The notes beneath the pieces are model-generated. The model ran no database searches. It was given only the letters and a program-made list of their open reading frames with translations, and was not told where the DNA came from. From NCBI RefSeq assembly GCF_900162665.1, contig NZ_LT727809.1, forward strand, positions 307,539 to 371,538: a DNA stretch of 64,000 nt. The letters are read 5' to 3'. This DNA comes from Oceanobacillus sojae (lineage in GTDB: Bacteria; Bacillota; Bacilli; Bacillales; Amphibacillaceae). This document shows positions 1 through 64,000 of the stretch, piece after piece; within the stretch, counting starts at the first letter, position 1, and each line of letters starts with the position of its first letter. The translations under genes and the position numbers were made by a program.

Positions 1-2
1 CG

Positions 3-926
3 GAGTTTATGGTGAAGTTAGAAGAGGAAAAATTAAAACAGCACCCATTTGATGAAACAGCTTTTCGTAATGAATTAAGCGAGTGGGGAGACTCTCTGCT
101 GGTTGTTTCTGATGATGATATTGTAAAAGTCCATGTACATGCAGAATCACCGGGGACATGCTTAAATCTGGCTCAGCAGTATGGCAGCCTGATTAATTTG
201 AAAATCGAAAATATGCGTGAACAGCATACAGCTATTGTTGGAGATAAAAATGAAAAGCCAAAAGAAAAATCTGCTTATGGTATTGTTACTGTAGCAATGG
301 GAAATGGTCTGAAGGAGCTATTTGAGAATCTCGGAGTTGCCGTGGTAATTGAAGGCGGACAAACAATGAACCCGAGTACCAAGGACATCACTGATGCGAT
401 AGAAAAAGCAAATGCAGAAAAAATCATTATCCTTCCCAACAATAAAAATATCCAAATGGCAGCTGAGCAGGCAGCCGAACTGGCTGGTGACCATGTCAAA
501 GTGGTACCGACAAAAACAATTCCTCAAGGTATTAGCGCTATGCTTGTTTTCCATCCGGAAGCATCTTTAGAGGAGAATAAATCTGCAATGGAAGAAGCAG
601 GAAAACAAGTACGAAGCGGACAGGTCACCTATGCAGTAAGAGATACTCAAATTGATGGGATTGATATTGCTAAAGGACATTTCATGGGAATAGATGAGGG
701 TAAGATTGTAACCACACATAAGGATAAGCAGCAAGCAGCCCGGGACCTTATTGACAAAATGATTTCTGATGACAGCGAGATAGTAACAATTCTTTCAGGA
801 GAAGATGTGTCAGAAGAAGAGGTCGAAGCATTAGAATCCTATGTGGAAGAGAAATACGATGAACTGGAAGTAGAAGTCCATCGGGGCGAACAGCCCATCT
901 ATTCTTATATATTTTCTGTAGAATAA
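3..926 (+). CDS. fakA: Fatty acid kinase FakA, C-terminal part (5' end outside window)
   Basis: The visible 307 residues match the central and C-terminal part of FakA/YloV, the ATP-binding subunit that phosphorylates fatty acids presented by FakB. The reading frame is open to the window edge; the first codons read E-F-M-V, the usual internal YloV context (…TEFMV), so the ATG at 9 is internal and not a start. The N-terminal DAK2/DhaL kinase domain is missing because of the window boundary. Seen here are the linker with DDDIVKVHVHAESPG and the C-terminal DegV-like domain with GNGLKELF and IILPNNKNI. A hairpin terminator lies about 80 bases downstream. Family length is about 550 residues, so roughly 55% is in view. 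Identification is secure. Confidence 0.93.
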   Translation, partial: EFMVKLEEEKLKQHPFDETAFRNELSEWGDSLLVVSDDDIVKVHVHAESPGTCLNLAQQYGSLINLKIENMREQHTAIVGDKNEKPKEKSAYGIVTVAMGNGLKELFENLGVAVVIEGGQTMNPSTKDITDAIEKANAEKIIILPNNKNIQMAAEQAAELAGDHVKVVPTKTIPQGISAMLVFHPEASLEENKSAMEEAGKQVRSGQVTYAVRDTQIDGIDIAKGHFMGIDEGKIVTTHKDKQQAARDLIDKMISDDSEIVTILSGEDVSEEEVEALESYVEEKYDELEVEVHRGEQPIYSYIFSVE

Positions 927-1003
927 GGATAAAACTTCAGTGCTCAAAGGCTGGGTGAAAGGGTCCCGGCTAAAAGAATAATTTATAATTTTTTTAACTG
1001 ATA

Positions 1004-1047
1004 TAAAGCCCCGCCTGATACGTATAATCAGACGGGGCTTTATTATG
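1004..1047 (+). terminator. Rho-independent terminator after fakA
   Basis: Strong hairpin with stem AAAGCCCCG.CTGAT pairing with ATCAG.CGGGGCTTT around a short AT-rich loop, followed by TATTATGCTT. It separates fakA from sdaAB. A second, weaker GC-rich stem (GGCTGGG with CCCGGCT) lies at about 947-972, directly after the fakA stop. Confidence 0.85.
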
Positions 1048-1119
1048 CTTTGTATAATAACGTTCTGCATCAATATTATAAAGGGGTTCGAACGCATGAT
1101 TGCCTTTTTTTGGATTAAA

Positions 1120-1150
1120 TTGTGAATCAATCGCGGATTTTTGTTATAAT
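1120..1150 (+). promoter_or_regulatory. Candidate sigma-A promoter of sdaAB-sdaAA-recG
   Basis: A perfect TATAAT at 1145-1150 is preceded by TTGTGA at 1120-1125 with a long 19-base spacer. It lies 41 bases upstream of the sdaAB start and after the fakA terminator. The -10 is convincing and the -35 is weak. Confidence 0.5.
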
Positions 1151-1191
1151 AATATTAGTAGGTTTAAATAATTATAGGACGGTGTTATTTT

Positions 1192-1854
1192 ATGAAATAT
1201 AATTCCGTATTCGATATTATCGGTCCGGTTATGGTAGGACCTTCAAGTTCACATACGGCTGGAGCAGCACGTATTGGAAAAGCGGCCAGAAATCTTTTTG
1301 GCAGACAGCCCGCCTGGGCGAAAATACACCTTTATGAATCCTTTGCCAAAACATATCGTGGGCATGGAACAGATTTTGCACTTGTTGGTGGTCTTTTAGG
1401 TATGGAAACGGACGATCCGCAAATTAGTAAGGCATTGGAGCTGGCGAAAGATAAAGGGCTGGAGGTTGAATTTATTGAGGATAGCGCATCAGCAGATCAT
1501 CCGAATACGGTACGCATGATTATTGGGGATGATAGCGAACAACAGGAGCTGATGGGAATATCTATTGGCGGCGGCAAAGTGGAGATTACAGAATTAAACG
1601 GCTTTGAGCTCAGATTATCGGGTAATCATCCAGCTATTCTGATTATGCATAATGATCGTTTCGGAGCGATTGCATCTGTAACAAAGATCTTAGCCAAACA
1701 TGAATTGAATATTGGTCATATGGAAGTAAACCGCAAAGATGTTGGTAAAGAGGCACTGATGGTTATTGAAGTAGACCAGAATGTAGAAGATGCTATATTG
1801 CAGGAGCTTCAGGCTGCTGACCATATTACCTCTATTGCAAAGATTGTAAGTTAA
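1192..1854 (+). CDS. sdaAB: L-serine dehydratase, iron-sulfur-dependent, beta subunit
   Basis: 220 residues. It is the smaller subunit of the two-component [4Fe-4S] L-serine ammonia-lyase, which converts serine to pyruvate and ammonia. The N-terminus carries the family signature GPSSSHTAG at residues 16-24, and residues about 148-220 form an ACT domain (ILIMHNDRFGAIASVTKIL), the likely amino-acid-sensing part. It is followed 21 bases later by sdaAA, with which it must assemble. The ATG start is preceded by a GGACGGTG ribosome site. Length and domain order are normal for the Gram-positive split enzyme. Confidence 0.95.
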   Translation: MKYNSVFDIIGPVMVGPSSSHTAGAARIGKAARNLFGRQPAWAKIHLYESFAKTYRGHGTDFALVGGLLGMETDDPQISKALELAKDKGLEVEFIEDSASADHPNTVRMIIGDDSEQQELMGISIGGGKVEITELNGFELRLSGNHPAILIMHNDRFGAIASVTKILAKHELNIGHMEVNRKDVGKEALMVIEVDQNVEDAILQELQAADHITSIAKIVS

Positions 1855-1875
1855 AAAGGGGAAAGGGGTAAGATC

Positions 1876-2751
1876 ATGTTTAGAACAGTGGCAGAATTAA
1901 TAGAGAAAGCAGAAAAAGAAAATATTCCTATTTCAGAAGTGATGATACGTCAGGAAATGGATGTTAAAGAAAAGACAAGGGAAGAAGTTTTTTCAGAAAT
2001 GGAAAAAAATCTTGTTGTGATGGAAAAAGCTATTGAGGATGCTTTAAAGGGTGTTCAATCAGTAACGGGACTTACCGGCGGCGACGCTGTGAAAGTACAG
2101 AAATATATGAAGGAGAAGACGCCTCTTTCTGGTAATTTAATGATGGACGCTGTCAGTAAAGCGATGGGGACAAATGAAGTAAATGCTGCTATGGGAATTA
2201 TTTGTGCTACACCGACTGCGGGGAGCGCCGGTTGTGTGCCGGGCACATTATTTGCGGTAAAAGAGCAGTTAAACCCGACAAGAGAAGAGATGATCCGTTA
2301 TTTGTTTACCTCCGGAGCATTCGGATTTGTAGTGGCAAATAATGCTTTTATTTCTGGTGCAGCAGGCGGCTGCCAAGCTGAGGTCGGCTCAGCAGGTGCG
2401 ATGGCATCAGCAGCCATTGTAGAGATGGCTGGAGGCACTCCAAAACAGTCATCTCATGCTTTTGCAATTACATTAAAAAATATGCTTGGTTTAGTATGTG
2501 ATCCGGTTGCAGGATTAGTGGAAGTACCATGTGTGAAAAGAAACGCAGCAGGATCGTCTCTTGCTATTGTATCTGCGGACTTAGCATTAGCAGGAGTAGA
2601 AAGCCGGATTCCATGTGATGAAGTAATTGGCGCCATGTACCGGATTGGAAAGCAAATGCCTTCTTCTCTGCGCGAAACTGGAGAAGGCGGCTTAGCTGAT
2701 ACGCCGACAGGACGGCTTCTGAAAGAAAAGATTTTTGGCGTATCTGTCTAA
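1876..2751 (+). CDS. sdaAA: L-serine dehydratase, iron-sulfur-dependent, alpha subunit
   Basis: 291 residues. This is the catalytic subunit holding the iron-sulfur cluster. Conserved cysteines are visible in CATPTAGSAGCVPG, in AAGGCQAEVGSAGAM, and in CDPVAGLVEVPC, the three segments expected to ligate the cluster and shape the active site. A very strong ribosome site (GGGGAAAGGGG) precedes the ATG. It is cotranscribed with sdaAB, and recG follows after 45 bases without a terminator, as in B. subtilis. Confidence 0.95.
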   Translation: MFRTVAELIEKAEKENIPISEVMIRQEMDVKEKTREEVFSEMEKNLVVMEKAIEDALKGVQSVTGLTGGDAVKVQKYMKEKTPLSGNLMMDAVSKAMGTNEVNAAMGIICATPTAGSAGCVPGTLFAVKEQLNPTREEMIRYLFTSGAFGFVVANNAFISGAAGGCQAEVGSAGAMASAAIVEMAGGTPKQSSHAFAITLKNMLGLVCDPVAGLVEVPCVKRNAAGSSLAIVSADLALAGVESRIPCDEVIGAMYRIGKQMPSSLRETGEGGLADTPTGRLLKEKIFGVSV

Positions 2752-2796
2752 CAGGTAGAATATAAGAAATAGCTCTTGCGGAAAAGGATGTTGGAA

Positions 2797-4824
2797 ATGA
2801 ATGAATCAATATTAGATGTTAAAGGTGTTGGTGAGAAGTTAGCAGAGCAGCTGGCTTTTATGCATATTTACGAGACTGACGATATGTTAGAATATTTCCC
2901 GTATCGATATGATATTTATGAAGAAAAACCTCTGCAAGAGCTGGTTCATGATGAGAAGGTTACGATAAAAGGGAAGGTCATCTACGATCCTTCTCTTACT
3001 TTTTTTGGGAAGAAAAAGTCAAGGCTGAGCTTCACTGTAGAAGTAGAAGGTGTTGCTGTTAAAGCAATTATGTTTAACCGGGCATTTGCAAAAAAACAGA
3101 TTCAGCAAGGGCAGGATATTACTTTAACAGGAAAATGGGATGCCCGCCGGCTGCAAATTACAGTCAGTAAATATAAAATCGGGAAAATGGAAGAAAATGA
3201 TTCGATTACTCCTGTCTATTCATTGAAAGGTGATCTGACTTCTTATAAATTCCAAAAGCTTTTAAAGCAGGTGCTCGACTCATATGAGGAAAATATAACT
3301 GAAATACTTCCTGGCTCTTATTTAGAAAAATATAAGCTTCCAAATCGGAAAGAAGCAATAAGAACGATGCATTTTCCAGAAAATAGAGTTGCTTTAAAGC
3401 ATGCCAGGCGGAGATTTATTTATGAAGAGTTTTTACTGTTTCAATTGAAGATGCAATTAATCAGAAAAATAAATCGTGAATCGACAAAAGGAAATGCTCA
3501 AGCCTTTCAGATGGACAAGGTAGAGAATTTTATTGCTTCTTTGCCTTATACGCTGACAGAGGCACAGCAAAAAGCACTGATGGAGATTTTAAAGGATATG
3601 AAAAGTGCTTATCGAATGAACCGGCTTCTGCAAGGTGATGTTGGTTCGGGGAAAACAGCTGTTGCAGCAATTTGTTTATATGCGGCGGTTACTGCGGGCA
3701 AACAGGGAGCGTTAATGGTGCCTACTGAAATCTTAGCAGAGCAGCATTTTCAGTCTTTTCAATCGATGCTGGGAGAAAAAGTTAATATTGCATTGTTGAC
3801 TGGATCTGTAAAGGGAAAAAAACGCAGAGAGCTGACGCAGCAAATTGAAAATAGGAGAATAGATATTGTCATTGGTACACATGCCCTTATTCAGGAAGAT
3901 GTCTTATTTAGCGATTTAGGTTTAGCAATTGTTGATGAACAGCACCGCTTTGGTGTTGCACAGCGCAGAACTTTGCGTGATAAAGGGCTGGATCCTGATG
4001 TTTTATTTATGACAGCAACCCCGATACCTCGGACACTTGCTATTACAACATTTGGCGATATGGATGTGTCCATCATTAATCAGCTTCCTTCCGGGAGAAA
4101 AGAGATAGAAACACTGTGGGTAAAGGAAAATATGTTTGAGAGGATTCTTGATTTTATTCAGGAGCGTGTGAAGCAGGGGGAGCAGGCATATATTATCAGC
4201 CCGTTAATCGAGGAATCGGATAAATTAGATATTCAAAATGCTGTTGATTTGTATCATCAGCTGGCCGTTTATTATGATAATGAATTGGAAGTTGGCTTAA
4301 TGCATGGACGTTTATCATCTGCAGAAAAAGATGAGGTTATGCGTGATTTTGCTGATAATAAAGTAAAAGTATTAGTCTCGACTACTGTTGTGGAAGTAGG
4401 GGTGAATGTTCCCAATGCTACGGTGATGGTTATCTATGATGCTGAGCGTTTCGGCTTATCGCAGCTCCATCAGCTTCGGGGAAGGGTCGGCAGAGGAGAT
4501 AAGCAGAGTTATTGTATCCTGATTGCAGAGCCGAAAGGAGAAGTCGGCAAGGAGCGTATGCGAATCATGTCAGAAACGAGTGATGGATTTGAGCTGTCTG
4601 AACAAGATCTGCAGTTACGCGGACCAGGAGATTTCTTTGGCAGAAAACAAAGCGGTATGCCGGAATTTAAGGTAGCTGATATGATACACGATTACAGAGC
4701 GTTGGAAACGGCACGACAGGATGCGCAGCATATTGTTGAGAATAATTTATTACAAACCGAAGACTATCAGCAATTGAAAGAAATACTAGCAGATGAATCA
4801 GGTCTTTTGGAAAAATTAGATTAA
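2797..4824 (+). CDS. recG: ATP-dependent DNA helicase RecG
   Basis: 675 residues. RecG remodels stalled replication forks and branch-migrates Holliday junctions. The N-terminal third is the wedge/OB domain; Walker A GDVGSGKT is at about residue 280, the DEQH box (DEQHRFG) at about 380, TATPIPRT just after, and the C-terminal helicase lobe contains QLRGRVGRG. ATG 2797 is chosen over the upstream TTG 2776 and ATG 2788 because GGAAAAGG ends nine bases before it and the protein then begins as in homologues. It is the last gene of the sdaA-recG unit; no strong terminator is seen before the fapR promoter. Confidence 0.95.
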   Translation: MNESILDVKGVGEKLAEQLAFMHIYETDDMLEYFPYRYDIYEEKPLQELVHDEKVTIKGKVIYDPSLTFFGKKKSRLSFTVEVEGVAVKAIMFNRAFAKKQIQQGQDITLTGKWDARRLQITVSKYKIGKMEENDSITPVYSLKGDLTSYKFQKLLKQVLDSYEENITEILPGSYLEKYKLPNRKEAIRTMHFPENRVALKHARRRFIYEEFLLFQLKMQLIRKINRESTKGNAQAFQMDKVENFIASLPYTLTEAQQKALMEILKDMKSAYRMNRLLQGDVGSGKTAVAAICLYAAVTAGKQGALMVPTEILAEQHFQSFQSMLGEKVNIALLTGSVKGKKRRELTQQIENRRIDIVIGTHALIQEDVLFSDLGLAIVDEQHRFGVAQRRTLRDKGLDPDVLFMTATPIPRTLAITTFGDMDVSIINQLPSGRKEIETLWVKENMFERILDFIQERVKQGEQAYIISPLIEESDKLDIQNAVDLYHQLAVYYDNELEVGLMHGRLSSAEKDEVMRDFADNKVKVLVSTTVVEVGVNVPNATVMVIYDAERFGLSQLHQLRGRVGRGDKQSYCILIAEPKGEVGKERMRIMSETSDGFELSEQDLQLRGPGDFFGRKQSGMPEFKVADMIHDYRALETARQDAQHIVENNLLQTEDYQQLKEILADESGLLEKLD

Positions 4825-4932
4825 CTGACCGGTAAAACATCATAAACAGTGTATTGTTTTTGAGAGCACTGCAATGCAGCTTATTTTATGTTAAGCTGTG
4901 TTGCTTTAAGCATATATAATTCAATAGATTAC

Positions 4933-4961
4933 TTGCATAAAAAAGATTGCTATTATATATT
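4933..4961 (+). promoter_or_regulatory. Sigma-A promoter of the fapR-plsX-fabD-fabG-acpP operon
   Basis: TTGCAT (4933-4938), 17-base spacer, TATATT (4956-4961). The FapR operator abuts the -10 and would cover the transcription start, so repression by promoter occlusion is expected. The resulting leader is about 145 bases. Confidence 0.75.
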
Positions 4962-4964
4962 ACT

Positions 4965-4981
4965 ATTAGTACCAAGTCATA
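4965..4981 (+). promoter_or_regulatory. FapR operator
   Basis: ATTAGTACCAAGTCATA contains the TTAGTACC half-site typical of FapR operators followed by a degenerate second half. It sits at the +1 region of the fapR promoter. From B. subtilis, FapR bound here would be released by malonyl-CoA, matching lipid synthesis to precursor supply. The operator call rests on the recalled consensus and on position. Confidence 0.75.
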
Positions 4982-5124
4982 AAAAGAAACCTCTAATCAT
5001 GGAGTGTTTGCACTTTCTCCACAGAAATGGGACGACGATTACTCTCCCCAATCAAAAATCGCTGTGGCGTGATCAATCGAATGGACATCTCTGAAAAATA
5101 TTAAATGAAAGTTTGATGGTAGAA

Positions 5125-5697
5125 ATGAGACGCTCAAAAGCAGAACGACAATCGTTATTAAGAGAAAAAATAGAAGTCTCTCCATTTGTAACGGATGAGC
5201 AGCTTGCCAAGGATTTTCAGGTGAGCATACAAACAATTCGACTGGACCGGATGGAGCTGTCTATACCTGAACTGCGTGAACGGATTAAACATGTTGCCAC
5301 AAAACAGTGGAATGAGACTGTAAAAGCCTTGCCGGTTGAAGAAGTAATTGGAGATATTATTGATTTGGAATTGGATCAGCGTGCTATCTCAATGCTTGAT
5401 ATAACATCAGAGTTCGTTTTTTCCAGAAATAAGATTGCCAGAGGGCATCATCTGTTTGCCCAGGCTAATTCATTAGCAGTAGCTGTAATTAACGATGAGC
5501 TTGCTTTGACAGCCAAGTCTAACCTGCGTTTTAAAAGACAGGTTAAAGAAGGAGAACGAGTGGTTGCAAAAGCTGTTGTTAAAGGAAAAGATAACCGTGG
5601 ACATACGATTGTAGAAGTGAATAGCTTCGTAAATAATGAACCTGTTTTCACAGGTGAATTTTTCATGTTTCATTCCAGTGAAAGTAAAGGAGAATAA
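5125..5697 (+). CDS. fapR: Transcription factor FapR, malonyl-CoA-responsive repressor of lipid synthesis genes
   Basis: 190 residues from ATG 5125. An N-terminal helix-turn-helix ([22 protein letters not shown]) is followed by the hot-dog-fold effector domain ([23 protein letters not shown]), the module that binds malonyl-CoA. In-frame TTG 5113 and ATG 5116 are alternatives; ATG 5125 (MRR...) is preferred because homologues begin there, but the ribosome site is poor for all three. FapR heads the operon it represses, with an operator on its own promoter. A hairpin (CCACAG/CTGTGG, 5019-5067) sits in its leader. Confidence 0.93.
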
Positions 5698-5701
5698 ATG
5701 A

Positions 5702-6703
5702 ATGCGATTAGCAATTGATGCAATGGGTGGCGACCATGCACCAAAGGAAATTGTCCTGGGTGCTATGGAAGCTGTAAAAGAAAATAAGGACTTACAAATT
5801 ACACTTTATGGTGATGAAAAGCAGATTAAACCAATTTTAACGGATAATCAGCAAATTAAAATAATACATACAGATGAAAAAATCACATCAGAGGATGAGC
5901 CTGTGAAAGCAGTGCGCCGCAAAAAGAATTCTTCTCTGGTTTTAATGGCAAAGGCAGTTAAAGATGGCGAAGCGGACGCTTGTATTTCTGCAGGTAATAC
6001 AGGTGCATTAATGAGCGCCGGCTTATTTGTCGTGGGCCGTATTCCTGGAATTGACCGTCCAGCGTTAAGTCCTACTTTTCCAACAGTGGATGGACAAGGA
6101 TTCTTAATGCTGGATGTTGGAGCAAATGTTGATGCAAAACCAGAGCATCTGCTTCAATATGCCATTATGGGTTCGATATACGCAGAGAGGGTAAGAAGCA
6201 TCAAAAAACCTCGAGTCGGCTTATTAAATGTCGGTACGGAGAATGGAAAAGGAAATGATTTAACTAAAAAAACTTTCCAACTTTTGGAGAATGCTCCTAT
6301 CCATTTTGTGGGAAACGTAGAAGCAAGGGATATATTAAATAGCGTTGCAGATGTTGTTGTTACAGATGGCTTTAGCGGAAATATAGCATTAAAGACAATA
6401 GAAGGTGTTGCTGAAACAATTTTTTCCCTTTTAAAAGATACTTTTATGTCTTCCACAAAATCTAAAATAGCTGCGGCTCTTGTCAAAAATGACTTGAAAG
6501 GATTAAAAGACCGATTAGATTACTCAGAGTATGGCGGAGCGGGGTTATTCGGACTTCGTGCACCAGTTATTAAAGCACACGGATCCTCGAACAGCCGTGC
6601 GGTAACAAATGCAGTAAAACAAGCCGTTTATATGGTGGAGAACAATGTTACAGCAACCATACAAGAAACGATTGAAACCATGAGTAAAGAGGAGGAGAAA
6701 TAG
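5702..6703 (+). CDS. plsX: Phosphate acyltransferase PlsX
   Basis: 333 residues. PlsX makes acyl-phosphate from acyl-ACP and phosphate, the first step of the PlsX/PlsY route to phosphatidic acid; it acts peripherally at the membrane. Diagnostic stretches are the N-terminal [12 protein letters not shown]-type motif (here [12 protein letters not shown]), [10 protein letters not shown] at about residue 96 and [19 protein letters not shown] lies nine bases before ATG 5702; another ATG at 5698 is out of frame. Its stop codon is immediately followed by the fabD start, so the two are probably translationally coupled. Confidence 0.96.
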
Positions 6704-7642
6704 ATGAAACGTATTGCATTTATGTTCCCTGGCCAAGGGTCTCAAGCAGTGGGTATGGGGAGAGATTTATACGATGCTTATCCAGAGATACAGGAACTGT
6801 ATAAGGAAGCAAATGAAGTCTTAGACATGGATTTACAGACATTGATGTTTGAAGGCCCTAAAGAAACATTAACAGAAACAGAGAACACACAGCCGGCATT
6901 ATTATTATCAAGTGTTGCAGTGTCCCGGTTATTAAAGGAAAATGATATTCAGCCTTCTATGGTTGTCGGACATAGTTTAGGAGAATACAGCGCTCTCGTT
7001 GCAGCTAGTGCAATCAAATGGCAGGATGCTATCCAGCTTGTCAAAGTAAGAGGCCGTTTAATGGAACAGGCATTTCCTAAAGGACAGGGCACGATGGCGG
7101 CTGTTTTGGGTCTTGGTCAAGATAAGGTTCAGGAAGTATTGAATCAGGTGACGGATGAAATTGTAGATATGGCAAATTTAAATTGTCCGGGACAAATCGT
7201 TATTTCCGGTTCCGTACCAGGTATTGAACAAGCAACAGCATTGTTAAAAGAAGCAGGAGCAAAACGGGTGCTTCCGCTAAATGTAAGTGGTCCATTCCAT
7301 TCCAGATTGATGAAGCAGGCGAACGAAGGTTTTGCAGCTTATTTAAGCGACACAGCTTTAGAAGATGCGAAGATACCTGTTTATGCAAATGTTTCTGCCG
7401 GAGCAGTCACGTCGAAAGAAACGATTAAAGAATTATTAGTACAGCAGCTATACTCCCCAGTTCGATTTGAAGAATCTGTTCAAAATATGTTAAATGAAAA
7501 TGTGGATGCCTTTGTTGAAGTGGGCACAGGTAAAGTACTGTGTGGATTATTAAAGAAAATCGACCGGAAAACAAAAACGTTTGCCGTCCAGGATCAGGAA
7601 TCACTTGAAGCGTTTATTCGCTGGTACAAGGAGGAAGAATAA
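6704..7642 (+). CDS. fabD: Malonyl-CoA:ACP transacylase FabD
   Basis: 312 residues. It transfers malonyl from CoA to ACP for fatty acid elongation. The N-terminal FPGQGSQ motif, the nucleophile elbow GHSLGEYSA with Ser91, and the GPFHSRLM histidine at about residue 199 are all present. It starts directly after the plsX stop and its TAA overlaps the fabG ATG by one base. It is part of the FapR regulon operon. Confidence 0.96.
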
Positions 7643-8382
7643 TGTTACAAGATCAAACAGCAGTAGTAACAGGAGCTTCCAGAGGAATTGGCAGAGCAAT
7701 TGCTCTGGAGCTTGCTAAAAATGGAGCTAATGTTATTGTGAACTATTCCGGAAGCGAAGCAAAAGCCGAAGAGGTTGTCGGAGAAATCCAGGCCCTTGGG
7801 GTAAAAGCAGTTAAAATTCAGGCAAATGTTGCTGATGAAGAATCTGTAAAGCAGTTAATGAAGCAGGCAGTTAAAGAATTCGGTTCGATAGATATTCTTG
7901 TTAATAATGCCGGTATTACTAAAGATAACTTATTGATGCGGATGAAGGAAGACGAATTTGATCAGGTGATTCAAACAAATCTTAAAGGTACATTCTTGTG
8001 TACAAAAGCAGTCAGCCGTCAAATGATGAAACAAAAATCAGGGCGTATTATAAATGTAGCATCGATTGTCGGAGTGAGCGGAAATCCGGGACAGGCTAAC
8101 TATGTTGCTGCAAAAGCCGGTGTAATAGGATTGACGAAAACAACAGCAAAAGAGCTTGCCTCCCGGAATATTTTGGTGAATGCTGTTGCTCCCGGTTTTA
8201 TTTCTACAGATATGACGGACCAATTAAGTGAAGAGCAGCAGGAATCTTTATTACAATTGGTGCCATTGGCCCGTTTAGGGAAACCGGAAGATGTAGCAAG
8301 GGTTGTCCGCTTTTTAGCAAGTAAGGATGCAAATTATATTACTGGGCAAACCATTCATATTGACGGTGGAATGGTGATGTAA
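7642..8382 (+). CDS. fabG: 3-oxoacyl-ACP reductase FabG
   Basis: 246 residues. It is an NADPH-dependent short-chain dehydrogenase that reduces beta-ketoacyl-ACP. The cofactor motif TGASRGIG is at residues 10-17, NNAG follows, and the Ser141/Tyr154/Lys158 catalytic set lies in [20 protein letters not shown]. Its start overlaps the fabD stop (TAATG). Its place between fabD and acpP distinguishes it from the many other SDR paralogues. Confidence 0.95.
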
Positions 8383-8447
8383 TACAATTGCAGAACAAAA
8401 ATAAAAACAAAAAATAATGGTACATTCTTGAAAGGAGGTGAACGGGA

Positions 8448-8681
8448 ATGGCAGACGTATTTGAACAAGTAAAGTCAATTATTGCTGATCGTCTTGATGT
8501 AGACGAAGAAAAAGTAGTTTTAGAAGCTTCATTTAAAGATGACCTTGAAGCTGATTCATTAGACGTTGTTGAGCTTGTTATGGAATTAGAAGACGAGTTT
8601 GATATTGAAATCGCTGATGAAGATGCTGAAAAGATTAATACAGTAGGTGATGCTGTGGATTACATAAACAGCAAATCTTAA
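8448..8681 (+). CDS. acpP: Acyl carrier protein
   Basis: 77 residues, strongly acidic. The phosphopantetheine attachment site is Ser37 in [20 protein letters not shown] is a near-ideal ribosome site, as expected for a very abundant protein. It ends the FapR-controlled operon; a hairpin with a T-rich tail follows. Confidence 0.97.
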
Positions 8682-8696
8682 TGAATAAATGGCTAA

Positions 8697-8732
8697 GGGG
8701 AAAGCTTCTTTGTAAGAGGCTTTCCTTGTATT
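8697..8732 (+). terminator. Probable terminator after acpP
   Basis: Stem GGAAAGC (8699-8705) pairs with GCTTTCC (8719-8725), followed by TTGTATTGTTT. The tail is interrupted, so efficiency is uncertain. Confidence 0.55.
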
Positions 8733-8779
8733 GTTTATAGAGGAAGTTCAAAAAGTCCAATAAAAATGACACGGCGATA

Positions 8780-8843
8780 AGAGGATCTTCTACTAAGGGC
8801 GCCCACGTCGTGTGGACAACGTAGAAGCCACCGCATCCTGCGG
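8780..8843 (+). other. 64-nt structured module, copy A
   Basis: Predicted fold: stem P1 CTTCTAC/GTAGAAG encloses hairpin P2 CCAC-GTCGT-GTGG; hairpin P3 CCGCA-TCC-TGCGG follows. The 5' tract AGGAT is the reverse complement of ATCCT at the P3 loop, permitting a pseudoknot. Compared with copy B (8923-8986), the stem changes are compensated. Confidence 0.6.
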
Positions 8844-8922
8844 AAGTACGTTGACGAGATTTTTCCAATGGGACTGCGATTACTCACCCCACCAAAAGCG
8901 TTACTCACGTATTATAAAGCAT

Positions 8923-8986
8923 AGAGGATCTTCTGTTAAGATCGTCCACGTCGTGTGGACAACACAGAAGTCATCACATCCTGTGA
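8923..8986 (+). other. 64-nt structured module, copy B
   Basis: Same fold as copy A with P1 CTTCTGT/ACAGAAG, P2 GTCCAC-GTCGT-GTGGAC and P3 TCACA-TCC-TGTGA. Twelve positions differ from copy A; eight of them form four double changes that keep Watson-Crick pairs. Loop sequences GTCGT and TCC and the 5' AGGAT tract are unchanged. Confidence 0.6.
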
Positions 8987-9097
8987 TAGCCCGTTCGTAA
9001 AAAATTCGTCGCCTTGAACTTCTTGGTCCTATTTATCGTACTTTTTGAACACTCATTTATCAGGAAGTAAATATTTAATACAATGAAGGAGGTTAAT

Positions 9098-9784
9098 ATG
9101 GACTTAAGTCAGCTGGAACAGGAACTGGGAATAACCTTTCAACAAAAGGATTTATTAAAGGAAGCATTTACACATTCTTCTTACGTCAATGAATATAAAA
9201 AAAGTAAGCTTGAGGATAATGAACGGCTGGAATTTTTAGGTGATGCTGTGCTTGAATTAGCTGTTTCACAATATTTGTATAGAAATAATCCCGCCATGCC
9301 TGAGGGAGAAATGACTAAATTACGGGCGGCCATCGTTTGTGAAGCATCTTTAACTGTTTTCGCAAAGCAATCTGACTTTGGACAGTACATCCTTTTAGGA
9401 AAGGGCGAGGATAAGACCGGCGGAAGACAAAGACCGGCAATTTTAGCTGATGCTTTTGAGGCTTTTTTAGGAGCGCTCTATTTAGATCAAGGCTTTGATG
9501 CAGTGCTGAACTTTTTGAACACGCATATTTTCCCTACATTAACAGTAGATACATCAACAAGTGTGATGGATTATAAAAGCCATCTGCAGGAAATTGTTCA
9601 GCAGCAGAAGGATAGAAAAATTGAATATCAAATTATTAGTGAGCAGGGCCCTTCTCATCATAAAGAGTTTATTGCCCAGGTTATGATTCAGGGAGAGCCG
9701 GCAGGAAAAGGAAATGGAAGAACGAAAAAAGAAGCAGAGCAAAAGGCAGCAAAAGCAGCATTGGAGAAAAAACTTCCAAAATAA
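9098..9784 (+). CDS. rnc: Ribonuclease III
   Basis: 228 residues. It is the double-strand-specific endonuclease that processes rRNA precursors, scRNA and sense-antisense duplexes. The signature NERLEFLGDAVLELA is at about residues 40-54, with the second acidic cluster at ADAFEAFLGALYLD and a C-terminal double-stranded RNA-binding domain (about 155-228). ATG 9098 is chosen over in-frame ATG 9083 because AAGGAGG lies at 9086-9092. In this genome it is isolated from acpP by a palindromic repeat, so its promoter must lie in or just after that element. A bidirectional terminator follows. Confidence 0.95.
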   Translation: MDLSQLEQELGITFQQKDLLKEAFTHSSYVNEYKKSKLEDNERLEFLGDAVLELAVSQYLYRNNPAMPEGEMTKLRAAIVCEASLTVFAKQSDFGQYILLGKGEDKTGGRQRPAILADAFEAFLGALYLDQGFDAVLNFLNTHIFPTLTVDTSTSVMDYKSHLQEIVQQQKDRKIEYQIISEQGPSHHKEFIAQVMIQGEPAGKGNGRTKKEAEQKAAKAALEKKLPK

Positions 9785-9807
9785 AAAGTGTTCCTTTTTT
9801 GAAAAAG

Positions 9808-9864
9808 CTAAAAAAACGTTACGCAAGAGTAATTTGGTTGCTTGTTCTTGCGTAACGTTTTTTA
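9808..9864. terminator. Bidirectional terminator between rnc and the convergent DUF1128 gene
   Basis: Long stem AAAAACGTTACGCAAGA pairing with TCTTGCGTAACGTTTTT; A-run on one side and T-run on the other allow it to serve both convergent genes. Confidence 0.9.
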
Positions 9865-9872
9865 CTAAATCT

Positions 9873-10094
9873 CTATTTTCGAATAGCTGCCAGTTCATTA
9901 ATAAAAGCTTGTGTTTCGGAGGTACTTAAACGGCCTTTACTCATCACCATATCATACATCCATTTTAAATCTTCATATTTATCGATATTGTAGTCCTCTG
10001 CGTCCATAATAGAACGATTTACTACTTGCAGCTTTTCAGCTAATTCTTGAAGCATATACTCCATATTTTCCATACTTGGCTGTTCCAATTGCAT
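9873..10094 (-). CDS. DUF1128 family protein (YfkK-like)
   Basis: 73 residues on the minus strand, the only convincing minus-strand gene in the window. The sequence (LAEKLQVVNRSIMDAEDYN, then LKWMYDMVMSKGRLSTSE) matches my recollection of the DUF1128/YfkK family of small helical Firmicutes proteins of unknown function. The AAGGAGG ribosome site before the ATG (plus-strand CCTCCTT at 10101-10107) is excellent, supporting that it is real. In B. subtilis yfkK is located elsewhere, so this is a local insertion between rnc and smc, with a palindromic element immediately upstream of its start. No function can be assigned. Confidence 0.8.
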   Translation of the reverse strand: MQLEQPSMENMEYMLQELAEKLQVVNRSIMDAEDYNIDKYEDLKWMYDMVMSKGRLSTSETQAFINELAAIRK

Positions 10095-10116
10095 GATAGT
10101 CCTCCTTATAATGCGG

Positions 10117-10261
10117 GTTCAAAAAGTACGATAAATAGGACCAAGAAGTTCAAGGCGACGAATTTTTTACGAACGGAGCGTATGCTTAACAATACGTGAG
10201 TATCGGAAAACATTCGACAACGTAGAAATTCGCCGTGTCATTTTTATTGGACTTTTTGAAC
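10117..10261. repeat. Palindromic intergenic element, short copy (145 bp), inverted relative to 8746-9050
   Basis: The ends GTTCAAAAAGT/ACTTTTTGAAC are perfect inverted repeats. Its reverse complement matches 8746-9050 but lacks both 64-nt modules. Core hairpin CGTAT (10179-10183) with ATACG (10192-10196), followed by GTGAGTATCGG; an outer stem CGAAT (10159-10163) pairs with ATTCG (10212-10216). From 10262 to 10480 there is only AT-rich sequence; no confident smc promoter could be fixed, though TATGAT at 10374-10379 is a possible -10. Confidence 0.8.
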
Positions 10262-10480
10262 ATCATCTTATAACTGTCCCTGGTCAAGAATTTATTATAG
10301 CATAATTTTTCTAAATCGTTAAAGACCTGTTTCTTAATTAATAACGTGCAACGCATAGGCTAAAGTGCCATAATATGATAAAATATATTAGCTAAAGAAT
10401 TCGGGAAATGATAGAAAAACATGTTGTATTCTACATAGAATTAATAACTATAAAGATTAGTAAGTTTTAGGAGAATGATT

Positions 10481-13400
10481 ATGCATTTAAAGCGATTAGA
10501 AAGTGTTGGATTTAAATCCTTTGCAGAGCGTATCAGTGTAGATTTCGTACCTGGTGTGACAGCGGTAGTAGGCCCAAATGGCAGCGGGAAAAGTAATATT
10601 ACGGATGCGATACGCTGGGTGCTGGGAGAACAATCTATGAAATCCCTTCGTGGATCGAAAATGGAAGATATTATATTCCAGGGGAGCGACTCGAGATCTC
10701 CCTTAAATATCGCTGAAGTAACACTTGTATTAGATAATACAGACCAGCGTGTACCACTGGATTATGAGGAAGTCAGTGTGACCAGGAGAGTTTACCGTTC
10801 TGGAGAAAGCGAATTTTATATAAATAAGCAGTCTTGCCGCCTGAAGGACATTGTTGATCTGTTTATTGACTCAGGCTTGGGCAGAGAAGCTTTTTCTATA
10901 ATCAGTCAGGGCAGGGTAGAAGAGATTCTCAGCTCAAAAGCGGAAGAACGTCGTGTCATTTTTGAAGAAGCAGCAGGCGTTTTAAAATATAAACAACGGA
11001 AGAAAAAAGCTGAATATAAACTGGCTGAAACGCAGGAAAATCTGAACCGTGTCGAGGATATTGTTCATGAAATAGAACAGCAGCTGGAGCCGCTTGAACA
11101 GCAATCTAAAAAAGCAAAAGAATATCAGACCCTGCAGGCCGAGCTTCAAGTAACAGAGATTTCAGTGTTAATTACCGAAATGGAGCAGATTCATAATGAA
11201 TGGCAGCAGGTTTTAGAAAATTTAGCAGTGAATGAGAAGAAGCAGAAAGAGCAATCAGAAACAATTCGTCTTATCGAGGGAGATTTAGGTAAAGAAAAAG
11301 AACTTGCGCAGCAGTATGAAGCCAAGATAGAACAGCATCAGTCAAACTTATTAGACATAACAGAACAGCTGGAGAAGTTTGAAGGAAAAAAACAGTTATT
11401 TGAAGAGCGATCCAAGCATGCAGATGAAAATAAAGAAAAATTAGCTCAGCAATTAGACCGGGTTATCTCTAACGTAAAAGTGCTTGAGGAGCAAAAGGAA
11501 AAAGAGCAGAAAAAGCTGGAAGTGTTAGAAGCGGAAAAAGCAGATACCTTAGCTCAAAAAAAAGAGATAGAAAAGAAATTAGCGATACGTCCGGAAGATG
11601 TAGCAAATCGAATTGAGGATTTGAAGGCGGAGTATATTGAATTGTTGAATCAACAGGCTGCCTATCGAAATGAAAAGCAGTCAGTCAACCGTCAGCAGGA
11701 GCAAATTGAAGTAAAAAGTAATTCGCAATCGATGAAATTTAAAGATATGCTTACGGAGAGAAATGAGCTGCAGGATAAGCAGACAGCCGCAGAAAAAGTT
11801 CTGCAGTCATATCAGAACCACTTAGAAAAGAAGAATCAGCAATTAAAGACGCTAAAGCTTGAAATGCAATCAGAACGTATAAAATATGAGGAAGCACAAT
11901 CCAAGCTTTATCAGGGCTATCAATATATTGAAAAAGTAAAATCAAAAAAAGAAATGCTTGAAGAAATGAAAGAAGATTTTCAGGGCTTCTTCCAGGGTGT
12001 CCGCCAGGTTTTACGGGCAAGAGAAGAAGGGAATTTAACCGGTATTGAAGGAGCGGTAATTGAACTGATTGATGTCCCTAAAGACTATATTACAGCTATT
12101 GAAACAGTACTGGGAGGCCAGGCACAGCATATTGTTGTGGAATCAGACCAGACAGCAAGAGCAGCTATTAATTGGCTGAAAAAAACCAATAGCGGGCGGG
12201 CAACATTTCTGCCGCTGCAGTCTATCCAGCCGCGCTTTTTATCAAGTGAAGGAAAGCAGGAATTAAAAAATCATCCCGGATTTATCGGGATTGCTTCCGA
12301 ATTAGTACGCCCAAAGGCAAAAAAATATGAAAAAGCTGTGCAGCATTTAATTGGAAATGTTGTTATTGCCAAAACATTACGGGACGCGAATGATATTGCA
12401 ATAAAACTGCACAGGAGATACCGGATTGTTACCTTAGACGGAGATATGGTGCATCCGGGCGGATCTATGTCAGGGGGAGCGCAGAAGAAGCAAAATCAGT
12501 CCCTGTTTACCCGTGAAAAAGATTTACAGGAGCTGCGCATGAGATTAGAGGAATACAGGCAGAAAACAGAGCAATTCGAAAAAGGCGTGCAGCAAAAAAA
12601 GGATTATTTAAAGGAATTAGATGAAAAAATAAATCTCACTGAACAAGCTGTACAGAAATTGCAAAAAGATGTTCATGAAAGTCAGGCGGATTTTCAAACG
12701 CTTCAGGCAAAACTGACATCCATAAATGATAATTTATCCATTTATGATATGGATAAAAAGCAGAATGAAAAGAGTCATACTGAGTTAGAAGACCGAAATG
12801 AAGTGCTGACAAAGGAATTAGAAGAGATTAGTAAGCAGCTTCAAACCGTACAAAAAGAAGTGGATAATTTAACCGAAGAAGAATCCAAACTAAAAGAAAC
12901 ACGTGCAAAATTACAGGATTCATTCTATGAGATTAAAATAACTTCAGCAGAACAGGAAGAACGCTTTAAAAATCAGCAGGCTAATACAAAAGCATTACAA
13001 ACGCAGCTTGAACGGGCTGTACATGAAAAAAAACAGGTAGAAGAAGAACTCGAGGCGATAGCGGCAATTAATAATCAAGAAGAGACCGAGGAAGAGATAG
13101 AAGAAAAAATTATTCAAGCGAGAAGCTCTAAACAAAATATAACAGAAAGTATTGAGAAGCTCCGCAAAAAAAGGAAAGAAAGCTCTGATACGCAGCAGAC
13201 CCTTGAAGAGAAGCTGAAAGAAGCGCAGAAACAATATGCCATGACAAATGAGCATTATCAAAAGCAGGAAGTGAAATCCAACCGCTTAGATGTAGAGCTT
13301 GATAACCGCCTGCATCAGCTTGAAAAAGAGTATATGATGACATATGAGATGGCCAAAAGAGATTATTCTAAGGTTGAAAATATGGAAGAAGCAAAATCGG

Positions 13401-14050
13401 TTGTCAGCCGCCTGAAAGATAAAATAAATCAATTAGGAACCATTAACCTGGGAGCTATTGATGAATATGATCGTATCTCTGAAAGATATCAGTTCTTAAA
13501 GGAACAAAGAGATGACCTTGTAGAAGGCAAGAGAACGCTATATACTGTTATTGGAGAGATGGACACGGAAATGAAAGAAAGATTTGAGTCAACCTTTTCA
13601 AAAATAAAGGAAGAGTTCTCCCAAGTATTTGTACATTTATTTGGCGGCGGCCACGCAGAGTTAAAATTAACAGATCCCAAGAATTTATTAGAAACGGGTG
13701 TAGATATTATTGCACAGCCGCCAGGTAAAAAATTGCAGCATTTAAGTCTATTATCAGGTGGAGAACGTGCATTAACTGCAATTGCGCTGCTTTTTGCCAT
13801 TTTGCGTGTCCGGCCGGTTCCTTTTTGTATATTGGACGAGGTAGAAGCAGCATTGGATGAAGCAAATGTAGTCCGCTTTGCTAAGTATGTGAAGAAATTT
13901 AGCAGCGAGACGCAGTTTATTGTAATAACACATCGTAAAGGTACAATGGAGGAAGCTAATGTGCTTTATGGTGTAACGATGCAGGAATCTGGTGTATCAA
14001 GACTGGTTTCTGTCCGGTTAGAGGATACAAAAGAATTGATTCAATCGTAG
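10481..14050 (+). CDS. smc: Chromosome partition protein Smc
   Basis: 1189 residues. It is the structural maintenance of chromosomes ATPase that forms condensin with ScpA/ScpB. Walker A GPNGSGKSN is at residues 32-40; two long coiled coils flank a hinge at roughly residues 500-680 (GGAVIELIDVP-type region through PGGSMSGGA); the signature LSGGERALTAIALL and Walker B FCILDEVEAALDEANV are near the C-terminus. AGGAG at 10469-10473 is seven bases from ATG 10481, which therefore beats ATG 10475. ftsY follows after 14 bases. Confidence 0.96.
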   Translation: MHLKRLESVGFKSFAERISVDFVPGVTAVVGPNGSGKSNITDAIRWVLGEQSMKSLRGSKMEDIIFQGSDSRSPLNIAEVTLVLDNTDQRVPLDYEEVSVTRRVYRSGESEFYINKQSCRLKDIVDLFIDSGLGREAFSIISQGRVEEILSSKAEERRVIFEEAAGVLKYKQRKKKAEYKLAETQENLNRVEDIVHEIEQQLEPLEQQSKKAKEYQTLQAELQVTEISVLITEMEQIHNEWQQVLENLAVNEKKQKEQSETIRLIEGDLGKEKELAQQYEAKIEQHQSNLLDITEQLEKFEGKKQLFEERSKHADENKEKLAQQLDRVISNVKVLEEQKEKEQKKLEVLEAEKADTLAQKKEIEKKLAIRPEDVANRIEDLKAEYIELLNQQAAYRNEKQSVNRQQEQIEVKSNSQSMKFKDMLTERNELQDKQTAAEKVLQSYQNHLEKKNQQLKTLKLEMQSERIKYEEAQSKLYQGYQYIEKVKSKKEMLEEMKEDFQGFFQGVRQVLRAREEGNLTGIEGAVIELIDVPKDYITAIETVLGGQAQHIVVESDQTARAAINWLKKTNSGRATFLPLQSIQPRFLSSEGKQELKNHPGFIGIASELVRPKAKKYEKAVQHLIGNVVIAKTLRDANDIAIKLHRRYRIVTLDGDMVHPGGSMSGGAQKKQNQSLFTREKDLQELRMRLEEYRQKTEQFEKGVQQKKDYLKELDEKINLTEQAVQKLQKDVHESQADFQTLQAKLTSINDNLSIYDMDKKQNEKSHTELEDRNEVLTKELEEISKQLQTVQKEVDNLTEEESKLKETRAKLQDSFYEIKITSAEQEERFKNQQANTKALQTQLERAVHEKKQVEEELEAIAAINNQEETEEEIEEKIIQARSSKQNITESIEKLRKKRKESSDTQQTLEEKLKEAQKQYAMTNEHYQKQEVKSNRLDVELDNRLHQLEKEYMMTYEMAKRDYSKVENMEEAKSVVSRLKDKINQLGTINLGAIDEYDRISERYQFLKEQRDDLVEGKRTLYTVIGEMDTEMKERFESTFSKIKEEFSQVFVHLFGGGHAELKLTDPKNLLETGVDIIAQPPGKKLQHLSLLSGGERALTAIALLFAILRVRPVPFCILDEVEAALDEANVVRFAKYVKKFSSETQFIVITHRKGTMEEANVLYGVTMQESGVSRLVSVRLEDTKELIQS

Positions 14051-14064
14051 GGGGATATATCAGT

Positions 14065-15075
14065 ATGGGATTTATGGATAAGCTAAAGCAGCGTTTTAAG
14101 CAAGACGAAGAAACAAAGGAAGTTTCCGAGAAGTATCAGGAAGGTATGACAAAGACAAGAAATACATTTTCAGGGAAAATAAATGATTTAATTGCGCGTT
14201 ACCGTAAAGTAGACGAGGATTTCTTTGAGGAATTAGAAGAAGTTTTAATTACTGCAGATGTAGGTGTTTCGACAGTTATGGATCTTGTCGAGGAACTGAA
14301 AATGGAAGTGAAACGACAAAAGATTAAGGATTCTTCTGAAATCAAGGATGTTATCTCGGAGAAACTGGTAGAAATTTATTATGGAGAAGAAGACAAGTCT
14401 ATCCAGCATTTACAGCTGGATGGAGAAGGGTTACAGGTTATTCTTGTTGTCGGTGTTAATGGAGCCGGGAAGACAACAAGCATTGGTAAGCTGGCGCATC
14501 AATTAAAAGCAGATGGCAAGAATGTCATTTTAGCAGCAGGGGACACCTTCCGTGCCGGGGCAATTGAACAGCTGGAGGTTTGGGGCGAGCGTGCCAATGT
14601 GCCGGTAATTAAGCATAGTGAAGGAAGTGATCCGGCAGCAGTGATTTATGATGGAATTAAGGCTGCCCAGTCCCGGCAAGCGGATGTTTTGATCTGCGAT
14701 ACTGCCGGAAGACTTCAAAACAAAGTAAACCTGATGAATGAGCTTGCCAAGGTAAAACGTGTGATTGAACGCGAGATTCCCGGGGCGCCTCATGAAGTTC
14801 TGCTTGTTTTGGATGCTACCACCGGTCAGAATGCATTAACACAGGCACGCACCTTTTCAGAAGCAACAGATGTAACAGGAATTGTTTTAACAAAATTAGA
14901 TGGCACTGCCAAAGGCGGAATTGTGTTAGCCATTCGCAATGAACTGCAAATTCCGGTAAAGTTTGTCGGATTAGGTGAAGGAATTGATGACCTGCGGAAA
15001 TTTGATGCAGATGCTTTTGTATATGGGCTATTTGCTGATTTAGGGATAAATGAAGAAAAAGAGGAAGGCGAATAA
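14065..15075 (+). CDS. ftsY: Signal recognition particle receptor FtsY
   Basis: 336 residues. SRP receptor GTPase at the cytoplasmic face of the membrane. A short basic/acidic N-terminal stretch replaces the long acidic A domain of enterobacteria; the NG domain shows G1 GVNGAGKTTSIGKLA at about residue 131, DTFRAGAIEQL, DTAGRLQNK and TKLDGTAKGG. It is cotranscribed with smc. The gene partner ffh is 400 bases downstream behind its own promoter. Confidence 0.96.
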   Translation: MGFMDKLKQRFKQDEETKEVSEKYQEGMTKTRNTFSGKINDLIARYRKVDEDFFEELEEVLITADVGVSTVMDLVEELKMEVKRQKIKDSSEIKDVISEKLVEIYYGEEDKSIQHLQLDGEGLQVILVVGVNGAGKTTSIGKLAHQLKADGKNVILAAGDTFRAGAIEQLEVWGERANVPVIKHSEGSDPAAVIYDGIKAAQSRQADVLICDTAGRLQNKVNLMNELAKVKRVIEREIPGAPHEVLLVLDATTGQNALTQARTFSEATDVTGIVLTKLDGTAKGGIVLAIRNELQIPVKFVGLGEGIDDLRKFDADAFVYGLFADLGINEEKEEGE

Positions 15076-15091
15076 GCAGCTGCTTGTCTAC

Positions 15092-15121
15092 TTGACAACT
15101 CCCGATTTTGTTGGATATGAT
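15092..15121 (+). promoter_or_regulatory. Sigma-A promoter of ylxM-ffh
   Basis: TTGACA (15092-15097), 18-base spacer, TATGAT (15116-15121), ending 38 bases before the ylxM start. Confidence 0.75.
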
Positions 15122-15159
15122 AAATGTAAAGGAAAATCACTTAACAAGAGGTGTACCCG

Positions 15160-15477
15160 TTGCTGGAAAAGACGAATCGGATCAATTATTTGTTTGATTT
15201 TTATCAGGCGCTGTTAACACCAAAACAGCGCAGTTATATGGAAATGTATTATCTGGAGGATTACTCTCTGGGCGAAATTTCCGAGCTCTTTGAAGTTTCC
15301 AGACAGGCTGTATATGATAATATTAAAAGAACGGAAAAAATGTTAGAGTCCTATGAGGATAAGCTTCACCTTTTTTCAAAGTTTGAAAAACGTACGCAAA
15401 TTATCTCTGAGCTTTCGGAAACTGTAAAAGACCCGGAAGTAAAGAAGTATGTTCAACAATTACAAGATTTAGATTAG
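15160..15477 (+). CDS. ylxM: YlxM family SRP-associated DNA-binding protein
   Basis: 105 residues. It has a sigma-70 region 4-like helix-turn-helix ([26 protein letters not shown]) and the conserved N-terminus [19 protein letters not shown]. Members always precede ffh; in streptococci the homologue binds SRP components and modulates Ffh GTPase. TTG 15160 is preferred because AAGAGGTG at 15146-15153 is correctly spaced for it; GTG 15151 would overlap that ribosome site. ffh starts 13 bases after its stop. Confidence 0.9.
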
Positions 15478-15490
15478 GGGGATACCTTCT

Positions 15491-16837
15491 ATGGCATTTG
15501 AAGGATTAGCGGACCGTCTCCAGGGTACGATAAAGAAAATTACTGGTAAGGGTAAGGTCTCTGAGCAAGACGTAAAAGAGATGACAAGAGAAGTCCGCCT
15601 GGCACTTTTAGAAGCAGACGTAAACTTCAAAGTTGTAAAACAGTTAATTGCCAGGATAAAAGAAAGAGCTGTCGGGCAAGAAGTAATGGAGAGCTTGACC
15701 CCGGGACAGCAGGTTATTAAAGTTGTAAAAGATGAATTAACGAATTTAATGGGTGGAGAACAAAGTAAAATTGCAGTGGCCGACCGTCCTCCAACAGTTA
15801 TTATGATGGTTGGTTTACAAGGTGCCGGTAAAACGACAACAACCGGAAAGCTGGCTAACCATTTACGTAAGAAGCATAATCGAAATCCTTTATTAGTTGC
15901 ATGTGATATCTATCGTCCGGCGGCAATTAAACAGCTGGAAACACTTGGTACACAGCTGGATATGCCTGTGTTTTCATTAGGCACAGAAGCGAATCCTGTT
16001 GATATTACTAAACAGGCGATTGCCAAGGCAAAAGAAGATCATAATGATTATGTCATTATTGATACAGCAGGCCGTCTTCATGTTGATGAGAATCTTATGG
16101 AAGAATTGCAGCAGATTAAAGCAGATGTCAAACCGGATGAAATTTTCTTAGTGGTTGACTCTATGACAGGACAGGATGCTGTCAATGTAGCAGAGAGCTT
16201 TAATGAACAGCTTGATATTACAGGAGTAGTCCTTACGAAATTAGATGGAGATACCCGCGGGGGGGCTGCACTTTCTATCAAAGCAGTTACGGATAAGCCG
16301 ATTAAATTCGCCGGGATGGGTGAAAAACTGGATCAATTAGAGGCTTTTCATCCTGAGCGCATGGCCTCCAGAATTCTGGGCATGGGTGATGTTCTCTCTT
16401 TAATTGAAAAGGCACAAACTAATGTTGACGAAAAGCAGGCAAAAGAATTAGAAGAAAAAATGCGTACAATGTCCTTTACATTTGATGATTTTCTGGAGCA
16501 GATGGGTCAGGTCCGCCAAATGGGGCCACTGGACGACTTAATGGCAATGATTCCTGGTGCGAACAAGATGAAAGGATTGAAAAATGCGCAATTAGATGAA
16601 AGTCAATTAACAGAAGTAGAAGCCATTATTCAATCCATGACGAAGAAAGAACGCCAGGACCCTGCTATCATTAATGGAAGCAGAAGAAAACGTATTGCAA
16701 AAGGTTCAGGAACTTCTGTTGCGGCTGTAAACCGCTTATTAAAGCAGTTTTCAGAGATGAAGAAAATGATGAAGCAAATGACCAATATGCAAAAAGGTAA
16801 AAAAGGAAAAGGCGGATTTAAATTTCCTTTCATGTAA
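15491..16837 (+). CDS. ffh: Signal recognition particle protein Ffh
   Basis: 448 residues. SRP54 GTPase that binds scRNA and signal peptides. NG domain with GLQGAGKTTTTGKLA at about residue 104, DTAGRLH and TKLDGDTRGG; the C-terminal M domain (about 300-448) has the RNA-binding SGT/S motif region (GSRRKRIAKGSGTSVAAVNRLLKQF) and the methionine-rich finger end (MKKMMKQMTNMQ). Normal length for Bacillaceae. Confidence 0.97.
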   Translation: MAFEGLADRLQGTIKKITGKGKVSEQDVKEMTREVRLALLEADVNFKVVKQLIARIKERAVGQEVMESLTPGQQVIKVVKDELTNLMGGEQSKIAVADRPPTVIMMVGLQGAGKTTTTGKLANHLRKKHNRNPLLVACDIYRPAAIKQLETLGTQLDMPVFSLGTEANPVDITKQAIAKAKEDHNDYVIIDTAGRLHVDENLMEELQQIKADVKPDEIFLVVDSMTGQDAVNVAESFNEQLDITGVVLTKLDGDTRGGAALSIKAVTDKPIKFAGMGEKLDQLEAFHPERMASRILGMGDVLSLIEKAQTNVDEKQAKELEEKMRTMSFTFDDFLEQMGQVRQMGPLDDLMAMIPGANKMKGLKNAQLDESQLTEVEAIIQSMTKKERQDPAIINGSRRKRIAKGSGTSVAAVNRLLKQFSEMKKMMKQMTNMQKGKKGKGGFKFPFM

Positions 16838-16890
16838 GGGTTGATTCTTACGTATTTTTATAATAAAATATGCTTGTAATGGAAAAATAC

Positions 16891-16919
16891 TTTACAGACT
16901 AAAAACTATCTGTTAGAAT
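16891..16919 (+). promoter_or_regulatory. Candidate sigma-A promoter of rpsP-khpA
   Basis: TTTACA (16891-16896), 17-base spacer, TAGAAT (16914-16919), 39 bases upstream of the rpsP start. Confidence 0.6.
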
Positions 16920-16957
16920 CAATTCTTGTGATAACATAATTATTGGAGGTGCAAAGC

Positions 16958-17230
16958 ATGGCAGTAAAAATTCGTTTAAAACGTATGGGTTCAAAAAGAA
17001 ATCCATTCTATCGTATTGTAGTAGCAGACTCTCGTTCTCCACGTGACGGACGTTCTATCGAACAAATCGGTACTTACAATCCTGTAGTGAATCCGGTTGA
17101 GGTTAAAATAGATGAGGAAAAAGCACTTGATTGGATGACAAAAGGTGCAAAACCTAGCGATACAGTACGTAATTTATTCTCTAACGAAGGCATCATGAAA
17201 AAATTTCACGAACAAAAAAATTCTAAATAA
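16958..17230 (+). CDS. rpsP: 30S ribosomal protein S16
   Basis: 90 residues beginning [21 protein letters not shown], the canonical bS16 N-terminus. ATG 16958 is chosen over in-frame ATG 16943 because TTGGAGGTG spans 16943-16950. It lies in the conserved ffh-rpsP-khpA-ylqD-rimM-trmD-rplS order that groups ribosome assembly and SRP genes. Confidence 0.98.
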
Positions 17231-17243
17231 GTAGTGTGATATC

Positions 17244-17471
17244 ATGAAAGCCCTGATTAAATCGATTGTTACCTCATTAGTAGATCATCCGGATGATATT
17301 GTTATTAAAGTAACGGAAGAAGATTCAAAGGTTATTTATCATTTAACAGTTCATCCGGATGATGTCGGAAAAGTCATTGGCAAAAACGGACGCATTGCTA
17401 AAGCGGTACGTACGGTTGTGTATGCAGCGAACACTGGTGGTAATAAACGCATTTTTTTGGATATTATGTAA
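17244..17471 (+). CDS. khpA: KH-domain RNA-binding protein KhpA (YlqC)
   Basis: 75 residues forming a single KH domain with the GxxG loop visible as GKNGRIAKAVRTVV. KhpA dimerises and partners KhpB/Jag in RNA binding linked to cell elongation in streptococci. It sits 13 bases after rpsP with a weak ribosome site, suggesting translation coupled to rpsP. Two consecutive hairpins follow, the second a terminator. Confidence 0.93.
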   Translation: MKALIKSIVTSLVDHPDDIVIKVTEEDSKVIYHLTVHPDDVGKVIGKNGRIAKAVRTVVYAANTGGNKRIFLDIM

Positions 17472-17478
17472 GGTTCGT

Positions 17479-17510
17479 ATTCAAAGAGCTGATACATTCA
17501 GCCTTTTGAA
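17479..17510 (+). other. Hairpin between khpA and its terminator
   Basis: TATTCAAA..CTGA (from 17479) pairs with TCAG..TTTTGAATA across a TACAT loop. No T-run, so probably an RNA-stabilising or tandem-terminator stem rather than a terminator alone. Confidence 0.4.
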
Positions 17511-17517
17511 TACACTG

Positions 17518-17567
17518 GTAAAGGGAAAGCTGACCCTGCTTTTAGGGGCTCAACTTTCCCTTTTTTA
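17518..17567 (+). terminator. Rho-independent terminator after khpA
   Basis: AAAGGGAAAG (from about 17519) pairs with CTTTCCCTTT, followed by six T's at 17561-17566. It separates rpsP-khpA from ylqD-rimM. Confidence 0.9.
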
Positions 17568-17609
17568 CACATTTGTTACTTGAATCTATCAGGCAGGAGC
17601 TGAATTTGG

Positions 17610-17999
17610 ATGAAATTAATAAAAAAAGTTCCCATCAAGCTAGTAGTAACAGAAGAAAGCAAAGAAAAGATCCGCCAGAATTTTAATAATCATAAATTAC
17701 GTCTTGAACAAGAGTGTCAACAGCTCCAATTTGAAATACGAAAATTAAAAAATAAAAGTGTTAATGTTCGTTCAGATATGGAAACACGGTTTAATCAGGA
17801 AATTAAAAACCGACAGGAAAAAATGAAGGTATTGGATTTTAAAATAGAGCAGCTGGATGAATTAAAAATGGGTAGCGAAATCGTTGAAAAAGAGGTTGAA
17901 GCTCTTGTTGAGGTCGAAGTTGGTTCTGATTGGCATCATGTTATGAAGGAACAGGCTATCGTAATTAAAGATGATAAAGTTATCCGAATTGATGAGTAG
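17610..17999 (+). CDS. ylqD: YlqD family protein
   Basis: 129 residues, no known function. Charged coiled-coil (about residues 20-95) flanked by beta-rich ends, KVPIKLVVTEESK at the start and IVIKDDKVIRIDE at the end, both typical of YlqD. Neighbours rimM and trmD suggest a link to ribosome maturation or tRNA modification, but that is by position only. GGCAGGAGC precedes the ATG. Confidence 0.88.
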   Translation: MKLIKKVPIKLVVTEESKEKIRQNFNNHKLRLEQECQQLQFEIRKLKNKSVNVRSDMETRFNQEIKNRQEKMKVLDFKIEQLDELKMGSEIVEKEVEALVEVEVGSDWHHVMKEQAIVIKDDKVIRIDE

Positions 18000-18013
18000 A
18001 ATAGGTGAGAGAT

Positions 18014-18526
18014 ATGAATACAGAAAAGTTGAAAATTGGTAAAATCGTTAATACACATGGCATACGCGGCGAGGTAAAAGTTTTGCGTATCACAGATTTT
18101 GAAGAGCGCTTTACCCCTGGAAATAAAGTGATTATTACATCGGAACAAAAGGATACCACGTTAACGATTGATTCACACCGTATCCATAAAGGGTTTGATT
18201 TGATTACTTTTAAAGGATATACAAATATTAATGATGTTGAGAAGTGGAAGGGCATGAATTTGTATATTGATAAGAATCAGGCTGCAGAATTGGAAGAAGA
18301 TGCTTATTATTATCATGAAATTATCGGCTGCAGTGTTGAGACAACAGAAGGTGAAGCTTTAGGGAAAATAAAAGAAATACTGTCACCTGGAGCAAATGAT
18401 GTATGGGTAGTACAGAGACCCGGCAAGAAAGATTTGTTATTGCCTTATATTGAAGATGTAGTTAAAAACGTAGACATCGAGGCAGGTACAATTTCCGTGG
18501 AATTAATGGAAGGGATGTTAGATTAG
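18014..18526 (+). CDS. rimM: 16S rRNA processing protein RimM
   Basis: 170 residues. Ribosome maturation factor acting on the 30S head. N-terminal RimM beta-barrel (KIGKIVNTHGIRGEVKV) and C-terminal PRC barrel (YYHEIIGCSVETTEGEALGKI ... GANDVWVV). ATG 18014 with AGGTGAGAG upstream is preferred to GTG 18005. The stop codon abuts the trmD start. Confidence 0.95.
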   Translation: MNTEKLKIGKIVNTHGIRGEVKVLRITDFEERFTPGNKVIITSEQKDTTLTIDSHRIHKGFDLITFKGYTNINDVEKWKGMNLYIDKNQAAELEEDAYYYHEIIGCSVETTEGEALGKIKEILSPGANDVWVVQRPGKKDLLLPYIEDVVKNVDIEAGTISVELMEGMLD

Positions 18527-19264
18527 ATGCATATTGATATTCTGACACTTTTTCCAGAGATGTTTCATGGCGTTATGGAGAGTTCTATTTTAAAAAAAGC
18601 AAAAGAGAAGGAACAATTTTCATATCAGCTTGTTGATTTTCGTAACTACTCCACCCATAAACATAAGAAAGTGGATGATTATCCTTATGGCGGGGGAGCT
18701 GGTATGGTACTGACCCCACAGCCTGTATTTGATGCTGTTGAAGCAGTGAAAAAAGAAAAAGCATCACCCCCCCGCGTGGTTTTATTATGCCCTCAGGGAG
18801 AAACATACACACAGGGGAAAGCAGAAGAACTGGCCAGGGAAGATCACCTTATTTTTATCTGCGGGCATTATGAAGGTTATGATGAACGGATTCGGGAGCA
18901 TCTCGTTACAGATGAAATTTCTATCGGGGATTATGTTTTAACAGGCGGAGAGTTAGGGGCAATGGTTATTATTGACAGTGTCATCAGGCTGTTACCAGAA
19001 GCCTTGGGGAATGAAGAATCAGCACAGCAGGATTCTTTTTCAACCGGGTTACTGGAGCATCCTCATTATACCCGTCCATCTGATTTTCGCGGGTTGAAAG
19101 TTCCAGATGTATTGTTATCAGGGAATCATGCCAATATTGAAGCCTGGAGAAAGAAGGAATCCTTGAAACGGACTGTTCAGAGACGGCCAGATTTATTAGA
19201 AAATCATGAGCTGGATGAAGCGGATAAAAAAATACTTCGAGAAATAAAAAATAACGAAAAATAG
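18527..19264 (+). CDS. trmD: tRNA (guanine-N1)-methyltransferase TrmD
   Basis: 245 residues. It makes m1G37 next to the anticodon, preventing +1 frameshifts. SPOUT trefoil-knot motifs [20 protein letters not shown] and [15 protein letters not shown] are intact. It begins immediately after the rimM stop, so the two are translationally coupled. Confidence 0.97.
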
Positions 19265-19293
19265 TTGTACTTTACAACGGGATATGCTATATT
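19265..19293 (+). promoter_or_regulatory. Sigma-A promoter of rplS
   Basis: TTGTAC (19265-19270), 17-base spacer, TATATT (19288-19293), directly after the trmD stop codon. Confidence 0.65.
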
Positions 19294-19299
19294 ATTAAT

Positions 19300-19384
19300 T
19301 GTGCTTATATGCGTGTAAGCATGTAGAACGATGTTCCGCTGTTCAAATAAGGGCATGAGCATTAGTTTGGAAGGAGTGAAAATC
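19300..19384 (+). ncRNA. L19-type leader RNA of rplS (candidate)
   Basis: The 85-nt untranslated leader folds into TGCTTA...TAAGCA and GAAC-GAT-GTTC hairpins followed by GGGCATGAGCATTAG. Its position and size fit the Firmicutes L19 leader, an autoregulatory site for the ribosomal protein. The match is from memory of the family and not a covariance search. Confidence 0.55.
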
Positions 19385-19729
19385 ATGCAACAAATTATTG
19401 CTGATGTTACAAAAGATCAATTGCGTACAGATCACCCTGATTTTCGACCTGGTGACACTTTAAAGGTTCACGTGAAGGTTGTTGAGGGTACTCGCGAACG
19501 TATTCAGGTATTTGAAGGTGTTGTAATTAAGCGTCAAAACGGTGGAATCAGCGAAACATTCACAGTAAGAAAAATTTCTTATGGTGTTGGTGTTGAACGT
19601 ACTTTCCCATTACATTCACCAAGAGTTGATAAAATTGAAGTTTCTCGTCGCGGTATCGTACGTCGTGCGAAGCTTTACTATCTGCGTAACCTTCGTGGAA
19701 AAGCAGCTCGTATTAAAGAACGTCGTTAA
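19385..19729 (+). CDS. rplS: 50S ribosomal protein L19
   Basis: 114 residues. Canonical bL19 stretches [46 protein letters not shown] and [15 protein letters not shown] 19385 follows GGAAGGAG; an upstream in-frame ATG at 19331 lies in the leader and is rejected. It has its own promoter and terminator. Confidence 0.98.
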
Positions 19730-19756
19730 TCAACGAGTGAGAAATATGAAACTAAT

Positions 19757-19797
19757 AAAAAGGGGCTATGTCAATATTGGCAATAGCTCTTTTTCAT
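19757..19797 (+). terminator. Terminator after rplS
   Basis: AAAAGGGGCTAT pairs with ATAGCTCTTTTT around TGTCAATATTGGCA-type loop. Downstream, another AT hairpin (ATTAATTTTTC with GAAAAATTAAT, about 19882-19913) lies before the lepB promoter. Confidence 0.85.
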
Positions 19798-19926
19798 TGT
19801 ATAGGAAAATATAATCAGCTTAGATGCAAATTAGACTTTAAATAACGTTATACCTATTATGCGCCTTTTAAAAAACAGTTTATTAATTTTTCTTCTTTCT
19901 TTGGAAAAATTAATAATACTTAGAAG

Positions 19927-19955
19927 TTGTTTATCTAATGGTTACTAGCTACAAT
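19927..19955 (+). promoter_or_regulatory. Sigma-A promoter of lepB
   Basis: TTGTTT (19927-19932), 17-base spacer, TACAAT (19950-19955), 34 bases before the lepB start. Confidence 0.6.
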
Positions 19956-19988
19956 AAAAGGTAGACTGAAGTTATCGGAGGAAGTCAG

Positions 19989-20537
19989 ATGACAGAGAAA
20001 GAGCAAAAAAAGAAAAAAAATGAATGGTTGGAGTGGATAAAAGCAATATTGCTTGCTGTTGCATTTGTATTCATTGTGCGAATGTTTTTATTTGCGCCTA
20101 TCGTTGTCGAAGGGCCGTCCATGCTGCCAACCCTGCATGACCGTGATCAAATGATTGTTAATAAAATTGCTTACACACTTGGGGAGCCGGATCGATTTGA
20201 TATAGTTGTTTTTCATGCACCCGAGAAAAATGATTTTATCAAGCGTATAATTGGTTTGCCTGGAGAGCATGTAGAAGTAAAGGATAATGTATTATATATA
20301 GATGGAGAGCCCATTGACGAGCCGTTTCTAAACGACCAGATCTTTACGAATGATTTTAAGCTGGAAGAATTAGAAGAAGGATATGAAGTAGTTCCGGAGG
20401 ACAGTGTATTCGTCATGGGTGATAACCGGAGCAATTCAACAGACAGCCGGATTATTGGTGTTGTACCGATGGACGAGGTTGTCGGAAAAGCAAAATTCGT
20501 CTACTGGCCATTGGATCGTATACATTTCAGTAAATAA
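19989..20537 (+). CDS. lepB: Type I signal peptidase
   Basis: 182 residues. Removes signal peptides at the outer face of the membrane. One N-terminal membrane segment (about residues 18-37), then the catalytic serine in EGPSMLPTL, the lysine in FIKRIIGLPGEHV, and box E GDNRSNSTDSR. It is the short Gram-positive SipS type. The acceptable GGAGGAAG ribosome site precedes ATG. Other paralogues are usual in Bacillaceae, so lepB here means the rplS-linked copy. Confidence 0.94.
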   Translation: MTEKEQKKKKNEWLEWIKAILLAVAFVFIVRMFLFAPIVVEGPSMLPTLHDRDQMIVNKIAYTLGEPDRFDIVVFHAPEKNDFIKRIIGLPGEHVEVKDNVLYIDGEPIDEPFLNDQIFTNDFKLEELEEGYEVVPEDSVFVMGDNRSNSTDSRIIGVVPMDEVVGKAKFVYWPLDRIHFSK

Positions 20538-20665
20538 GCGCGATCAAATAATAGTACGCAAACAATGTTTTATTTGAATTTGAAAGTACAATGTTTGCGA
20601 ATCGATCGAAGAAATGTAACAGCCAAGCCTCAGAAAGCTTGACACGAAAGGAGTTAGAAAACCCT

Positions 20666-21505
20666 ATGCCTATACAATGGTTTCCCGGTCATATGGCGAA
20701 AGCGCGGAGAGAAGTACAGGAGCAATTAAAACTCGTTGATTTTGTCATTGAATTAGTGGATGCAAGAGCCCCTTACTCCTCACAAAATCCAATGCTGCAG
20801 GAAGTTTTAGGCCAAAAACCGAAGCTGGTTCTCTTGATGAAAAAGGATTTGGCTGACCCGGCAAGAACGCTTGAGTGGGTAGAAAGCTACCAGAAAAAAG
20901 GTGTACAAGCAGCTGCAGTTGATGTGAATCAAAAAGGAGATATTCAGCAGGTTGTACAGCTGGCAAAAGTAATGGGCCAGGAAAAAATGGATAAGCTGAA
21001 AGCGAAAGGAATTAAACCGAGACCTGCAAGAGCAATGATTGTTGGTATTCCAAATGTAGGGAAATCTACATTGATTAATCGGCTGGCCAGTAAAAAAATT
21101 GCTAAGACGGGGGACCGCCCCGGAATTACGAAGCAGCAGCTATGGATTAAGATAAAGAAAGACTTTGAATTATTAGATACACCAGGTATTTTATGGCCGA
21201 AATTTGAGGAAGAGATTGTAGGATACCGGCTTGCAGCAATAGGGACGATAAAAGACCAGCTGCTTCCTCTTCAGGATATAACGGCATTTGTTATTCGTTT
21301 TCTGTTTGAGAAATATCCCGCTCTTCTGAAGGAACGTTATGACATTGAGGATAGCTCTGATATGGTAGAGTTATTTGAAGGAATAGGAAGAAAACGCGGG
21401 GCTTTGGAAAGTGGAGGACATGTGAATTTTGATAAAGTTTCAGATATTGTGCTTCAGGATTTACGTTCTGGAAAGTTAGGTAAATTTACGTTAGAACAGC
21501 CATAA
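20666..21505 (+). CDS. rbgA: Ribosome biogenesis GTPase RbgA (YlqF)
   Basis: 279 residues. Circularly permuted GTPase required for late 50S assembly. Order of motifs is G4-like (LLMKKDLAD), then G1 GIPNVGKSTLINRL, then GDRPGITKQQ and DTPGILWP, confirming the permutation; the C-terminal ANTAR-like helical domain follows. ATG 20666 (MPIQWFPGHMAKARRE) is the family start, with AAAGGAG 12 bases upstream; an upstream extension from 20591 is rejected. G4 is MKKDLAD where many homologues have NKxD. Confidence 0.94.
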   Translation: MPIQWFPGHMAKARREVQEQLKLVDFVIELVDARAPYSSQNPMLQEVLGQKPKLVLLMKKDLADPARTLEWVESYQKKGVQAAAVDVNQKGDIQQVVQLAKVMGQEKMDKLKAKGIKPRPARAMIVGIPNVGKSTLINRLASKKIAKTGDRPGITKQQLWIKIKKDFELLDTPGILWPKFEEEIVGYRLAAIGTIKDQLLPLQDITAFVIRFLFEKYPALLKERYDIEDSSDMVELFEGIGRKRGALESGGHVNFDKVSDIVLQDLRSGKLGKFTLEQP

Positions 21506-21563
21506 GTACTCTGTGGAAATCCATAGGCCTTCACATAAACCAAAAATAATTTTTATTAAACCA

Positions 21564-21605
21564 GTAGCCTGCAAGGGATTGTTCTTTGTAGGCTATTTTC
21601 TTATT
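21564..21605 (+). terminator. Terminator after rbgA
   Basis: TAGCCT.CAA pairs with TTG.AGGCTA, then TTTTCTTATTT. Confidence 0.75.
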
Positions 21606-21668
21606 TAAAAAATAAGATAACTTAATATGTCTGATAAAATGACGATAATATAAGAAAGTAGGATAGTT

Positions 21669-22439
21669 ATGAAGAAGCAGTCCATTGCTGAGATTAAAGG
21701 ATTACTTAATGAGGATAGTTTGACATCTGAAGAATGGGAAATACTCGTTCAGGATGATAGGAAAGGTGTACAGACACTTTTAAAATCATATCAGCGGAAA
21801 AAAGAACGTGAGACATTTTTGATAAAACAGTTTGAAGAAATGCAGCAATATGAGATAAAAGCTTTTCAAAATGGCGCAGAACGGGTCGCGGGTGTAGATG
21901 AGGTAGGGAGAGGTCCACTTGCTGGTCCGGTTGTTGCAGCAGCAGTCATACTCCCTAAAGATTTCCGATTAATAGGCTTAAATGATTCTAAGAAACTAAA
22001 GGAAAATGTAAGGGAAGAATTTAGTGCTTATATTAAGGAGCATGCACTCAGTTACCATATTTCATTTATAAATAATCAGGTAATTGACCAAATCAACATT
22101 TATGAAGCGACAAAAAAAGCAATGTATGAAGCTATAGCTGGATTAACAGCGTCTCCTGATCATGTTTTAATTGATGCAGTCCATTTACCGAATTTAAACT
22201 GCTCTCAGGAAGCAATTATAAAGGGAGATGCGTCAAGCATCAGTATTGCAGCTGCCAGTGTTTTGGCGAAGGTGGCCCGTGATCAGTTTATGAAGGAACT
22301 GCATAAGGAATTTCCCGGATATGGATTTGACAAAAATATGGGATATGGCACAAAAGTCCATTTAGACGGGTTAGCCGAATTTGGAGTGACACCCTATCAC
22401 AGAAGATCATTTGCACCAATTAAGACTATTGGAAAATGA
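21669..22439 (+). CDS. rnhB: Ribonuclease HII
   Basis: 256 residues. Cuts RNA in RNA-DNA hybrids and at single embedded ribonucleotides. The GVDEVGRGPLAGPVVAAAV block at about residue 74 supplies the first catalytic acidic pair (D, E); LNDSKKL, DAVHLP and VARDQFM carry further conserved residues. The N-terminal ~65-residue helical extension is normal for Bacillus RNase HII. Confidence 0.95.
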   Translation: MKKQSIAEIKGLLNEDSLTSEEWEILVQDDRKGVQTLLKSYQRKKERETFLIKQFEEMQQYEIKAFQNGAERVAGVDEVGRGPLAGPVVAAAVILPKDFRLIGLNDSKKLKENVREEFSAYIKEHALSYHISFINNQVIDQINIYEATKKAMYEAIAGLTASPDHVLIDAVHLPNLNCSQEAIIKGDASSISIAAASVLAKVARDQFMKELHKEFPGYGFDKNMGYGTKVHLDGLAEFGVTPYHRRSFAPIKTIGK

Positions 22440-22460
22440 TAAAGAAAAAGAGGAGAAGCT

Positions 22461-24623
22461 ATGAGGATTCAAGGAAACACAACGGCGGGAAAATTATTGG
22501 ATTCATCAAAAGCAAGCCTGCTTAACAATTTAAAAACAGGGGATGTTTTACAAGGCACTGTAAAACAGCTCTACCCAAATCATAAAGCAGCCATTCAAAT
22601 GCAAAGCAATCAGCTTATTGCTCAGCTTGAAGCTTCTCTTTCGGTTGGAGGGAAGTATTTTTTTCAAGTAACATCCAATGAAGGAAAAATGCCAGAATTG
22701 AAAGTAATGACAGGTGAACAGCAAAATGGCAAACAATTAATTGGTAATCTGCTGCAACAGCTTGGTATAAAAGAAACCGGGCTGTCTTCTCAAATGGTCA
22801 GTATGCTTGTCAGAGAACAGATCCCGATGCAGAGGAGGGATCTGCTGCAGGCAATTCAATATATCCAGAATAATAAAATTGCAGTGCGGCAGGCTCAGCC
22901 CATTTTAATGCAATTAATGAAATTGCGTATCCCGGTAACAGCAGCTTCTTTCCAGGCAGTGCAAGCTTATCAGAACGGTGATTTAGGTGAAAGTTTAGCC
23001 GTACTTCAGCGCTCACTTTCACCCGGTCAGCAGCCAATGTTGCAAGCTAATTTAGAGCATGTTTTAAAAGGTTTTGTATCTGAAGAAAGTGCAGTACGTG
23101 CAGTTTTGACTGCTGATATACAACAGGAAAAACCTGTTTTATTTCTACTTCTTCAAAGACTTGGTCTCGTTTCCAAAGCGCTGAATAAACAGGGGTGGAT
23201 GAATACTTTACAGCAATGGGGCCAACCAGTCTCCCAAGATCAAGCAGCAGCTGCACCATTTACTGTCAGCTTTGAAGGAATGAAGAAACAGATTAAATCT
23301 ATCCTAGCAAATCAGCAGCAGTTGATAACGGAAGCCAACACTGCACAGAGAAGCACTGTTCCAGTACAGGACAGGCCGAATCTGGCGGCCCAATTGCAGC
23401 AATATTTTACAAACCATGTAAAAGCAGATCAGGGAGCTGCCCGTCAGGCTGTTGAAGCTTTATCAGAACCTAAAAATTATCAAGTATTAGAGCGGCTTAT
23501 GAATATTTTGGAATTTTCTAATGAAAAAGCGTTGAAAATAGTGCTGACCGCAGATGCAAAACAGGCAAAACCAACACTATTCCCTCTTTTGCAGGACCTT
23601 GGTTTTGTTTCAAAAGCACTCGACAAACAAAGCTGGGCTAATGCATTACAGCAATGGAATCCTCCCGGAGTACAAAATCAGGGAACAGTAACTCCGCCGT
23701 TTACTGTAAGCTTTGAAGAAGCAAGGGAGCAGCTGCAGTCTATTTTAGGGAATAAAATGCAATTAATGACAGAAGTTAAAGCGTTACATGGAGCAATAAT
23801 GCAAGGGACTGATCCTTCTTTGCATCCCAAAGCAAATTTAGCAGCTCAATTTCCACATTATTTTTCAAGTCATAACAAGATTACACAAGGAAACGCAGGT
23901 GCGGTACTTCCGTTACTGGAAACATTAATGGAGCCGAAAAGTTATCAAGCATTGGAACGGCTTATGAATATTTGGACAGCGTCAAATGAAAATATAAGCA
24001 ATAATCCAAAGGAGCAATTCCTGCACCAGCTGCAGTGGGTTCTTCGTGATGCCGGTTTAAATGCAGAAAGCTCGTTAAAAACAGAAGATGCAAGCTCTAT
24101 GCAGATGAAGCATTTATTACTGGAAATGCTTCAGAATAACAGTGGCGGGACGGGGCGGGAAAATGCACAGCAGCTGGTACACTTTTTAAATGGCATGCAA
24201 TTAAATAACATACATGACAGCAATTATTTTGTTCAGGCGAATATACAAATACCAAGTCAAAAGCTGGGGTTATCGAAGGATATTGACCTGCATTTTGAAG
24301 GAAAGAAAACAGCTGACGGAAACATTGATCCTGAATATTGCCGTATTATTTTTGATTTGCAGCTGCAAAGTATGAAAGAGACAATCATTGACCTTCATGT
24401 TCAAAAGAAGGCACTATCTATTACTATTTATAATGATCAATCTACTACACCGGTGTTAATAGACAAATTTCGACCCAATCTGCAGAAAGCGCTGGAGCAA
24501 ATAAATTATCAGATAGCTTCTATTGTCTGTAAGCCTTATACAGAAGCTGATAGACAGCAGCATCAGCCAGGAAGAAAAGCTGATGAAATGGCCGGTCAGG
24601 GAAAGGTGGATTTTCGAGTGTGA
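22461..24623 (+). CDS. YlqG-like protein with FliK-type C-terminal domain and internal duplication
   Basis: 720 residues. By position (between rnhB and ylqH) and general character this is the counterpart of B. subtilis YlqG, a protein of unknown function related to flagellar hook-length control proteins. It is glutamine-rich and lacks signal peptide or membrane segments. The C-terminal part (about 610-690; LSKDIDLHFEG ... IIDLHVQKKALSITIYND) resembles a FliK hook domain. Residues about 215-352 are duplicated at about 361-505 (VLTADxxQxKPxLFxLLQxLGxVSKALxKQ and PFTVSFE in both), offset exactly 146 codons. It overlaps ylqH by four bases (GTGTGA). Confidence 0.8.
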   Translation: MRIQGNTTAGKLLDSSKASLLNNLKTGDVLQGTVKQLYPNHKAAIQMQSNQLIAQLEASLSVGGKYFFQVTSNEGKMPELKVMTGEQQNGKQLIGNLLQQLGIKETGLSSQMVSMLVREQIPMQRRDLLQAIQYIQNNKIAVRQAQPILMQLMKLRIPVTAASFQAVQAYQNGDLGESLAVLQRSLSPGQQPMLQANLEHVLKGFVSEESAVRAVLTADIQQEKPVLFLLLQRLGLVSKALNKQGWMNTLQQWGQPVSQDQAAAAPFTVSFEGMKKQIKSILANQQQLITEANTAQRSTVPVQDRPNLAAQLQQYFTNHVKADQGAARQAVEALSEPKNYQVLERLMNILEFSNEKALKIVLTADAKQAKPTLFPLLQDLGFVSKALDKQSWANALQQWNPPGVQNQGTVTPPFTVSFEEAREQLQSILGNKMQLMTEVKALHGAIMQGTDPSLHPKANLAAQFPHYFSSHNKITQGNAGAVLPLLETLMEPKSYQALERLMNIWTASNENISNNPKEQFLHQLQWVLRDAGLNAESSLKTEDASSMQMKHLLLEMLQNNSGGTGRENAQQLVHFLNGMQLNNIHDSNYFVQANIQIPSQKLGLSKDIDLHFEGKKTADGNIDPEYCRIIFDLQLQSMKETIIDLHVQKKALSITIYNDQSTTPVLIDKFRPNLQKALEQINYQIASIVCKPYTEADRQQHQPGRKADEMAGQGKVDFRV

Positions 24624-24901
24624 ATGAAAAACGTAAAAAAGCAGTAGCCTTAAGCTATGAACAAAATATGGACGATGCCCCAAAAGTGACAGCATCCGGG
24701 AAAGGATTTCTGGCTGAAGAAATCATAGAAAGAGCTATTGAGCACAATATACCAATTTTAGAGGATCCGACTTTAGTAGAACTTCTGGGAGAACTGGATA
24801 TTAATGAAAAGATTCCGGAGGAGTTGTTTCAAGTAGTGTCAGAGGTGTTTGCCTTTATTTATCGGGCAGATCAGCAAACTAGAAAAGAAAATAGCAGGTA
24901 A
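24620..24901 (+). CDS. ylqH: YlqH, FlhB cytoplasmic-domain homologue
   Basis: 93 residues equivalent to the C-terminal cytoplasmic domain of FlhB/YscU, the substrate-specificity switch. The FlhB NPTH autocleavage loop is absent, because the protein begins after it (VALSYEQNMDDAPKVTASGKG is the FlhBCC-like part). It starts with GTG overlapping the ylqG-like stop codon. Pairing a FliK-like and a FlhB-like protein outside the flagellar operon suggests the two interact, but no function is established. Confidence 0.85.
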   Translation: MNEKRKKAVALSYEQNMDDAPKVTASGKGFLAEEIIERAIEHNIPILEDPTLVELLGELDINEKIPEELFQVVSEVFAFIYRADQQTRKENSR

Positions 24902-24956
24902 GCTGCCCATTCAAAATGAAATAGAGAAATAATATTGAATTTGTATTCCCTATTTC

Positions 24957-24985
24957 TTGTTTATTTATTATATTTTTAATACAAT
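24957..24985 (+). promoter_or_regulatory. Sigma-A promoter of sucCD
   Basis: TTGTTT (24957-24962), 17-base spacer, TACAAT (24980-24985), 33 bases before the sucC start. Confidence 0.6.
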
Positions 24986-25018
24986 AGTATTGCATTGATT
25001 TTGATAGGAGGATGGAAG

Positions 25019-26179
25019 ATGAACATTCATGAGTACCAAGGTAAGCAAGTTTTACGGGAATTTGGTGTAAAAGTTCCGAACGGTCATGTTGCCTATTCAG
25101 TTGACGAAGCTGTAGAAGCTGCAGAAAAGCTTGGCTCACCTGTAACCGTTGTCAAAGCACAAATCCATGCAGGTGGACGTGGGAAAGCTGGTGGTGTAAA
25201 GGTTGCGAAGAGCCTGGAGGAAGTTCGTACATATGCGGATGAAATTTTAGGAAAAACACTTGTAACACATCAGAACGGTCCTGACGGTACAGAAGTAAAA
25301 CGTTTACTTATCGAAGAAGGCTGTGATATTCAAAAAGAATATTACGTAGGGGTAGTTCTTGACCGTGCAACGTCCAGAGTTGTTATGATGGCGTCTGAAG
25401 AAGGCGGCACAGAAATTGAAGAGGTGGCAGAAGCAACACCTGAAAAAATCTTCAAAGAAGTGATTGATCCTGTTGTCGGTTTATCACCTTATCAAGCTAG
25501 AAGACTGGCATTTAATATTAATATTCCGAATGAATTACTAGGTAAAGCAGTTAAATTTATGACAGCATTATATGAAGCTTTTGTTGCAAAGGATTGCTCT
25601 ATTGCAGAAATTAATCCGCTTGTAACAACAGGTGATAATGAAGTGCTTGCATTAGATGCAAAATTAAACTTTGATGATAATGCACTCTACCGTCATCCGG
25701 ATATAGCGGAATTACGTGATTTAGGTGAAGAAGATGAAAAAGAAATACAAGCTTCCAAGTATGACCTGAGCTATGTCTCTTTAGATGGAAATATCGGATG
25801 TATGGTAAATGGTGCCGGTTTAGCAATGTCTACAATGGACATTATTAAACACTATGGCGGTGATCCGGCTAACTTCCTTGATGTGGGGGGCGGTGCTACA
25901 GCTGAAAAAGTAACAGAAGCATTTAAAATCATTCTTTCAGACAAAAATGTAAAAGGAATTTTTGTAAACATTTTTGGCGGAATTATGAAATGTGATGTCA
26001 TTGCTGAGGGTGTTGTAGAAGCAACCAAACAAATCGGTTTAACTATTCCGTTAGTTGTTCGTTTAGAAGGTACAAACGTAGAGCGCGGAAAACAAATTTT
26101 AGATGAATCAGGTCTGAATATTACTTCTGCAGCTTCTATGGCAGACGGCGCAGAAAAAATTGTTGCAGCAGTGAAATGA
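25019..26179 (+). CDS. sucC: Succinyl-CoA synthetase, ADP-forming, beta subunit
   Basis: 386 residues. It carries the ATP-grasp domain of the TCA-cycle enzyme. [17 protein letters not shown] is the canonical start; [15 protein letters not shown], the EINPLVTT metal-binding motif, and C-terminal [15 protein letters not shown] / [16 protein letters not shown] are present. ATG 25019 follows ATAGGAGG; the upstream in-frame extension is rejected. Cotranscribed with sucD. Confidence 0.97.
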
Positions 26180-26240
26180 AGTAGTTACCGTATGATTACT
26201 TACAAATAAAGGACGTATAATAGGAAAGGGCGGACTTAGA

Positions 26241-27143
26241 ATGAGTGTTTATATTAATAAAGATACAAAAGTAATAGTCCAAGGGATTACAGGTGGAACT
26301 GCACGTTTCCATACAAAGCAAATGTTAGAATATGGTACAAAAATTGTTGGCGGTGTTACTCCTAAAAAAGCAGGTACAGAAGTAGAAGGGGTTCCTGTTT
26401 TTAATACAGTTGAAGATGCTGTAAAAGCTACTGGGGCAACTGCATCTGTTATCTATGTACCGGCACCTTTTGCTGCAGATGCAATTATTGAAGCAACAGA
26501 TGCAGAGCTAGATTTGGTTATCTGTATTACAGAACATATTCCGGTAATGGATATGGTCAAAGTAAAACGTTATATGGAAGGCAAGAAAACACGCCTTGTC
26601 GGACCTAACTGCCCAGGTGTCATCACTGCAGATGAAACAAAAATTGGCATTATGCCTGGATATATCCATAAAAAAGGCCATATCGGAGTTGTTTCCCGCT
26701 CTGGTACATTAACTTATGAAGCAGTGCATCAATTAACAGAAGCTGGATACGGACAAACAACAGCAGTTGGTATTGGCGGCGATCCTGTTAATGGGACAAA
26801 CTTCATCGATGTGTTAGATGAGTTTAACAAAGACCCTGAAACAGAAGCTGTTATTATGATTGGAGAAATCGGCGGTACAGCAGAAGAAGAAGCTGCTGAA
26901 TGGGTTAAAGCCAATATGACAAAACCTGTTGTCGGATTTATCGGCGGTGTAACAGCACCTCCAGGAAAACGCATGGGTCATGCCGGTGCGATTATCTCCG
27001 GAGGAAAAGGGACAGCTGATGAAAAAATCCGTGTTATGGAGTCTTGCGGTATTAAAGTAGCAGATACACCAGCTGTCATGGGAGAAACAATGATTGCAGC
27101 ATTAAAAGAAAAAGGCCTGGAAGAAAAATGTAAAACACACTAA
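26241..27143 (+). CDS. sucD: Succinyl-CoA synthetase, ADP-forming, alpha subunit
   Basis: 300 residues. It has the CoA-binding Rossmann domain ([20 protein letters not shown]) and the phosphohistidine in [18 protein letters not shown] (His247). GPNCPGVI is intact. GAAAGGGCGG precedes the ATG. A large nested hairpin terminates the operon. Confidence 0.97.
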
Positions 27144-27166
27144 AACGGTTATAATATGTTTTAAAG

Positions 27167-27238
27167 AAGCCTGTCAGAATATGAAGCCTCTATCTAACTG
27201 CCAGATAGAGGCAAGATTCTGTCCAGGCTTCTCATTTT
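27167..27238 (+). terminator. Nested double-stem terminator after sucD
   Basis: Inner stem GCCTCTATCT/AGATAGAGGC is enclosed by AGAAT/ATTCT and AAGCCTG/CAGGCTT, then CTCATTTT. The exceptionally long arms make it a strong stop before dprA. Confidence 0.85.
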
Positions 27239-27261
27239 AGGTGAAAGGGGAATTATATGCA

Positions 27262-28161
27262 TTGAATTATCATATTGATCGTCTAGACTTTATTCATCTC
27301 AGCCGATGCCGTTATGCATCGCGCGCTTTTATCCGAAAATGGATCAGACTGGATCCTGAATTAAAAAAAATTTATCAAATCTCCTCTCAAGAATTGTCAA
27401 AAATTATTCGAATTCCTCAGAAAAAAGCACAAATCCTCTTGAAAGACCTCCATAACAAGCTTTTAAAAAAGAAGATTTTGGCAGAAATAAGAGAATATCA
27501 TATCATCACATTGGTTGACGAATATTATCCCGATATGTTAAATACAATTAAAGACGCACCGCTCGTTTTATATGGAGCAGGAAATCCTGACCTTTTAAAA
27601 AAACAGCCGGCGCTTAGTGTTATTGGTACAAGGAATCCATCTAATGAAGCTTTTAGAAAGCTTCACTTTGCAGTAACCCCTCTTATTGACGCCAATTGGG
27701 TTATTATCAGCGGGATGGCCAGAGGGATTGACAGTATGGCACATCGGTTGACATTAGAGCGGGGAGGGAATACGATTGCTGTTCTGGGTAGCGGATTTCA
27801 TTCGATATATCCGCGAGAGCATATTTCTCTGTACCAGCAAATAGCAAGAGAAGGACTGGTTCTGTCAGAATACCCTCCTGATCAGCCGCCTCAAAAATAT
27901 CATTTTCCAGAAAGAAATCGGATTATAAGTGGTTTGACAATGGGGACTCTAGTTATTGAGGCAATGAAGAAGAGTGGAACAATGATTACTGTTGACCAAG
28001 CTCTGGATCAAGGAAGGGATGTGTTCGCTGTACCGGGCAGTCCGCTTTTAAAACAGTGCACAGGTTGTAATGAGCTCATTCAAAATGGCGCAAAATTAAT
28101 ACAATCAGCCGAGGATATTTACACAGAGTGGAATTATTATTTTCAATTATTCAATAAATAG
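27262..28161 (+). CDS. dprA: DNA processing protein DprA
   Basis: 299 residues from TTG 27262, or 306 from GTG 27241. DprA loads RecA on incoming single-stranded DNA in natural transformation. Rossmann-like core with SVIGTRNPS, SGMARGIDSMAHR, GNTIAVLGSGF and FPERNRIISGL. TTG 27262 is preferred because GAAAGGGG at 27243-27250 would be inside the longer form, spacing 11. An N-terminal helical domain is present; there is no C-terminal winged helix. Confidence 0.93.
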   Translation: MNYHIDRLDFIHLSRCRYASRAFIRKWIRLDPELKKIYQISSQELSKIIRIPQKKAQILLKDLHNKLLKKKILAEIREYHIITLVDEYYPDMLNTIKDAPLVLYGAGNPDLLKKQPALSVIGTRNPSNEAFRKLHFAVTPLIDANWVIISGMARGIDSMAHRLTLERGGNTIAVLGSGFHSIYPREHISLYQQIAREGLVLSEYPPDQPPQKYHFPERNRIISGLTMGTLVIEAMKKSGTMITVDQALDQGRDVFAVPGSPLLKQCTGCNELIQNGAKLIQSAEDIYTEWNYYFQLFNK

Positions 28162-28164
28162 TGT

Positions 28165-28193
28165 TTGACAAAATCGTATTCTATCTATATTAT
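28165..28193 (+). promoter_or_regulatory. Sigma-A promoter of topA
   Basis: TTGACA (28165-28170), 17-base spacer, TATTAT (28188-28193), starting four bases after the dprA stop. Confidence 0.75.
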
Positions 28194-28245
28194 TAGGAGC
28201 GATTTCTATTCGTAAATTGTCAACCTCATTATGGGAGGAACGTAC

Positions 28246-30324
28246 ATGTCAGATTATCTCGTTATCGTTGAGTCGCCAGCGAAAGCAAAAACGATTGAAC
28301 GATATTTAGGAAAAAAATATACAGTAAAAGCTTCTATGGGACATCTTCGGGATTTGCCAAAGAGTCAAATGGGAGTAGACGTTGAAGAAAATTATAAATT
28401 GAAGTATATTACCATCCGCGGAAAAGGGGATATACTTAAAGATTTAAGAAAATCAGCAAAAAAAGCAAAAAAAATCTTTCTCGCAGCCGATCCGGATCGT
28501 GAGGGAGAAGCAATTGCATGGCATTTAGCACATGTTTTAAATGTTGATGAAAACTCAAAGTGCCGGGTTGTTTTTAATGAAATTACAAAGGATGCCATTA
28601 AAGAATCTTTTAAGCATCCGCGGCCAATTGATTTAGACTTAGTTGATGCGCAGCAGGCCCGCCGTGTTCTCGATCGGTTAGTAGGCTATAATATCAGCCC
28701 AATACTATGGAAGAAAGTGAAAAAAGGATTGAGTGCCGGACGCGTACAGTCTGTTGCTTTGAAAATGATTATTGATAGAGAAAAAGAAATTGAGAATTTC
28801 AAACCGGAAGAATACTGGTCTATTGATGGAGTATTTGCAAAAGGTAACGAAACGTTTGAAGGTGCTTTTTACGGTGTTGATGGCAAAAAAACAAAGCTTA
28901 AAACAAAAGATGATGTAGAAGAGGTTAAGAAGAAGCTGGATGGTAAAGAATTCACTATTCAAAGTGTGAAGAAAAAGGAAAGAAAGCGAAATCCAGCACA
29001 TCCATTTACTACTTCATCCCTTCAACAGGAAGCGGCAAGAAAGCTTAACTTCCGGGCAAAGAAAACCATGATGATTGCTCAACAATTATATGAAGGAATT
29101 GACCTGGGACGTTCTTCAGGCGGAATTACAGGTTTAATCACATATATGCGTACCGACTCCACGCGGATTTCAGATGGAGCTAAAGAAGAAGTTAAAGACT
29201 ATATTAAAGAGAATTACGGGGAAAACTTCCTGGGCAAACAGGGTCCTGTCAAAAATAAGAGCGGCGCCCAGGATGCGCATGAAGCAATTCGCCCGACGTC
29301 AACCTTGCGTGATCCAAAAGCATTAAAGAATATTTTATCAAGAGACCAGCTGCGGCTGTATAAGTTGATCTGGGAACGTTTTGTTGCGAGTCAAATGGCG
29401 CCGGCAGTGATGGATACAATGACGGTGCACCTGTTGAATAACGGAGTAGAGTTTCGTGCAACCGGTTCAAAAATAAAGTTTAAAGGCTTTATGAAGGTCT
29501 ATGTAGAAGGTAATGACGATAACAAAAAAGTGGAAGATAAAATACTGCCGGACTTGGAAGAAGGCACGAAGGTTGAATCCAAAGAAGTGAAACCGAATCA
29601 GCATTTTACCCAGCCGCCGCCACGCTATACAGATGCGAGACTGGTGAAAACAATGGAAGAGATGGGTATCGGCCGTCCATCTACTTACGCACCGACTTTA
29701 GATACGATTCAACGCAGAGGTTATGTATCTATTGATAATAAACGATTTGTTCCTACTGAGCTGGGTACTATTGTCTGTGAACTCGTAGAAGAATTTTTCC
29801 CGGAAGTAATTGATGCAGAATTCACTGCAAAAATGGAGACTGATTTAGACTCTGTAGAAGAAGGAAAAACTGCCTGGATTCAAATTATTGATGACTTTTA
29901 TCAAGATTTCAGCAAACGGCTTGAAAAAGCAGATGCTGAAATGGAGAAGGTAGAAATACGCGATGAGCCTGCTGGTATTACCTGTGAAGAATGCGGACAT
30001 GAGATGGTTTATAAAATGGGCAGATACGGTAAGTTTCTGGCGTGTTCCAATTTTCCTGATTGCAGAAATACAAAGCCTATCTTAAAGAAAATTGGTGTCA
30101 CCTGCCCGAAGTGTCATAAAGGCGAAGTAGTAGAAAGAAAATCAAAGAAAAAAAGAACATTCTATGGCTGCGACCAATTTCCAGAATGTGATTTTGTTTC
30201 GTGGGATAAACCTATTGCCAGAAGCTGTCCGAAGTGTAACTCCATGCTTGTTGAAAAGAAAAGTAAAAAAGAAACACAAGTTCAATGCTCCAATTGTGAA
30301 TATAAGGAAGTTGCACAAAAATAG
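28246..30324 (+). CDS. topA: DNA topoisomerase I
   Basis: 692 residues. Type IA enzyme that relaxes negative supercoils. TOPRIM motifs [15 protein letters not shown] and [12 protein letters not shown], catalytic Tyr300 in YMRTDSTR, and three C-terminal four-cysteine zinc ribbons (CEECGHEM..., CPKCHKGE..., CPKCNSML...). ATG 28246 with GGGAGG is chosen over ATG 28231. The next gene in B. subtilis, trmFO, is not here. Confidence 0.97.
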
Positions 30325-30349
30325 CTAATTATTTAATTAGCTATTTTTA
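30318..30349 (+). terminator. Terminator overlapping the topA stop
   Basis: AGCTAAT-TATTTA-ATTAGCT followed by ATTTTTATTG; the topA TAG is inside the 5' arm. Confidence 0.8.
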
Positions 30350-30411
30350 TTGTGAATAAAGAATATAACAATCTAATCTTAAATGTAATAACAAATATAA
30401 GAACATTAAAG

Positions 30412-30440
30412 TTGACTAAAAATACATTTGTTATTATAAT
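30412..30440 (+). promoter_or_regulatory. Strong orphan sigma-A promoter upstream of xerC
   Basis: TTGACT (30412-30417), 17-base spacer, perfect TATAAT (30435-30440). It is about 330 bases before xerC and drives no recognisable gene directly. A palindrome GGTAATTACC (30454-30463), flanked by GTAA/TTAC, lies just after the expected start site and looks like an operator. Confidence 0.7.
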
Positions 30441-30525
30441 CACTAGTTGGTAAGGTAATTACCTTTACAGAAGATAAACGATAAGCTAAATGAAAATATT
30501 GCCCCAGATTATTTGAACAGTTGTT

Positions 30526-30612
30526 TACATCCCTTTGCCCTAGAGAATCTTCCATCATAGCTGATGATTCTCTTCAAGCTATCCGCAGAAAAATAAATAT
30601 AGCGGGGATGTA
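30526..30612 (+). ncRNA. Candidate structured RNA, three-way junction, in the topA-xerC gap
   Basis: P1 TACATCCC (30526-30533) pairs with GGGATGTA (30605-30612). Inside are P2 AGAGAATC (30542-30549) with GATTCTCT (30566-30573), capped by ATCA-TAGC-TGAT, and P3 GCTAT (30578-30582) with ATAGC (30599-30603). It lies downstream of the orphan promoter. I do not recognise it as a known riboswitch. Only one copy is in view, so there is no covariation support. Confidence 0.35.
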
Positions 30613-30710
30613 TATAACTTCTAATTACCTGATTAAATGTTTCTTCATTTCATTGAATTTTCTTAACCGTAAACACCTTTCAGAATTTTATTACAATTGC
30701 GTTAAATTCA

Positions 30711-30739
30711 TTGCATTCTTATATGGATTATGCTATGCT
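30711..30739 (+). promoter_or_regulatory. Sigma-A promoter close to xerC
   Basis: TTGCAT (30711-30716), 17-base spacer, TATGCT (30734-30739), 34 bases before the xerC start; this is probably the main promoter of xerC-hslVU-codY. Confidence 0.6.
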
Positions 30740-30772
30740 TTATCCGTTATACGATGATGAGGTGAATTCTTT

Positions 30773-31678
30773 GTGGAATTAAAAGCATATATAGATCAAT
30801 TTATAGAGTATTTACAAATTGAAAAAAATGCCTCACCGTATACTGTGCAATATTATCGGAGCGATTTAGAAACATTCGAAGCTTTTATGCAAAGAGAAGA
30901 TGTAAATGATTTAAAAGAAGTAAGTTATCGGGAAGTCCGGATATTTCTTACAGAATTATATGATGCTTCATTAAGCAGAAGGTCTGTTTCCAGAAAAATA
31001 TCTTCCCTTCGAAGCTTTTACCGTTTTTTAGAACGGGAGAAGCTCGTTGTGGTGAATCCGTTTATACAGCTTACACTGCCTAGAACAGAAAAGCCTGTAC
31101 CCGGTTTTTTTTATGAAGAAGAGCTGGAGAATCTTTTTCGTGTAAATGATTTGATGACGGATTTAGGGCAGCGTGACCAGGCACTGCTGGAGGTTTTGTA
31201 TGGAACCGGGATCCGTGTCAGTGAATGTCAGCAGCTGCAGCTGCAGGATATTGATTTTTCAATAGGAACTATTTTTGTCAGAGGAAAAGGGCGTAAAGAG
31301 CGTTATGTTCCTTTTGGCAGTTTTGCAGAAGCTGCTTTAAAAAAGTATTTGATTAATGGAAGGAAAAATTTACTGAATAAATCAAATAACATGACAGAGA
31401 ATGTATTTCTAAATGCAAGAGGAAATCCGATAACAACAAGAGGCATTCGTACTGTGTTGAATAAAATAGTAGAAAAAGCTTCTTTAAATATTCAAATACA
31501 TCCCCATAAACTCAGGCATACATTTGCAACACATATGCTGAATGAAGGGGCAGATTTAAGGTCAGTACAGGAATTGTTAGGGCATGAAAGTTTATCCTCT
31601 ACACAAATATATACACATGTCTCTAAAGAGCATTTGAAGAAGGCTTATATGAAAAGCCATCCGCGCGCAAGTGAGTGA
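30773..31678 (+). CDS. xerC: Tyrosine recombinase XerC (CodV)
   Basis: 301 residues. Resolves chromosome dimers at dif with XerD. N-terminal SAM-like core-binding domain (about 1-90), C-terminal catalytic domain with Arg in GTGIRVSE, HPHKLRHTFATHML (HxxR) and LGHESLSSTQIYTHV (His and the Tyr nucleophile). GTG start with GATGAGGTGA nine bases upstream. Position before hslVU-codY makes it the B. subtilis CodV counterpart rather than a phage integrase. Confidence 0.95.
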   Translation: MELKAYIDQFIEYLQIEKNASPYTVQYYRSDLETFEAFMQREDVNDLKEVSYREVRIFLTELYDASLSRRSVSRKISSLRSFYRFLEREKLVVVNPFIQLTLPRTEKPVPGFFYEEELENLFRVNDLMTDLGQRDQALLEVLYGTGIRVSECQQLQLQDIDFSIGTIFVRGKGRKERYVPFGSFAEAALKKYLINGRKNLLNKSNNMTENVFLNARGNPITTRGIRTVLNKIVEKASLNIQIHPHKLRHTFATHMLNEGADLRSVQELLGHESLSSTQIYTHVSKEHLKKAYMKSHPRASE

Positions 31679-31686
31679 GAATCTAA

Positions 31687-31876
31687 AGCGGAGAGCACCT
31701 ATTCAGCAACGTACGAACTGGACTGAGACGTAGGAGATAAAGGAAACATGCCCCTTTAGGGGTATGTCGACGTTAGGCTTCAGCCTGTTTTTAGTCGGCC
31801 TTCCTTTCCTTTAAACCGATGCTGACTTATCGTACGGAGCTGAGGGAAGTTGCGGTAGTTGTTGTTGGGCGCTCGG
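31687..31876. repeat. Imperfect ~190-bp palindromic element between xerC and hslV
   Basis: The ends GCGGAGAGCACC and GGGCGCTCGGAGC are largely complementary; internal CATGCCCCT-TT-AGGGGTATG (31748-31767) is a strong hairpin, and CGTACG occurs in both halves (about 31710 and 31831). GC content is above that of the flanks and there is no credible ORF. It resembles interspersed palindromic repeats I recall in Bacillaceae genomes; copy number cannot be judged from one window. Confidence 0.45.
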
Positions 31877-31963
31877 AGCTGGATGCGGCTATTCTCGAAA
31901 CAGAAATAAATTCTGCAAAATTGTATGCTTACTTTACTATTAAAAATTAGGTGAGGTGGATAT

Positions 31964-32509
31964 ATGGATTCTGGGATGCATGCCACAACTATATTTGCAG
32001 TGCAGCATAATGGAAAGTGTGCAATGAGCGGTGACGGCCAGGTTACATTGGGTAATGCTGTTATTATGAAGCATACTGCAAAGAAAGTAAGAACTTTATA
32101 TAATGGTAAAGTTCTGGCAGGATTTGCCGGCTCTGTTGCAGATGCTTTCACGCTGTTTGAGAAATTCGAAAATAAGTTACAGGCTTTTAATGGAAATTTG
32201 ACAAGAGCAGCTGTTGAATTAGCGCAAGAATGGCGTTCTGATAAGGTTCTTAGGAAGCTGGAGGCTATGCTGATAGTAATGAATAGAGAAAATATGTACC
32301 TTGTATCCGGCACAGGTGAAGTTATCGAACCGGACGATGGTATTTTAGCTATTGGATCTGGTGGCAATTATGCGTTAAGTGCCGGCAGAGCGTTGCAGCA
32401 AAAAGCACCTCAGTTGTCTGCTGCTGAAATTGCGCAGACGGCATTAGAAATTGCGGGAGATATTTGTGTGTTTACCAATGATCAGATTACATTAGAGGTA
32501 TTGGAATAA
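31964..32509 (+). CDS. hslV: ATP-dependent protease proteolytic subunit HslV (ClpQ/CodW)
   Basis: 181 residues. Peptidase of the HslUV/ClpYQ protease. The core ATTIFAVQ...[23 protein letters not shown] and GSGGNYAL is normal. The N-terminus reads M-D-S-G-M-H-A-T-T: in enterobacteria the first Thr is the mature N-terminal nucleophile, whereas B. subtilis CodW uses the Ser after Met. Here neither directly follows an initiator Met, so processing is unclear. GGTGAGGTGG supports ATG 31964. hslU follows after 163 bases containing a hairpin. Confidence 0.94.
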
Positions 32510-32552
32510 AACTTTAACGAAGTGTTTTAAAAAACGTCAACTAAAGGTTTCG

Positions 32553-32599
32553 CAGCCTATCATTTGAGGTTGCGCTTACTCAGCCCAAATGATAGGCTG
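32553..32599 (+). other. Long hairpin between hslV and hslU
   Basis: CAGCCTATCATTT (32553-32565) pairs perfectly with AAATGATAGGCTG (32587-32599); the loop contains GGTTG-CGCTTACT-CAGCC. No T-run follows, so it is not a standard terminator. Flanking words (CGTCAAC before, TATGAAC after) resemble the palindromic element at 61170-61312. Confidence 0.6.
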
Positions 32600-32672
32600 G
32601 TGACTTTATGAACATCTTTTTTAAAGTGATTTCATGTTTTTAATGAAGTCTTGATAAGGGAGGATACTTTTG

Positions 32673-34070
32673 ATGACGGCAGACTTAACGCCAAAGCAAA
32701 TTGTGACTCAGTTAGATCGGTACATTATAGGGCAGAATCAGGCTAAGAAATCTGTGGCTGTGGCTCTTAGAAATCGTTATAGACGTATGAAGCTGGACGA
32801 AGATTTTCAGGATGAAGTTGTGCCCAAAAATATTTTAATGATCGGGCCGACAGGTGTAGGAAAGACAGAAATTGCAAGACGTCTTGCCAAGCTGACCGGT
32901 GCACCCTTTATTAAGGTAGAAGCGACGAAGTTTACAGAAGTTGGTTATGTCGGCAGAGATGTTGAATCAATGGTTCGTGATTTAGTTGAAAATGCTGTTC
33001 GAATGGTGAAAGAAGAAAAGATGGAAGATGTTATGGAGTCTGCGGAACAAGAAGCAAACCAAAAGCTTATAAAATTGCTTGTCCCTCAAACCAAATCTAA
33101 AAATTCTGTGAAAAATCCTTTTGAGATGCTGTTTCAAGCTTCTGATTCGGATGAAGATCAAGAAGATGATACTTCTAATGAAGAATCAGAAATTAAATCA
33201 AAGAGAAAGCGGATAGCCCACCAGCTGGCTTTAGGCGAGTTGGAAGACCATTACGTTTCTATTGAAGTGGAAGAAATTCCGCCATCTATGTTTGACATGC
33301 TGCAAGGTTCGGGAATGGAACAAATGGGGATGAATATGCAGGATGCTTTTGGTCAGTTCATGCCTAAAAAGAAAAAGAAACGTAAACTAACTGTTTCAGA
33401 GGCGAGAAAAGTCTTGACTCAGCAAGAGGCACAAAAGCTTGTCGACATGGATGAGGTCACACAGGAAGCTATTAAACGCTCTGAACGAACAGGTATTATT
33501 TTTATTGATGAAATTGATAAAGTAGCAGGTAAACAGGAAGGCTCTGCCAATGTTTCCAGAGAAGGTGTACAAAGAGATATCCTGCCGATTGTGGAAGGAT
33601 CAACCATTGTCACCAAGCATGGAGCATTAAAAACGGATCATATCCTATTTATTGCAGCAGGAGCTTTTCATATGTCGAAGCCTTCGGATCTGATTCCCGA
33701 ACTGCAAGGCAGATTTCCGATTCGTGTAGAATTAGAAAAGCTTACAATCAATGAATTCAAGCAAATTTTAACAGAGCCTTCCAATGCTTTATTAAAACAA
33801 TATAAGAAAATGCTGGAAACAGAAGGTATAAAACTTAAATTTACGGACGAAGCTATAGAAAGACTTGCGCAAATTGCTTTTGATGTGAACCAGGATACAG
33901 ACAACATTGGAGCACGCAGATTGCACACTATCTTAGAAAAATTATTAGAAGACCTGTCCTATGAAGCTCCTGATATTTCAATGACAGAAGTTGAAATTAC
34001 CGGAGGATATGTTAATGATAAGCTTTCGACTATTGCTCAAAACAAGGATCTCAGTCAATTTATACTATAA
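32673..34070 (+). CDS. hslU: ATP-dependent protease ATPase subunit HslU (ClpY/CodX)
   Basis: 465 residues. AAA+ unfoldase partner of HslV. N-terminus [30 protein letters not shown], Walker [10 protein letters not shown] at about residue 57, an acidic variable I domain (about 145-235), Walker [10 protein letters not shown], and C-terminal [15 protein letters not shown] ending in QFIL, the tail that docks into HslV. ATG 32673 after AGGGAGGA is preferred to TTG 32670. Confidence 0.96.
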
Positions 34071-34099
34071 TTTAAAATTCTAAAATGGAGGAATATCAA

Positions 34100-34879
34100 A
34101 TGGATTTATTAACTAGAGCAAGAAAAATTAATGCAATGCTACAAACAGCAACAGGAAAGTCAGTAAACTTTAATGAAATGTCAGCGTCATTACGTGACGT
34201 GATTCGCGGGAATGTCTATATTGTTAGCAGACGCGGAAAATTATTAGGTGTAGCAGTAAATCAAGAGGTAGAAAATGATCGTATGAAATCCATGCTTGAA
34301 GAAAAGCAATTTCCTGCAGAATATACTGAGGGATTACAGGAAATCCGTGAGACTACTGCAAACCTTGATATCGACAACAAGCACACCGTATTTCCTGTTG
34401 AAAATAAAGAATTATTTAAAGACGGCTACACTACAATCGTTCCAATTATCGGTGGCGGAGAACGCCTGGGTACGTTAATCATTGGCCGCGTAAATGAAAC
34501 ATTTAATGATGATGATTTATTATTGGCTGAATATGGTGCAACTGTAGTAGGTATGGAAATACTTCATGAGAAAACAGAAGAAATTGAAATGGAAGCACGA
34601 AGCAAAGCTGTTGTACAAATGGCGATCAGCTCTCTGTCTTATAGTGAGTTAGAAGCAATTGATCATATTTTTGAAGAATTAAACGGAAAAGAAGGCTTAT
34701 TAGTTGCAAGTAAGATTGCTGACCGTGTAGGAATTACACGTTCTGTAATTGTTAATGCACTTCGTAAGCTGGAAAGCGCAGGGGTTATCGAGTCCCGCTC
34801 TCTGGGTATGAAAGGAACTTATATTAAAGTATTAAATGATAAGTTCTTAGTAGAACTGGAAAAAATCCGTACACGCTAA
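34100..34879 (+). CDS. codY: GTP-sensing global transcriptional repressor CodY
   Basis: 259 residues. Senses branched-chain amino acids and GTP and represses stationary-phase genes, including flagellar genes in B. subtilis. N-terminal GAF domain ([15 protein letters not shown] through about 155) and C-terminal winged helix ([47 protein letters not shown]). ATG 34100 follows TGGAGGAA; the upstream extension is rejected. A terminator follows, isolating it from the flagellar operon. Confidence 0.97.
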
Positions 34880-34891
34880 ATAAACTGAAAT

Positions 34892-34927
34892 AAGCAGTGG
34901 AGGAAGAATCCTTCTCTGCTTTTTTTG
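34892..34927 (+). terminator. Terminator after codY
   Basis: AGCAG..AGGA pairs with TCCT..CTGCT, followed by seven T's. A further stem, GTGCGGA/TCCGCAC (about 34927-34957), lies just after. Confidence 0.85.
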
Positions 34928-34957
34928 TGCGGAAAAAACCCGAACTTTCTCCGCACG

Positions 34958-35454
34958 GCCTATGATGGATGAAACTGATTTAATTGTTCTTTGCTATGAA
35001 TTTGGCAACAAAGGGCGGGATGGGTTAACAGTTGTTTGAAAGAAATATTTTAACGGTGTAAAAGTCTTCATGCGCAACATAAAGTGAGAAAGGAAGCTTT
35101 CTAATATGTGTTGAGAAATAAATATATATTTATAGTAAATTAGATTTAAATGAAAATTAAAATGAGTATATTGAATTCCTTGGCTGGAAAGGGTAGAATG
35201 AAAAAAGAGGTCTAATTACCTGTTTTTAATCATTTTTCGATATATAGCTTTCTTTTCTGTGTTATTTTGTAATAATTTATCATGAATCATCAAGATATTA
35301 GGTGTTTTGTTCTAGTCTTAAGGATTCATTTTGAGAATTGTCAAGAATTATGTAGAAATTGCATAGACTTTATCAATCACTTAATTTAAAATTAATTCGT
35401 ATAATGAATATCATTTATGGGTGTTAATGTTAAAAAAGAAGGTGTGAAATACAA
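34958..35454 (+). promoter_or_regulatory. Long AT-rich upstream region of the flagellar operon
   Basis: About 500 bases with no credible gene. It must hold the fla/che promoter. Candidates: TTGCAT (35359-35364), 17 bases, TAATTT (35382-35387); and a perfect TATAAT at 35400-35405 with no good -35. A loose CodY-box resemblance (ATTTTGAGAATT, about 35326-35337) has about five mismatches to the 15-base consensus. A partial sigma-D -10 (CGATAT, about 35238) has no correctly spaced TAAA. None is decisive. Confidence 0.4.
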
Positions 35455-35847
35455 ATGGATTTATTTAGTGGAACGATTAGCCGGTTAGAAAATTCGATAC
35501 AGTATGCTTCTGCAAAGAATAATGCTATTTCCAATAACATTTCAAATGCAGATACACCGAATTATAAGGCTGAAAAAGTAAGCTTTAAATCTGCTTTAGA
35601 AAACGAGATGGGCGCTCTTCAGGCAAATAAGACGAATGAACGTCATTTGGACTTTAATGAAGGAGAAAATAAACCTTTTCGTATTATGAAAGATTCATCA
35701 ACTACATATAATCATAACGGTAATAATGTCGATATTGATAAAGAAATGTCAGAACTGGCTAAAAATCAAATCTATTATAATAGTCTTATTGATCGTATGA
35801 ATGGGAAATTCAGCAGTTTACAATCCGTTATTCGAGGAGGAAATTAA
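35455..35847 (+). CDS. flgB: Flagellar basal-body rod protein FlgB
   Basis: 130 residues. Proximal rod subunit. N-terminal rod motif NAISNNISNADTPNYKAEKVSF and C-terminal helix typical of FlgB. First gene of the ~26-kb flagellar operon; AAGAAGGTGTG precedes ATG. Two bases separate it from flgC. Confidence 0.95.
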   Translation: MDLFSGTISRLENSIQYASAKNNAISNNISNADTPNYKAEKVSFKSALENEMGALQANKTNERHLDFNEGENKPFRIMKDSSTTYNHNGNNVDIDKEMSELAKNQIYYNSLIDRMNGKFSSLQSVIRGGN

Positions 35848-35849
35848 AA

Positions 35850-36305
35850 TTGTCTATCTTTCAGTCAATGAATACCAGTGCAAGCGGCTTAACATCCCAA
35901 AGATTGCGCATGGATTTAGTATCTTCCAATTTGGCAAATGCGCAGACAACCCGGGCTACACAAAATGCAGATGGGGAATTCGAACCGTATCGCCGGAAAA
36001 TGGTTACTTTTGGTACGGAACAGCCTTCATTTAAGCAAATGTTAAAAAATGCTGAAGGTGCCAATGACTCTGGCGGTGGTGTGAGAGCCACAGGAATTGT
36101 TGAGGACCAGACGCCATTTGAGCTAGTATATAATCCGGAACATCCTGATGCAGATGAGGATGGCTACGTAGAAATGCCAAATGTGGATCCTTTAAAAGAA
36201 ATGGTCGATATGATGAGTGCTTCCCGTTCTTATGAAGCAAATGTGACAGCTTTCAATGCCAGCAAAGGAATGCTGATGAAAGCATTAGAGATAGGAAGAA
36301 ACTAA
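35850..36305 (+). CDS. flgC: Flagellar basal-body rod protein FlgC
   Basis: 151 residues. Rod subunit with SGLTSQRLRMDLVSSNLANAQTT and the C-terminal VDPLKEMVDMMSASRSYEANVTAFNASK motif. TTG start with GAGGAGG 11 bases upstream. Its order flgB-flgC-fliE matches all Bacillaceae. Confidence 0.95.
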   Translation: MSIFQSMNTSASGLTSQRLRMDLVSSNLANAQTTRATQNADGEFEPYRRKMVTFGTEQPSFKQMLKNAEGANDSGGGVRATGIVEDQTPFELVYNPEHPDADEDGYVEMPNVDPLKEMVDMMSASRSYEANVTAFNASKGMLMKALEIGRN

Positions 36306-36325
36306 AATAAAGGTGGTATAGTGGA

Positions 36326-36628
36326 ATGAATATAGCTGGGACTAATTTCCCTTCATTAAATCAAATTGGAAATGAACAACCTTCACGTATAACTCCAAAC
36401 GAAGTACAAAGTAATTTCTCTTCCATGTTAAAAAATGCTATAGAGGATTTGAATCATATTCAATTAGAATCAGACAAGCAGACAGAAGGATTAGCAAACG
36501 GTAATGTGGAGAACCTTCATGATGTAATGATCTCAGCTCAAAAAGCAAGTATTACACTGGAAACCGGCGTACAGGTACAAAGAAAAGTAATTGATGCCTA
36601 CAACGAAATTATGCGAATGCAGGTGTAA
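36326..36628 (+). CDS. fliE: Flagellar hook-basal body complex protein FliE
   Basis: 100 residues. Links the MS ring to the rod. The C-terminal half NLHDVMISAQKASITLETGVQVQRKVIDAYNEIMRMQV is diagnostic. AAGGTGG precedes the ATG. An unusually long (193-base) GC-rich gap separates it from fliF. Confidence 0.93.
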   Translation: MNIAGTNFPSLNQIGNEQPSRITPNEVQSNFSSMLKNAIEDLNHIQLESDKQTEGLANGNVENLHDVMISAQKASITLETGVQVQRKVIDAYNEIMRMQV

Positions 36629-36654
36629 AGATAATTAAACGAGACTGTTAAAAA

Positions 36655-36713
36655 CGGAAGGGATAATGAATTTGCCCGCGTTGAGCAGTTGGAACCCGGG
36701 GTACTCCCTGCCG
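36655..36713 (+). other. GC-rich foldable segment in the fliE-fliF gap
   Basis: CGGAAGGGA (36655-36663) pairs with TCCCTGCCG (36705-36713) with one mismatch; inside, CCCG (36675-36678) can pair with CGGG (36697-36700). The surrounding 193 bases hold no gene. Confidence 0.35.
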
Positions 36714-36821
36714 GAAAATTGCGTTTAGTAACAATATTAAAAATGATTGGTGCTTTAGGGGCCGCACGTCTTTAATAAGAATAAAGATTACAGTTTTTTG
36801 AATTTAGTGAGGGTAGTGTAT

Positions 36822-38435
36822 ATGAAAGAGAGATTACAGAGATGGAGAGAATCCACTTTTACTTTTTGGAAGTCCAGATCTAAGGGGCAAAAAGGAACCA
36901 TGATTGGTGGAGCAGTTCTGATCATTATGCTGATCGCAGCGATGGTTTTCTTTACTACAAATACGAAATATGTTCCTTTGTATAATAATTTATCCCTCCA
37001 GGAGGCTGGTCAGATTACAGGTGAGCTGGATACAAGGGCTGTTCCATATGAGCTCGAAAATGGCGGGACATCTATTCTGGTTCCTGAGGAGCAGGTTGAT
37101 TCGTTATTGTTGGAGTTTGCCTCTATGGGTCTTCCAAGCAGTGGAAGTATAGATTATTCATTTTTTAGCGAGAATGCCTCCTGGGGTATTACAGAGAATG
37201 AATTTAGTGTGATGAAACTGGATGCGATGCAAACGGAGCTTGGAAATTTGATTTCCGGTATTGACGGCATCCAAGATGCAAATGTCATGATTAACATGCC
37301 GGAGCAGCCTGTATTTGCTGATGAGTCATCAGGAGAAGCAAGTGTTGCTATTATGCTGCATACACAGCCGGGATATCAATTTGAAGGGAATCAGGTAGAA
37401 GGACTTTATCATCTGGTATCAAAGGCAGTTCCTAATTTAGATCCGGAAGATATTATCATTATGAACCAGTACTTTGAATACTATGATCAGGATACACAAT
37501 TTGCCGGAGGGCAGGATACATATTCAAATCAGCAATCTATTAAGAAAGATGTAGAGCGGGATATTCAACGAAGATTACAGCAAATGCTCGGTACCATGTT
37601 AGGAAATGAAAATATTGTTGTTTCTGTTACTGCAGATATCGATTTTTCACAGGAGAACCGGACAGAAGACTTGGTAGAGCCTGTCGATTTAGAAGCTATG
37701 GAAGGCATTCCTGTCAGCTTAGAAACGATTCAGGAGTCTTATGCAGGTCAAGGAAGCCCGGATGATGTTGTGGGCACCGGAGAAGAAGATGTTGCTAATT
37801 TCCCTGCCGGTGATGGTGATGATGGTGAATACGAATTAGATAAAGAAACCATTAATTATGAGTTTAATCGTATCCGTCGTGAGATAGTAGAAAGTCCTTA
37901 CCAAGTCAGAGACCTTGGTATACAGGTTGCGGTTAACAGCGCAAGACAAGCTACAGATGGAGAAACAGAATTTTTAAATCAGCAGGAACAGACAGATGTT
38001 CAACAAGGTGTCGAATCCATTTTGAATTCTATCATTGAAACATCGGTTGATGGCGACTTACAGGATGAAGATACTATTGCTAATACATCGATTGTTTTCC
38101 AGGAGTTCAGCGCTTCTGCCGGAGAACAGGAAGAACCATCTGGAGCAGGAATTCCTTTATGGCTGTATATTGCCGGCGGAATATTACTCATTGTCATAGT
38201 TATTTTAATCGTTATGCTCAGAAGAAATCGTACTGAGGAAGAATGGATGGAAGAGGAAATACAGGAAGAACGGCCATTAACATCTGTATCCAATAACGAG
38301 GAACCGGTTATTCCTGATCTTGCTACCACAAAAGATACAGAAGAAGTTATCAGGAGAAAACAGCTTGAGAAAATTGCAAATGAAAAACCAGAAGAATTTG
38401 CGAAATTATTACGCAGCTGGATGAATGAAGACTAG
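36822..38435 (+). CDS. fliF: Flagellar M-ring protein FliF
   Basis: 537 residues. MS-ring subunit. Membrane segments at about residues 23-45 (GGAVLIIMLIAAMVFF) and about 445-466 (LWLYIAGGILLIVIVILIVML); periplasmic ring-building motifs and acidic linker between, and a C-terminal FliG-binding tail (EEFAKLLRSWMNED). ATG 36822 after GTGAGGGT is preferred to the ORF extension from 36798. Confidence 0.95.
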   Translation: MKERLQRWRESTFTFWKSRSKGQKGTMIGGAVLIIMLIAAMVFFTTNTKYVPLYNNLSLQEAGQITGELDTRAVPYELENGGTSILVPEEQVDSLLLEFASMGLPSSGSIDYSFFSENASWGITENEFSVMKLDAMQTELGNLISGIDGIQDANVMINMPEQPVFADESSGEASVAIMLHTQPGYQFEGNQVEGLYHLVSKAVPNLDPEDIIIMNQYFEYYDQDTQFAGGQDTYSNQQSIKKDVERDIQRRLQQMLGTMLGNENIVVSVTADIDFSQENRTEDLVEPVDLEAMEGIPVSLETIQESYAGQGSPDDVVGTGEEDVANFPAGDGDDGEYELDKETINYEFNRIRREIVESPYQVRDLGIQVAVNSARQATDGETEFLNQQEQTDVQQGVESILNSIIETSVDGDLQDEDTIANTSIVFQEFSASAGEQEEPSGAGIPLWLYIAGGILLIVIVILIVMLRRNRTEEEWMEEEIQEERPLTSVSNNEEPVIPDLATTKDTEEVIRRKQLEKIANEKPEEFAKLLRSWMNED

Positions 38436-38447
38436 GAGGTTTTATTT

Positions 38448-39458
38448 ATGGCAAGAAAAAATACACTCACAGGAAGACAAAAAGCAGCCATTCTCTTAAT
38501 CTCATTAGGTCCGGATGTATCAGCACAAGTGTATAAGTATTTATCAGAAGAAGAAATTGAGAAGCTCAGCTTAGATATTTCCTCTGTTAAAAAGGTAGAC
38601 TCACATTTAAAAGAAGATATATTAGAGCAATTTCATCAGATTGCAGTTGCACAGGATTATATCTCTCAAGGAGGTATAGGATACGCCAAAACAGTTTTGG
38701 AAAAGGCATTCGGGAAGCAGGAGGCATCGAGCATTATCAATCGTCTGACCTCTTCCTTGCAGGTAAGACCATTTGATTTTGCCAGAAAGGCAGACCCGCA
38801 GCAGGTTTTGAATTATATTCAAGGAGAACATCCGCAAACCATTGCGCTTATCCTTTCCTATTTAGATGCTGAGCAAAGCGGTCAAATCCTTTCCGCCCTG
38901 CCTAAAAATGTGCAGGCAGATGTGGCACGCAGAATCGCTACAATGGATTCAACATCACCAGAGATTATCAGTCAGATAGAGCAGGTGTTGGAAAAAAATA
39001 TATCTTCTTCTATGACTGAGGATTATACACAGACTGGCGGTATTCAAACGGTGGTAGAGGTGCTTAATGGAGTAGACCGTGCAACGGAGAAAACAATTTT
39101 AGATGCTCTAGAGTCTCAGGATCCGGATTTAGCAGAAGAAATTAAGAAAAGAATGTTTGTATTTGAAGATATTGTTACATTGGATAATCGGGCCATTCAG
39201 CGCGTTATCAGAGAAGTGGATAATGATGATTTACGATTAGCCCTTAAAGTTGCCAGCAATGAGGTGAAGGATATTGTCTTTAATAATATGTCTGAACGAA
39301 TGGTAACCACTTTTAAAGAGGAAATGGAATATATGGGACCGGTGCGTCTGAAAGATGTAGAAGAGGCGCAAACACGAATTGTCAATGTCATACGTGGTCT
39401 GGAAGAAAAAGGAGAAATTGTTATCGCGCGAGGCGGAGGAGACGATATTATTGTCTAG
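38448..39458 (+). CDS. fliG: Flagellar motor switch protein FliG
   Basis: 336 residues. Rotor protein that contacts the stator. Three armadillo-like domains: LTGRQKAAILLISLGPD at the N-terminus, EHPQTIALILSYL with the EHPQ motif at about residue 125, and the C-terminal torque helix with charged residues (RAIQRVIREVDNDDLRLALK). The fliH start lies inside its last codons. Confidence 0.96.
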   Translation: MARKNTLTGRQKAAILLISLGPDVSAQVYKYLSEEEIEKLSLDISSVKKVDSHLKEDILEQFHQIAVAQDYISQGGIGYAKTVLEKAFGKQEASSIINRLTSSLQVRPFDFARKADPQQVLNYIQGEHPQTIALILSYLDAEQSGQILSALPKNVQADVARRIATMDSTSPEIISQIEQVLEKNISSSMTEDYTQTGGIQTVVEVLNGVDRATEKTILDALESQDPDLAEEIKKRMFVFEDIVTLDNRAIQRVIREVDNDDLRLALKVASNEVKDIVFNNMSERMVTTFKEEMEYMGPVRLKDVEEAQTRIVNVIRGLEEKGEIVIARGGGDDIIV

Positions 39459-40188
39459 TTATAAAAAACAAATATCGATTAAACCGATTGAATCCATTAT
39501 TCCTCCGGCAGATACGCATAAAGAGGATGCAAATAAAGTGCATCAGCAGTTATCTGAAACCATTTTATTACAAAAACAGGAGTTAGCCTCTATTGAAGAA
39601 CAGCAGGAAAAACGGATTGAAGAAGCGGACAACCAGATAAAAGAAGCCCGCAGCAGGTGGGAAGAAGAAAAACAAAAGTTAATTGAAGAAGCACAGCAGC
39701 AAGGGTTTCAAAAAGGATATGAGGATGGGAAACAAGAGGCTTTTCAGCAGTTTGAAAGCCAGCTGAATAAAGCTAATCATATCATTGATATAGCAAAAGA
39801 GGACTACCATCAAACATTAGAAAAGCAAACAGAAAGCATCGTGGAGATATCCATGACCGTTGCAAATAAAATTCTGCATCAGGAATTAAAGGAAAAACCG
39901 GATTATATTATGAAACTAATCCAGGCTGCTATTGAGGATGTAAAGTCTCAGCCATCTATTACAATTATTGTTCATCCGGATTATTATGAAGAGGTTCATT
40001 CGCATCAGGAAGAACTGCAGCGTCTGACAGGGGACGATACAAAGCTGTCTATTCATGCAGATCCACATATCCAGTCAACAGACTGTATTATTCAACACCC
40101 TCATGGACAGATGGAAACAAGTGTCAATACACAGCTGCAAAAAATAAGAGAGGCATTAATGGACTATGTTATGGAGGGTGCACAATGA
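39451..40188 (+). CDS. fliH: Flagellar assembly protein FliH
   Basis: 245 residues. Regulator of the FliI ATPase in the type III export apparatus. Long coiled coil (about 30-110), then GFQKGYEDGKQEAFQ and the C-terminal FliH domain (VEISMTVANKILHQEL). TTG 39451 is chosen because GGAGGAG at 39434-39440 precedes it and it overlaps the fliG stop by eight bases; the longer form would lie deep in fliG. Confidence 0.9.
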   Translation: MSSYKKQISIKPIESIIPPADTHKEDANKVHQQLSETILLQKQELASIEEQQEKRIEEADNQIKEARSRWEEEKQKLIEEAQQQGFQKGYEDGKQEAFQQFESQLNKANHIIDIAKEDYHQTLEKQTESIVEISMTVANKILHQELKEKPDYIMKLIQAAIEDVKSQPSITIIVHPDYYEEVHSHQEELQRLTGDDTKLSIHADPHIQSTDCIIQHPHGQMETSVNTQLQKIREALMDYVMEGAQ

Positions 40189-41495
40189 ATACGGAGGCAC
40201 TCATTTCAGTAATTGAAAAAACGGATTCATACAAGCGATTTGGAAAAGTTGTTCGTGTAGTAGGGTTAATGATTGAATCAGAGGGGCCGGCAGCAAATAT
40301 TGGTGAGGTTTGTTACATACATACCAGTACAAACGATGAAAATCTCATTTTAGCAGAAGTAGTAGGCTTCCAAAACGAAAAGATTATTTTGATGCCCTAT
40401 CGGGAAGTCAATGAAGTTGGCTCCGGCTGTTTAGTGGAAGCTACCGGTAATCCATTAATGGTGAAGGCAGGAAGAAGTCTGATTGGTCATGTATTAGATC
40501 CTTTGGGAAAGCCGCTGTCTGATTCGGAATCATTACCGAAAGGCTTAACAAGATATCAGACGGAGAGAAAGCCTCCTAATCCGCTTTCCCGTCCGACGAT
40601 CAGACAGCCATTACAAATTGGCGTGCGGGCTATCGACGGTTTTTTGTCAATGGGAATCGGTCAGCGTGTCGGTCTGTTTGCCGGGAGCGGTGTCGGAAAA
40701 AGTACACTATTAGGAATGATTGCAAGGAATAGTAATGCGGATGTGAATGTTATTGCACTGATTGGAGAACGGGGCAGAGAGGTCCGGGAATTTATTGAGC
40801 ATGATTTAGGCGAAGAAGGATTGAAAAAGTCCATTATTGTTGCAGCAACCTCTGATCAGCCCGCGCTCATGCGAATTCGGGGAGCATACACAGCGACTGC
40901 TATCAGTGAATATTTCAGAGAACAAGGGTTTAATGTGAATTTAATGATGGATTCTGTTACACGGGTTGCTATGGCTCAGAGAGAAATTGGTTTAGCGGTG
41001 GGTGAGCCGCCGACAACAAAAGGATACACGCCAAGCGTATTCTCTATTCTGCCAAAGCTTTTAGAGCGGGCCGGAACAGATGAAAAGGGTTCGATAACTG
41101 GATTTTATACAGTTCTGGTTGATGGAGATGATATGAATGAACCGATTGCTGATGCAGTAAGAGGTATTCTTGATGGTCACATTGTTCTGGACCGTAAAAT
41201 TGCAGAAAGAGGCCAATATCCCGCAATCAATGTTTTGAAATCAATCAGCAGGGTGATGAATGTTATCGCAACAGATGAACATAAACGGATAGCGACAGGT
41301 TTAAGAACGCTTCTTGCAACGTATGAAGAAAATAATGAGTTAATCTCTATTGGCGCATATAAAAAAGGAACAAATCCTGAGGTAGACTTAGCTGTTGCAT
41401 CTTATCCCAAAATTGTTTCTTTTTTAAAACAAGGGGTGTATGAGCAGGTAAGCCTTGAAGAAACCGTTCAAATGATGAGAAACCTGGTTGAATAA
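40185..41495 (+). CDS. fliI: Flagellum-specific ATP synthase FliI
   Basis: 436 residues. Export ATPase related to F1-beta. Walker A GLFAGSGVGKSTLLG at about residue 163, ALIGERGREVREF, and Walker B-type LMMDSVTRVAMAQREI. Starts with the ATGA overlap to fliH. Confidence 0.97.
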   Translation: MNTEALISVIEKTDSYKRFGKVVRVVGLMIESEGPAANIGEVCYIHTSTNDENLILAEVVGFQNEKIILMPYREVNEVGSGCLVEATGNPLMVKAGRSLIGHVLDPLGKPLSDSESLPKGLTRYQTERKPPNPLSRPTIRQPLQIGVRAIDGFLSMGIGQRVGLFAGSGVGKSTLLGMIARNSNADVNVIALIGERGREVREFIEHDLGEEGLKKSIIVAATSDQPALMRIRGAYTATAISEYFREQGFNVNLMMDSVTRVAMAQREIGLAVGEPPTTKGYTPSVFSILPKLLERAGTDEKGSITGFYTVLVDGDDMNEPIADAVRGILDGHIVLDRKIAERGQYPAINVLKSISRVMNVIATDEHKRIATGLRTLLATYEENNELISIGAYKKGTNPEVDLAVASYPKIVSFLKQGVYEQVSLEETVQMMRNLVE

Positions 41496-41508
41496 AGGAG
41501 TTGTTTTT

Positions 41509-41955
41509 ATGGCTGGAATATCCAGTTTAGCAAAGATAAGAGATATACATGATAATGAGAAGCAAATAGCCCAGAAGGCTTATGCACAATCACAAGAAAC
41601 GTTCGAAAAGATTGCTACGGAGCTGTACAATTTATTACAGAAAAAAGAAGTTGCAGAGAATTCCTTTGAAAATGCGATTCAAGCATCTACATCGATTGAG
41701 AAAATAAAAGAACAGTCTGCTTATATTGAGAAACTGACAAATCAAATTCAAACTGTCCAGCTTTTAGTTCAAAGAGCAAGAAACGATATGAATAAGAAAC
41801 AAAGCAAATTATCTGAAGCTTATATTGAGTATAAAAAATATGACAAGATTATTGAATTGAAAAAAGAAGAAGCTCAAGCAATTGTAAGGAGACAGGAAGC
41901 CAGCTTTATGGATGAAATGTCAATGCAACAGTATCTGAGACAAAAGCAAAGGTGA
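41509..41955 (+). CDS. fliJ: Flagellar export protein FliJ
   Basis: 148 residues, almost entirely alpha-helical coiled coil, as expected for the FliJ stalk of the export ATPase. ATG 41509 follows AAAGGAG; an in-frame ATG at 41488 overlapping fliI is rejected. Confidence 0.92.
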   Translation: MAGISSLAKIRDIHDNEKQIAQKAYAQSQETFEKIATELYNLLQKKEVAENSFENAIQASTSIEKIKEQSAYIEKLTNQIQTVQLLVQRARNDMNKKQSKLSEAYIEYKKYDKIIELKKEEAQAIVRRQEASFMDEMSMQQYLRQKQR

Positions 41956-41960
41956 AATAG

Positions 41961-42608
41961 ATGAAGAATAAAAAACAAAACGAATCAGAAGTTCAAAAGT
42001 CTTCAGGTGGTATCTTCATGAAGCTGTTTTTAATTGCTATGCCACTCTTTATCCTGTCTGTCATTGTTGTTTTTGTTTTACATATTGCAGGGTTTAATAC
42101 ATTGGATTGGCTGAAGGAGCAGGGGAAATCTATTCCCGTTGTTGGAGAAATGTTCATAGAGGATGAGAAAAAAAACGCTTCTAATGACATGGAGGCATTA
42201 CAGAATCAGTTAGAAAGCAAAGATAAGATCATAGATAATAAGGATGAACAAATCCAGGGTCTTGAGGATAGCATCACTGAGCTGGAAAACCAGATCAGCA
42301 GTTTGCAGGATGAACTGGAAGAAACAGCAAGTGCTGATGCAGAAGAAAATGCGGATGGAGAGCAAGAGGGTGAACAGCCGCAAGGGCAGGCAAATGCTTC
42401 AGAAAAAAGTTCTATGACGAAAACGCTGGAAGGTATGAAAAGTAAAGAAGCAGCCGCTATCCTCGAAAATTTAGAAGATGATTTAGCTGTTGATATTTTA
42501 GAGGAAATGTCAACGGATGATCGCGGTGATATTTTGCAGAAAATGGAAGTGGAAGCAGCAACAACCTATACCAAAATGTTGATTGAGCTGGACGTAGCTG
42601 TTCCTTAA
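41961..42608 (+). CDS. ylxF: YlxF, membrane protein with MgtE-N-like domain in the flagellar operon
   Basis: 215 residues. One membrane segment at about residues 20-45 (MKLFLIAMPLFILSVIVVFVLHIAG), coiled coil about 75-120, an acidic low-complexity linker, and a C-terminal MgtE N-domain-like helical repeat (LEGMKSKEAAAILENLEDDLAVDILEEMSTDDRGDILQKM). Located between fliJ and fliK as in B. subtilis; likely helps flagellar assembly, role not established here. A weak AT hairpin (TATGATT/AATCATA, 42613-42635) follows. Confidence 0.88.
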   Translation: MKNKKQNESEVQKSSGGIFMKLFLIAMPLFILSVIVVFVLHIAGFNTLDWLKEQGKSIPVVGEMFIEDEKKNASNDMEALQNQLESKDKIIDNKDEQIQGLEDSITELENQISSLQDELEETASADAEENADGEQEGEQPQGQANASEKSSMTKTLEGMKSKEAAAILENLEDDLAVDILEEMSTDDRGDILQKMEVEAATTYTKMLIELDVAVP

Positions 42609-42675
42609 TAAATATGATTTTATGTTAGAATCATAGGTTTTCTTTGTTTATAAAAATTTGAAGGGAGGTGAATAA

Positions 42676-44442
42676 ATGAATCCGATGATATTAAGTATGC
42701 CTGACTTTATGCTTTCCAATCAGAAGATGCATACCGGACAGGGCATGAACCAGAATTCGGGTTTCCGTGATTTATTATTACGGCAATCAGTACCAGCATC
42801 CGGCGATATATCAGTCCCAATGCAAGAAAATAAGAAGAATCAGCTGGATAAAGCGTACCAACAGCTGAAGAAGCTATTGCCAGATGAAGTACTCGATATT
42901 TTGCAAGAAAATGATAGCTTGCAAGAAGAAATACTTACATTAGTAATGCAAAGCTTATCTTCCCAACAAGGAGTTTCTATGAATGACAATGACGAGCTGG
43001 CTTTAGAAACGAAAGAAGATTTACAGGGAGCTGCAGATATTTACAATGAAATAGTAAACCTGTTGCAAGGTATAGATGAAATGGGAGCTATAGATGATAC
43101 GGCCAGTCTGTTAGCAAAACTAAAGCAGGATTGGGATCAGTTTTTCCAAGAAAATACTCATATGGATAAGAAAGAAGCTCTGGACGACATTCAGCAGTAC
43201 ATGCAAAGAGCTGACTCATTCATTTTTGGACAGACAGTAAACCAGATGGCCTATCAATTGCTGGATGCTAAGTTGCCGGAAGAAACAGAAACAAATCCTC
43301 AAGCAATAGAGGTAAATAAAGCCTTGCAGGATTTAAACCAATTCATATTAAGAGCTGATTCCGCTACAGCAGGGAAAATGCTGAAGCAGATAGCTGATTT
43401 ATTTATTGAGTCAGGTTTAATAGAAGAACAATTGCTGAAGGATATAAGGGTTAGCGCTGAACAAACGGAGGTCCAACCGGCTGAGGGTAGTAGTCAGGAG
43501 GACCTGCAAGCAAGAATACAGCAATTAATAGATGTCATAAGCCGGCAGATGCAAAAAGCGGATCCTGCTATTGCAGAGCAGGCAGCAAAGCAAATAATGA
43601 AACAATTGCAAGATTGGAAGCCGTCAGAAGAAATGCTGGTTCAACCGCTGGAAGCAGCTAAACTTAAATTAGCTGCAGAAGGATCACAGCGTGCAGAAGC
43701 GAGAATAGCAACATGGCTGCAATCTGTCTTTAAAGAGGTATCTCCAGGAGTTATCAAGCAGAACAGCGATGTGAATTTCGCAGACCAGACAGAGGCTCAA
43801 TCGGTAAAAACAGTGACCGAATCTGCACAGCGTACAGAGCCTAAAATAGCGGCCTGGCTGCAAACTTCTTTTCAAGATGCATCGCCAGCTGTTTTTAAGC
43901 AAGAGAGCCTGCCTATCTCAAGGGTAGAGCAATTTATTGTCAATATGGGACAAACAGATTTAACAAAGGCTTTATCAGGCAAAGAACTGATTGATAAAAT
44001 CGAAAGTCTTGTGCAAAGTCAGCGCCTGTACAGCTTTGTACGGGGACAAAATCCGATATCAATTCAATTAAGGCCGGATAATTTAGGCGATATGACAATC
44101 CGTTTTGTTCAGACAAATGGAGAGTTGACAGTACAGATGCTTGTATCTTCTAAAGCTGTGAAGGAAGTGTTGGAATCTAATCTGCATCAGCTGAGAAATG
44201 TATTTTCTCCGCATCAGGTAACCATTGAAAAGCAGGATAATGTAATGCTTTTCAACGGAACAGATGCGTCCAAAAACTCGAAAGAAAATCCAAATGACCA
44301 GCAGCAGGCAGATCATTATGAAGAGTCTTCCGAGTCAAATGAACAGGAGCAATATTCTGAAACAGAGTCATTTGAATCGTTTATGGAGAAGCTCTTATCT
44401 CAAAATGAAGAAGAACAGATACAGAGTAAAACCAGTTTGTAA
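42676..44442 (+). CDS. fliK: Flagellar hook-length control protein FliK
   Basis: 588 residues. Secreted molecular ruler. The C-terminal Flg_hook domain (about 450-540) contains ISIQLRPDNLGDMTIRF and VLESNLHQLRNVFSPHQVTIEKQ. The central region has degenerate repeats: DIQQYMQRADSFIFGQ, DLNQFILRADSATAGK and VISRQMQKADPAIAEQ, then a ~45-residue pair starting AEARIATWLQSVFKEVSP and TEPKIAAWLQTSFQDASP. GAAGGGAGGTGA precedes the ATG. Confidence 0.93.
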   Translation: MNPMILSMPDFMLSNQKMHTGQGMNQNSGFRDLLLRQSVPASGDISVPMQENKKNQLDKAYQQLKKLLPDEVLDILQENDSLQEEILTLVMQSLSSQQGVSMNDNDELALETKEDLQGAADIYNEIVNLLQGIDEMGAIDDTASLLAKLKQDWDQFFQENTHMDKKEALDDIQQYMQRADSFIFGQTVNQMAYQLLDAKLPEETETNPQAIEVNKALQDLNQFILRADSATAGKMLKQIADLFIESGLIEEQLLKDIRVSAEQTEVQPAEGSSQEDLQARIQQLIDVISRQMQKADPAIAEQAAKQIMKQLQDWKPSEEMLVQPLEAAKLKLAAEGSQRAEARIATWLQSVFKEVSPGVIKQNSDVNFADQTEAQSVKTVTESAQRTEPKIAAWLQTSFQDASPAVFKQESLPISRVEQFIVNMGQTDLTKALSGKELIDKIESLVQSQRLYSFVRGQNPISIQLRPDNLGDMTIRFVQTNGELTVQMLVSSKAVKEVLESNLHQLRNVFSPHQVTIEKQDNVMLFNGTDASKNSKENPNDQQQADHYEESSESNEQEQYSETESFESFMEKLLSQNEEEQIQSKTSL

Positions 44443-44468
44443 TGGCTCTTAACCATTTTTGAAAGGCG

Positions 44469-44981
44469 GTGACAACAATTACTTCCATAGATCCATCTTT
44501 ATATTTAAGTAATCAATCGACGCAAAGGGCACCTTTGTCTGAATTAGGAAAAGATGAATTTTTAAAATTATTGGTTGCACAGATGCAAAACCAGAATCCG
44601 ATGAACACCATGGATGAAGGTGAGTTTATAGCGCAAATGGCAACTTTTTCATCCTTGGAACAAATGATGAATATGTCAAAATCGATGGAGCTTCTGGTTA
44701 ATAATCAGCTTGTTTCTCCAGCTATCCAGTATAGCCATATGATTGGCGAAACAGTGAATTACAGAACATTTGACGAGGAAACAGGAAGAGAAAAAGGGAT
44801 TGAATCAAGTAAAGTTGTTTCTGTTTCGCAGCAGGATGGATGGGCTGTTTTCCATTTAGAAAACGGTGAGAAAATCTATGCTGATACAGTTATTGAAGTA
44901 GGAACATCAGGGCAGGAAACAGATGATGAATCAGAAAATAATGTAACAGACCCTTCTGATAATGAGGAGGGAGAAGAATAA
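44469..44981 (+). CDS. flgD: Flagellar hook assembly protein FlgD
   Basis: 170 residues. Hook cap scaffold. N-terminal LGKDEFLKLLVAQMQNQNPMNTMDEGEFIAQMATFSSLEQM is the FlgD hallmark; a small beta domain follows and the C-terminus is acidic. GTG 44469 is nearly on top of its GAAAGGCGG site; ATT 44478 would be ideally spaced, so the exact start is uncertain. The stop overlaps the next start. Confidence 0.93.
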   Translation: MTTITSIDPSLYLSNQSTQRAPLSELGKDEFLKLLVAQMQNQNPMNTMDEGEFIAQMATFSSLEQMMNMSKSMELLVNNQLVSPAIQYSHMIGETVNYRTFDEETGREKGIESSKVVSVSQQDGWAVFHLENGEKIYADTVIEVGTSGQETDDESENNVTDPSDNEEGEE

Positions 44982-45346
44982 TGGTTCGCCCAATTCAACC
45001 AATCGTACCAGCTATATCACAGGAGCAATATATAAAAAAAGCGGCACCCAAAAAAGGAAATGTTTCCTTTGGAGATATTCTTCAACAGCAGCAAGGACTG
45101 ACTGTCAGCAAGCATGCAGCTTATCGCATGCGGGAGAGAAATATTCAATTTAGTAACAAGGAATGGGAATCCATTCAAGAGAAAGTAAAAGAAGCTAAGC
45201 AAAAGGGCGTTAAGGACGCTTTAGTTGTTGTTGACGGAAGCGCGATGGTGGTCAGTGTGAAAAACAATACAGTGATTACTGCACTGAATCAAGCTGAGGC
45301 GGATAAAAAAGTATTTACCAATATTGATGGAACGATTCTATTATAA
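44981..45346 (+). CDS. Flagellar operon protein, TIGR02530-like
   Basis: 121 residues. Contains VSKHAAYRMRERNIQFSNKEWESIQEKV, the conserved core of a small family found between flgD and flgE in Firmicutes. No transmembrane segment. Its single-base overlap with flgD points to coupled expression. The role is unknown. Confidence 0.82.
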   Translation: MVRPIQPIVPAISQEQYIKKAAPKKGNVSFGDILQQQQGLTVSKHAAYRMRERNIQFSNKEWESIQEKVKEAKQKGVKDALVVVDGSAMVVSVKNNTVITALNQAEADKKVFTNIDGTILL

Positions 45347-45434
45347 ATTCAAAAAGGCCGGACCCTTTATGGGAAGCCTGTAGCCGCGGAATGACAGAAG
45401 CGGTCAAATTAAAAGAAAAAAAGGGGAAATAATC

Positions 45435-46277
45435 ATGTTACGTTCAATGTATGCAGGTATTTCAGGAATGAAAAATTCACAGACAAAATTAGATATTATC
45501 GGAAATAATATTGCTAACGTTAATACAACAGGCTATAAAAAAGCAAATATCAATTTTCAGGATATGCTGAGTCAGACAACGTCGAGTGCACAAGGGTCAA
45601 CAGGAAACCGTGGCGGTGTTAATGCAAAGCAGGTAGGTCTCGGTTCGCAGCAGGGATCGATTAATAATATTCATACACAGGGTTTTACACAAACTACAAA
45701 TAACCCATTAGACTTTTTAATTGATGGTGATGGCATGTTTGTTTTAGGCGGCGGCAGTGTTGATGGTGATGACGGAGTAAATGTTAATGATGAGAGATAC
45801 TATACACGCTCTGGAAACTTCAGCTTTAATGATGATGGATTTATTATTAATGCGGATGGACTTTATTTATTAGGTACAGATGGAGAAGCTATTCAAATTC
45901 CGCCTGGTTCACAGGACTTCACAGTTCAAAATGATGGTTCTGTAACTTATATTGCTGAAGCTGGCGGACAGCCAATAGCGGCTGGAAACATAGGAGTTGC
46001 CCGTTTTTCTAATCCAGCCGGACTGGAGAAGGTCGGAGGCAACCTTTACTTAGCAACGAATAACTCCGGATTAATGGAAACTGACGGAGATGGATACTAT
46101 ACTCCTGGAGAAGATGGTGCTGGAACACTCAGAACAGGTGCTCTTGAAATGTCCAACGTAGACTTATCCGAAGAATTCACGGAAATGATTACAGCGCAGC
46201 GTTCATTCCAGGCGAATACCAGAATAATTACAACATCTGATGAAATTTTACAGGAGCTTGTTAATCTAAAACGATAA
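45435..46277 (+). CDS. flgE: Flagellar hook protein FlgE (short type)
   Basis: 280 residues. N-terminal rod/hook motif MLRSMYAGISGMKNSQTKLDIIGNNIANVNTTGYKKANINF and C-terminal VDLSEEFTEMITAQRSFQANTRIITTSDEILQELVNLKR. Short FlgE of this kind is the Bacillus hook subunit and was formerly called FlgG; the position between flgD and swrD supports hook. AAAAAGGGG precedes ATG. Confidence 0.92.
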   Translation: MLRSMYAGISGMKNSQTKLDIIGNNIANVNTTGYKKANINFQDMLSQTTSSAQGSTGNRGGVNAKQVGLGSQQGSINNIHTQGFTQTTNNPLDFLIDGDGMFVLGGGSVDGDDGVNVNDERYYTRSGNFSFNDDGFIINADGLYLLGTDGEAIQIPPGSQDFTVQNDGSVTYIAEAGGQPIAAGNIGVARFSNPAGLEKVGGNLYLATNNSGLMETDGDGYYTPGEDGAGTLRTGALEMSNVDLSEEFTEMITAQRSFQANTRIITTSDEILQELVNLKR

Positions 46278-46289
46278 GCAAGGGAGGAA

Positions 46290-46325
46290 GGGACTAACAT
46301 GAGCTGACAGGCTCAGGTTAGTCCC
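46290..46325 (+). other. Perfect hairpin covering the flgE-swrD junction
   Basis: GGGACTAAC (46290-46298) pairs with GTTAGTCCC (46317-46325); an inner stem TGAGC/GCTCA caps it. A strong ribosome site (GGGAGGAAGGG, 46282-46292) runs into the 5' arm and is followed by ATG AGC TGA at 46299, a start-stop mini-frame. swrD begins nine bases after the hairpin without its own clear ribosome site. Confidence 0.7.
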
Positions 46326-46333
46326 GATAAATC

Positions 46334-46552
46334 ATGATTCGACTGACCCGATTAAATAATGAACCTTTTGTTCTTAATGCAATAATGATTGAGCAGGTTC
46401 AGGCCCATGCAGATACAAGTATTTCTTTGTTAAATGGAAAAAAAGTATTTGTAAAAGAAAGTGAAGAAGAAATTATCGAAAAGGTAACAGCCTTTTATCA
46501 CCAGATTGGGTTTCCTGCTCTCCCTTTAAAGGCAGGTGAAAAAGATGAGTAA
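46334..46552 (+). CDS. swrD: Swarming motility protein SwrD (FlbD family, YlzI)
   Basis: 72 residues. Starts MIRLTRLNNEPFVLNAIMIEQVQ, the FlbD/SwrD signature. In B. subtilis SwrD increases flagellar motor power for swarming. It lacks a visible Shine-Dalgarno of its own and lies behind a perfect hairpin, so its translation may be limited. It overlaps fliL. Confidence 0.92.
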   Translation: MIRLTRLNNEPFVLNAIMIEQVQAHADTSISLLNGKKVFVKESEEEIIEKVTAFYHQIGFPALPLKAGEKDE

Positions 46553-46964
46553 AATATTGAAAGTAGCTGTCACGGCACTTATTACAATACTTGTCGGCGT
46601 TGTAGCTACACTTATTATTGTCATCTATGTAAATGAACCGGAAGAAGCGTCCGGCGAGCAATCTATTGATGATATGGTCAGCCATTCTTATGAAACACCG
46701 GAAGTAACAACAGATATTAAGGATGACAGGTATGTGCAGGTTCAATTTCAGGTAATTACAGATGATAAAAAAGCAATGGAAGAATTAGAAAAAAGAGACT
46801 TCCAAATTACCAATTTATTAATTAAGGAATTGGCCGTGATGGAAGAGGAAGACTTCCAGACAGGTCTCGATGATCTGGAGGAGACACTGAAAACGAATTT
46901 AAATGAGATGATGACAGAAGGAACGGTTACCGACGTATATACCATTAAAAAGATACTTCAATAG
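46545..46964 (+). CDS. fliL: Flagellar basal body-associated protein FliL
   Basis: 139 residues. Single membrane segment (about residues 6-28: KVAVTALITILVGVVATLIIVIYV) and a periplasmic stomatin-like domain ending TVTDVYTIKKILQ. It associates with the stator. ATG 46545 after CAGGTGA is preferred to GTG 46536. Confidence 0.92.
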   Translation: MSKILKVAVTALITILVGVVATLIIVIYVNEPEEASGEQSIDDMVSHSYETPEVTTDIKDDRYVQVQFQVITDDKKAMEELEKRDFQITNLLIKELAVMEEEDFQTGLDDLEETLKTNLNEMMTEGTVTDVYTIKKILQ

Positions 46965-46995
46965 ATTATATGATGCTAGGAGGTGACCAGATTTT

Positions 46996-47988
46996 ATGGA
47001 TGAGGTATTGTCACAAAATGAAATTGATGCTTTGCTTTCAGCGATAACATCAGGGGAAATGGATGCAGAAGAGTTGAAAAAGGAAGAAGACGAAAAACGT
47101 ATTCGTGTATATGATTTTAAGAGAGCATTACGTTTTTCCAAAGACCAGATACGCAGCATTTCAAGACTGCACGAAAACTATGCAAGATTGCTTACAACGT
47201 TTTTTGCTACGCAGCTCCGAACCTATGTAAATATTAATGTTACCTCTGTTGATCAGGTGCCTTATGAGGAATTTATACGCTCGGTACCAAGACGGACAGT
47301 CCTTAATATTTATAGTTTGCAGCCATTAGATGGAAATCTGATTATGGAAATCAATCCTAATGTGGCTTTCGCATTATTAGAGAGACTCCTGGGAGGAAAG
47401 GGTTCCGTTGATTCAAAAAAAAGCAGTCTGACAGAAATTGAAAAGCTTTTGCTCACACAATTGTTTGAGAAGGCAGAAGACAGCTTGAAAAATGCTTGGT
47501 CATCTGTTGCAGATATTGAACCGGTTTTAGAAGAATTTGAAGAGAATCCCCAATTTATGCAAATAGTTGCTCCAACTGAAACGGTAGTTGTTGTTTCTTT
47601 AACAGCTATGATTGGAGAGGTATCCGGTATGATTAATATATGTATTCCACATATTATTTTGGAACCAATTATACCGAAGCTTTCCGCGCACTATTGGATG
47701 CAGACGAATAAAAATAAAGATGAAAAAAGTCTGCAAAGAATGTCGCAGTATCTTCAAAATACGGACGTTGAAGTCAAAGCAATCCTTGGTGAAGCAACAA
47801 TTAATATTGATGAATTTTTGAAATTCTCTGCCGGGGATGTGATTGCATTAGATCAGGCGATTGATTCACCGTTGAAGATGGCTGTGAACGATGAGTTTAA
47901 GTTTCTGGTGCAGCCAGGTAAGTATCGGCATAAAATGTCTGTTCAAGTATTAGAGGAACTGAATGGGGTGATGGAAAATGATGAATGA
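46996..47988 (+). CDS. fliM: Flagellar motor switch protein FliM
   Basis: 330 residues. Binds CheY-P through the N-terminal LSQNEIDALLSAI peptide (residues 5-17). Middle CheC-like domain and C-terminal SpoA domain (ATINIDEFLKFSAGDVIALDQ). TAGGAGGTGA precedes ATG. It overlaps fliY by 11 bases. Confidence 0.96.
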   Translation: MDEVLSQNEIDALLSAITSGEMDAEELKKEEDEKRIRVYDFKRALRFSKDQIRSISRLHENYARLLTTFFATQLRTYVNINVTSVDQVPYEEFIRSVPRRTVLNIYSLQPLDGNLIMEINPNVAFALLERLLGGKGSVDSKKSSLTEIEKLLLTQLFEKAEDSLKNAWSSVADIEPVLEEFEENPQFMQIVAPTETVVVVSLTAMIGEVSGMINICIPHIILEPIIPKLSAHYWMQTNKNKDEKSLQRMSQYLQNTDVEVKAILGEATINIDEFLKFSAGDVIALDQAIDSPLKMAVNDEFKFLVQPGKYRHKMSVQVLEELNGVMENDE

Positions 47989-49210
47989 TGGTAAGCTGTC
48001 GCAGGAAGAAATTGATGCACTGCTTAATGTATCAGAAGATAAAGAGGAAGAAAATCAGCAGGAGCAGACGGGTGAGGAAGACTTCCTGACGAGTATAGAA
48101 AAAGACGCACTGGGGGAGATTGGAAATATTTCCTTTGGAAGCTCTGCTACAACGCTGTCTACACTATTAAACCAAAAGGTAGAGATTACAACACCAGCTG
48201 TCACGACGATTAAAAAGGCTGAATTAGAAAAAGAAGTTACATTTAAACCTGTAAGTGTTCAAGTGAATTACATAGAAGGCTTTACTGGCAATAATGTTTT
48301 TTTCATTAAATCAGAAGATGCAGCAGTAATAGCTGATATTATGCTTGGCGGTGATGGGAAAGATCCGGACAAGGAGCTGAACGAAATGCACCTCAGTGCA
48401 GTTCAGGAGGCTATGAACCAGATGATGGGTGCTGCCGCTACAAGTATGTCCACAGTATTTAATAAAAAAATTGATATTTCTCCTCCACAAATTATTCATG
48501 GATTGGGAAATGAAAAGAAAGAAGGTCTGTTTGAGGATGACGTTTATGTTAAAGTCTTCTTCAAATTAATGATTGGAGAGTTAATAGATTCTAATATGGT
48601 GCAGCTTGTTCCAATTGATTTTGCTAGAGAATTAGTACATCAGTTAATGAATCCGGCACCTGCTGTGACAGAAGAAAGTCCGGCAGAAAAGAAACCAGAA
48701 AACGCAGCAGCAGACAAATCGGCTGATATTCCTGAAACAAGTGTAAATACAAGCTCGATTTCTTCTTCAGCACCAAAACAGGAAAATAATCAAATGGAAG
48801 AGTCTATCAGGCATGCGGCAGCAAGCACAGAATCAGTACAGCGAAAAAATGATGACATTTTGGGCAGACATGGCAGTCTGCAGGAAGCAAATATACAGGA
48901 GGCAGCTTTTACTGACTTTCAACAGCCTCCATTAAGCAGTCAGGGACAGCGTAATTTAGATATGTTAATGGATATTCCACTAAAAGTCACTGTTGAGCTG
49001 GGAAGAACAAAGCAGTCCATTAAAGAAATTTTAGAACTTGGAGCAGGATCGATTATTGAATTAGATAAGCTCGCCGGAGAGCCTGTAGACATTCTTGTCA
49101 ATGAAAAATTAGTAGCTGAAGGGGAAGTCGTTGTTATCGACGAAAACTTCGGTGTGCGTGTAACTGATATTGTTAGTCAGTTAGATAGAATTCAACATTT
49201 GAAAAAGTAG
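47978..49210 (+). CDS. fliY: Flagellar motor switch phosphatase FliY
   Basis: 410 residues. Switch component and CheY-P phosphatase. N-terminal CheY-binding-like peptide KLSQEEIDALLNVS; two phosphatase centres, EIGNISFGSSATTLS at about residue 46 and EAMNQMMGAAATSMS at about 144, both with the expected E..N spacing; a disordered Gln/Ser/Glu linker (about 225-310) and a C-terminal SpoA/FliN domain (DIPLKVTVELGRTKQSIKEILELGAGSIIELDKLAGEPVDI). Confidence 0.96.
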   Translation: MMNDGKLSQEEIDALLNVSEDKEEENQQEQTGEEDFLTSIEKDALGEIGNISFGSSATTLSTLLNQKVEITTPAVTTIKKAELEKEVTFKPVSVQVNYIEGFTGNNVFFIKSEDAAVIADIMLGGDGKDPDKELNEMHLSAVQEAMNQMMGAAATSMSTVFNKKIDISPPQIIHGLGNEKKEGLFEDDVYVKVFFKLMIGELIDSNMVQLVPIDFARELVHQLMNPAPAVTEESPAEKKPENAAADKSADIPETSVNTSSISSSAPKQENNQMEESIRHAAASTESVQRKNDDILGRHGSLQEANIQEAAFTDFQQPPLSSQGQRNLDMLMDIPLKVTVELGRTKQSIKEILELGAGSIIELDKLAGEPVDILVNEKLVAEGEVVVIDENFGVRVTDIVSQLDRIQHLKK

Positions 49211-49235
49211 ATTAGTATAAAGAGGAGAGAGAAAA

Positions 49236-49598
49236 ATGAGCAAAAAGATTTTGATCGTAGATGATGCAGCTTTTATGAGAATGATGATTAAGGATATTTT
49301 AACAAAAAATGATTTTGAAGTAGTCGCGGAAGCACAAGATGGTAATGAAGCTGTTGAAAAATACAAAGAAAGTCAACCTGATTTAGTGACGATGGATATT
49401 ACAATGCCTGAAAAAGATGGCTTGGCAGCTTTAAAAGAAATTCTTCAGGTAAATCCGGATGCAAAGGTAATTATGTGTTCGGCAATGGGACAGCAGGCTA
49501 TGGTTATTGATGCTATTCAGGCTGGAGCAAAAGACTTTATTGTTAAACCATTCCAGGCAGAACGTGTTATTGAAGCTATTCAAAAAGCACTTGGATAG
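49236..49598 (+). CDS. cheY: Chemotaxis response regulator CheY
   Basis: 120 residues, a stand-alone receiver domain. Acidic pocket VDDAAFMRMM, phospho-acceptor Asp in LVTMDITMPEKDG (about residue 54), Thr/Ser in MCSAMGQ and Lys in VKPF. AGAGGAGAG precedes ATG. It signals to FliM/FliY encoded just upstream. Confidence 0.97.
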   Translation: MSKKILIVDDAAFMRMMIKDILTKNDFEVVAEAQDGNEAVEKYKESQPDLVTMDITMPEKDGLAALKEILQVNPDAKVIMCSAMGQQAMVIDAIQAGAKDFIVKPFQAERVIEAIQKALG

Positions 49599-49646
49599 GT
49601 ATTACCGGGGTGTATTTACTCTCCAAATAGCGTGTTTAAATAGGAT

Positions 49647-49672
49647 GTTCAAAAAGTGAGTTGACGAGATTG
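49647..49672. repeat. Remnant of the GTTCAAAAAGT palindromic element at the fliO start
   Basis: GTTCAAAAAGT (49647-49657) matches the element terminus; the following GTTGACGAGAT matches an internal tract of the long copy (about 8849-8860). The inferred fliO initiation codon (TTG 49670) lies at its edge. Confidence 0.5.
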
Positions 49673-50338
49673 AAGAAGCAATCATGGCGTATATATGTAG
49701 TGGGGGCGGGAATGTTATTTTTTATGCTGCTCCCTGTCAGTATAAGCGCAGAAACAAATGTGTTAGACTGCCTTGAAAATAATGAGGAGTGTAACGAAGA
49801 ACAAAATATAAATAACGAGCAGCCGGATACGAATGGAGAAGACAGTATTCTGGAAAATGACAGTGAGTTTTTGGTAGAAGACGATTCTTCAAATACATCA
49901 ATGGGCTGGCAAATTGTCCGGTTAATTATTGGGCTGGCTCTAGTGCTGGGTTTAGTCTATATTGTATTAAAGCTTTTAGGAAAAAGAAATGGGTTTAATC
50001 AGCAGCCCGGCCTCCTGCGTAATGTGGGCGGGGTGTCTGTAGGAGCAAATAAATCTGTGCAAATTATCCGTGTTGGAAACAGATATTATCTTGTTGGTGT
50101 TGGGGATAATGTGGAGCTGTTAGAGGAAATCGATGATCCTGAAACAATTGAACAGTTGGTTGGTCAGTCAGAAGAAAAGAACCCGGATGCTTTATCCTTC
50201 TTTTCAAAAGGAAAAAACGAAAAAACGAATAAGTCATCTGACAGTTCCTTTAATCAGTTACTCACAAGGGAGCTTCAGTCAATCCGCAAAAATCGCCAGG
50301 ATCTCATTAAGAAGCATAAGGACGATTTAAATGAATGA
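49670..50338 (+). CDS. fliO: Flagellar biosynthesis protein FliO (FliZ)
   Basis: 222 residues from TTG 49670. Signal peptide (KKQSWRIYVVGAGMLFFMLLPVSISA), acidic extracellular region, membrane segment about residues 83-103 (IVRLIIGLALVLGLVYIVLKLLG), then the cytoplasmic FliO domain (GVSVGANKSVQIIRVGNRYYLVGVGDNVELL). TTG 49670 gives an MKK- start like homologues; TTG 49661 is in an element remnant. It overlaps fliP by eight bases. Confidence 0.88.
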   Translation: MKKQSWRIYVVGAGMLFFMLLPVSISAETNVLDCLENNEECNEEQNINNEQPDTNGEDSILENDSEFLVEDDSSNTSMGWQIVRLIIGLALVLGLVYIVLKLLGKRNGFNQQPGLLRNVGGVSVGANKSVQIIRVGNRYYLVGVGDNVELLEEIDDPETIEQLVGQSEEKNPDALSFFSKGKNEKTNKSSDSSFNQLLTRELQSIRKNRQDLIKKHKDDLNE

Positions 50339-50996
50339 ATTTATAGATATCTTTTCAGGCTCTGATCCAACGAACATAGCTACTTCGGTGAAGCTGTTAC
50401 TGTTATTGACGATTTTTTCCCTGGCTCCGGGAATTTTAATTTTAATGACCAGCTTTACACGGATTATTATTGTATTATCATTTGTACGTACATCCTTAGC
50501 AACGCAACAAATGCCCCCAAATCAGGTGCTCATTGGTATTGCGTTATTTTTGACTTTCTTTATCATGGCTCCGACTTTCTCAGAGGTTTATGAACAAGGT
50601 TTGTCGCCGCTTTTTGCCGAGGAGATTACCTTGGATGAAGCTTATGATAATGCAAGTGTTCCGTTAAAGGAATTTATGGCACAGCACACGAGACAGAAGG
50701 ATTTGCAATTATTCATGCGTTATACAGAGGCAGAACCTCCAGAAACCGTACAGGATATCCCTTTAACTACCTTAGTTCCTGCATTTGCAATCAGTGAATT
50801 AAAAACAGCATTTCAAATGGGCTTTATGATATTTATCCCATTTTTAATTATTGACATGGCTGTCGCAAGTATTCTTATGTCAATGGGGATGATGATGCTG
50901 CCGCCGGTAATGATTTCATTGCCGTTTAAGATATTATTGTTTGTATTGGTGGATGGCTGGTATTTGATTACGCAGTCACTACTCGGTGGTTTTTAG
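50331..50996 (+). CDS. fliP: Flagellar type III export protein FliP
   Basis: 221 residues. Export gate subunit. Multi-span protein with the nearly invariant FTRIIIVLSFVRTSLATQQMPPNQVLIGIALFLTFF and PAFAISELKTAFQMGFMIFIPFLIIDM. Start is in the last codons of fliO. Confidence 0.97.
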   Translation: MNEFIDIFSGSDPTNIATSVKLLLLLTIFSLAPGILILMTSFTRIIIVLSFVRTSLATQQMPPNQVLIGIALFLTFFIMAPTFSEVYEQGLSPLFAEEITLDEAYDNASVPLKEFMAQHTRQKDLQLFMRYTEAEPPETVQDIPLTTLVPAFAISELKTAFQMGFMIFIPFLIIDMAVASILMSMGMMMLPPVMISLPFKILLFVLVDGWYLITQSLLGGF

Positions 50997-51024
50997 ATGA
51001 GATTCATTGAAGGGAGTAGAATCA

Positions 51025-51294
51025 ATGAGTAGTGAATTGGTATTAACCCTGGCTGAACGGGGGATTTTTACAATTTTATTAATAACTGTCCCATTATTGC
51101 TGCTGGCCTTGGCAGTCGGGTTACTTGTAAGTATTTTTCAGGCAACAACACAAATTCAAGAACAGACATTGGCATTTATTCCAAAAATCTTAGCCGTGTT
51201 ACTTGGGTTAGTATTCTTCGGACCATGGATGTTAACGACAATCGTTGAATTCACTTCCAATCTTTATATGAATATTAACCAATATATAGGGTAG
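51025..51294 (+). CDS. fliQ: Flagellar type III export protein FliQ
   Basis: 89 residues with two membrane segments (about 16-40 and 50-72) around the STQIQEQTLAFIPK-type loop (TTQIQEQTLAFIPK). ATG 51025 after AAGGGAG is preferred to the extension from 51007. Confidence 0.96.
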   Translation: MSSELVLTLAERGIFTILLITVPLLLLALAVGLLVSIFQATTQIQEQTLAFIPKILAVLLGLVFFGPWMLTTIVEFTSNLYMNINQYIG

Positions 51295-51299
51295 AACGA

Positions 51300-52079
51300 A
51301 TGATTGATATTATAAACTGGAATCTTGTTCCGGCATTCATCTTAATCTTTGTCCGTATTATGGCATTCTTTGTTATTATGCCTTTATTCTCTTATCGGTC
51401 AGTTCCCGTTCAATTTAAAATAGGAATCAGTTTTTTCCTGACATTCATTTTAGTTTCTACAGTGGACATCGGTAATGTTGCCTTGAATGATTTATATATA
51501 TTCCTGCTGGTGAAAGAAGCGCTTGTTGGTATTTGTATTGGATTAATTGCATTTATTTTAGTATCCGCTATTCAGGTTGCCGGCGGTTTTATTGATTTTC
51601 AAATGGGCTTTGCTATTGCCAATGTTGTAGACCCGCAAACGGGCGCCCAAAGTCCATTGACAGGTCAGTACTTCTATATCATTGCGTTACTATTTCTTTT
51701 ATCTGTAGATGGGCATCATATGATTTTAAATGGAATGATGAACAGTTTTTCGTATATTTCATTAGATCAGTTTATCCCGTTTGGTGAGGAGAGCATTATT
51801 GAGCTTGTACTGACAACATTTAATACAATGTTCCTCATCGCTTTTCAAATTGCTATCCCAATTGTAGGCTGTTTGTTTTTAGTAGATGTTGCTCTGGGAA
51901 TTGTGGCGCGTACAGTGCCGCAAATGAATGTATTTGTTGTCGGCTTGCCAATAAAAATTCTTGTGAGTTTTGCAGCAATCCTCGTTTTTCTCGCACTTTA
52001 CATAGGCTTATTACAATATGTTTTTGAGGCAATGTATCGTGTGATGGTGGAATTAATGGCTTTATTTGGAGGTGCTTAA
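51300..52079 (+). CDS. fliR: Flagellar type III export protein FliR
   Basis: 259 residues, about six membrane segments. Typical stretches are GGFIDFQMGFAIANVVDPQTGAQSPLTGQ and GIVARTVPQMNVFVVGLPIKI. It forms the export gate with FliP and FliQ. Five bases after fliQ. Confidence 0.96.
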   Translation: MIDIINWNLVPAFILIFVRIMAFFVIMPLFSYRSVPVQFKIGISFFLTFILVSTVDIGNVALNDLYIFLLVKEALVGICIGLIAFILVSAIQVAGGFIDFQMGFAIANVVDPQTGAQSPLTGQYFYIIALLFLLSVDGHHMILNGMMNSFSYISLDQFIPFGEESIIELVLTTFNTMFLIAFQIAIPIVGCLFLVDVALGIVARTVPQMNVFVVGLPIKILVSFAAILVFLALYIGLLQYVFEAMYRVMVELMALFGGA

Positions 52080-52080
52080 T

Positions 52081-53160
52081 GTGCTTTTGACATTAGACTT
52101 ACAATTTTTTGCAGGTGAGAAAACAGAAAAAGCCACTCCAAAGAAAAGACAGGATGAGCGCAAAAAAGGGCGGATTGCAAAAAGCCAGGATATAAATACA
52201 GCTGTCCTGCTGCTTGGATGTTTTATTGGTTTGTTTGTTTTTGGCGGTTATATATTGCAGTATATGACAGGCTTTTATAAAAAATCATTTACGGAATACA
52301 TTCATTGGGAAGTGACGAATAATTCGATTCAAACGATGTTTAATGATTCATTTCTTCAAGCAGTTTTGATGGTTGCTCCCATCATGCTGATTGCGGTTAT
52401 TTCCGGTCTGGCTGCTAACCTGCTGCAGGTCAGATTCTTATTTACAACAGAGCCCTTGAAGTTTGATTTAAAAAAAATTGATCCTATTAAAGGAGCAAAA
52501 CGGATTTTTTCTATTCGAGCGTTAGTAGAGTTTTTAAAGTCTTTATTAAAAATTACATTGGTCGGTGCAGTAACATTTACAGTGATTTGGATGAATAAAG
52601 ACGAGATGCTTATGACCGCTTTTTTAGATGCAGAAGGAGCATTGGGCTTCTTTGCACAGGTTACTGCGATAATGGCCTTTTCGGCTATTGCTTTATTAAT
52701 TTTTTTAGGTGTTCTGGATTATATGTATCAAAAATATGATTTTGAGAAAAACATTCGGATGTCCAAGCAGGATATTAAAGATGAGTATAAAAATGTTGAA
52801 GGGGATCCTTTAATTAAATCAAAAATGAAAGAAAAACAGCGGCAGATAGCCACCAGAAGAATGATGAGTGAGGTTCCTGGCGCGGATGTCATTATTACCA
52901 ATCCGACCCATTATGCCATTGCAATTAAATATGATGAAGCAAAGGCAGAAGCGCCGTTTATTGTTGCGAAAGGAACGGACAGTATTGCGCAGCGCATCAA
53001 AGAAATTGCAAAGGAACACCATGTACATATGATAGAAAATCGTTCTCTGGCAAGAGCATTATATGCAGCAGCAGAAATTGGTGAAGTCATACCAGAGGAA
53101 TACTTTCAGCCGGTTGCAGAAGTTCTTGCTTATGTTTATCAAATGGAGAAAAAAGCGTAA
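52081..53160 (+). CDS. flhB: Flagellar export switch protein FlhB
   Basis: 359 residues. N-terminus DLQFFAGEKTEKATPKKRQDERKKG, four membrane segments, then the cytoplasmic domain with the self-cleavage NPTH motif in ADVIITNPTHYAIAIKYD at about residue 275. GTG 52081 follows GGAGGTG at the fliR stop; the TTG 52066 extension would lie in that ribosome site. Confidence 0.96.
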   Translation: MLLTLDLQFFAGEKTEKATPKKRQDERKKGRIAKSQDINTAVLLLGCFIGLFVFGGYILQYMTGFYKKSFTEYIHWEVTNNSIQTMFNDSFLQAVLMVAPIMLIAVISGLAANLLQVRFLFTTEPLKFDLKKIDPIKGAKRIFSIRALVEFLKSLLKITLVGAVTFTVIWMNKDEMLMTAFLDAEGALGFFAQVTAIMAFSAIALLIFLGVLDYMYQKYDFEKNIRMSKQDIKDEYKNVEGDPLIKSKMKEKQRQIATRRMMSEVPGADVIITNPTHYAIAIKYDEAKAEAPFIVAKGTDSIAQRIKEIAKEHHVHMIENRSLARALYAAAEIGEVIPEEYFQPVAEVLAYVYQMEKKA

Positions 53161-53180
53161 GAAGTTAGGGGAGAATGGAA

Positions 53181-55214
53181 ATGAAAGTCCGGGATATTGC
53201 AGTTCTCTTAGGCGTTATACTAGTAATTGTCATGCTGGTTATACCAATGCCTGGAGGACTTTTAAGCTTTCTCATATTAATTAATATAATACTTGCATTG
53301 GTTGTTATTTTAGTAGCAATGAATACAACGGAACCGTTGCAGTTTTCCGTGTTTCCAACGCTGATTTTGCTTTTGACATTATTCCGGTTAGCTTTAAATG
53401 TGTCAACGACCCGGGCCATTCTCTCTGAAGGTGACGCAGGAGGAGTCGTGGAAACATTCGGCTCTTTTGTAATTGGAAACAATCCTTTAGTCGGGTTTGT
53501 CGTATTTATTATTTTAGTTATTATTAATTTTATTGTTATTACCAAGGGTGCTGAGCGTGTATCTGAAGTAGCTGCCAGGTTCTCCCTCGACGGAATGCCG
53601 GGGAAGCAGATGAGTGTAGATGCTGATTTGAATGCCGGTTTAATTACGGAAAGTCAGGCAAAGGAACGGCGGGAAAAAATCGAAAATGAAGCAGACTTTC
53701 ATGGTTCCATGGACGGGGCGAGTAAATTCGTAAAAGGAGATGCTATAGCAGGAATCATTATTGTTCTTATTAATATCCTTTTTGGAATGATAATAGGTAT
53801 TGTTCAGATGGGAATGTCTATGCAGGAAGCTGTTGATTTATTTATGCGGCTTACTGTTGGGGATGGGCTGGTAAGCCAAATTCCTGCATTGCTCATTTCA
53901 ACCGCAACCGGGATTGTTGTTACAAGGTCTGCCAGAGGAAGTAATTTAAGCGCTGATGTGACAGATCAGCTGCTGCAATTCCCTAAACTGTTATATATTG
54001 CTGCAGGAGCTATTTTCCTGCTCGGTCTAACACCGATAAACTTTTTCTTAACTACTCTCCTTGCAGCTTTTTTGGCTTTTAGCGGTTATTGGATGGAAAA
54101 AAGATTAGCAGAACCAGAAGAGGTTACAGAGGAAGAGGAAGAAGAAACGGAATCAACAGCTCTAAAACAGCAGGAAAATGTGATTAATCTCTTAAATATG
54201 GATCCGATAGAATTTGAATTTGGTTATGGATTAATTCCATTAGCCGATACCTCTCAGGGCGGCGACCTGCTGGACAGAGTAATTATGATTCGGAGACAGC
54301 TTGCTATTGAACTGGGGCTGGTTATACCAGTAGTCCGAATCCGTGACAATATACAGCTCCAGCCCAATGAATATCAATTAAAGATAAAAGGTGACACGGT
54401 CGCTGGCGGGGAATTAATGCTTGATCATTATTTAGCAATGGCACCTGACTTTTTAGAGGATGATATAGAGGGAATTGATACGAAAGAGCCGGCTTTTGGG
54501 CTGCCGGCAAAATGGATTAGTGAAAATGTGAAGGATGAAGCGGAGCTATCCGGTTATACAGTCGTTGATCCGCCTTCCGTTGTATCTACGCATCTTACAG
54601 AAGTTATCAAGAAGCATGCCTTTGAGCTTTTGGGAAGAGAAGAAACAAAACAGCTTATCGATCATTTAAAAGAAACGAACCCAATTTTAGTGGAGGAAGT
54701 AACTCCTGAACCTTTATCTATTGGTGATATTCAAAAAGTATTGGCAAAGCTGTTGAGGGAAAGCGTGTCTATCCGAAATATGCCGGTAATTTTTGAAACG
54801 CTGGCCGATTTTTCCAAATTGACAAATGATACGGATGTGTTAGGAGAATACGTTAGACAAGCATTGGCATCTCAAATTACAAAAAGCTATGTGAAAGACG
54901 ATAATTTATTAAAGGTAATTACGGTTTCCGGCAAAGTCGAAAAAGCAATTGCTGACCATATTCAGCAGACAGAACACGGGAATTATTTATCATTAGATCC
55001 AGATCAGCAGCAGGCAATCATTCAAGCCATTCATAAAGAAGCTGAAAAGGTCTCTTTACAGGAAGAAACAACGATTATTATCTGTTCTCCTGCAGTCCGG
55101 ATGTATTTAAAACAATTGTTAGACCGGTTTTTACCTCAAGTTGTTGTATTATCGTATAATGAATTAGAACCTACTGTTGAGGTACAAAGCGTCGGGGTGG
55201 TGAATATCGCATGA
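53181..55214 (+). CDS. flhA: Flagellar biosynthesis protein FlhA
   Basis: 677 residues. Export gate with eight N-terminal membrane segments, the FHIPEP-type motif region (MSVDADLNAGLI ... FHGSMDGASKFVKGDAIAG), an acidic linker (EEVTEEEEEETES) and a C-terminal cytoplasmic ring domain (EFGYGLIPLADTSQGGDLLDRV). ATG 53181 is spaced correctly from TTAGGGGAG; ATG 53175 is too close. Overlaps flhF by four bases. Confidence 0.96.
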   Translation: MKVRDIAVLLGVILVIVMLVIPMPGGLLSFLILINIILALVVILVAMNTTEPLQFSVFPTLILLLTLFRLALNVSTTRAILSEGDAGGVVETFGSFVIGNNPLVGFVVFIILVIINFIVITKGAERVSEVAARFSLDGMPGKQMSVDADLNAGLITESQAKERREKIENEADFHGSMDGASKFVKGDAIAGIIIVLINILFGMIIGIVQMGMSMQEAVDLFMRLTVGDGLVSQIPALLISTATGIVVTRSARGSNLSADVTDQLLQFPKLLYIAAGAIFLLGLTPINFFLTTLLAAFLAFSGYWMEKRLAEPEEVTEEEEEETESTALKQQENVINLLNMDPIEFEFGYGLIPLADTSQGGDLLDRVIMIRRQLAIELGLVIPVVRIRDNIQLQPNEYQLKIKGDTVAGGELMLDHYLAMAPDFLEDDIEGIDTKEPAFGLPAKWISENVKDEAELSGYTVVDPPSVVSTHLTEVIKKHAFELLGREETKQLIDHLKETNPILVEEVTPEPLSIGDIQKVLAKLLRESVSIRNMPVIFETLADFSKLTNDTDVLGEYVRQALASQITKSYVKDDNLLKVITVSGKVEKAIADHIQQTEHGNYLSLDPDQQQAIIQAIHKEAEKVSLQEETTIIICSPAVRMYLKQLLDRFLPQVVVLSYNELEPTVEVQSVGVVNIA

Positions 55215-56314
55215 AAATAAAAAAATATAAAGCTCCATCTATGCCGGAAGTGATGAAGCAGGTAAGAAAAGATTTTGGCACAGATGCAGTGATTTTACAA
55301 TCGAGACAAATTAAATCAGGCGGTATCTTAGGGCTTTTTAAAAAGAATTTTATCGAAGTTGTTGCCGGCTATGATCCAGAGCCCGTAAAACCTGCTAAAA
55401 AAGCTGAAATGCGGCAGGAAGCTCCTGTTCTTAAGAGAGAAATGGTCCGGGAAGAAATAAAAGATACCCCGCCTTCTAAAGAAATGGAACAGGTTTACAA
55501 GCTGTTAGAAGCACAAAGCAGACAGCTGCAGCTCAGACTGACACCGGAGGAGCAGTTAATCTATGACAGCTTAATACATCAGGAAGTACTTCCTGATATT
55601 GCTTTGAATATCGTGAGGAGCGGTGCAGCTGCTGTCTCTCAAGAAGGTTCAAGCACATTAAAGCAAGCTGTTCACAAAAAAATAGAAAAACGTTTAGAAG
55701 ATCTGGAACTAGGCTTTACCTATAATGATAAGGTGATTCAATTTGTTGGACCAACCGGTGTAGGAAAAACAACCACTATTGCCAAAATAGCTGCGCGGAT
55801 GCAGTTAACAGAGAATAAAAGAGTAGCATTTATAACGCTGGATACGTATCGGATTGCAGCTGTTGAGCAGTTGAAAACATATGCAAAGATTCTTCATATA
55901 CCTGTACAGGTGGCTTATAATAAACAGGAATATCGCGAGTATATAGAACAACTAAAGGATTATGATGTGATTTTAGTAGACACAGCGGGCAGAAATTATC
56001 GGGATGATGCTTATTTAAATGATTTAGCAGACTGGATCAATCCTGATCAGGTAACCAATTATCTTGTCTTGTCTATGACTGCAAAGCCGAAAGATTTTCT
56101 GGATATTTATGGGAAGTTTGATGCGGTTGGAATACATGGTCTTATATTGACAAAGCTGGATGAAACAGAACAATATGGAAATATCTTAAATGCAATATCA
56201 AGCTATTCGGGTATCCGGATAGGCTATATGACAAACGGGCAGGATGTTCCGGAGGATATGGTTGACCCAACAATAAGTCAGCTTAGCCGTATTATTATTG
56301 GTGATGAACAATGA
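55211..56314 (+). CDS. flhF: Flagellar placement GTPase FlhF
   Basis: 367 residues. SRP-family GTPase specifying flagellar sites. N-terminal B domain (MKIKKYKAPSMPEVMKQVRKDFGTDAVILQSR), N domain, and G domain with [16 protein letters not shown] at about residue 179, DTYRIAAVEQLKTYA, VDTAGRN and LTKLDET. ATGA overlaps on both sides couple it to flhA and flhG. Confidence 0.96.
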   Translation: MKIKKYKAPSMPEVMKQVRKDFGTDAVILQSRQIKSGGILGLFKKNFIEVVAGYDPEPVKPAKKAEMRQEAPVLKREMVREEIKDTPPSKEMEQVYKLLEAQSRQLQLRLTPEEQLIYDSLIHQEVLPDIALNIVRSGAAAVSQEGSSTLKQAVHKKIEKRLEDLELGFTYNDKVIQFVGPTGVGKTTTIAKIAARMQLTENKRVAFITLDTYRIAAVEQLKTYAKILHIPVQVAYNKQEYREYIEQLKDYDVILVDTAGRNYRDDAYLNDLADWINPDQVTNYLVLSMTAKPKDFLDIYGKFDAVGIHGLILTKLDETEQYGNILNAISSYSGIRIGYMTNGQDVPEDMVDPTISQLSRIIIGDEQ

Positions 56315-57162
56315 GTTATGATCAAGCTGAAAAACTAAGAAACCAGCTTGCTCCGCATAAAACGGCAAAAACGATTGCCATATGCAGCGGCAAGGGCGGC
56401 GTGGGAAAATCGAATTTTACGCTAAATTTTTCTATTAAACTGGCAAAGGAAAAACATCGTATCTTAGTATTTGATTTGGATGTCGGCATGGGAAATATTG
56501 ATTTACTGCTTGGGATGCAGACAGAGCATTCTATAGCGGATGTTTTAAACAACCGGATTTCCATTCAGGATGCTATTGTCAAAAGCGATTATGGTGTCGA
56601 CTATGTTCCGGGAGGCTCTGGTATGCGCGACTTTTTAGAGCTGGATCAGCATAAAAAAGCCGTCTTCTATCAAGGGCTCGAGCGGACATTAAGAGAATAT
56701 GATTATGTTCTGTTTGATATGGGAGCAGGTGTTACAGAGACAGCATTATTTTTCATTATGGCAGCTGATGAATGCTTTATCGTAACAACACCTGAGCCTA
56801 CTTCGATTACAGATGCCTATGGAATGATAAAGCATATTTTACTAAATCAGGCAGACATGCCAATTTACACTATTTTAAACCGTTCAAGAAATAACAAGGA
56901 TGGCCAAAACATTTTAAATAATTTTCATACCGTTATTCATCGTTTCTTAGATGGGGAAGCGCAAGCACTGGGCTTCATTCCAGAAGACGGAAATGTTATG
57001 AAGGCGGTAATGAACCAAAAACCGTACACTATATTGTATCCAAAAACAAAGGCTTCAAAAGCTGTCGATTCAATTCTGCAAACCTATGTAAATCAAAACA
57101 GTGAGCCTTTACGTAAGTCAGGCAGTTTCATAGAGCGGATAAAACATTTTATGGAGAGGTGA
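56311..57162 (+). CDS. flhG: MinD-like ATPase FlhG (YlxH)
   Basis: 283 residues. Controls flagellar number/placement and stimulates FlhF. N-terminal DQAEKLR activating helix, deviant Walker A GKGGVGKSN at about residue 28, DLDVGMGNIDLLLG, and a C-terminal amphipathic membrane-targeting helix (SFIERIKHFMER). Overlaps flhF by four bases. Confidence 0.96.
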   Translation: MSYDQAEKLRNQLAPHKTAKTIAICSGKGGVGKSNFTLNFSIKLAKEKHRILVFDLDVGMGNIDLLLGMQTEHSIADVLNNRISIQDAIVKSDYGVDYVPGGSGMRDFLELDQHKKAVFYQGLERTLREYDYVLFDMGAGVTETALFFIMAADECFIVTTPEPTSITDAYGMIKHILLNQADMPIYTILNRSRNNKDGQNILNNFHTVIHRFLDGEAQALGFIPEDGNVMKAVMNQKPYTILYPKTKASKAVDSILQTYVNQNSEPLRKSGSFIERIKHFMER

Positions 57163-57166
57163 GAGA

Positions 57167-58234
57167 ATGACTCTGATTAATGTACTTGTCGTAGATGATT
57201 CTGCATTTATGAGAAAAATGATTTCAGAAATTTTAACAGAGGATGGCAGGTTTCAAGTTGTTGGAACTGCCGTACATGGTTTGGATGGTGTAAATAAAGT
57301 AAAAAGGCTGCGCCCGGATGTGATTACGATGGATGTTCAAATGCCAAAGCTTGATGGTTTAGAGGCCCTGAAACAGATTATGGACGAGTGCCCTACCCCG
57401 GTAGTTATGCTTTCCAGTGAAACAAGAAAAGGCGCGGAGCAGACAATCCAGGCCATTTCCACTGGTGCTGTGGACTTTATTACAAAGCCATCTGGTGCTA
57501 TTTCATTAGATATAAAAACGGTAGAAAAAGAAATTTGCAATAAAGTATACACTGCAGCGGCAGTCAAAGTACATAAAAAAATAAATAATGCAGAGAAGCA
57601 CGTACCAATAGAGCATATCAAGCAGCCGATAAGCCTGCCTGAGAGGCCTTCACCCACTTCTAAAAGATTCGTTGCAATTGGAACATCTACTGGAGGCCCA
57701 AGAGCATTGCAGGAAGTAATTACCGCTTTGCCAAAAGATCTTCGAGCTCCTGTGGCTGTTGTCCAGCACATGCCTCCGGGGTTTACCGCATCACTGTCTG
57801 AACGGTTAAATCAAATCAGTAAGGTGACCGTCAAAGAAGCGGAGCACGGAGAGTTGATGAAAAAGGGAACCGTCTATATTGCACCTGGCGGATATCATAT
57901 GGAAGTGAAGAGCAGTGGCGTGGCATTAATTGTCTCTTTAAATCAAGAACCGGCAGATAACGGGCATCGCCCTTCTGTAAATACTTTATTCCGCTCTCTG
58001 TGTGCGCTGAAGAACTATCAAATTATCACATGTGTCTTAACAGGAATGGGAAATGATGGAACACTTGGTCTAAAAGAACTGAAAAAAGCCAATCCACATG
58101 TATTGTCCATTGCTGAAACTGAAGAGACGGCAATTGTTTATGGGATGCCCAAATCAATTATTAATGAAGGGTTAGCTGATTATCAAGTACCTTTGAATCA
58201 AATGGCCAGCCAGCTGAGCAATCTTGTAGACTAA
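57167..58234 (+). CDS. cheB: Chemotaxis methylesterase CheB
   Basis: 355 residues. Receiver domain (VDDSAFMRKMI; Asp in VITMDVQMPKLDGLEAL, about residue 55) and C-terminal methylesterase/glutamine deamidase with catalytic Ser in AIGTSTGGPRALQ, His in VVQHMPPGFTASLSERL and Asp in LTGMGNDG. In B. subtilis cheA follows; here cheW follows after 23 bases. Confidence 0.96.
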   Translation: MTLINVLVVDDSAFMRKMISEILTEDGRFQVVGTAVHGLDGVNKVKRLRPDVITMDVQMPKLDGLEALKQIMDECPTPVVMLSSETRKGAEQTIQAISTGAVDFITKPSGAISLDIKTVEKEICNKVYTAAAVKVHKKINNAEKHVPIEHIKQPISLPERPSPTSKRFVAIGTSTGGPRALQEVITALPKDLRAPVAVVQHMPPGFTASLSERLNQISKVTVKEAEHGELMKKGTVYIAPGGYHMEVKSSGVALIVSLNQEPADNGHRPSVNTLFRSLCALKNYQIITCVLTGMGNDGTLGLKELKKANPHVLSIAETEETAIVYGMPKSIINEGLADYQVPLNQMASQLSNLVD

Positions 58235-58257
58235 ATAACTTGAAGGGATAGATTGGA

Positions 58258-58734
58258 ATGGAACAAGAACAGTTAATTGCAGAAAGACTGGAAAAAACAA
58301 TTATTTTTGATTTAAATGGCAGTGAGTACGGTTTACCGGTGAACTTCGTAGAGTCTATCGAGACATCGTTGCCAATTACCCGTGTTCCGCATGAGAAAAG
58401 CTACATTAAAGGCGTTATTAATTTAAGAGGAAAGATTATTCCTGTAATAGACCTGCGCATCCGCTTGGGGGAACAGCTGGCACATGACAGTACGGATGAC
58501 CAGATTATTATTACCAGAATTGATGATACGCAGGTAGGGTTGATTATAGATAATGCCAATGATGTGTTAGATATACCGTTCAGCCTTTTGGAAAACCCGC
58601 CGGAAACAATTGGAACGGCTAAAAAAGAATATATGCATTCTGTTGTTAATTTTGAGGACCGTCTTATTATTTTATTAGATATTTATAAGTTATTAAATTT
58701 AGAAGAAATAAAGATAAAAGAGACGGATGAATAA
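58258..58734 (+). CDS. cheW: Chemotaxis coupling protein CheW
   Basis: 158 residues, one CheW domain: TIIFDLNGSEYGLPVNFVESIETSLPITRVPHEKSYIKGVINLRGKIIPVIDLR region is typical. It lacks a receiver domain, so it is CheW and not CheV. GAAGGGA precedes ATG. The histidine kinase it should couple, CheA, is not encoded in this window. Confidence 0.95.
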   Translation: MEQEQLIAERLEKTIIFDLNGSEYGLPVNFVESIETSLPITRVPHEKSYIKGVINLRGKIIPVIDLRIRLGEQLAHDSTDDQIIITRIDDTQVGLIIDNANDVLDIPFSLLENPPETIGTAKKEYMHSVVNFEDRLIILLDIYKLLNLEEIKIKETDE

Positions 58735-58736
58735 TC

Positions 58737-59372
58737 ATGAATGTCTTTCAATTAACTACTTTTCAGAAGGATATTTTAAAGGAAATAGGTAACATCGGTG
58801 CTGGAAATGCAGCAACCTCTCTGTCGATGCTGCTTGGACAAAAAATAGATATGCTGGTTCCAAACGTAGAGATTGCTGATTTTAATGAGGTTATTGAATT
58901 AGTTGGGGGGCCGGAGCAGCCGATCGTCGGTCTGATGTTTCAGATAGAAGGTGAAATCACGGGTGTGATGGCCATTGTCGTGGAAATTGAAGAGGCGGAG
59001 TACTTGGTACAGAAGCTGACCCATAACGATCAATTTCTTTTATCCGAACAAACGGATGGAACGGAATTAGAGATTGCTATGTCTGCATTAAGTGAAATTG
59101 GAAATATTTTAACCGGATCTTATCTTACAGCGCTTTCTGATTTTACAGGAATGAATTTGCAGCCTTCTGTGCCGCATCTGGGAATAGATATGGCGGGTGC
59201 TATTATGACAATAGGGCTGTTGGAAATTTCTCAAGTGACAGATTATGCAATTATTATTGATACGGAAATAAGGCAAGAGGAAGAAAATCATGAGAATATT
59301 AAAGGGAATTTCTTGTTTATTCCTGATCCAGAATCCTTTCAGAAGCTCTTTGCCAAATTAGGATGGAATTAA
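58737..59372 (+). CDS. cheC: CheY-P phosphatase CheC
   Basis: 211 residues. CYX-family phosphatase with two centres, EIGNIGAGNAATSLS at about residue 17 and EIGNILTGSYLTALS at about 119. It is activated by CheD, encoded next. Starts two bases after the cheW stop. Confidence 0.95.
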   Translation: MNVFQLTTFQKDILKEIGNIGAGNAATSLSMLLGQKIDMLVPNVEIADFNEVIELVGGPEQPIVGLMFQIEGEITGVMAIVVEIEEAEYLVQKLTHNDQFLLSEQTDGTELEIAMSALSEIGNILTGSYLTALSDFTGMNLQPSVPHLGIDMAGAIMTIGLLEISQVTDYAIIIDTEIRQEEENHENIKGNFLFIPDPESFQKLFAKLGWN

Positions 59373-59373
59373 T

Positions 59374-59865
59374 ATGACTACTACAAAAACAATTGTCAAT
59401 GTTGGAATTGCAGATACGAAAACAGTTCGCCACCCTAATACAATCCGTACTTTAGGACTGGGTTCCTGCATTGGTACGGTATTATACGATGAGAAACGCG
59501 GAATAGCGGGGCTGTCCCATATTTTATTGCCGGATTCAAGTCAGGCAAGGGCAGCTAATTCTAATCCTATGAAATATGCAGATACTGCTATTCCACAGCT
59601 GTTGAAAATGCTGCAGGAGCAGGGAGCAAGAAATATTAAAGCTAAGATGGCCGGTGGAGCTCAAATGTTTCAAGCCGGAAAGGGAACAAGTTTTATGCGG
59701 ATAGGTGACAAAAATATAGAAGCAGTACAGGAAGCACTAAGGAAATTGAATATAAGAATTGTTTCATCTGACGTAGGCGGGAATCTGGGAAGAACAATTG
59801 AATTTGACCCGGAAACATCAAGGCTGTCTATCAGAAAACGCAATCATGATATTTATACAATCTAA
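59374..59865 (+). CDS. cheD: Chemoreceptor glutamine deamidase CheD
   Basis: 163 residues. Catalytic Cys32 in LGLGSCIGTVLYD and His49 in AGLSHILLPDS are present, with the downstream GGAQMF and VGGNLGRTIEFDP motifs. It modifies receptors and activates CheC. One base separates it from cheC. Confidence 0.96.
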   Translation: MTTTKTIVNVGIADTKTVRHPNTIRTLGLGSCIGTVLYDEKRGIAGLSHILLPDSSQARAANSNPMKYADTAIPQLLKMLQEQGARNIKAKMAGGAQMFQAGKGTSFMRIGDKNIEAVQEALRKLNIRIVSSDVGGNLGRTIEFDPETSRLSIRKRNHDIYTI

Positions 59866-59891
59866 CCGATTTGAAAGGAGCGTGTCATTCT

Positions 59892-60668
59892 TTGAGTTCA
59901 TTGGACCCTTCTCGAGAGCAAGTGTTATGGAATAAATGGATGACCAGTCAAGATAATGAAGCAGCAAATATACTTATTGAAAACTATATGTATCTTGTTT
60001 CCTTTCACACGGAAAGAATTGTAAGTCAACTGCCGAGCAGTGTTGACCGTGAGGAAATACGCAGTTATGGTCTGCTTGGACTTTATGATGCGTTGCATAA
60101 ATTTGAATTGAAACGTGATTTGAAGTTTGATACATATGCTTCATTTCGAATAAAAGGTTCTATTATAGACGGTTTAAGAAAAGAAGACTGGCTGCCCCGT
60201 TCTATTCGTGAGAAAACAAAAAAGGTAGAGCAGGCAAGTGAAGCTTTTGAGCAAAAATATCAACGCGAGGCACAGCCGGAGGATATTGCTGAAATAACCG
60301 GAATGACTGTACAAGACGTAGAAACCACTCTGCGGGACGCTGTCATGAGCAACATGCTTTCTATTGAAGATAAGCCGAAAGGGCATGAGAGTGAGCTTAA
60401 AGAAGGGATTGGCTACAGTGTAACTGATAAACCAGATTTAAGGCCGGAAGCCCGGCTTATCCAGGAAGAGTGGAAGCATGAACTGATAGAAGGAATCAAA
60501 TCATTAAATGATAAAGAACAGCTTGTCATCAGTCTTTTTTATCAGGAAGAATTAACCTTCACCGAGATTGGACAGGTTTTGGGGTTAACGACATCACGGA
60601 TTTCACAAATCCATAAACGGAGTATTGTTAAGCTGCGTACAACGCTTCAAAAAATCAGCCAGATTTAA
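59892..60668 (+). CDS. sigD: RNA polymerase sigma factor SigD (FliA/sigma-28)
   Basis: 258 residues. Drives late flagellar, motility and autolysin genes. Region 2 shows YGLLGLYDALHKFELKRDLKFDTYASFRIKGSIIDGLRKEDWLPRSIREKTKK; region 4 shows LVISLFYQEELTFTEIGQVLGLTTSRISQIHKRSI. TTG 59892 follows AAAGGAG; the TTG at 59871 would lie before the ribosome site. Confidence 0.95.
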   Translation: MSSLDPSREQVLWNKWMTSQDNEAANILIENYMYLVSFHTERIVSQLPSSVDREEIRSYGLLGLYDALHKFELKRDLKFDTYASFRIKGSIIDGLRKEDWLPRSIREKTKKVEQASEAFEQKYQREAQPEDIAEITGMTVQDVETTLRDAVMSNMLSIEDKPKGHESELKEGIGYSVTDKPDLRPEARLIQEEWKHELIEGIKSLNDKEQLVISLFYQEELTFTEIGQVLGLTTSRISQIHKRSIVKLRTTLQKISQI

Positions 60669-60696
60669 TTTAAAGCAGGTATGGAAGGGAATATAT

Positions 60697-61161
60697 ATGT
60701 CAACATTATTATGGATGATCAGCTTTTTACTACATGGCATTTCCATTTTAGCTATCTATTTATTATTAAAGGACAGACAGAACTTGGACGGAAATAAGCA
60801 GACGGAGAAGATATTGAAAGAGACACTGGTAGAAATACAAAGAGAAAACCGGATGTTGCAAAACCTCTTAGCAGAGGAGAAGAAATCAGAAGAAAATTTG
60901 GTTAATAATGAAGAAATAAAAACAGAATCTTTCAAATCTCAAAAAGAAAATAAAGAAAAAGATACACAAGCGGAGATGAAATTTCCTGATATCGAGATTC
61001 CTCAATCTTCTGCTTATCAGGATGAAGTAGAAACATCCTTAGAAGCAAAAGTACTGCAGCTTCATACGAATGGAGAAACAATAGATGACATTGCTAAAAA
61101 ATTAAACTGTGGAAAAACAGAAGCTGAAATAATTATCAAAATGTATCAGAAAAAGTCATAG
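60697..61161 (+). CDS. swrB: Swarming motility protein SwrB (YlxL)
   Basis: 154 residues. N-terminal membrane anchor (about 3-22: LLWMISFLLHGISILAIYLLL), a charged coiled coil, and a C-terminal helix-turn-helix-like motif (AKVLQLHTNGETIDDIAKKLNCGKTEAEIIIKM). Last gene of the fla/che operon as in B. subtilis, where it promotes basal-body assembly. ATG 60697 follows GGAAGGGA; the upstream extension from 60625 overlaps sigD and is rejected. Confidence 0.88.
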   Translation: MSTLLWMISFLLHGISILAIYLLLKDRQNLDGNKQTEKILKETLVEIQRENRMLQNLLAEEKKSEENLVNNEEIKTESFKSQKENKEKDTQAEMKFPDIEIPQSSAYQDEVETSLEAKVLQLHTNGETIDDIAKKLNCGKTEAEIIIKMYQKKS

Positions 61162-61169
61162 AAATATAT

Positions 61170-61312
61170 GTTCAAAAAATTGCTAAATTAGAAGCAAGAA
61201 GATCAAGGAGACGCGGTTTTTTTGAACGGAGCGTATGTTTTTTATACGTGAGTATCGAAAAAAACGCGTCAACGCAGAGATTTGCAGCTTATCATTTAGT
61301 GATTTTTTGAAC
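61170..61312. repeat. Palindromic intergenic element, third copy (143 bp), before rpsB
   Basis: Ends GTTCAAAAAAT/ATTTTTTGAAC: both ends differ from the other copies by the same compensated change. Shared internal words with 10117-10261 in the same orientation: TCAAGG.GACG, TGAACGGAGCGTATG/CGAACGGAGCGTATG, ATACGTGAGTATCG. Outer stem GACGCG (61210-61215) with CGCGTC (61265-61270); core hairpin CGTAT/ATACG with a different loop. It may also end the fla/che transcript. Confidence 0.75.
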
Positions 61313-61328
61313 AACCTATAGAAATTAC

Positions 61329-61357
61329 TTGCTTACACAGGAAGGTTATGGTATAGT
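61329..61357 (+). promoter_or_regulatory. Sigma-A promoter of rpsB
   Basis: TTGCTT (61329-61334), 17-base spacer, TATAGT (61352-61357), giving a leader of about 135 bases. Confidence 0.7.
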
Positions 61358-61363
61358 AACTTT

Positions 61364-61499
61364 TGGTGTAAATAGTCTATCTATAACTAGTTAGATAAAA
61401 ATCACACGCATTTGGATTTATAAGATTGGTGCTGAAATGACAGTGTTCTTATAAAGAAGATAAATGCGGAGGAAAAAAACCAATTAGGAGGAATTTATT
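61364..61499 (+). ncRNA. Structured rpsB leader (candidate S2 autoregulatory RNA)
   Basis: Coaxial stems: CGCATTT (61408-61414) with AAATGCG (61462-61468), and TTATAAG (61418-61424) with CTTATAA (61448-61454). The ribosome site GGAGG at 61487-61491 lies outside. Size and placement fit a ribosomal protein leader, but no family match was tested. Confidence 0.5.
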
Positions 61500-62258
61500 A
61501 TGGCAGCAATTTCAATGAAACAATTGCTAGAAGCTGGTGTACACTTTGGTCACCAAACTCGTCGTTGGAATCCAAAAATGAAAAAATACATTTTTACGGA
61601 GCGTAACGGCATCTATATCATCGACTTACAAAAAACAGTTAAAAAAGTGGATGAAGCATACAACTACGTTAAGGAAATCGCATCAAACGGCGGTACAATT
61701 CTTTTCGTCGGTACAAAAAAACAAGCTCAGGATTCAGTACGTGATGAAGCAATCCGTTCTGGAATGTTCTTTGTAAACCAACGCTGGTTAGGTGGAACGT
61801 TAACTAACTTCCAAACAATTCGCAAACGTATCAATCGTTTGAAAGATATTGAAAAAATGGAAGAAGACGGTACTTTCGAAGTACTTCCTAAAAAAGAAGT
61901 AGTAAACTTATTAAAAGAAAAAGATCGTCTTGTTAAATTCCTGGGCGGAATTAAAGAAATGAAAAAACTTCCTGATGCTTTATTTGTAATTGATCCTCGT
62001 AAAGAGCGTATTGCAATTGCAGAAGCACATAAACTGCACATTCCAATCATCGGAATCGTTGATACAAACTGTGATCCGGATGAAATCGATTATGTTATCC
62101 CTGCAAACGATGATGCAATCCGTGCAGTGAAACTCCTTACTTCAAAAATGGCAGACGCTATTCTGGAAGTAAAACAAGGTGAAGAAACAGAAGAACCTGT
62201 TTCTGAACAAGACCAATTAGAAGCTGAAGTTGCTGAAGAAGCTGCTTCCAAAGAGTAA
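61500..62258 (+). CDS. rpsB: 30S ribosomal protein S2
   Basis: 252 residues. [31 protein letters not shown] at the N-terminus is canonical uS2; the C-terminal tail is acidic ([10 protein letters not shown]...). TTAGGAGGAA precedes the ATG. Codon use is visibly more biased than in the flagellar operon, as expected of a highly expressed gene. Confidence 0.98.
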
Positions 62259-62264
62259 TCTTTT

Positions 62265-62313
62265 AAAAGGTGAGGGTGATAAGAGGATAGAAGCCTTTTA
62301 TCACCCTTTTTTC
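62265..62313 (+). terminator. Terminator/attenuator between rpsB and tsf
   Basis: GGGTGATAA (62274-62282) pairs with TTATCACCC (62297-62305), extended by flanking GAGG/CCTT pairs, then TTTTTT. It may be partial, allowing tsf read-through. Confidence 0.85.
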
Positions 62314-62362
62314 AGGAAAGAAATTCAATTTGTATAATCGAATATTTTAAGGAGGAATTAAC

Positions 62363-63247
62363 ATGGCAGTTACTGCTCAAATGGTTAAAGAATTACGTGA
62401 AAAAACAGGTGCTGGAATGATGGATTGTAAAAAAGCACTAACAGAAACGAACGGAGATATGGAACAGGCAATTGATTTTCTTCGTGAAAAAGGGATGGCA
62501 AAAGCTGCTAAAAAAGCAGATCGTGTTGCAGCTGAAGGTTTAACTCATATTGAAGTTGACGGAAACAGAGCAGCAATTATTGAAGTAAACTGTGAAACAG
62601 ACTTTGTTACAAAAAATGATCAATTCAAACAATTACTTGCTGATCTTGGAAAGCACATTGTGAAAAATAACCCTGCATCTGTGGAAGAAGCTTTACAGCA
62701 AAATCTTTTAGATGGTTCTGAAACAGTTGAAAATGCAATTACTGGTATCGTTTCTAAAATTGGAGAAAAAATCTCTCTTCGCCGCTTTACTGTACTAGAA
62801 AAAACAGATAATGATGCTTTTGGTGCTTATCTTCACATGGGAGGACGTATCGGCGTACTTTCTTTATTAGAAGGCACTACGGATGAAGCTGTAGCTAAAG
62901 ACATTTCTATGCACGTAGCAGCTATCAATCCTCGCTATGTATCTCGTGATGAAGTTGCAGAGGAAGAAGTAAACCGTGAGCGTGAAGTGCTTAAAACACA
63001 AGCATTAAACGAAGGTAAACCAGAAAAAATCGTTGAGAAAATGGTTGAAGGCCGTTTAGGTAAATTCTTTGAAGAGATTGTTCTTTTAGAACAAAGCTTT
63101 GTAAAAGATCCGGACCAAAAAGTGAAAAAATATGTTGCAGATAAAGGCGCTTCTGTAAAAGCTTTCGTTCGCTATGAAGTAGGCGAAGGAATGGAAAAAC
63201 GTGAAGATAACTTTGCGGAAGAAGTAATGAGCCAAATTAAAAAATAA
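62363..63247 (+). CDS. tsf: Elongation factor Ts
   Basis: 294 residues. Guanine nucleotide exchange factor for EF-Tu. UBA-like N-terminus [26 protein letters not shown], the TDFVTKND contact motif at about residue 80, and the dimerisation domain. TAAGGAGGAA precedes ATG. Confidence 0.98.
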
Positions 63248-63259
63248 GTTTTACAAATT

Positions 63260-63288
63260 AGGGGACATTAATTTGTTCCCTCTTTTGT
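63260..63288 (+). terminator. Terminator after tsf
   Basis: AGGG.ACA pairs with TGT.CCCT, then CTTTTG. The short T-run suggests modest efficiency. Confidence 0.65.
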
Positions 63289-63303
63289 AGCTATATATTA
63301 TAA

Positions 63304-64000
<697 letters not shown>

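Follow-up and report, generated by a model that had tools for sequence, protein, structure and literature searches.

The window analysed here (the whole stretch of 64,000 nucleotides from Oceanobacillus sojae, contig NZ_LT727809.1, positions 307,539 to 371,538) carries, between genes which we take to be acpP and rnc (the latter being the frame at 9083-9784), two similar 64-nt modules whose stems have changed in step; the question raised by this locus is whether such changes are the mark of a working RNA or of some process acting on the DNA. Among sequence signals, compensated stem changes count as the best evidence of functional RNA, and the initial annotation of the locus concluded from them that a folded RNA or single-stranded DNA must be under selection.

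Of the 64 positions of the two copies, 8780-8843 and 8923-8986, 12 differ, as first described, and eight of these 12 make up four double changes that stay Watson-Crick (pairs 13:43 and 14:42 in P1, 52:64 and 54:62 in P3); when 12 random substitutions were placed on copy 1, four compensated pairs were reached in none of 200,000 simulations, the maximum being three, in 53 runs. At 23:37 in P2, copy 1 has a C-A mismatch where copy 2 has T-A; in the element alignment described below, most of the related copies occupying this site have C-G. The picture of two related, folded modules with true compensation, set within a palindromic element, holds. The statement that they belong to no named family was wrong: a comparison with Rfam, proposed in the same annotation, assigns both to RF01690 (Bacillaceae-1) above its gathering score of 35, the site-1 module with 59.7 bits over 8777-8844 and the site-2 module with 64.4 bits over 8920-8987. 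The agreement extends to sequence and structure over the full 67 positions of the family, with its P1, P2 and P3 fold present (save the one P2 mismatch of copy 1) and with two hairpins having RUCCU-type loops; the window copies differ from the family in the P2 loop, which is GTCGT in both, while the P3 loop is ATCCT in both and the loop consensus of the RF01690 model is CGUCCUG and CaUCCUG. A G at the changed P2-loop position is found in 24 of 211 distinct copies. Bacillaceae-1 was published as a candidate RNA, with the table entry "RNA? Y" (PMC2864571), its strand was uncertain to its discoverers and its reverse complement matches a CsrA-binding motif (PMC4333381), and eight copies have been reported in Bacillus subtilis (PMC8208703).

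Further copies, which the initial annotation had suggested seeking, exist, and their stems are compensated: over 17 pairs in the 110 distinct rows of one set, the covariation score is 0.489 (shuffled mean 0.126, reached by none of 500 shuffles), and 94.8% of the cells are paired. In an alignment of 29 elements, counted by eye, the 5' arm CTTCTAC occurs in 14 of 15 filled site-1 modules and CTTCTGT in 11 of 12 filled site-2 modules; since the arms track the site, the pair changes of the window represent an old difference between two module types rather than a recent event at this locus. The pseudoknot envisaged between the AGGA lead and the TCCT loops is not supported, since no compensation links them: A replaces G at lead position 7 in 24 rows, 22 of which have an unchanged C in the P3 loop; a lead C accompanies G at loop position 33 (24 rows) or 61 (21 rows) in none, and the only two C7 rows keep C in both loops.

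Both modules are parts of a 316-bp palindrome with terminal inverted repeats, in which the two module sites are filled. Its features, with strand, are the following:

8735-8740, no strand: left target duplication TTATAG, read in the window sequence; a family-wide direct repeat
8741-9056, no strand: whole MITE-like palindromic element, 316 bp, from inverted repeats, alignment and the empty site in L096
8741-8770, plus: left end AGGAAGTTCAAAAAGTCC and terminal inverted repeat arm, from repeat analysis and alignment
8780-8843, plus (Rfam strand): site-1 module, RF01690 match
8787-8793/8821-8827, 8801-8806/8812-8817 and 8831-8835/8839-8843, plus: P1, P2 (one C-A mismatch) and P3 of the site-1 module
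8853-8864, plus: left inner arm (long stem), hypervariable from copy to copy, from arm comparison
8870-8902, plus: small hairpin cassette GGGACTGCGATTACTCACCCC..., found in only some element copies
8911-8939, minus: promoter-like TTAACA-17-TATAAT, a consensus match only (11/12)
8923-8986, plus (Rfam strand): site-2 module, RF01690 match
8999-9010, plus: right inner arm, partner of 8853-8864 (10/12 Watson-Crick, one G-U, one mismatch)
9026-9056, plus: right terminal inverted repeat arm and end ...GAACACTCAT, from repeat analysis and alignment
9057-9062, no strand: right target duplication TTATCA, two mismatches to TTATAG (row L095 305)

The terminal arms 8746-8770 and 9026-9050 are 84% complementary, and no ORF of at least 80 aa lies inside the 316-bp element. 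As expected for a palindrome, the whole element folds better than its shuffles, with z of -3.0 as DNA, -3.1 as plus-strand RNA and -4.0 as minus-strand RNA. The promoter-like site (8939-8911 on the minus strand) has its first hexamer in module 2 and points to module 1; two promoter-like sites are found in the region, against 1.0 expected.

The element belongs to a dispersed family. In the host genome, blastn returned 78 places for the element, RF01690 was found in 56 places (55 over the cut-off), and 59 elements could be parsed, with ends near AGGATGTTCAAAAAGTC...GACTTTTTGAACACRCAC (given also as AGGATGTTCAAAAAG) and sizes from 34 to 408 bp, measured from outer edge to outer edge of the 12-nt anchors; the 408-bp anchor pair is probably due to chance (6/6 mismatches in the direct repeat). 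Flanking direct repeats of 6 nt, one mismatch being allowed, were seen at 39 of the 59 elements (permuted mean 11.3, maximum 20 in 2000 permutations), and the duplicated target is an A/T-rich 6 bp with consensus TWWWAG; the window's own element has a duplication with two mismatches. The element is missing between acpP and rnc in L096, a close relative, and the same gap of another species, L101, harbours an independent element with two modules, one per strand, whose empty site is seen in the neighbour L102 with AATAATAG on both sides. The empty element was found in 31 of 58 genomes. The L143 element at 1565 measures 45 bp, hardly more than its two ends, and has a perfect 6-bp direct repeat; several further family members are shorter than 100 bp.

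Bacterial MITEs and small palindromic repeats, such as bcr1 of the Bacillus cereus group and RUP and BOX of pneumococcus, are short and geneless, with inverted repeats and a target duplication. The present element shares with them its small size, the absence of a gene, terminal inverted repeats, target duplication and many intergenic copies; it differs in having interchangeable hairpin cassettes at fixed sites and inner arms that are hypervariable but complementary, and in that no autonomous partner was found in 20 stretches around unassigned left ends. In these 20 stretches, a non-exhaustive sample of the genome whose frames were judged by eye from the first 45 residues, no transposase gene was recognised between two family ends, the contents being ordinary-looking genes or smaller palindromes. 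Plasmid and phage records gave no element match at E 1e-5. An apparent tandem duplication was observed at L126 752-1934, where 165- and 127-aa frames with identical starts occur twice, 656 bp apart.

Alignment of the 29 elements revealed two cassette sites per element, each either filled or empty, so that versions with zero, one or two modules occur: site 1 reads GGCGAATTTCTGCGTTGAC when empty and GGCGATAAGAGGATC...GGAAGTGCGTTGAC when filled, site 2 AAGCATACGCTCCG when empty and AAGCATAGAGGA...AAAGTCCG when filled. The RF01690 module is here, unlike in its description as a family, a cassette within a mobile palindrome. It is not tied to this element, since 15 of the 45 module-bearing genomes (45/58, the window's own included) have no match to the element. 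Up to 68 copies per genome were found, with at most 71 candidates scored in each, and a strict module pattern occurs in at least 118 stretches of named genome records; the 80 matches listed are, going by their titles, presumably all from Bacillales. Among 28 genomes of the same genus, G010 and G013 are the only two without RF01690 and also the only two without the element. The module is also present within other repeats: similarity to another copy extends more than 30 nt beyond both sides in 182 of 266 distinct module copies, some of these pairs being perhaps orthologous or duplicate records.

Gene context shows no preference of strand: in codirectional gene gaps the module lies on the same strand in 43 cases and on the opposite strand in 43, with 32 modules in convergent and 16 in divergent gaps (196 deduplicated modules, 41 of them overlapping a crude ORF of at least 300 nt and 21 at an edge). 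At L037 1391-1567 the spacer between 16S and 23S contains two modules in the orientation of the rRNA, the first starting 8 nt past the 16S match; these two copies are presumably transcribed. By eye, modules immediately after the 3' end of 16S were also noted in L035, L277, L278 and L279.

Compensation is also seen in the inner stem of the element, which lies outside RF01690. In the host genome, 41 elements yielded 34 distinct arm pairs, 11 places with no left anchor or more than one having been dropped. At pairs 4-8, 147 of 170 cells are Watson-Crick, against a mean of 77 and a maximum of 99 when the right arms were permuted (2000 permutations), and in 52 of these 147 cells both sides differ from the commonest pair; the remaining 23 cells comprise 6 G-U, 4 A-C and 13 other. 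Over all 12 pairs of the arms (408 cells) the counts are 377 Watson-Crick, 8 G-U, 7 A-C and 16 other, and 25 distinct 5-nt arm cores are present in this genome alone. Four other genomes, pooled, behave alike (32 distinct arm pairs from the 38 of 40 loci that could be parsed), with 133 of 160 Watson-Crick cells at pairs 4-8 (permuted mean 71, maximum 90), 10 G-U and 2 A-C there, nine of the 10 G-U stemming from four poorly pairing arms of GGYTTGC type, and 342 Watson-Crick, 10 G-U, 9 A-C and 23 other over all pairs; in the backbone arms, A-C does not outnumber G-U. Departures from consensus amount to 35% in arm columns 4-8 and to 5.5% in the adjoining 40 nt, the latter a figure to be read with the fact that the first 16 of the 40 nt served to find the element, the other 24 averaging about 8%, with single columns up to 39%. 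Since the inner arms are hypervariable yet complementary, compensation is a property of the whole palindrome, and what was too strong in the initial annotation is the implication drawn from it, the compensation itself being real: DNA-level upkeep of the palindrome, for instance by template switching, which creates and maintains stems in one step (PMC8794818), could explain the compensation of the modules as well.

The pairs of the module itself have statistics unlike those of an RNA transcribed from the plus strand. Applied to three locus sets, a model built from 19 copies found 55, 88 and 128 matches, respectively (271 rows; the third set is 100 of the at least 118 pattern loci), that is, 211 distinct rows over columns 6-67 once rows with more than 10 gaps there were excluded. 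Their 3494 cells comprise 3316 Watson-Crick, 22 G-U, 79 A-C and 77 other; the frayed end pair 11:49 contributes 20 A-C and 1 G-U, and without it the counts are 21 G-U and 59 A-C. Intact copies only (n=202) give 14 and 45; counted per identity cluster, without 11:49, they are 18 and 45 at 95% (102 clusters) and 16 and 26 at 85% (33 clusters). Riboswitches from the same genomes served as controls, with structures obtained by RNAalifold and the module treated alike: the SAM riboswitch (30 rows) has 788 Watson-Crick, 28 G-U, 6 A-C and 10 other, the TPP riboswitch (29 distinct rows) 629, 63, 3 and 16, and the module (197 rows) 2794, 17, 70 and 57, although three random sets of 30 module rows, with 9, 14 and 4 G-U and 14, 14 and 7 A-C, show less contrast. 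With G-U rarer than A-C, the reverse of what these two riboswitches display, the annotated strand is unlike RNA; the reverse-complement reading gives 74 G-U and 17 A-C, which keeps an RNA of the minus strand viable, and the consensus fold is deeper on the reverse strand (-23.4 against -18.0).

Taken as a whole, the matching stem changes resemble maintenance of palindromes at the DNA level more than the evolution of a working RNA. The reading which we prefer, at slightly less than even odds (roughly 0.47), is that of a MITE-like element carrying Bacillaceae-1 hairpin cassettes, with arms that stay complementary through a process acting on DNA, probably template switching. In this reading the element entered the acpP-rnc gap with duplication of a 6-bp A/T-rich target; the palindrome may extrude, or turn single-stranded during replication or transposition, and one arm would then be copied from the other by template switching, in the manner of quasi-palindrome correction. 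Because one arm would serve as template for the other, both could change at once, without G-U intermediates and without a functional RNA. In PMC8794818, compensated stem changes likewise arise in one step; the difference is that the process was proposed there for RNA genes, and is invoked here for a dispersed mobile palindrome and also outside any RNA family. Several observations weigh against this reading. Template switching by itself would leave the loops and unpaired letters of the module (TAA, C24, AAC, TCCT) much less conserved than they are, which means that something selects on them; the excess of A-C over G-U in the module hints at a folded RNA of the opposite strand; G-U is not rarer than A-C in the backbone, and the copies of the rRNA spacer are presumably transcribed. 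Inverted loops, which are a footprint of template switching, are not observed, G being absent from loop columns 31 and 59 in all rows, and neither an autonomous partner nor a transposase was found in the stretches and Y1 loci checked.

A close rival to template switching is selection for the folded single strand, whereby the hairpins would be recognised as single-stranded DNA by a recombinase or transposase, fold-breaking mutations being lost and compensated copies spreading; unlikely as we hold it, it would account for the conserved single-stranded letters and loops, for compensation in module and backbone alike, for the lack of favour shown to wobble pairs in the module (as expected for DNA), for inserts which sit in loops and for modules lying within larger repeats, with the caveat on orthologous or duplicate pairs given above. 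Hairpins of IS200/IS605 and REP elements have a short conserved tag 5' of their foot, and insertion takes place beside a short tetranucleotide; the modules share the hairpins, the tag and the insertion next to a tetranucleotide, but differ in having no associated Y1 gene. Indeed, only one of 30 Y1 loci (about 1.5 kb on each side) contains a module, and five genomes with 13-44 modules (G002, G004, G012, G022 and G024) have no Y1 match, so that the obvious mover, a Y1 transposase of the IS200/IS605 or REP (RAYT) type, was rejected. A two-step route through mismatched intermediates also predicts more of them than are found among the arms, where 23 non-Watson-Crick cells stand against 52 compensated ones.

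The two RNA readings fare less well. The strand opposite to the Rfam annotation might give a functional RNA whose AGGA loops bind a protein such as CsrA, the many copies acting as decoys; we consider this improbable, even if the CsrA-like motif of the reverse complement and the discoverers' doubt about the strand (PMC4333381), the excess of G-U and deeper fold of the reverse strand, the minus-strand promoter-like site pointing to module 1 (a consensus match only) and the presence of CsrA in the host speak for it. CsrA is encoded in 56 of the 58 genomes, whatever their module count and including 12 of the 13 module-free ones, and being nearly universal it makes the co-occurrence uninformative; both window copies have lost GGA from the P2 loop (GTCGT), so that on the minus strand they carry it in the P3 loop only; gene orientation is unbiased; and the share of G-U on the reverse strand is still low (74/3131, compared with 28/832 for SAM and 63/711 for TPP). 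Very improbable, in our judgement, is the original proposal, a true non-coding RNA transcribed from the strand annotated in Rfam: its strong covariation, its "RNA? Y" entry in the table of PMC2864571 and the rRNA-strand copies in the spacer of L037 are consistent with it, but G-U is rarer than A-C, unlike in the SAM and TPP riboswitches of the same genomes and despite a covariance model that, if anything, prefers G-U, copies are as numerous as 68 per genome (again with at most 71 candidates scored in each), and a bias of orientation is absent.

As a weaker extension of the preferred reading, TCCT loops, once exposed, might receive further hairpin cassettes, so that branched palindromes would be built stepwise. 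Every insert of at least 5 nt placed by the model in the 271 module copies, 20 in total, falls within a P2 or P3 (TCCT-type) loop, a placement which is suggestive only, since 12 of the 20 are cassettes of GGGACTGCGATTACTC type, are not independent and may reflect few events, and since the covariance model may tolerate inserts in loops better than others. A cassette of about 60 nt ending in TCCT follows TCCT in 4 of the 4 places found by pattern, in two genera. The GGGACTGCGATTACTC cassette does so in 12 of 28 places; it refutes the notion that insertion always takes place after TCCT, which on this count is not its sole site. By eye, a module-like piece was recognised within the P2 loop of a module in L083 and L170, and the GGGACTGCGATTACTCACCCC... 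cassette occurs elsewhere within the P2 loop of a module.

More broadly, it could be proposed that RF01690 is a DNA hairpin cassette and not an RNA, that Bacillaceae have a modular class of mobile palindromes which grow through their TCCT loops and rewrite their arms rapidly, and that replication itself generates the covariation; we regard this general form as doubtful. Were it true, many copies would carry a private self-complementary arm, and DNA replication would in this case produce the covariation that is the usual proof of functional RNA. If the pattern holds, RF01690 and perhaps other Rfam families borne by repeats need re-examination, and the element offers a natural test of template switching, with dozens of copies per genome in which hypervariable, self-matching arms stand beside far less variable sequence. 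The module was already catalogued and its status as RNA is in doubt; its setting in a mobile palindrome is new as far as the literature search goes, the texts retrieved, in part as extracts and mostly from outside the subscription journals, containing no account of Bacillaceae-1 within a mobile element.

Other repeats take part in the same landscape. The hairpin of about 34 nt GGGACTGCGATTACTCGTCCCACCGAAAA..., present in the window at 8870-8902 and also in L004, L007, L010, L070, L076-L079, L082 and L310, is dispersed and often lodged in other repeats. A large palindromic repeat of the type GGAGACTCCTGCGGG...CCCGCGGAAAGCG was noticed by eye in L268-L272, L042 and L179, which represent two genera or more; close to its centre lies a Bacillaceae-1 module.
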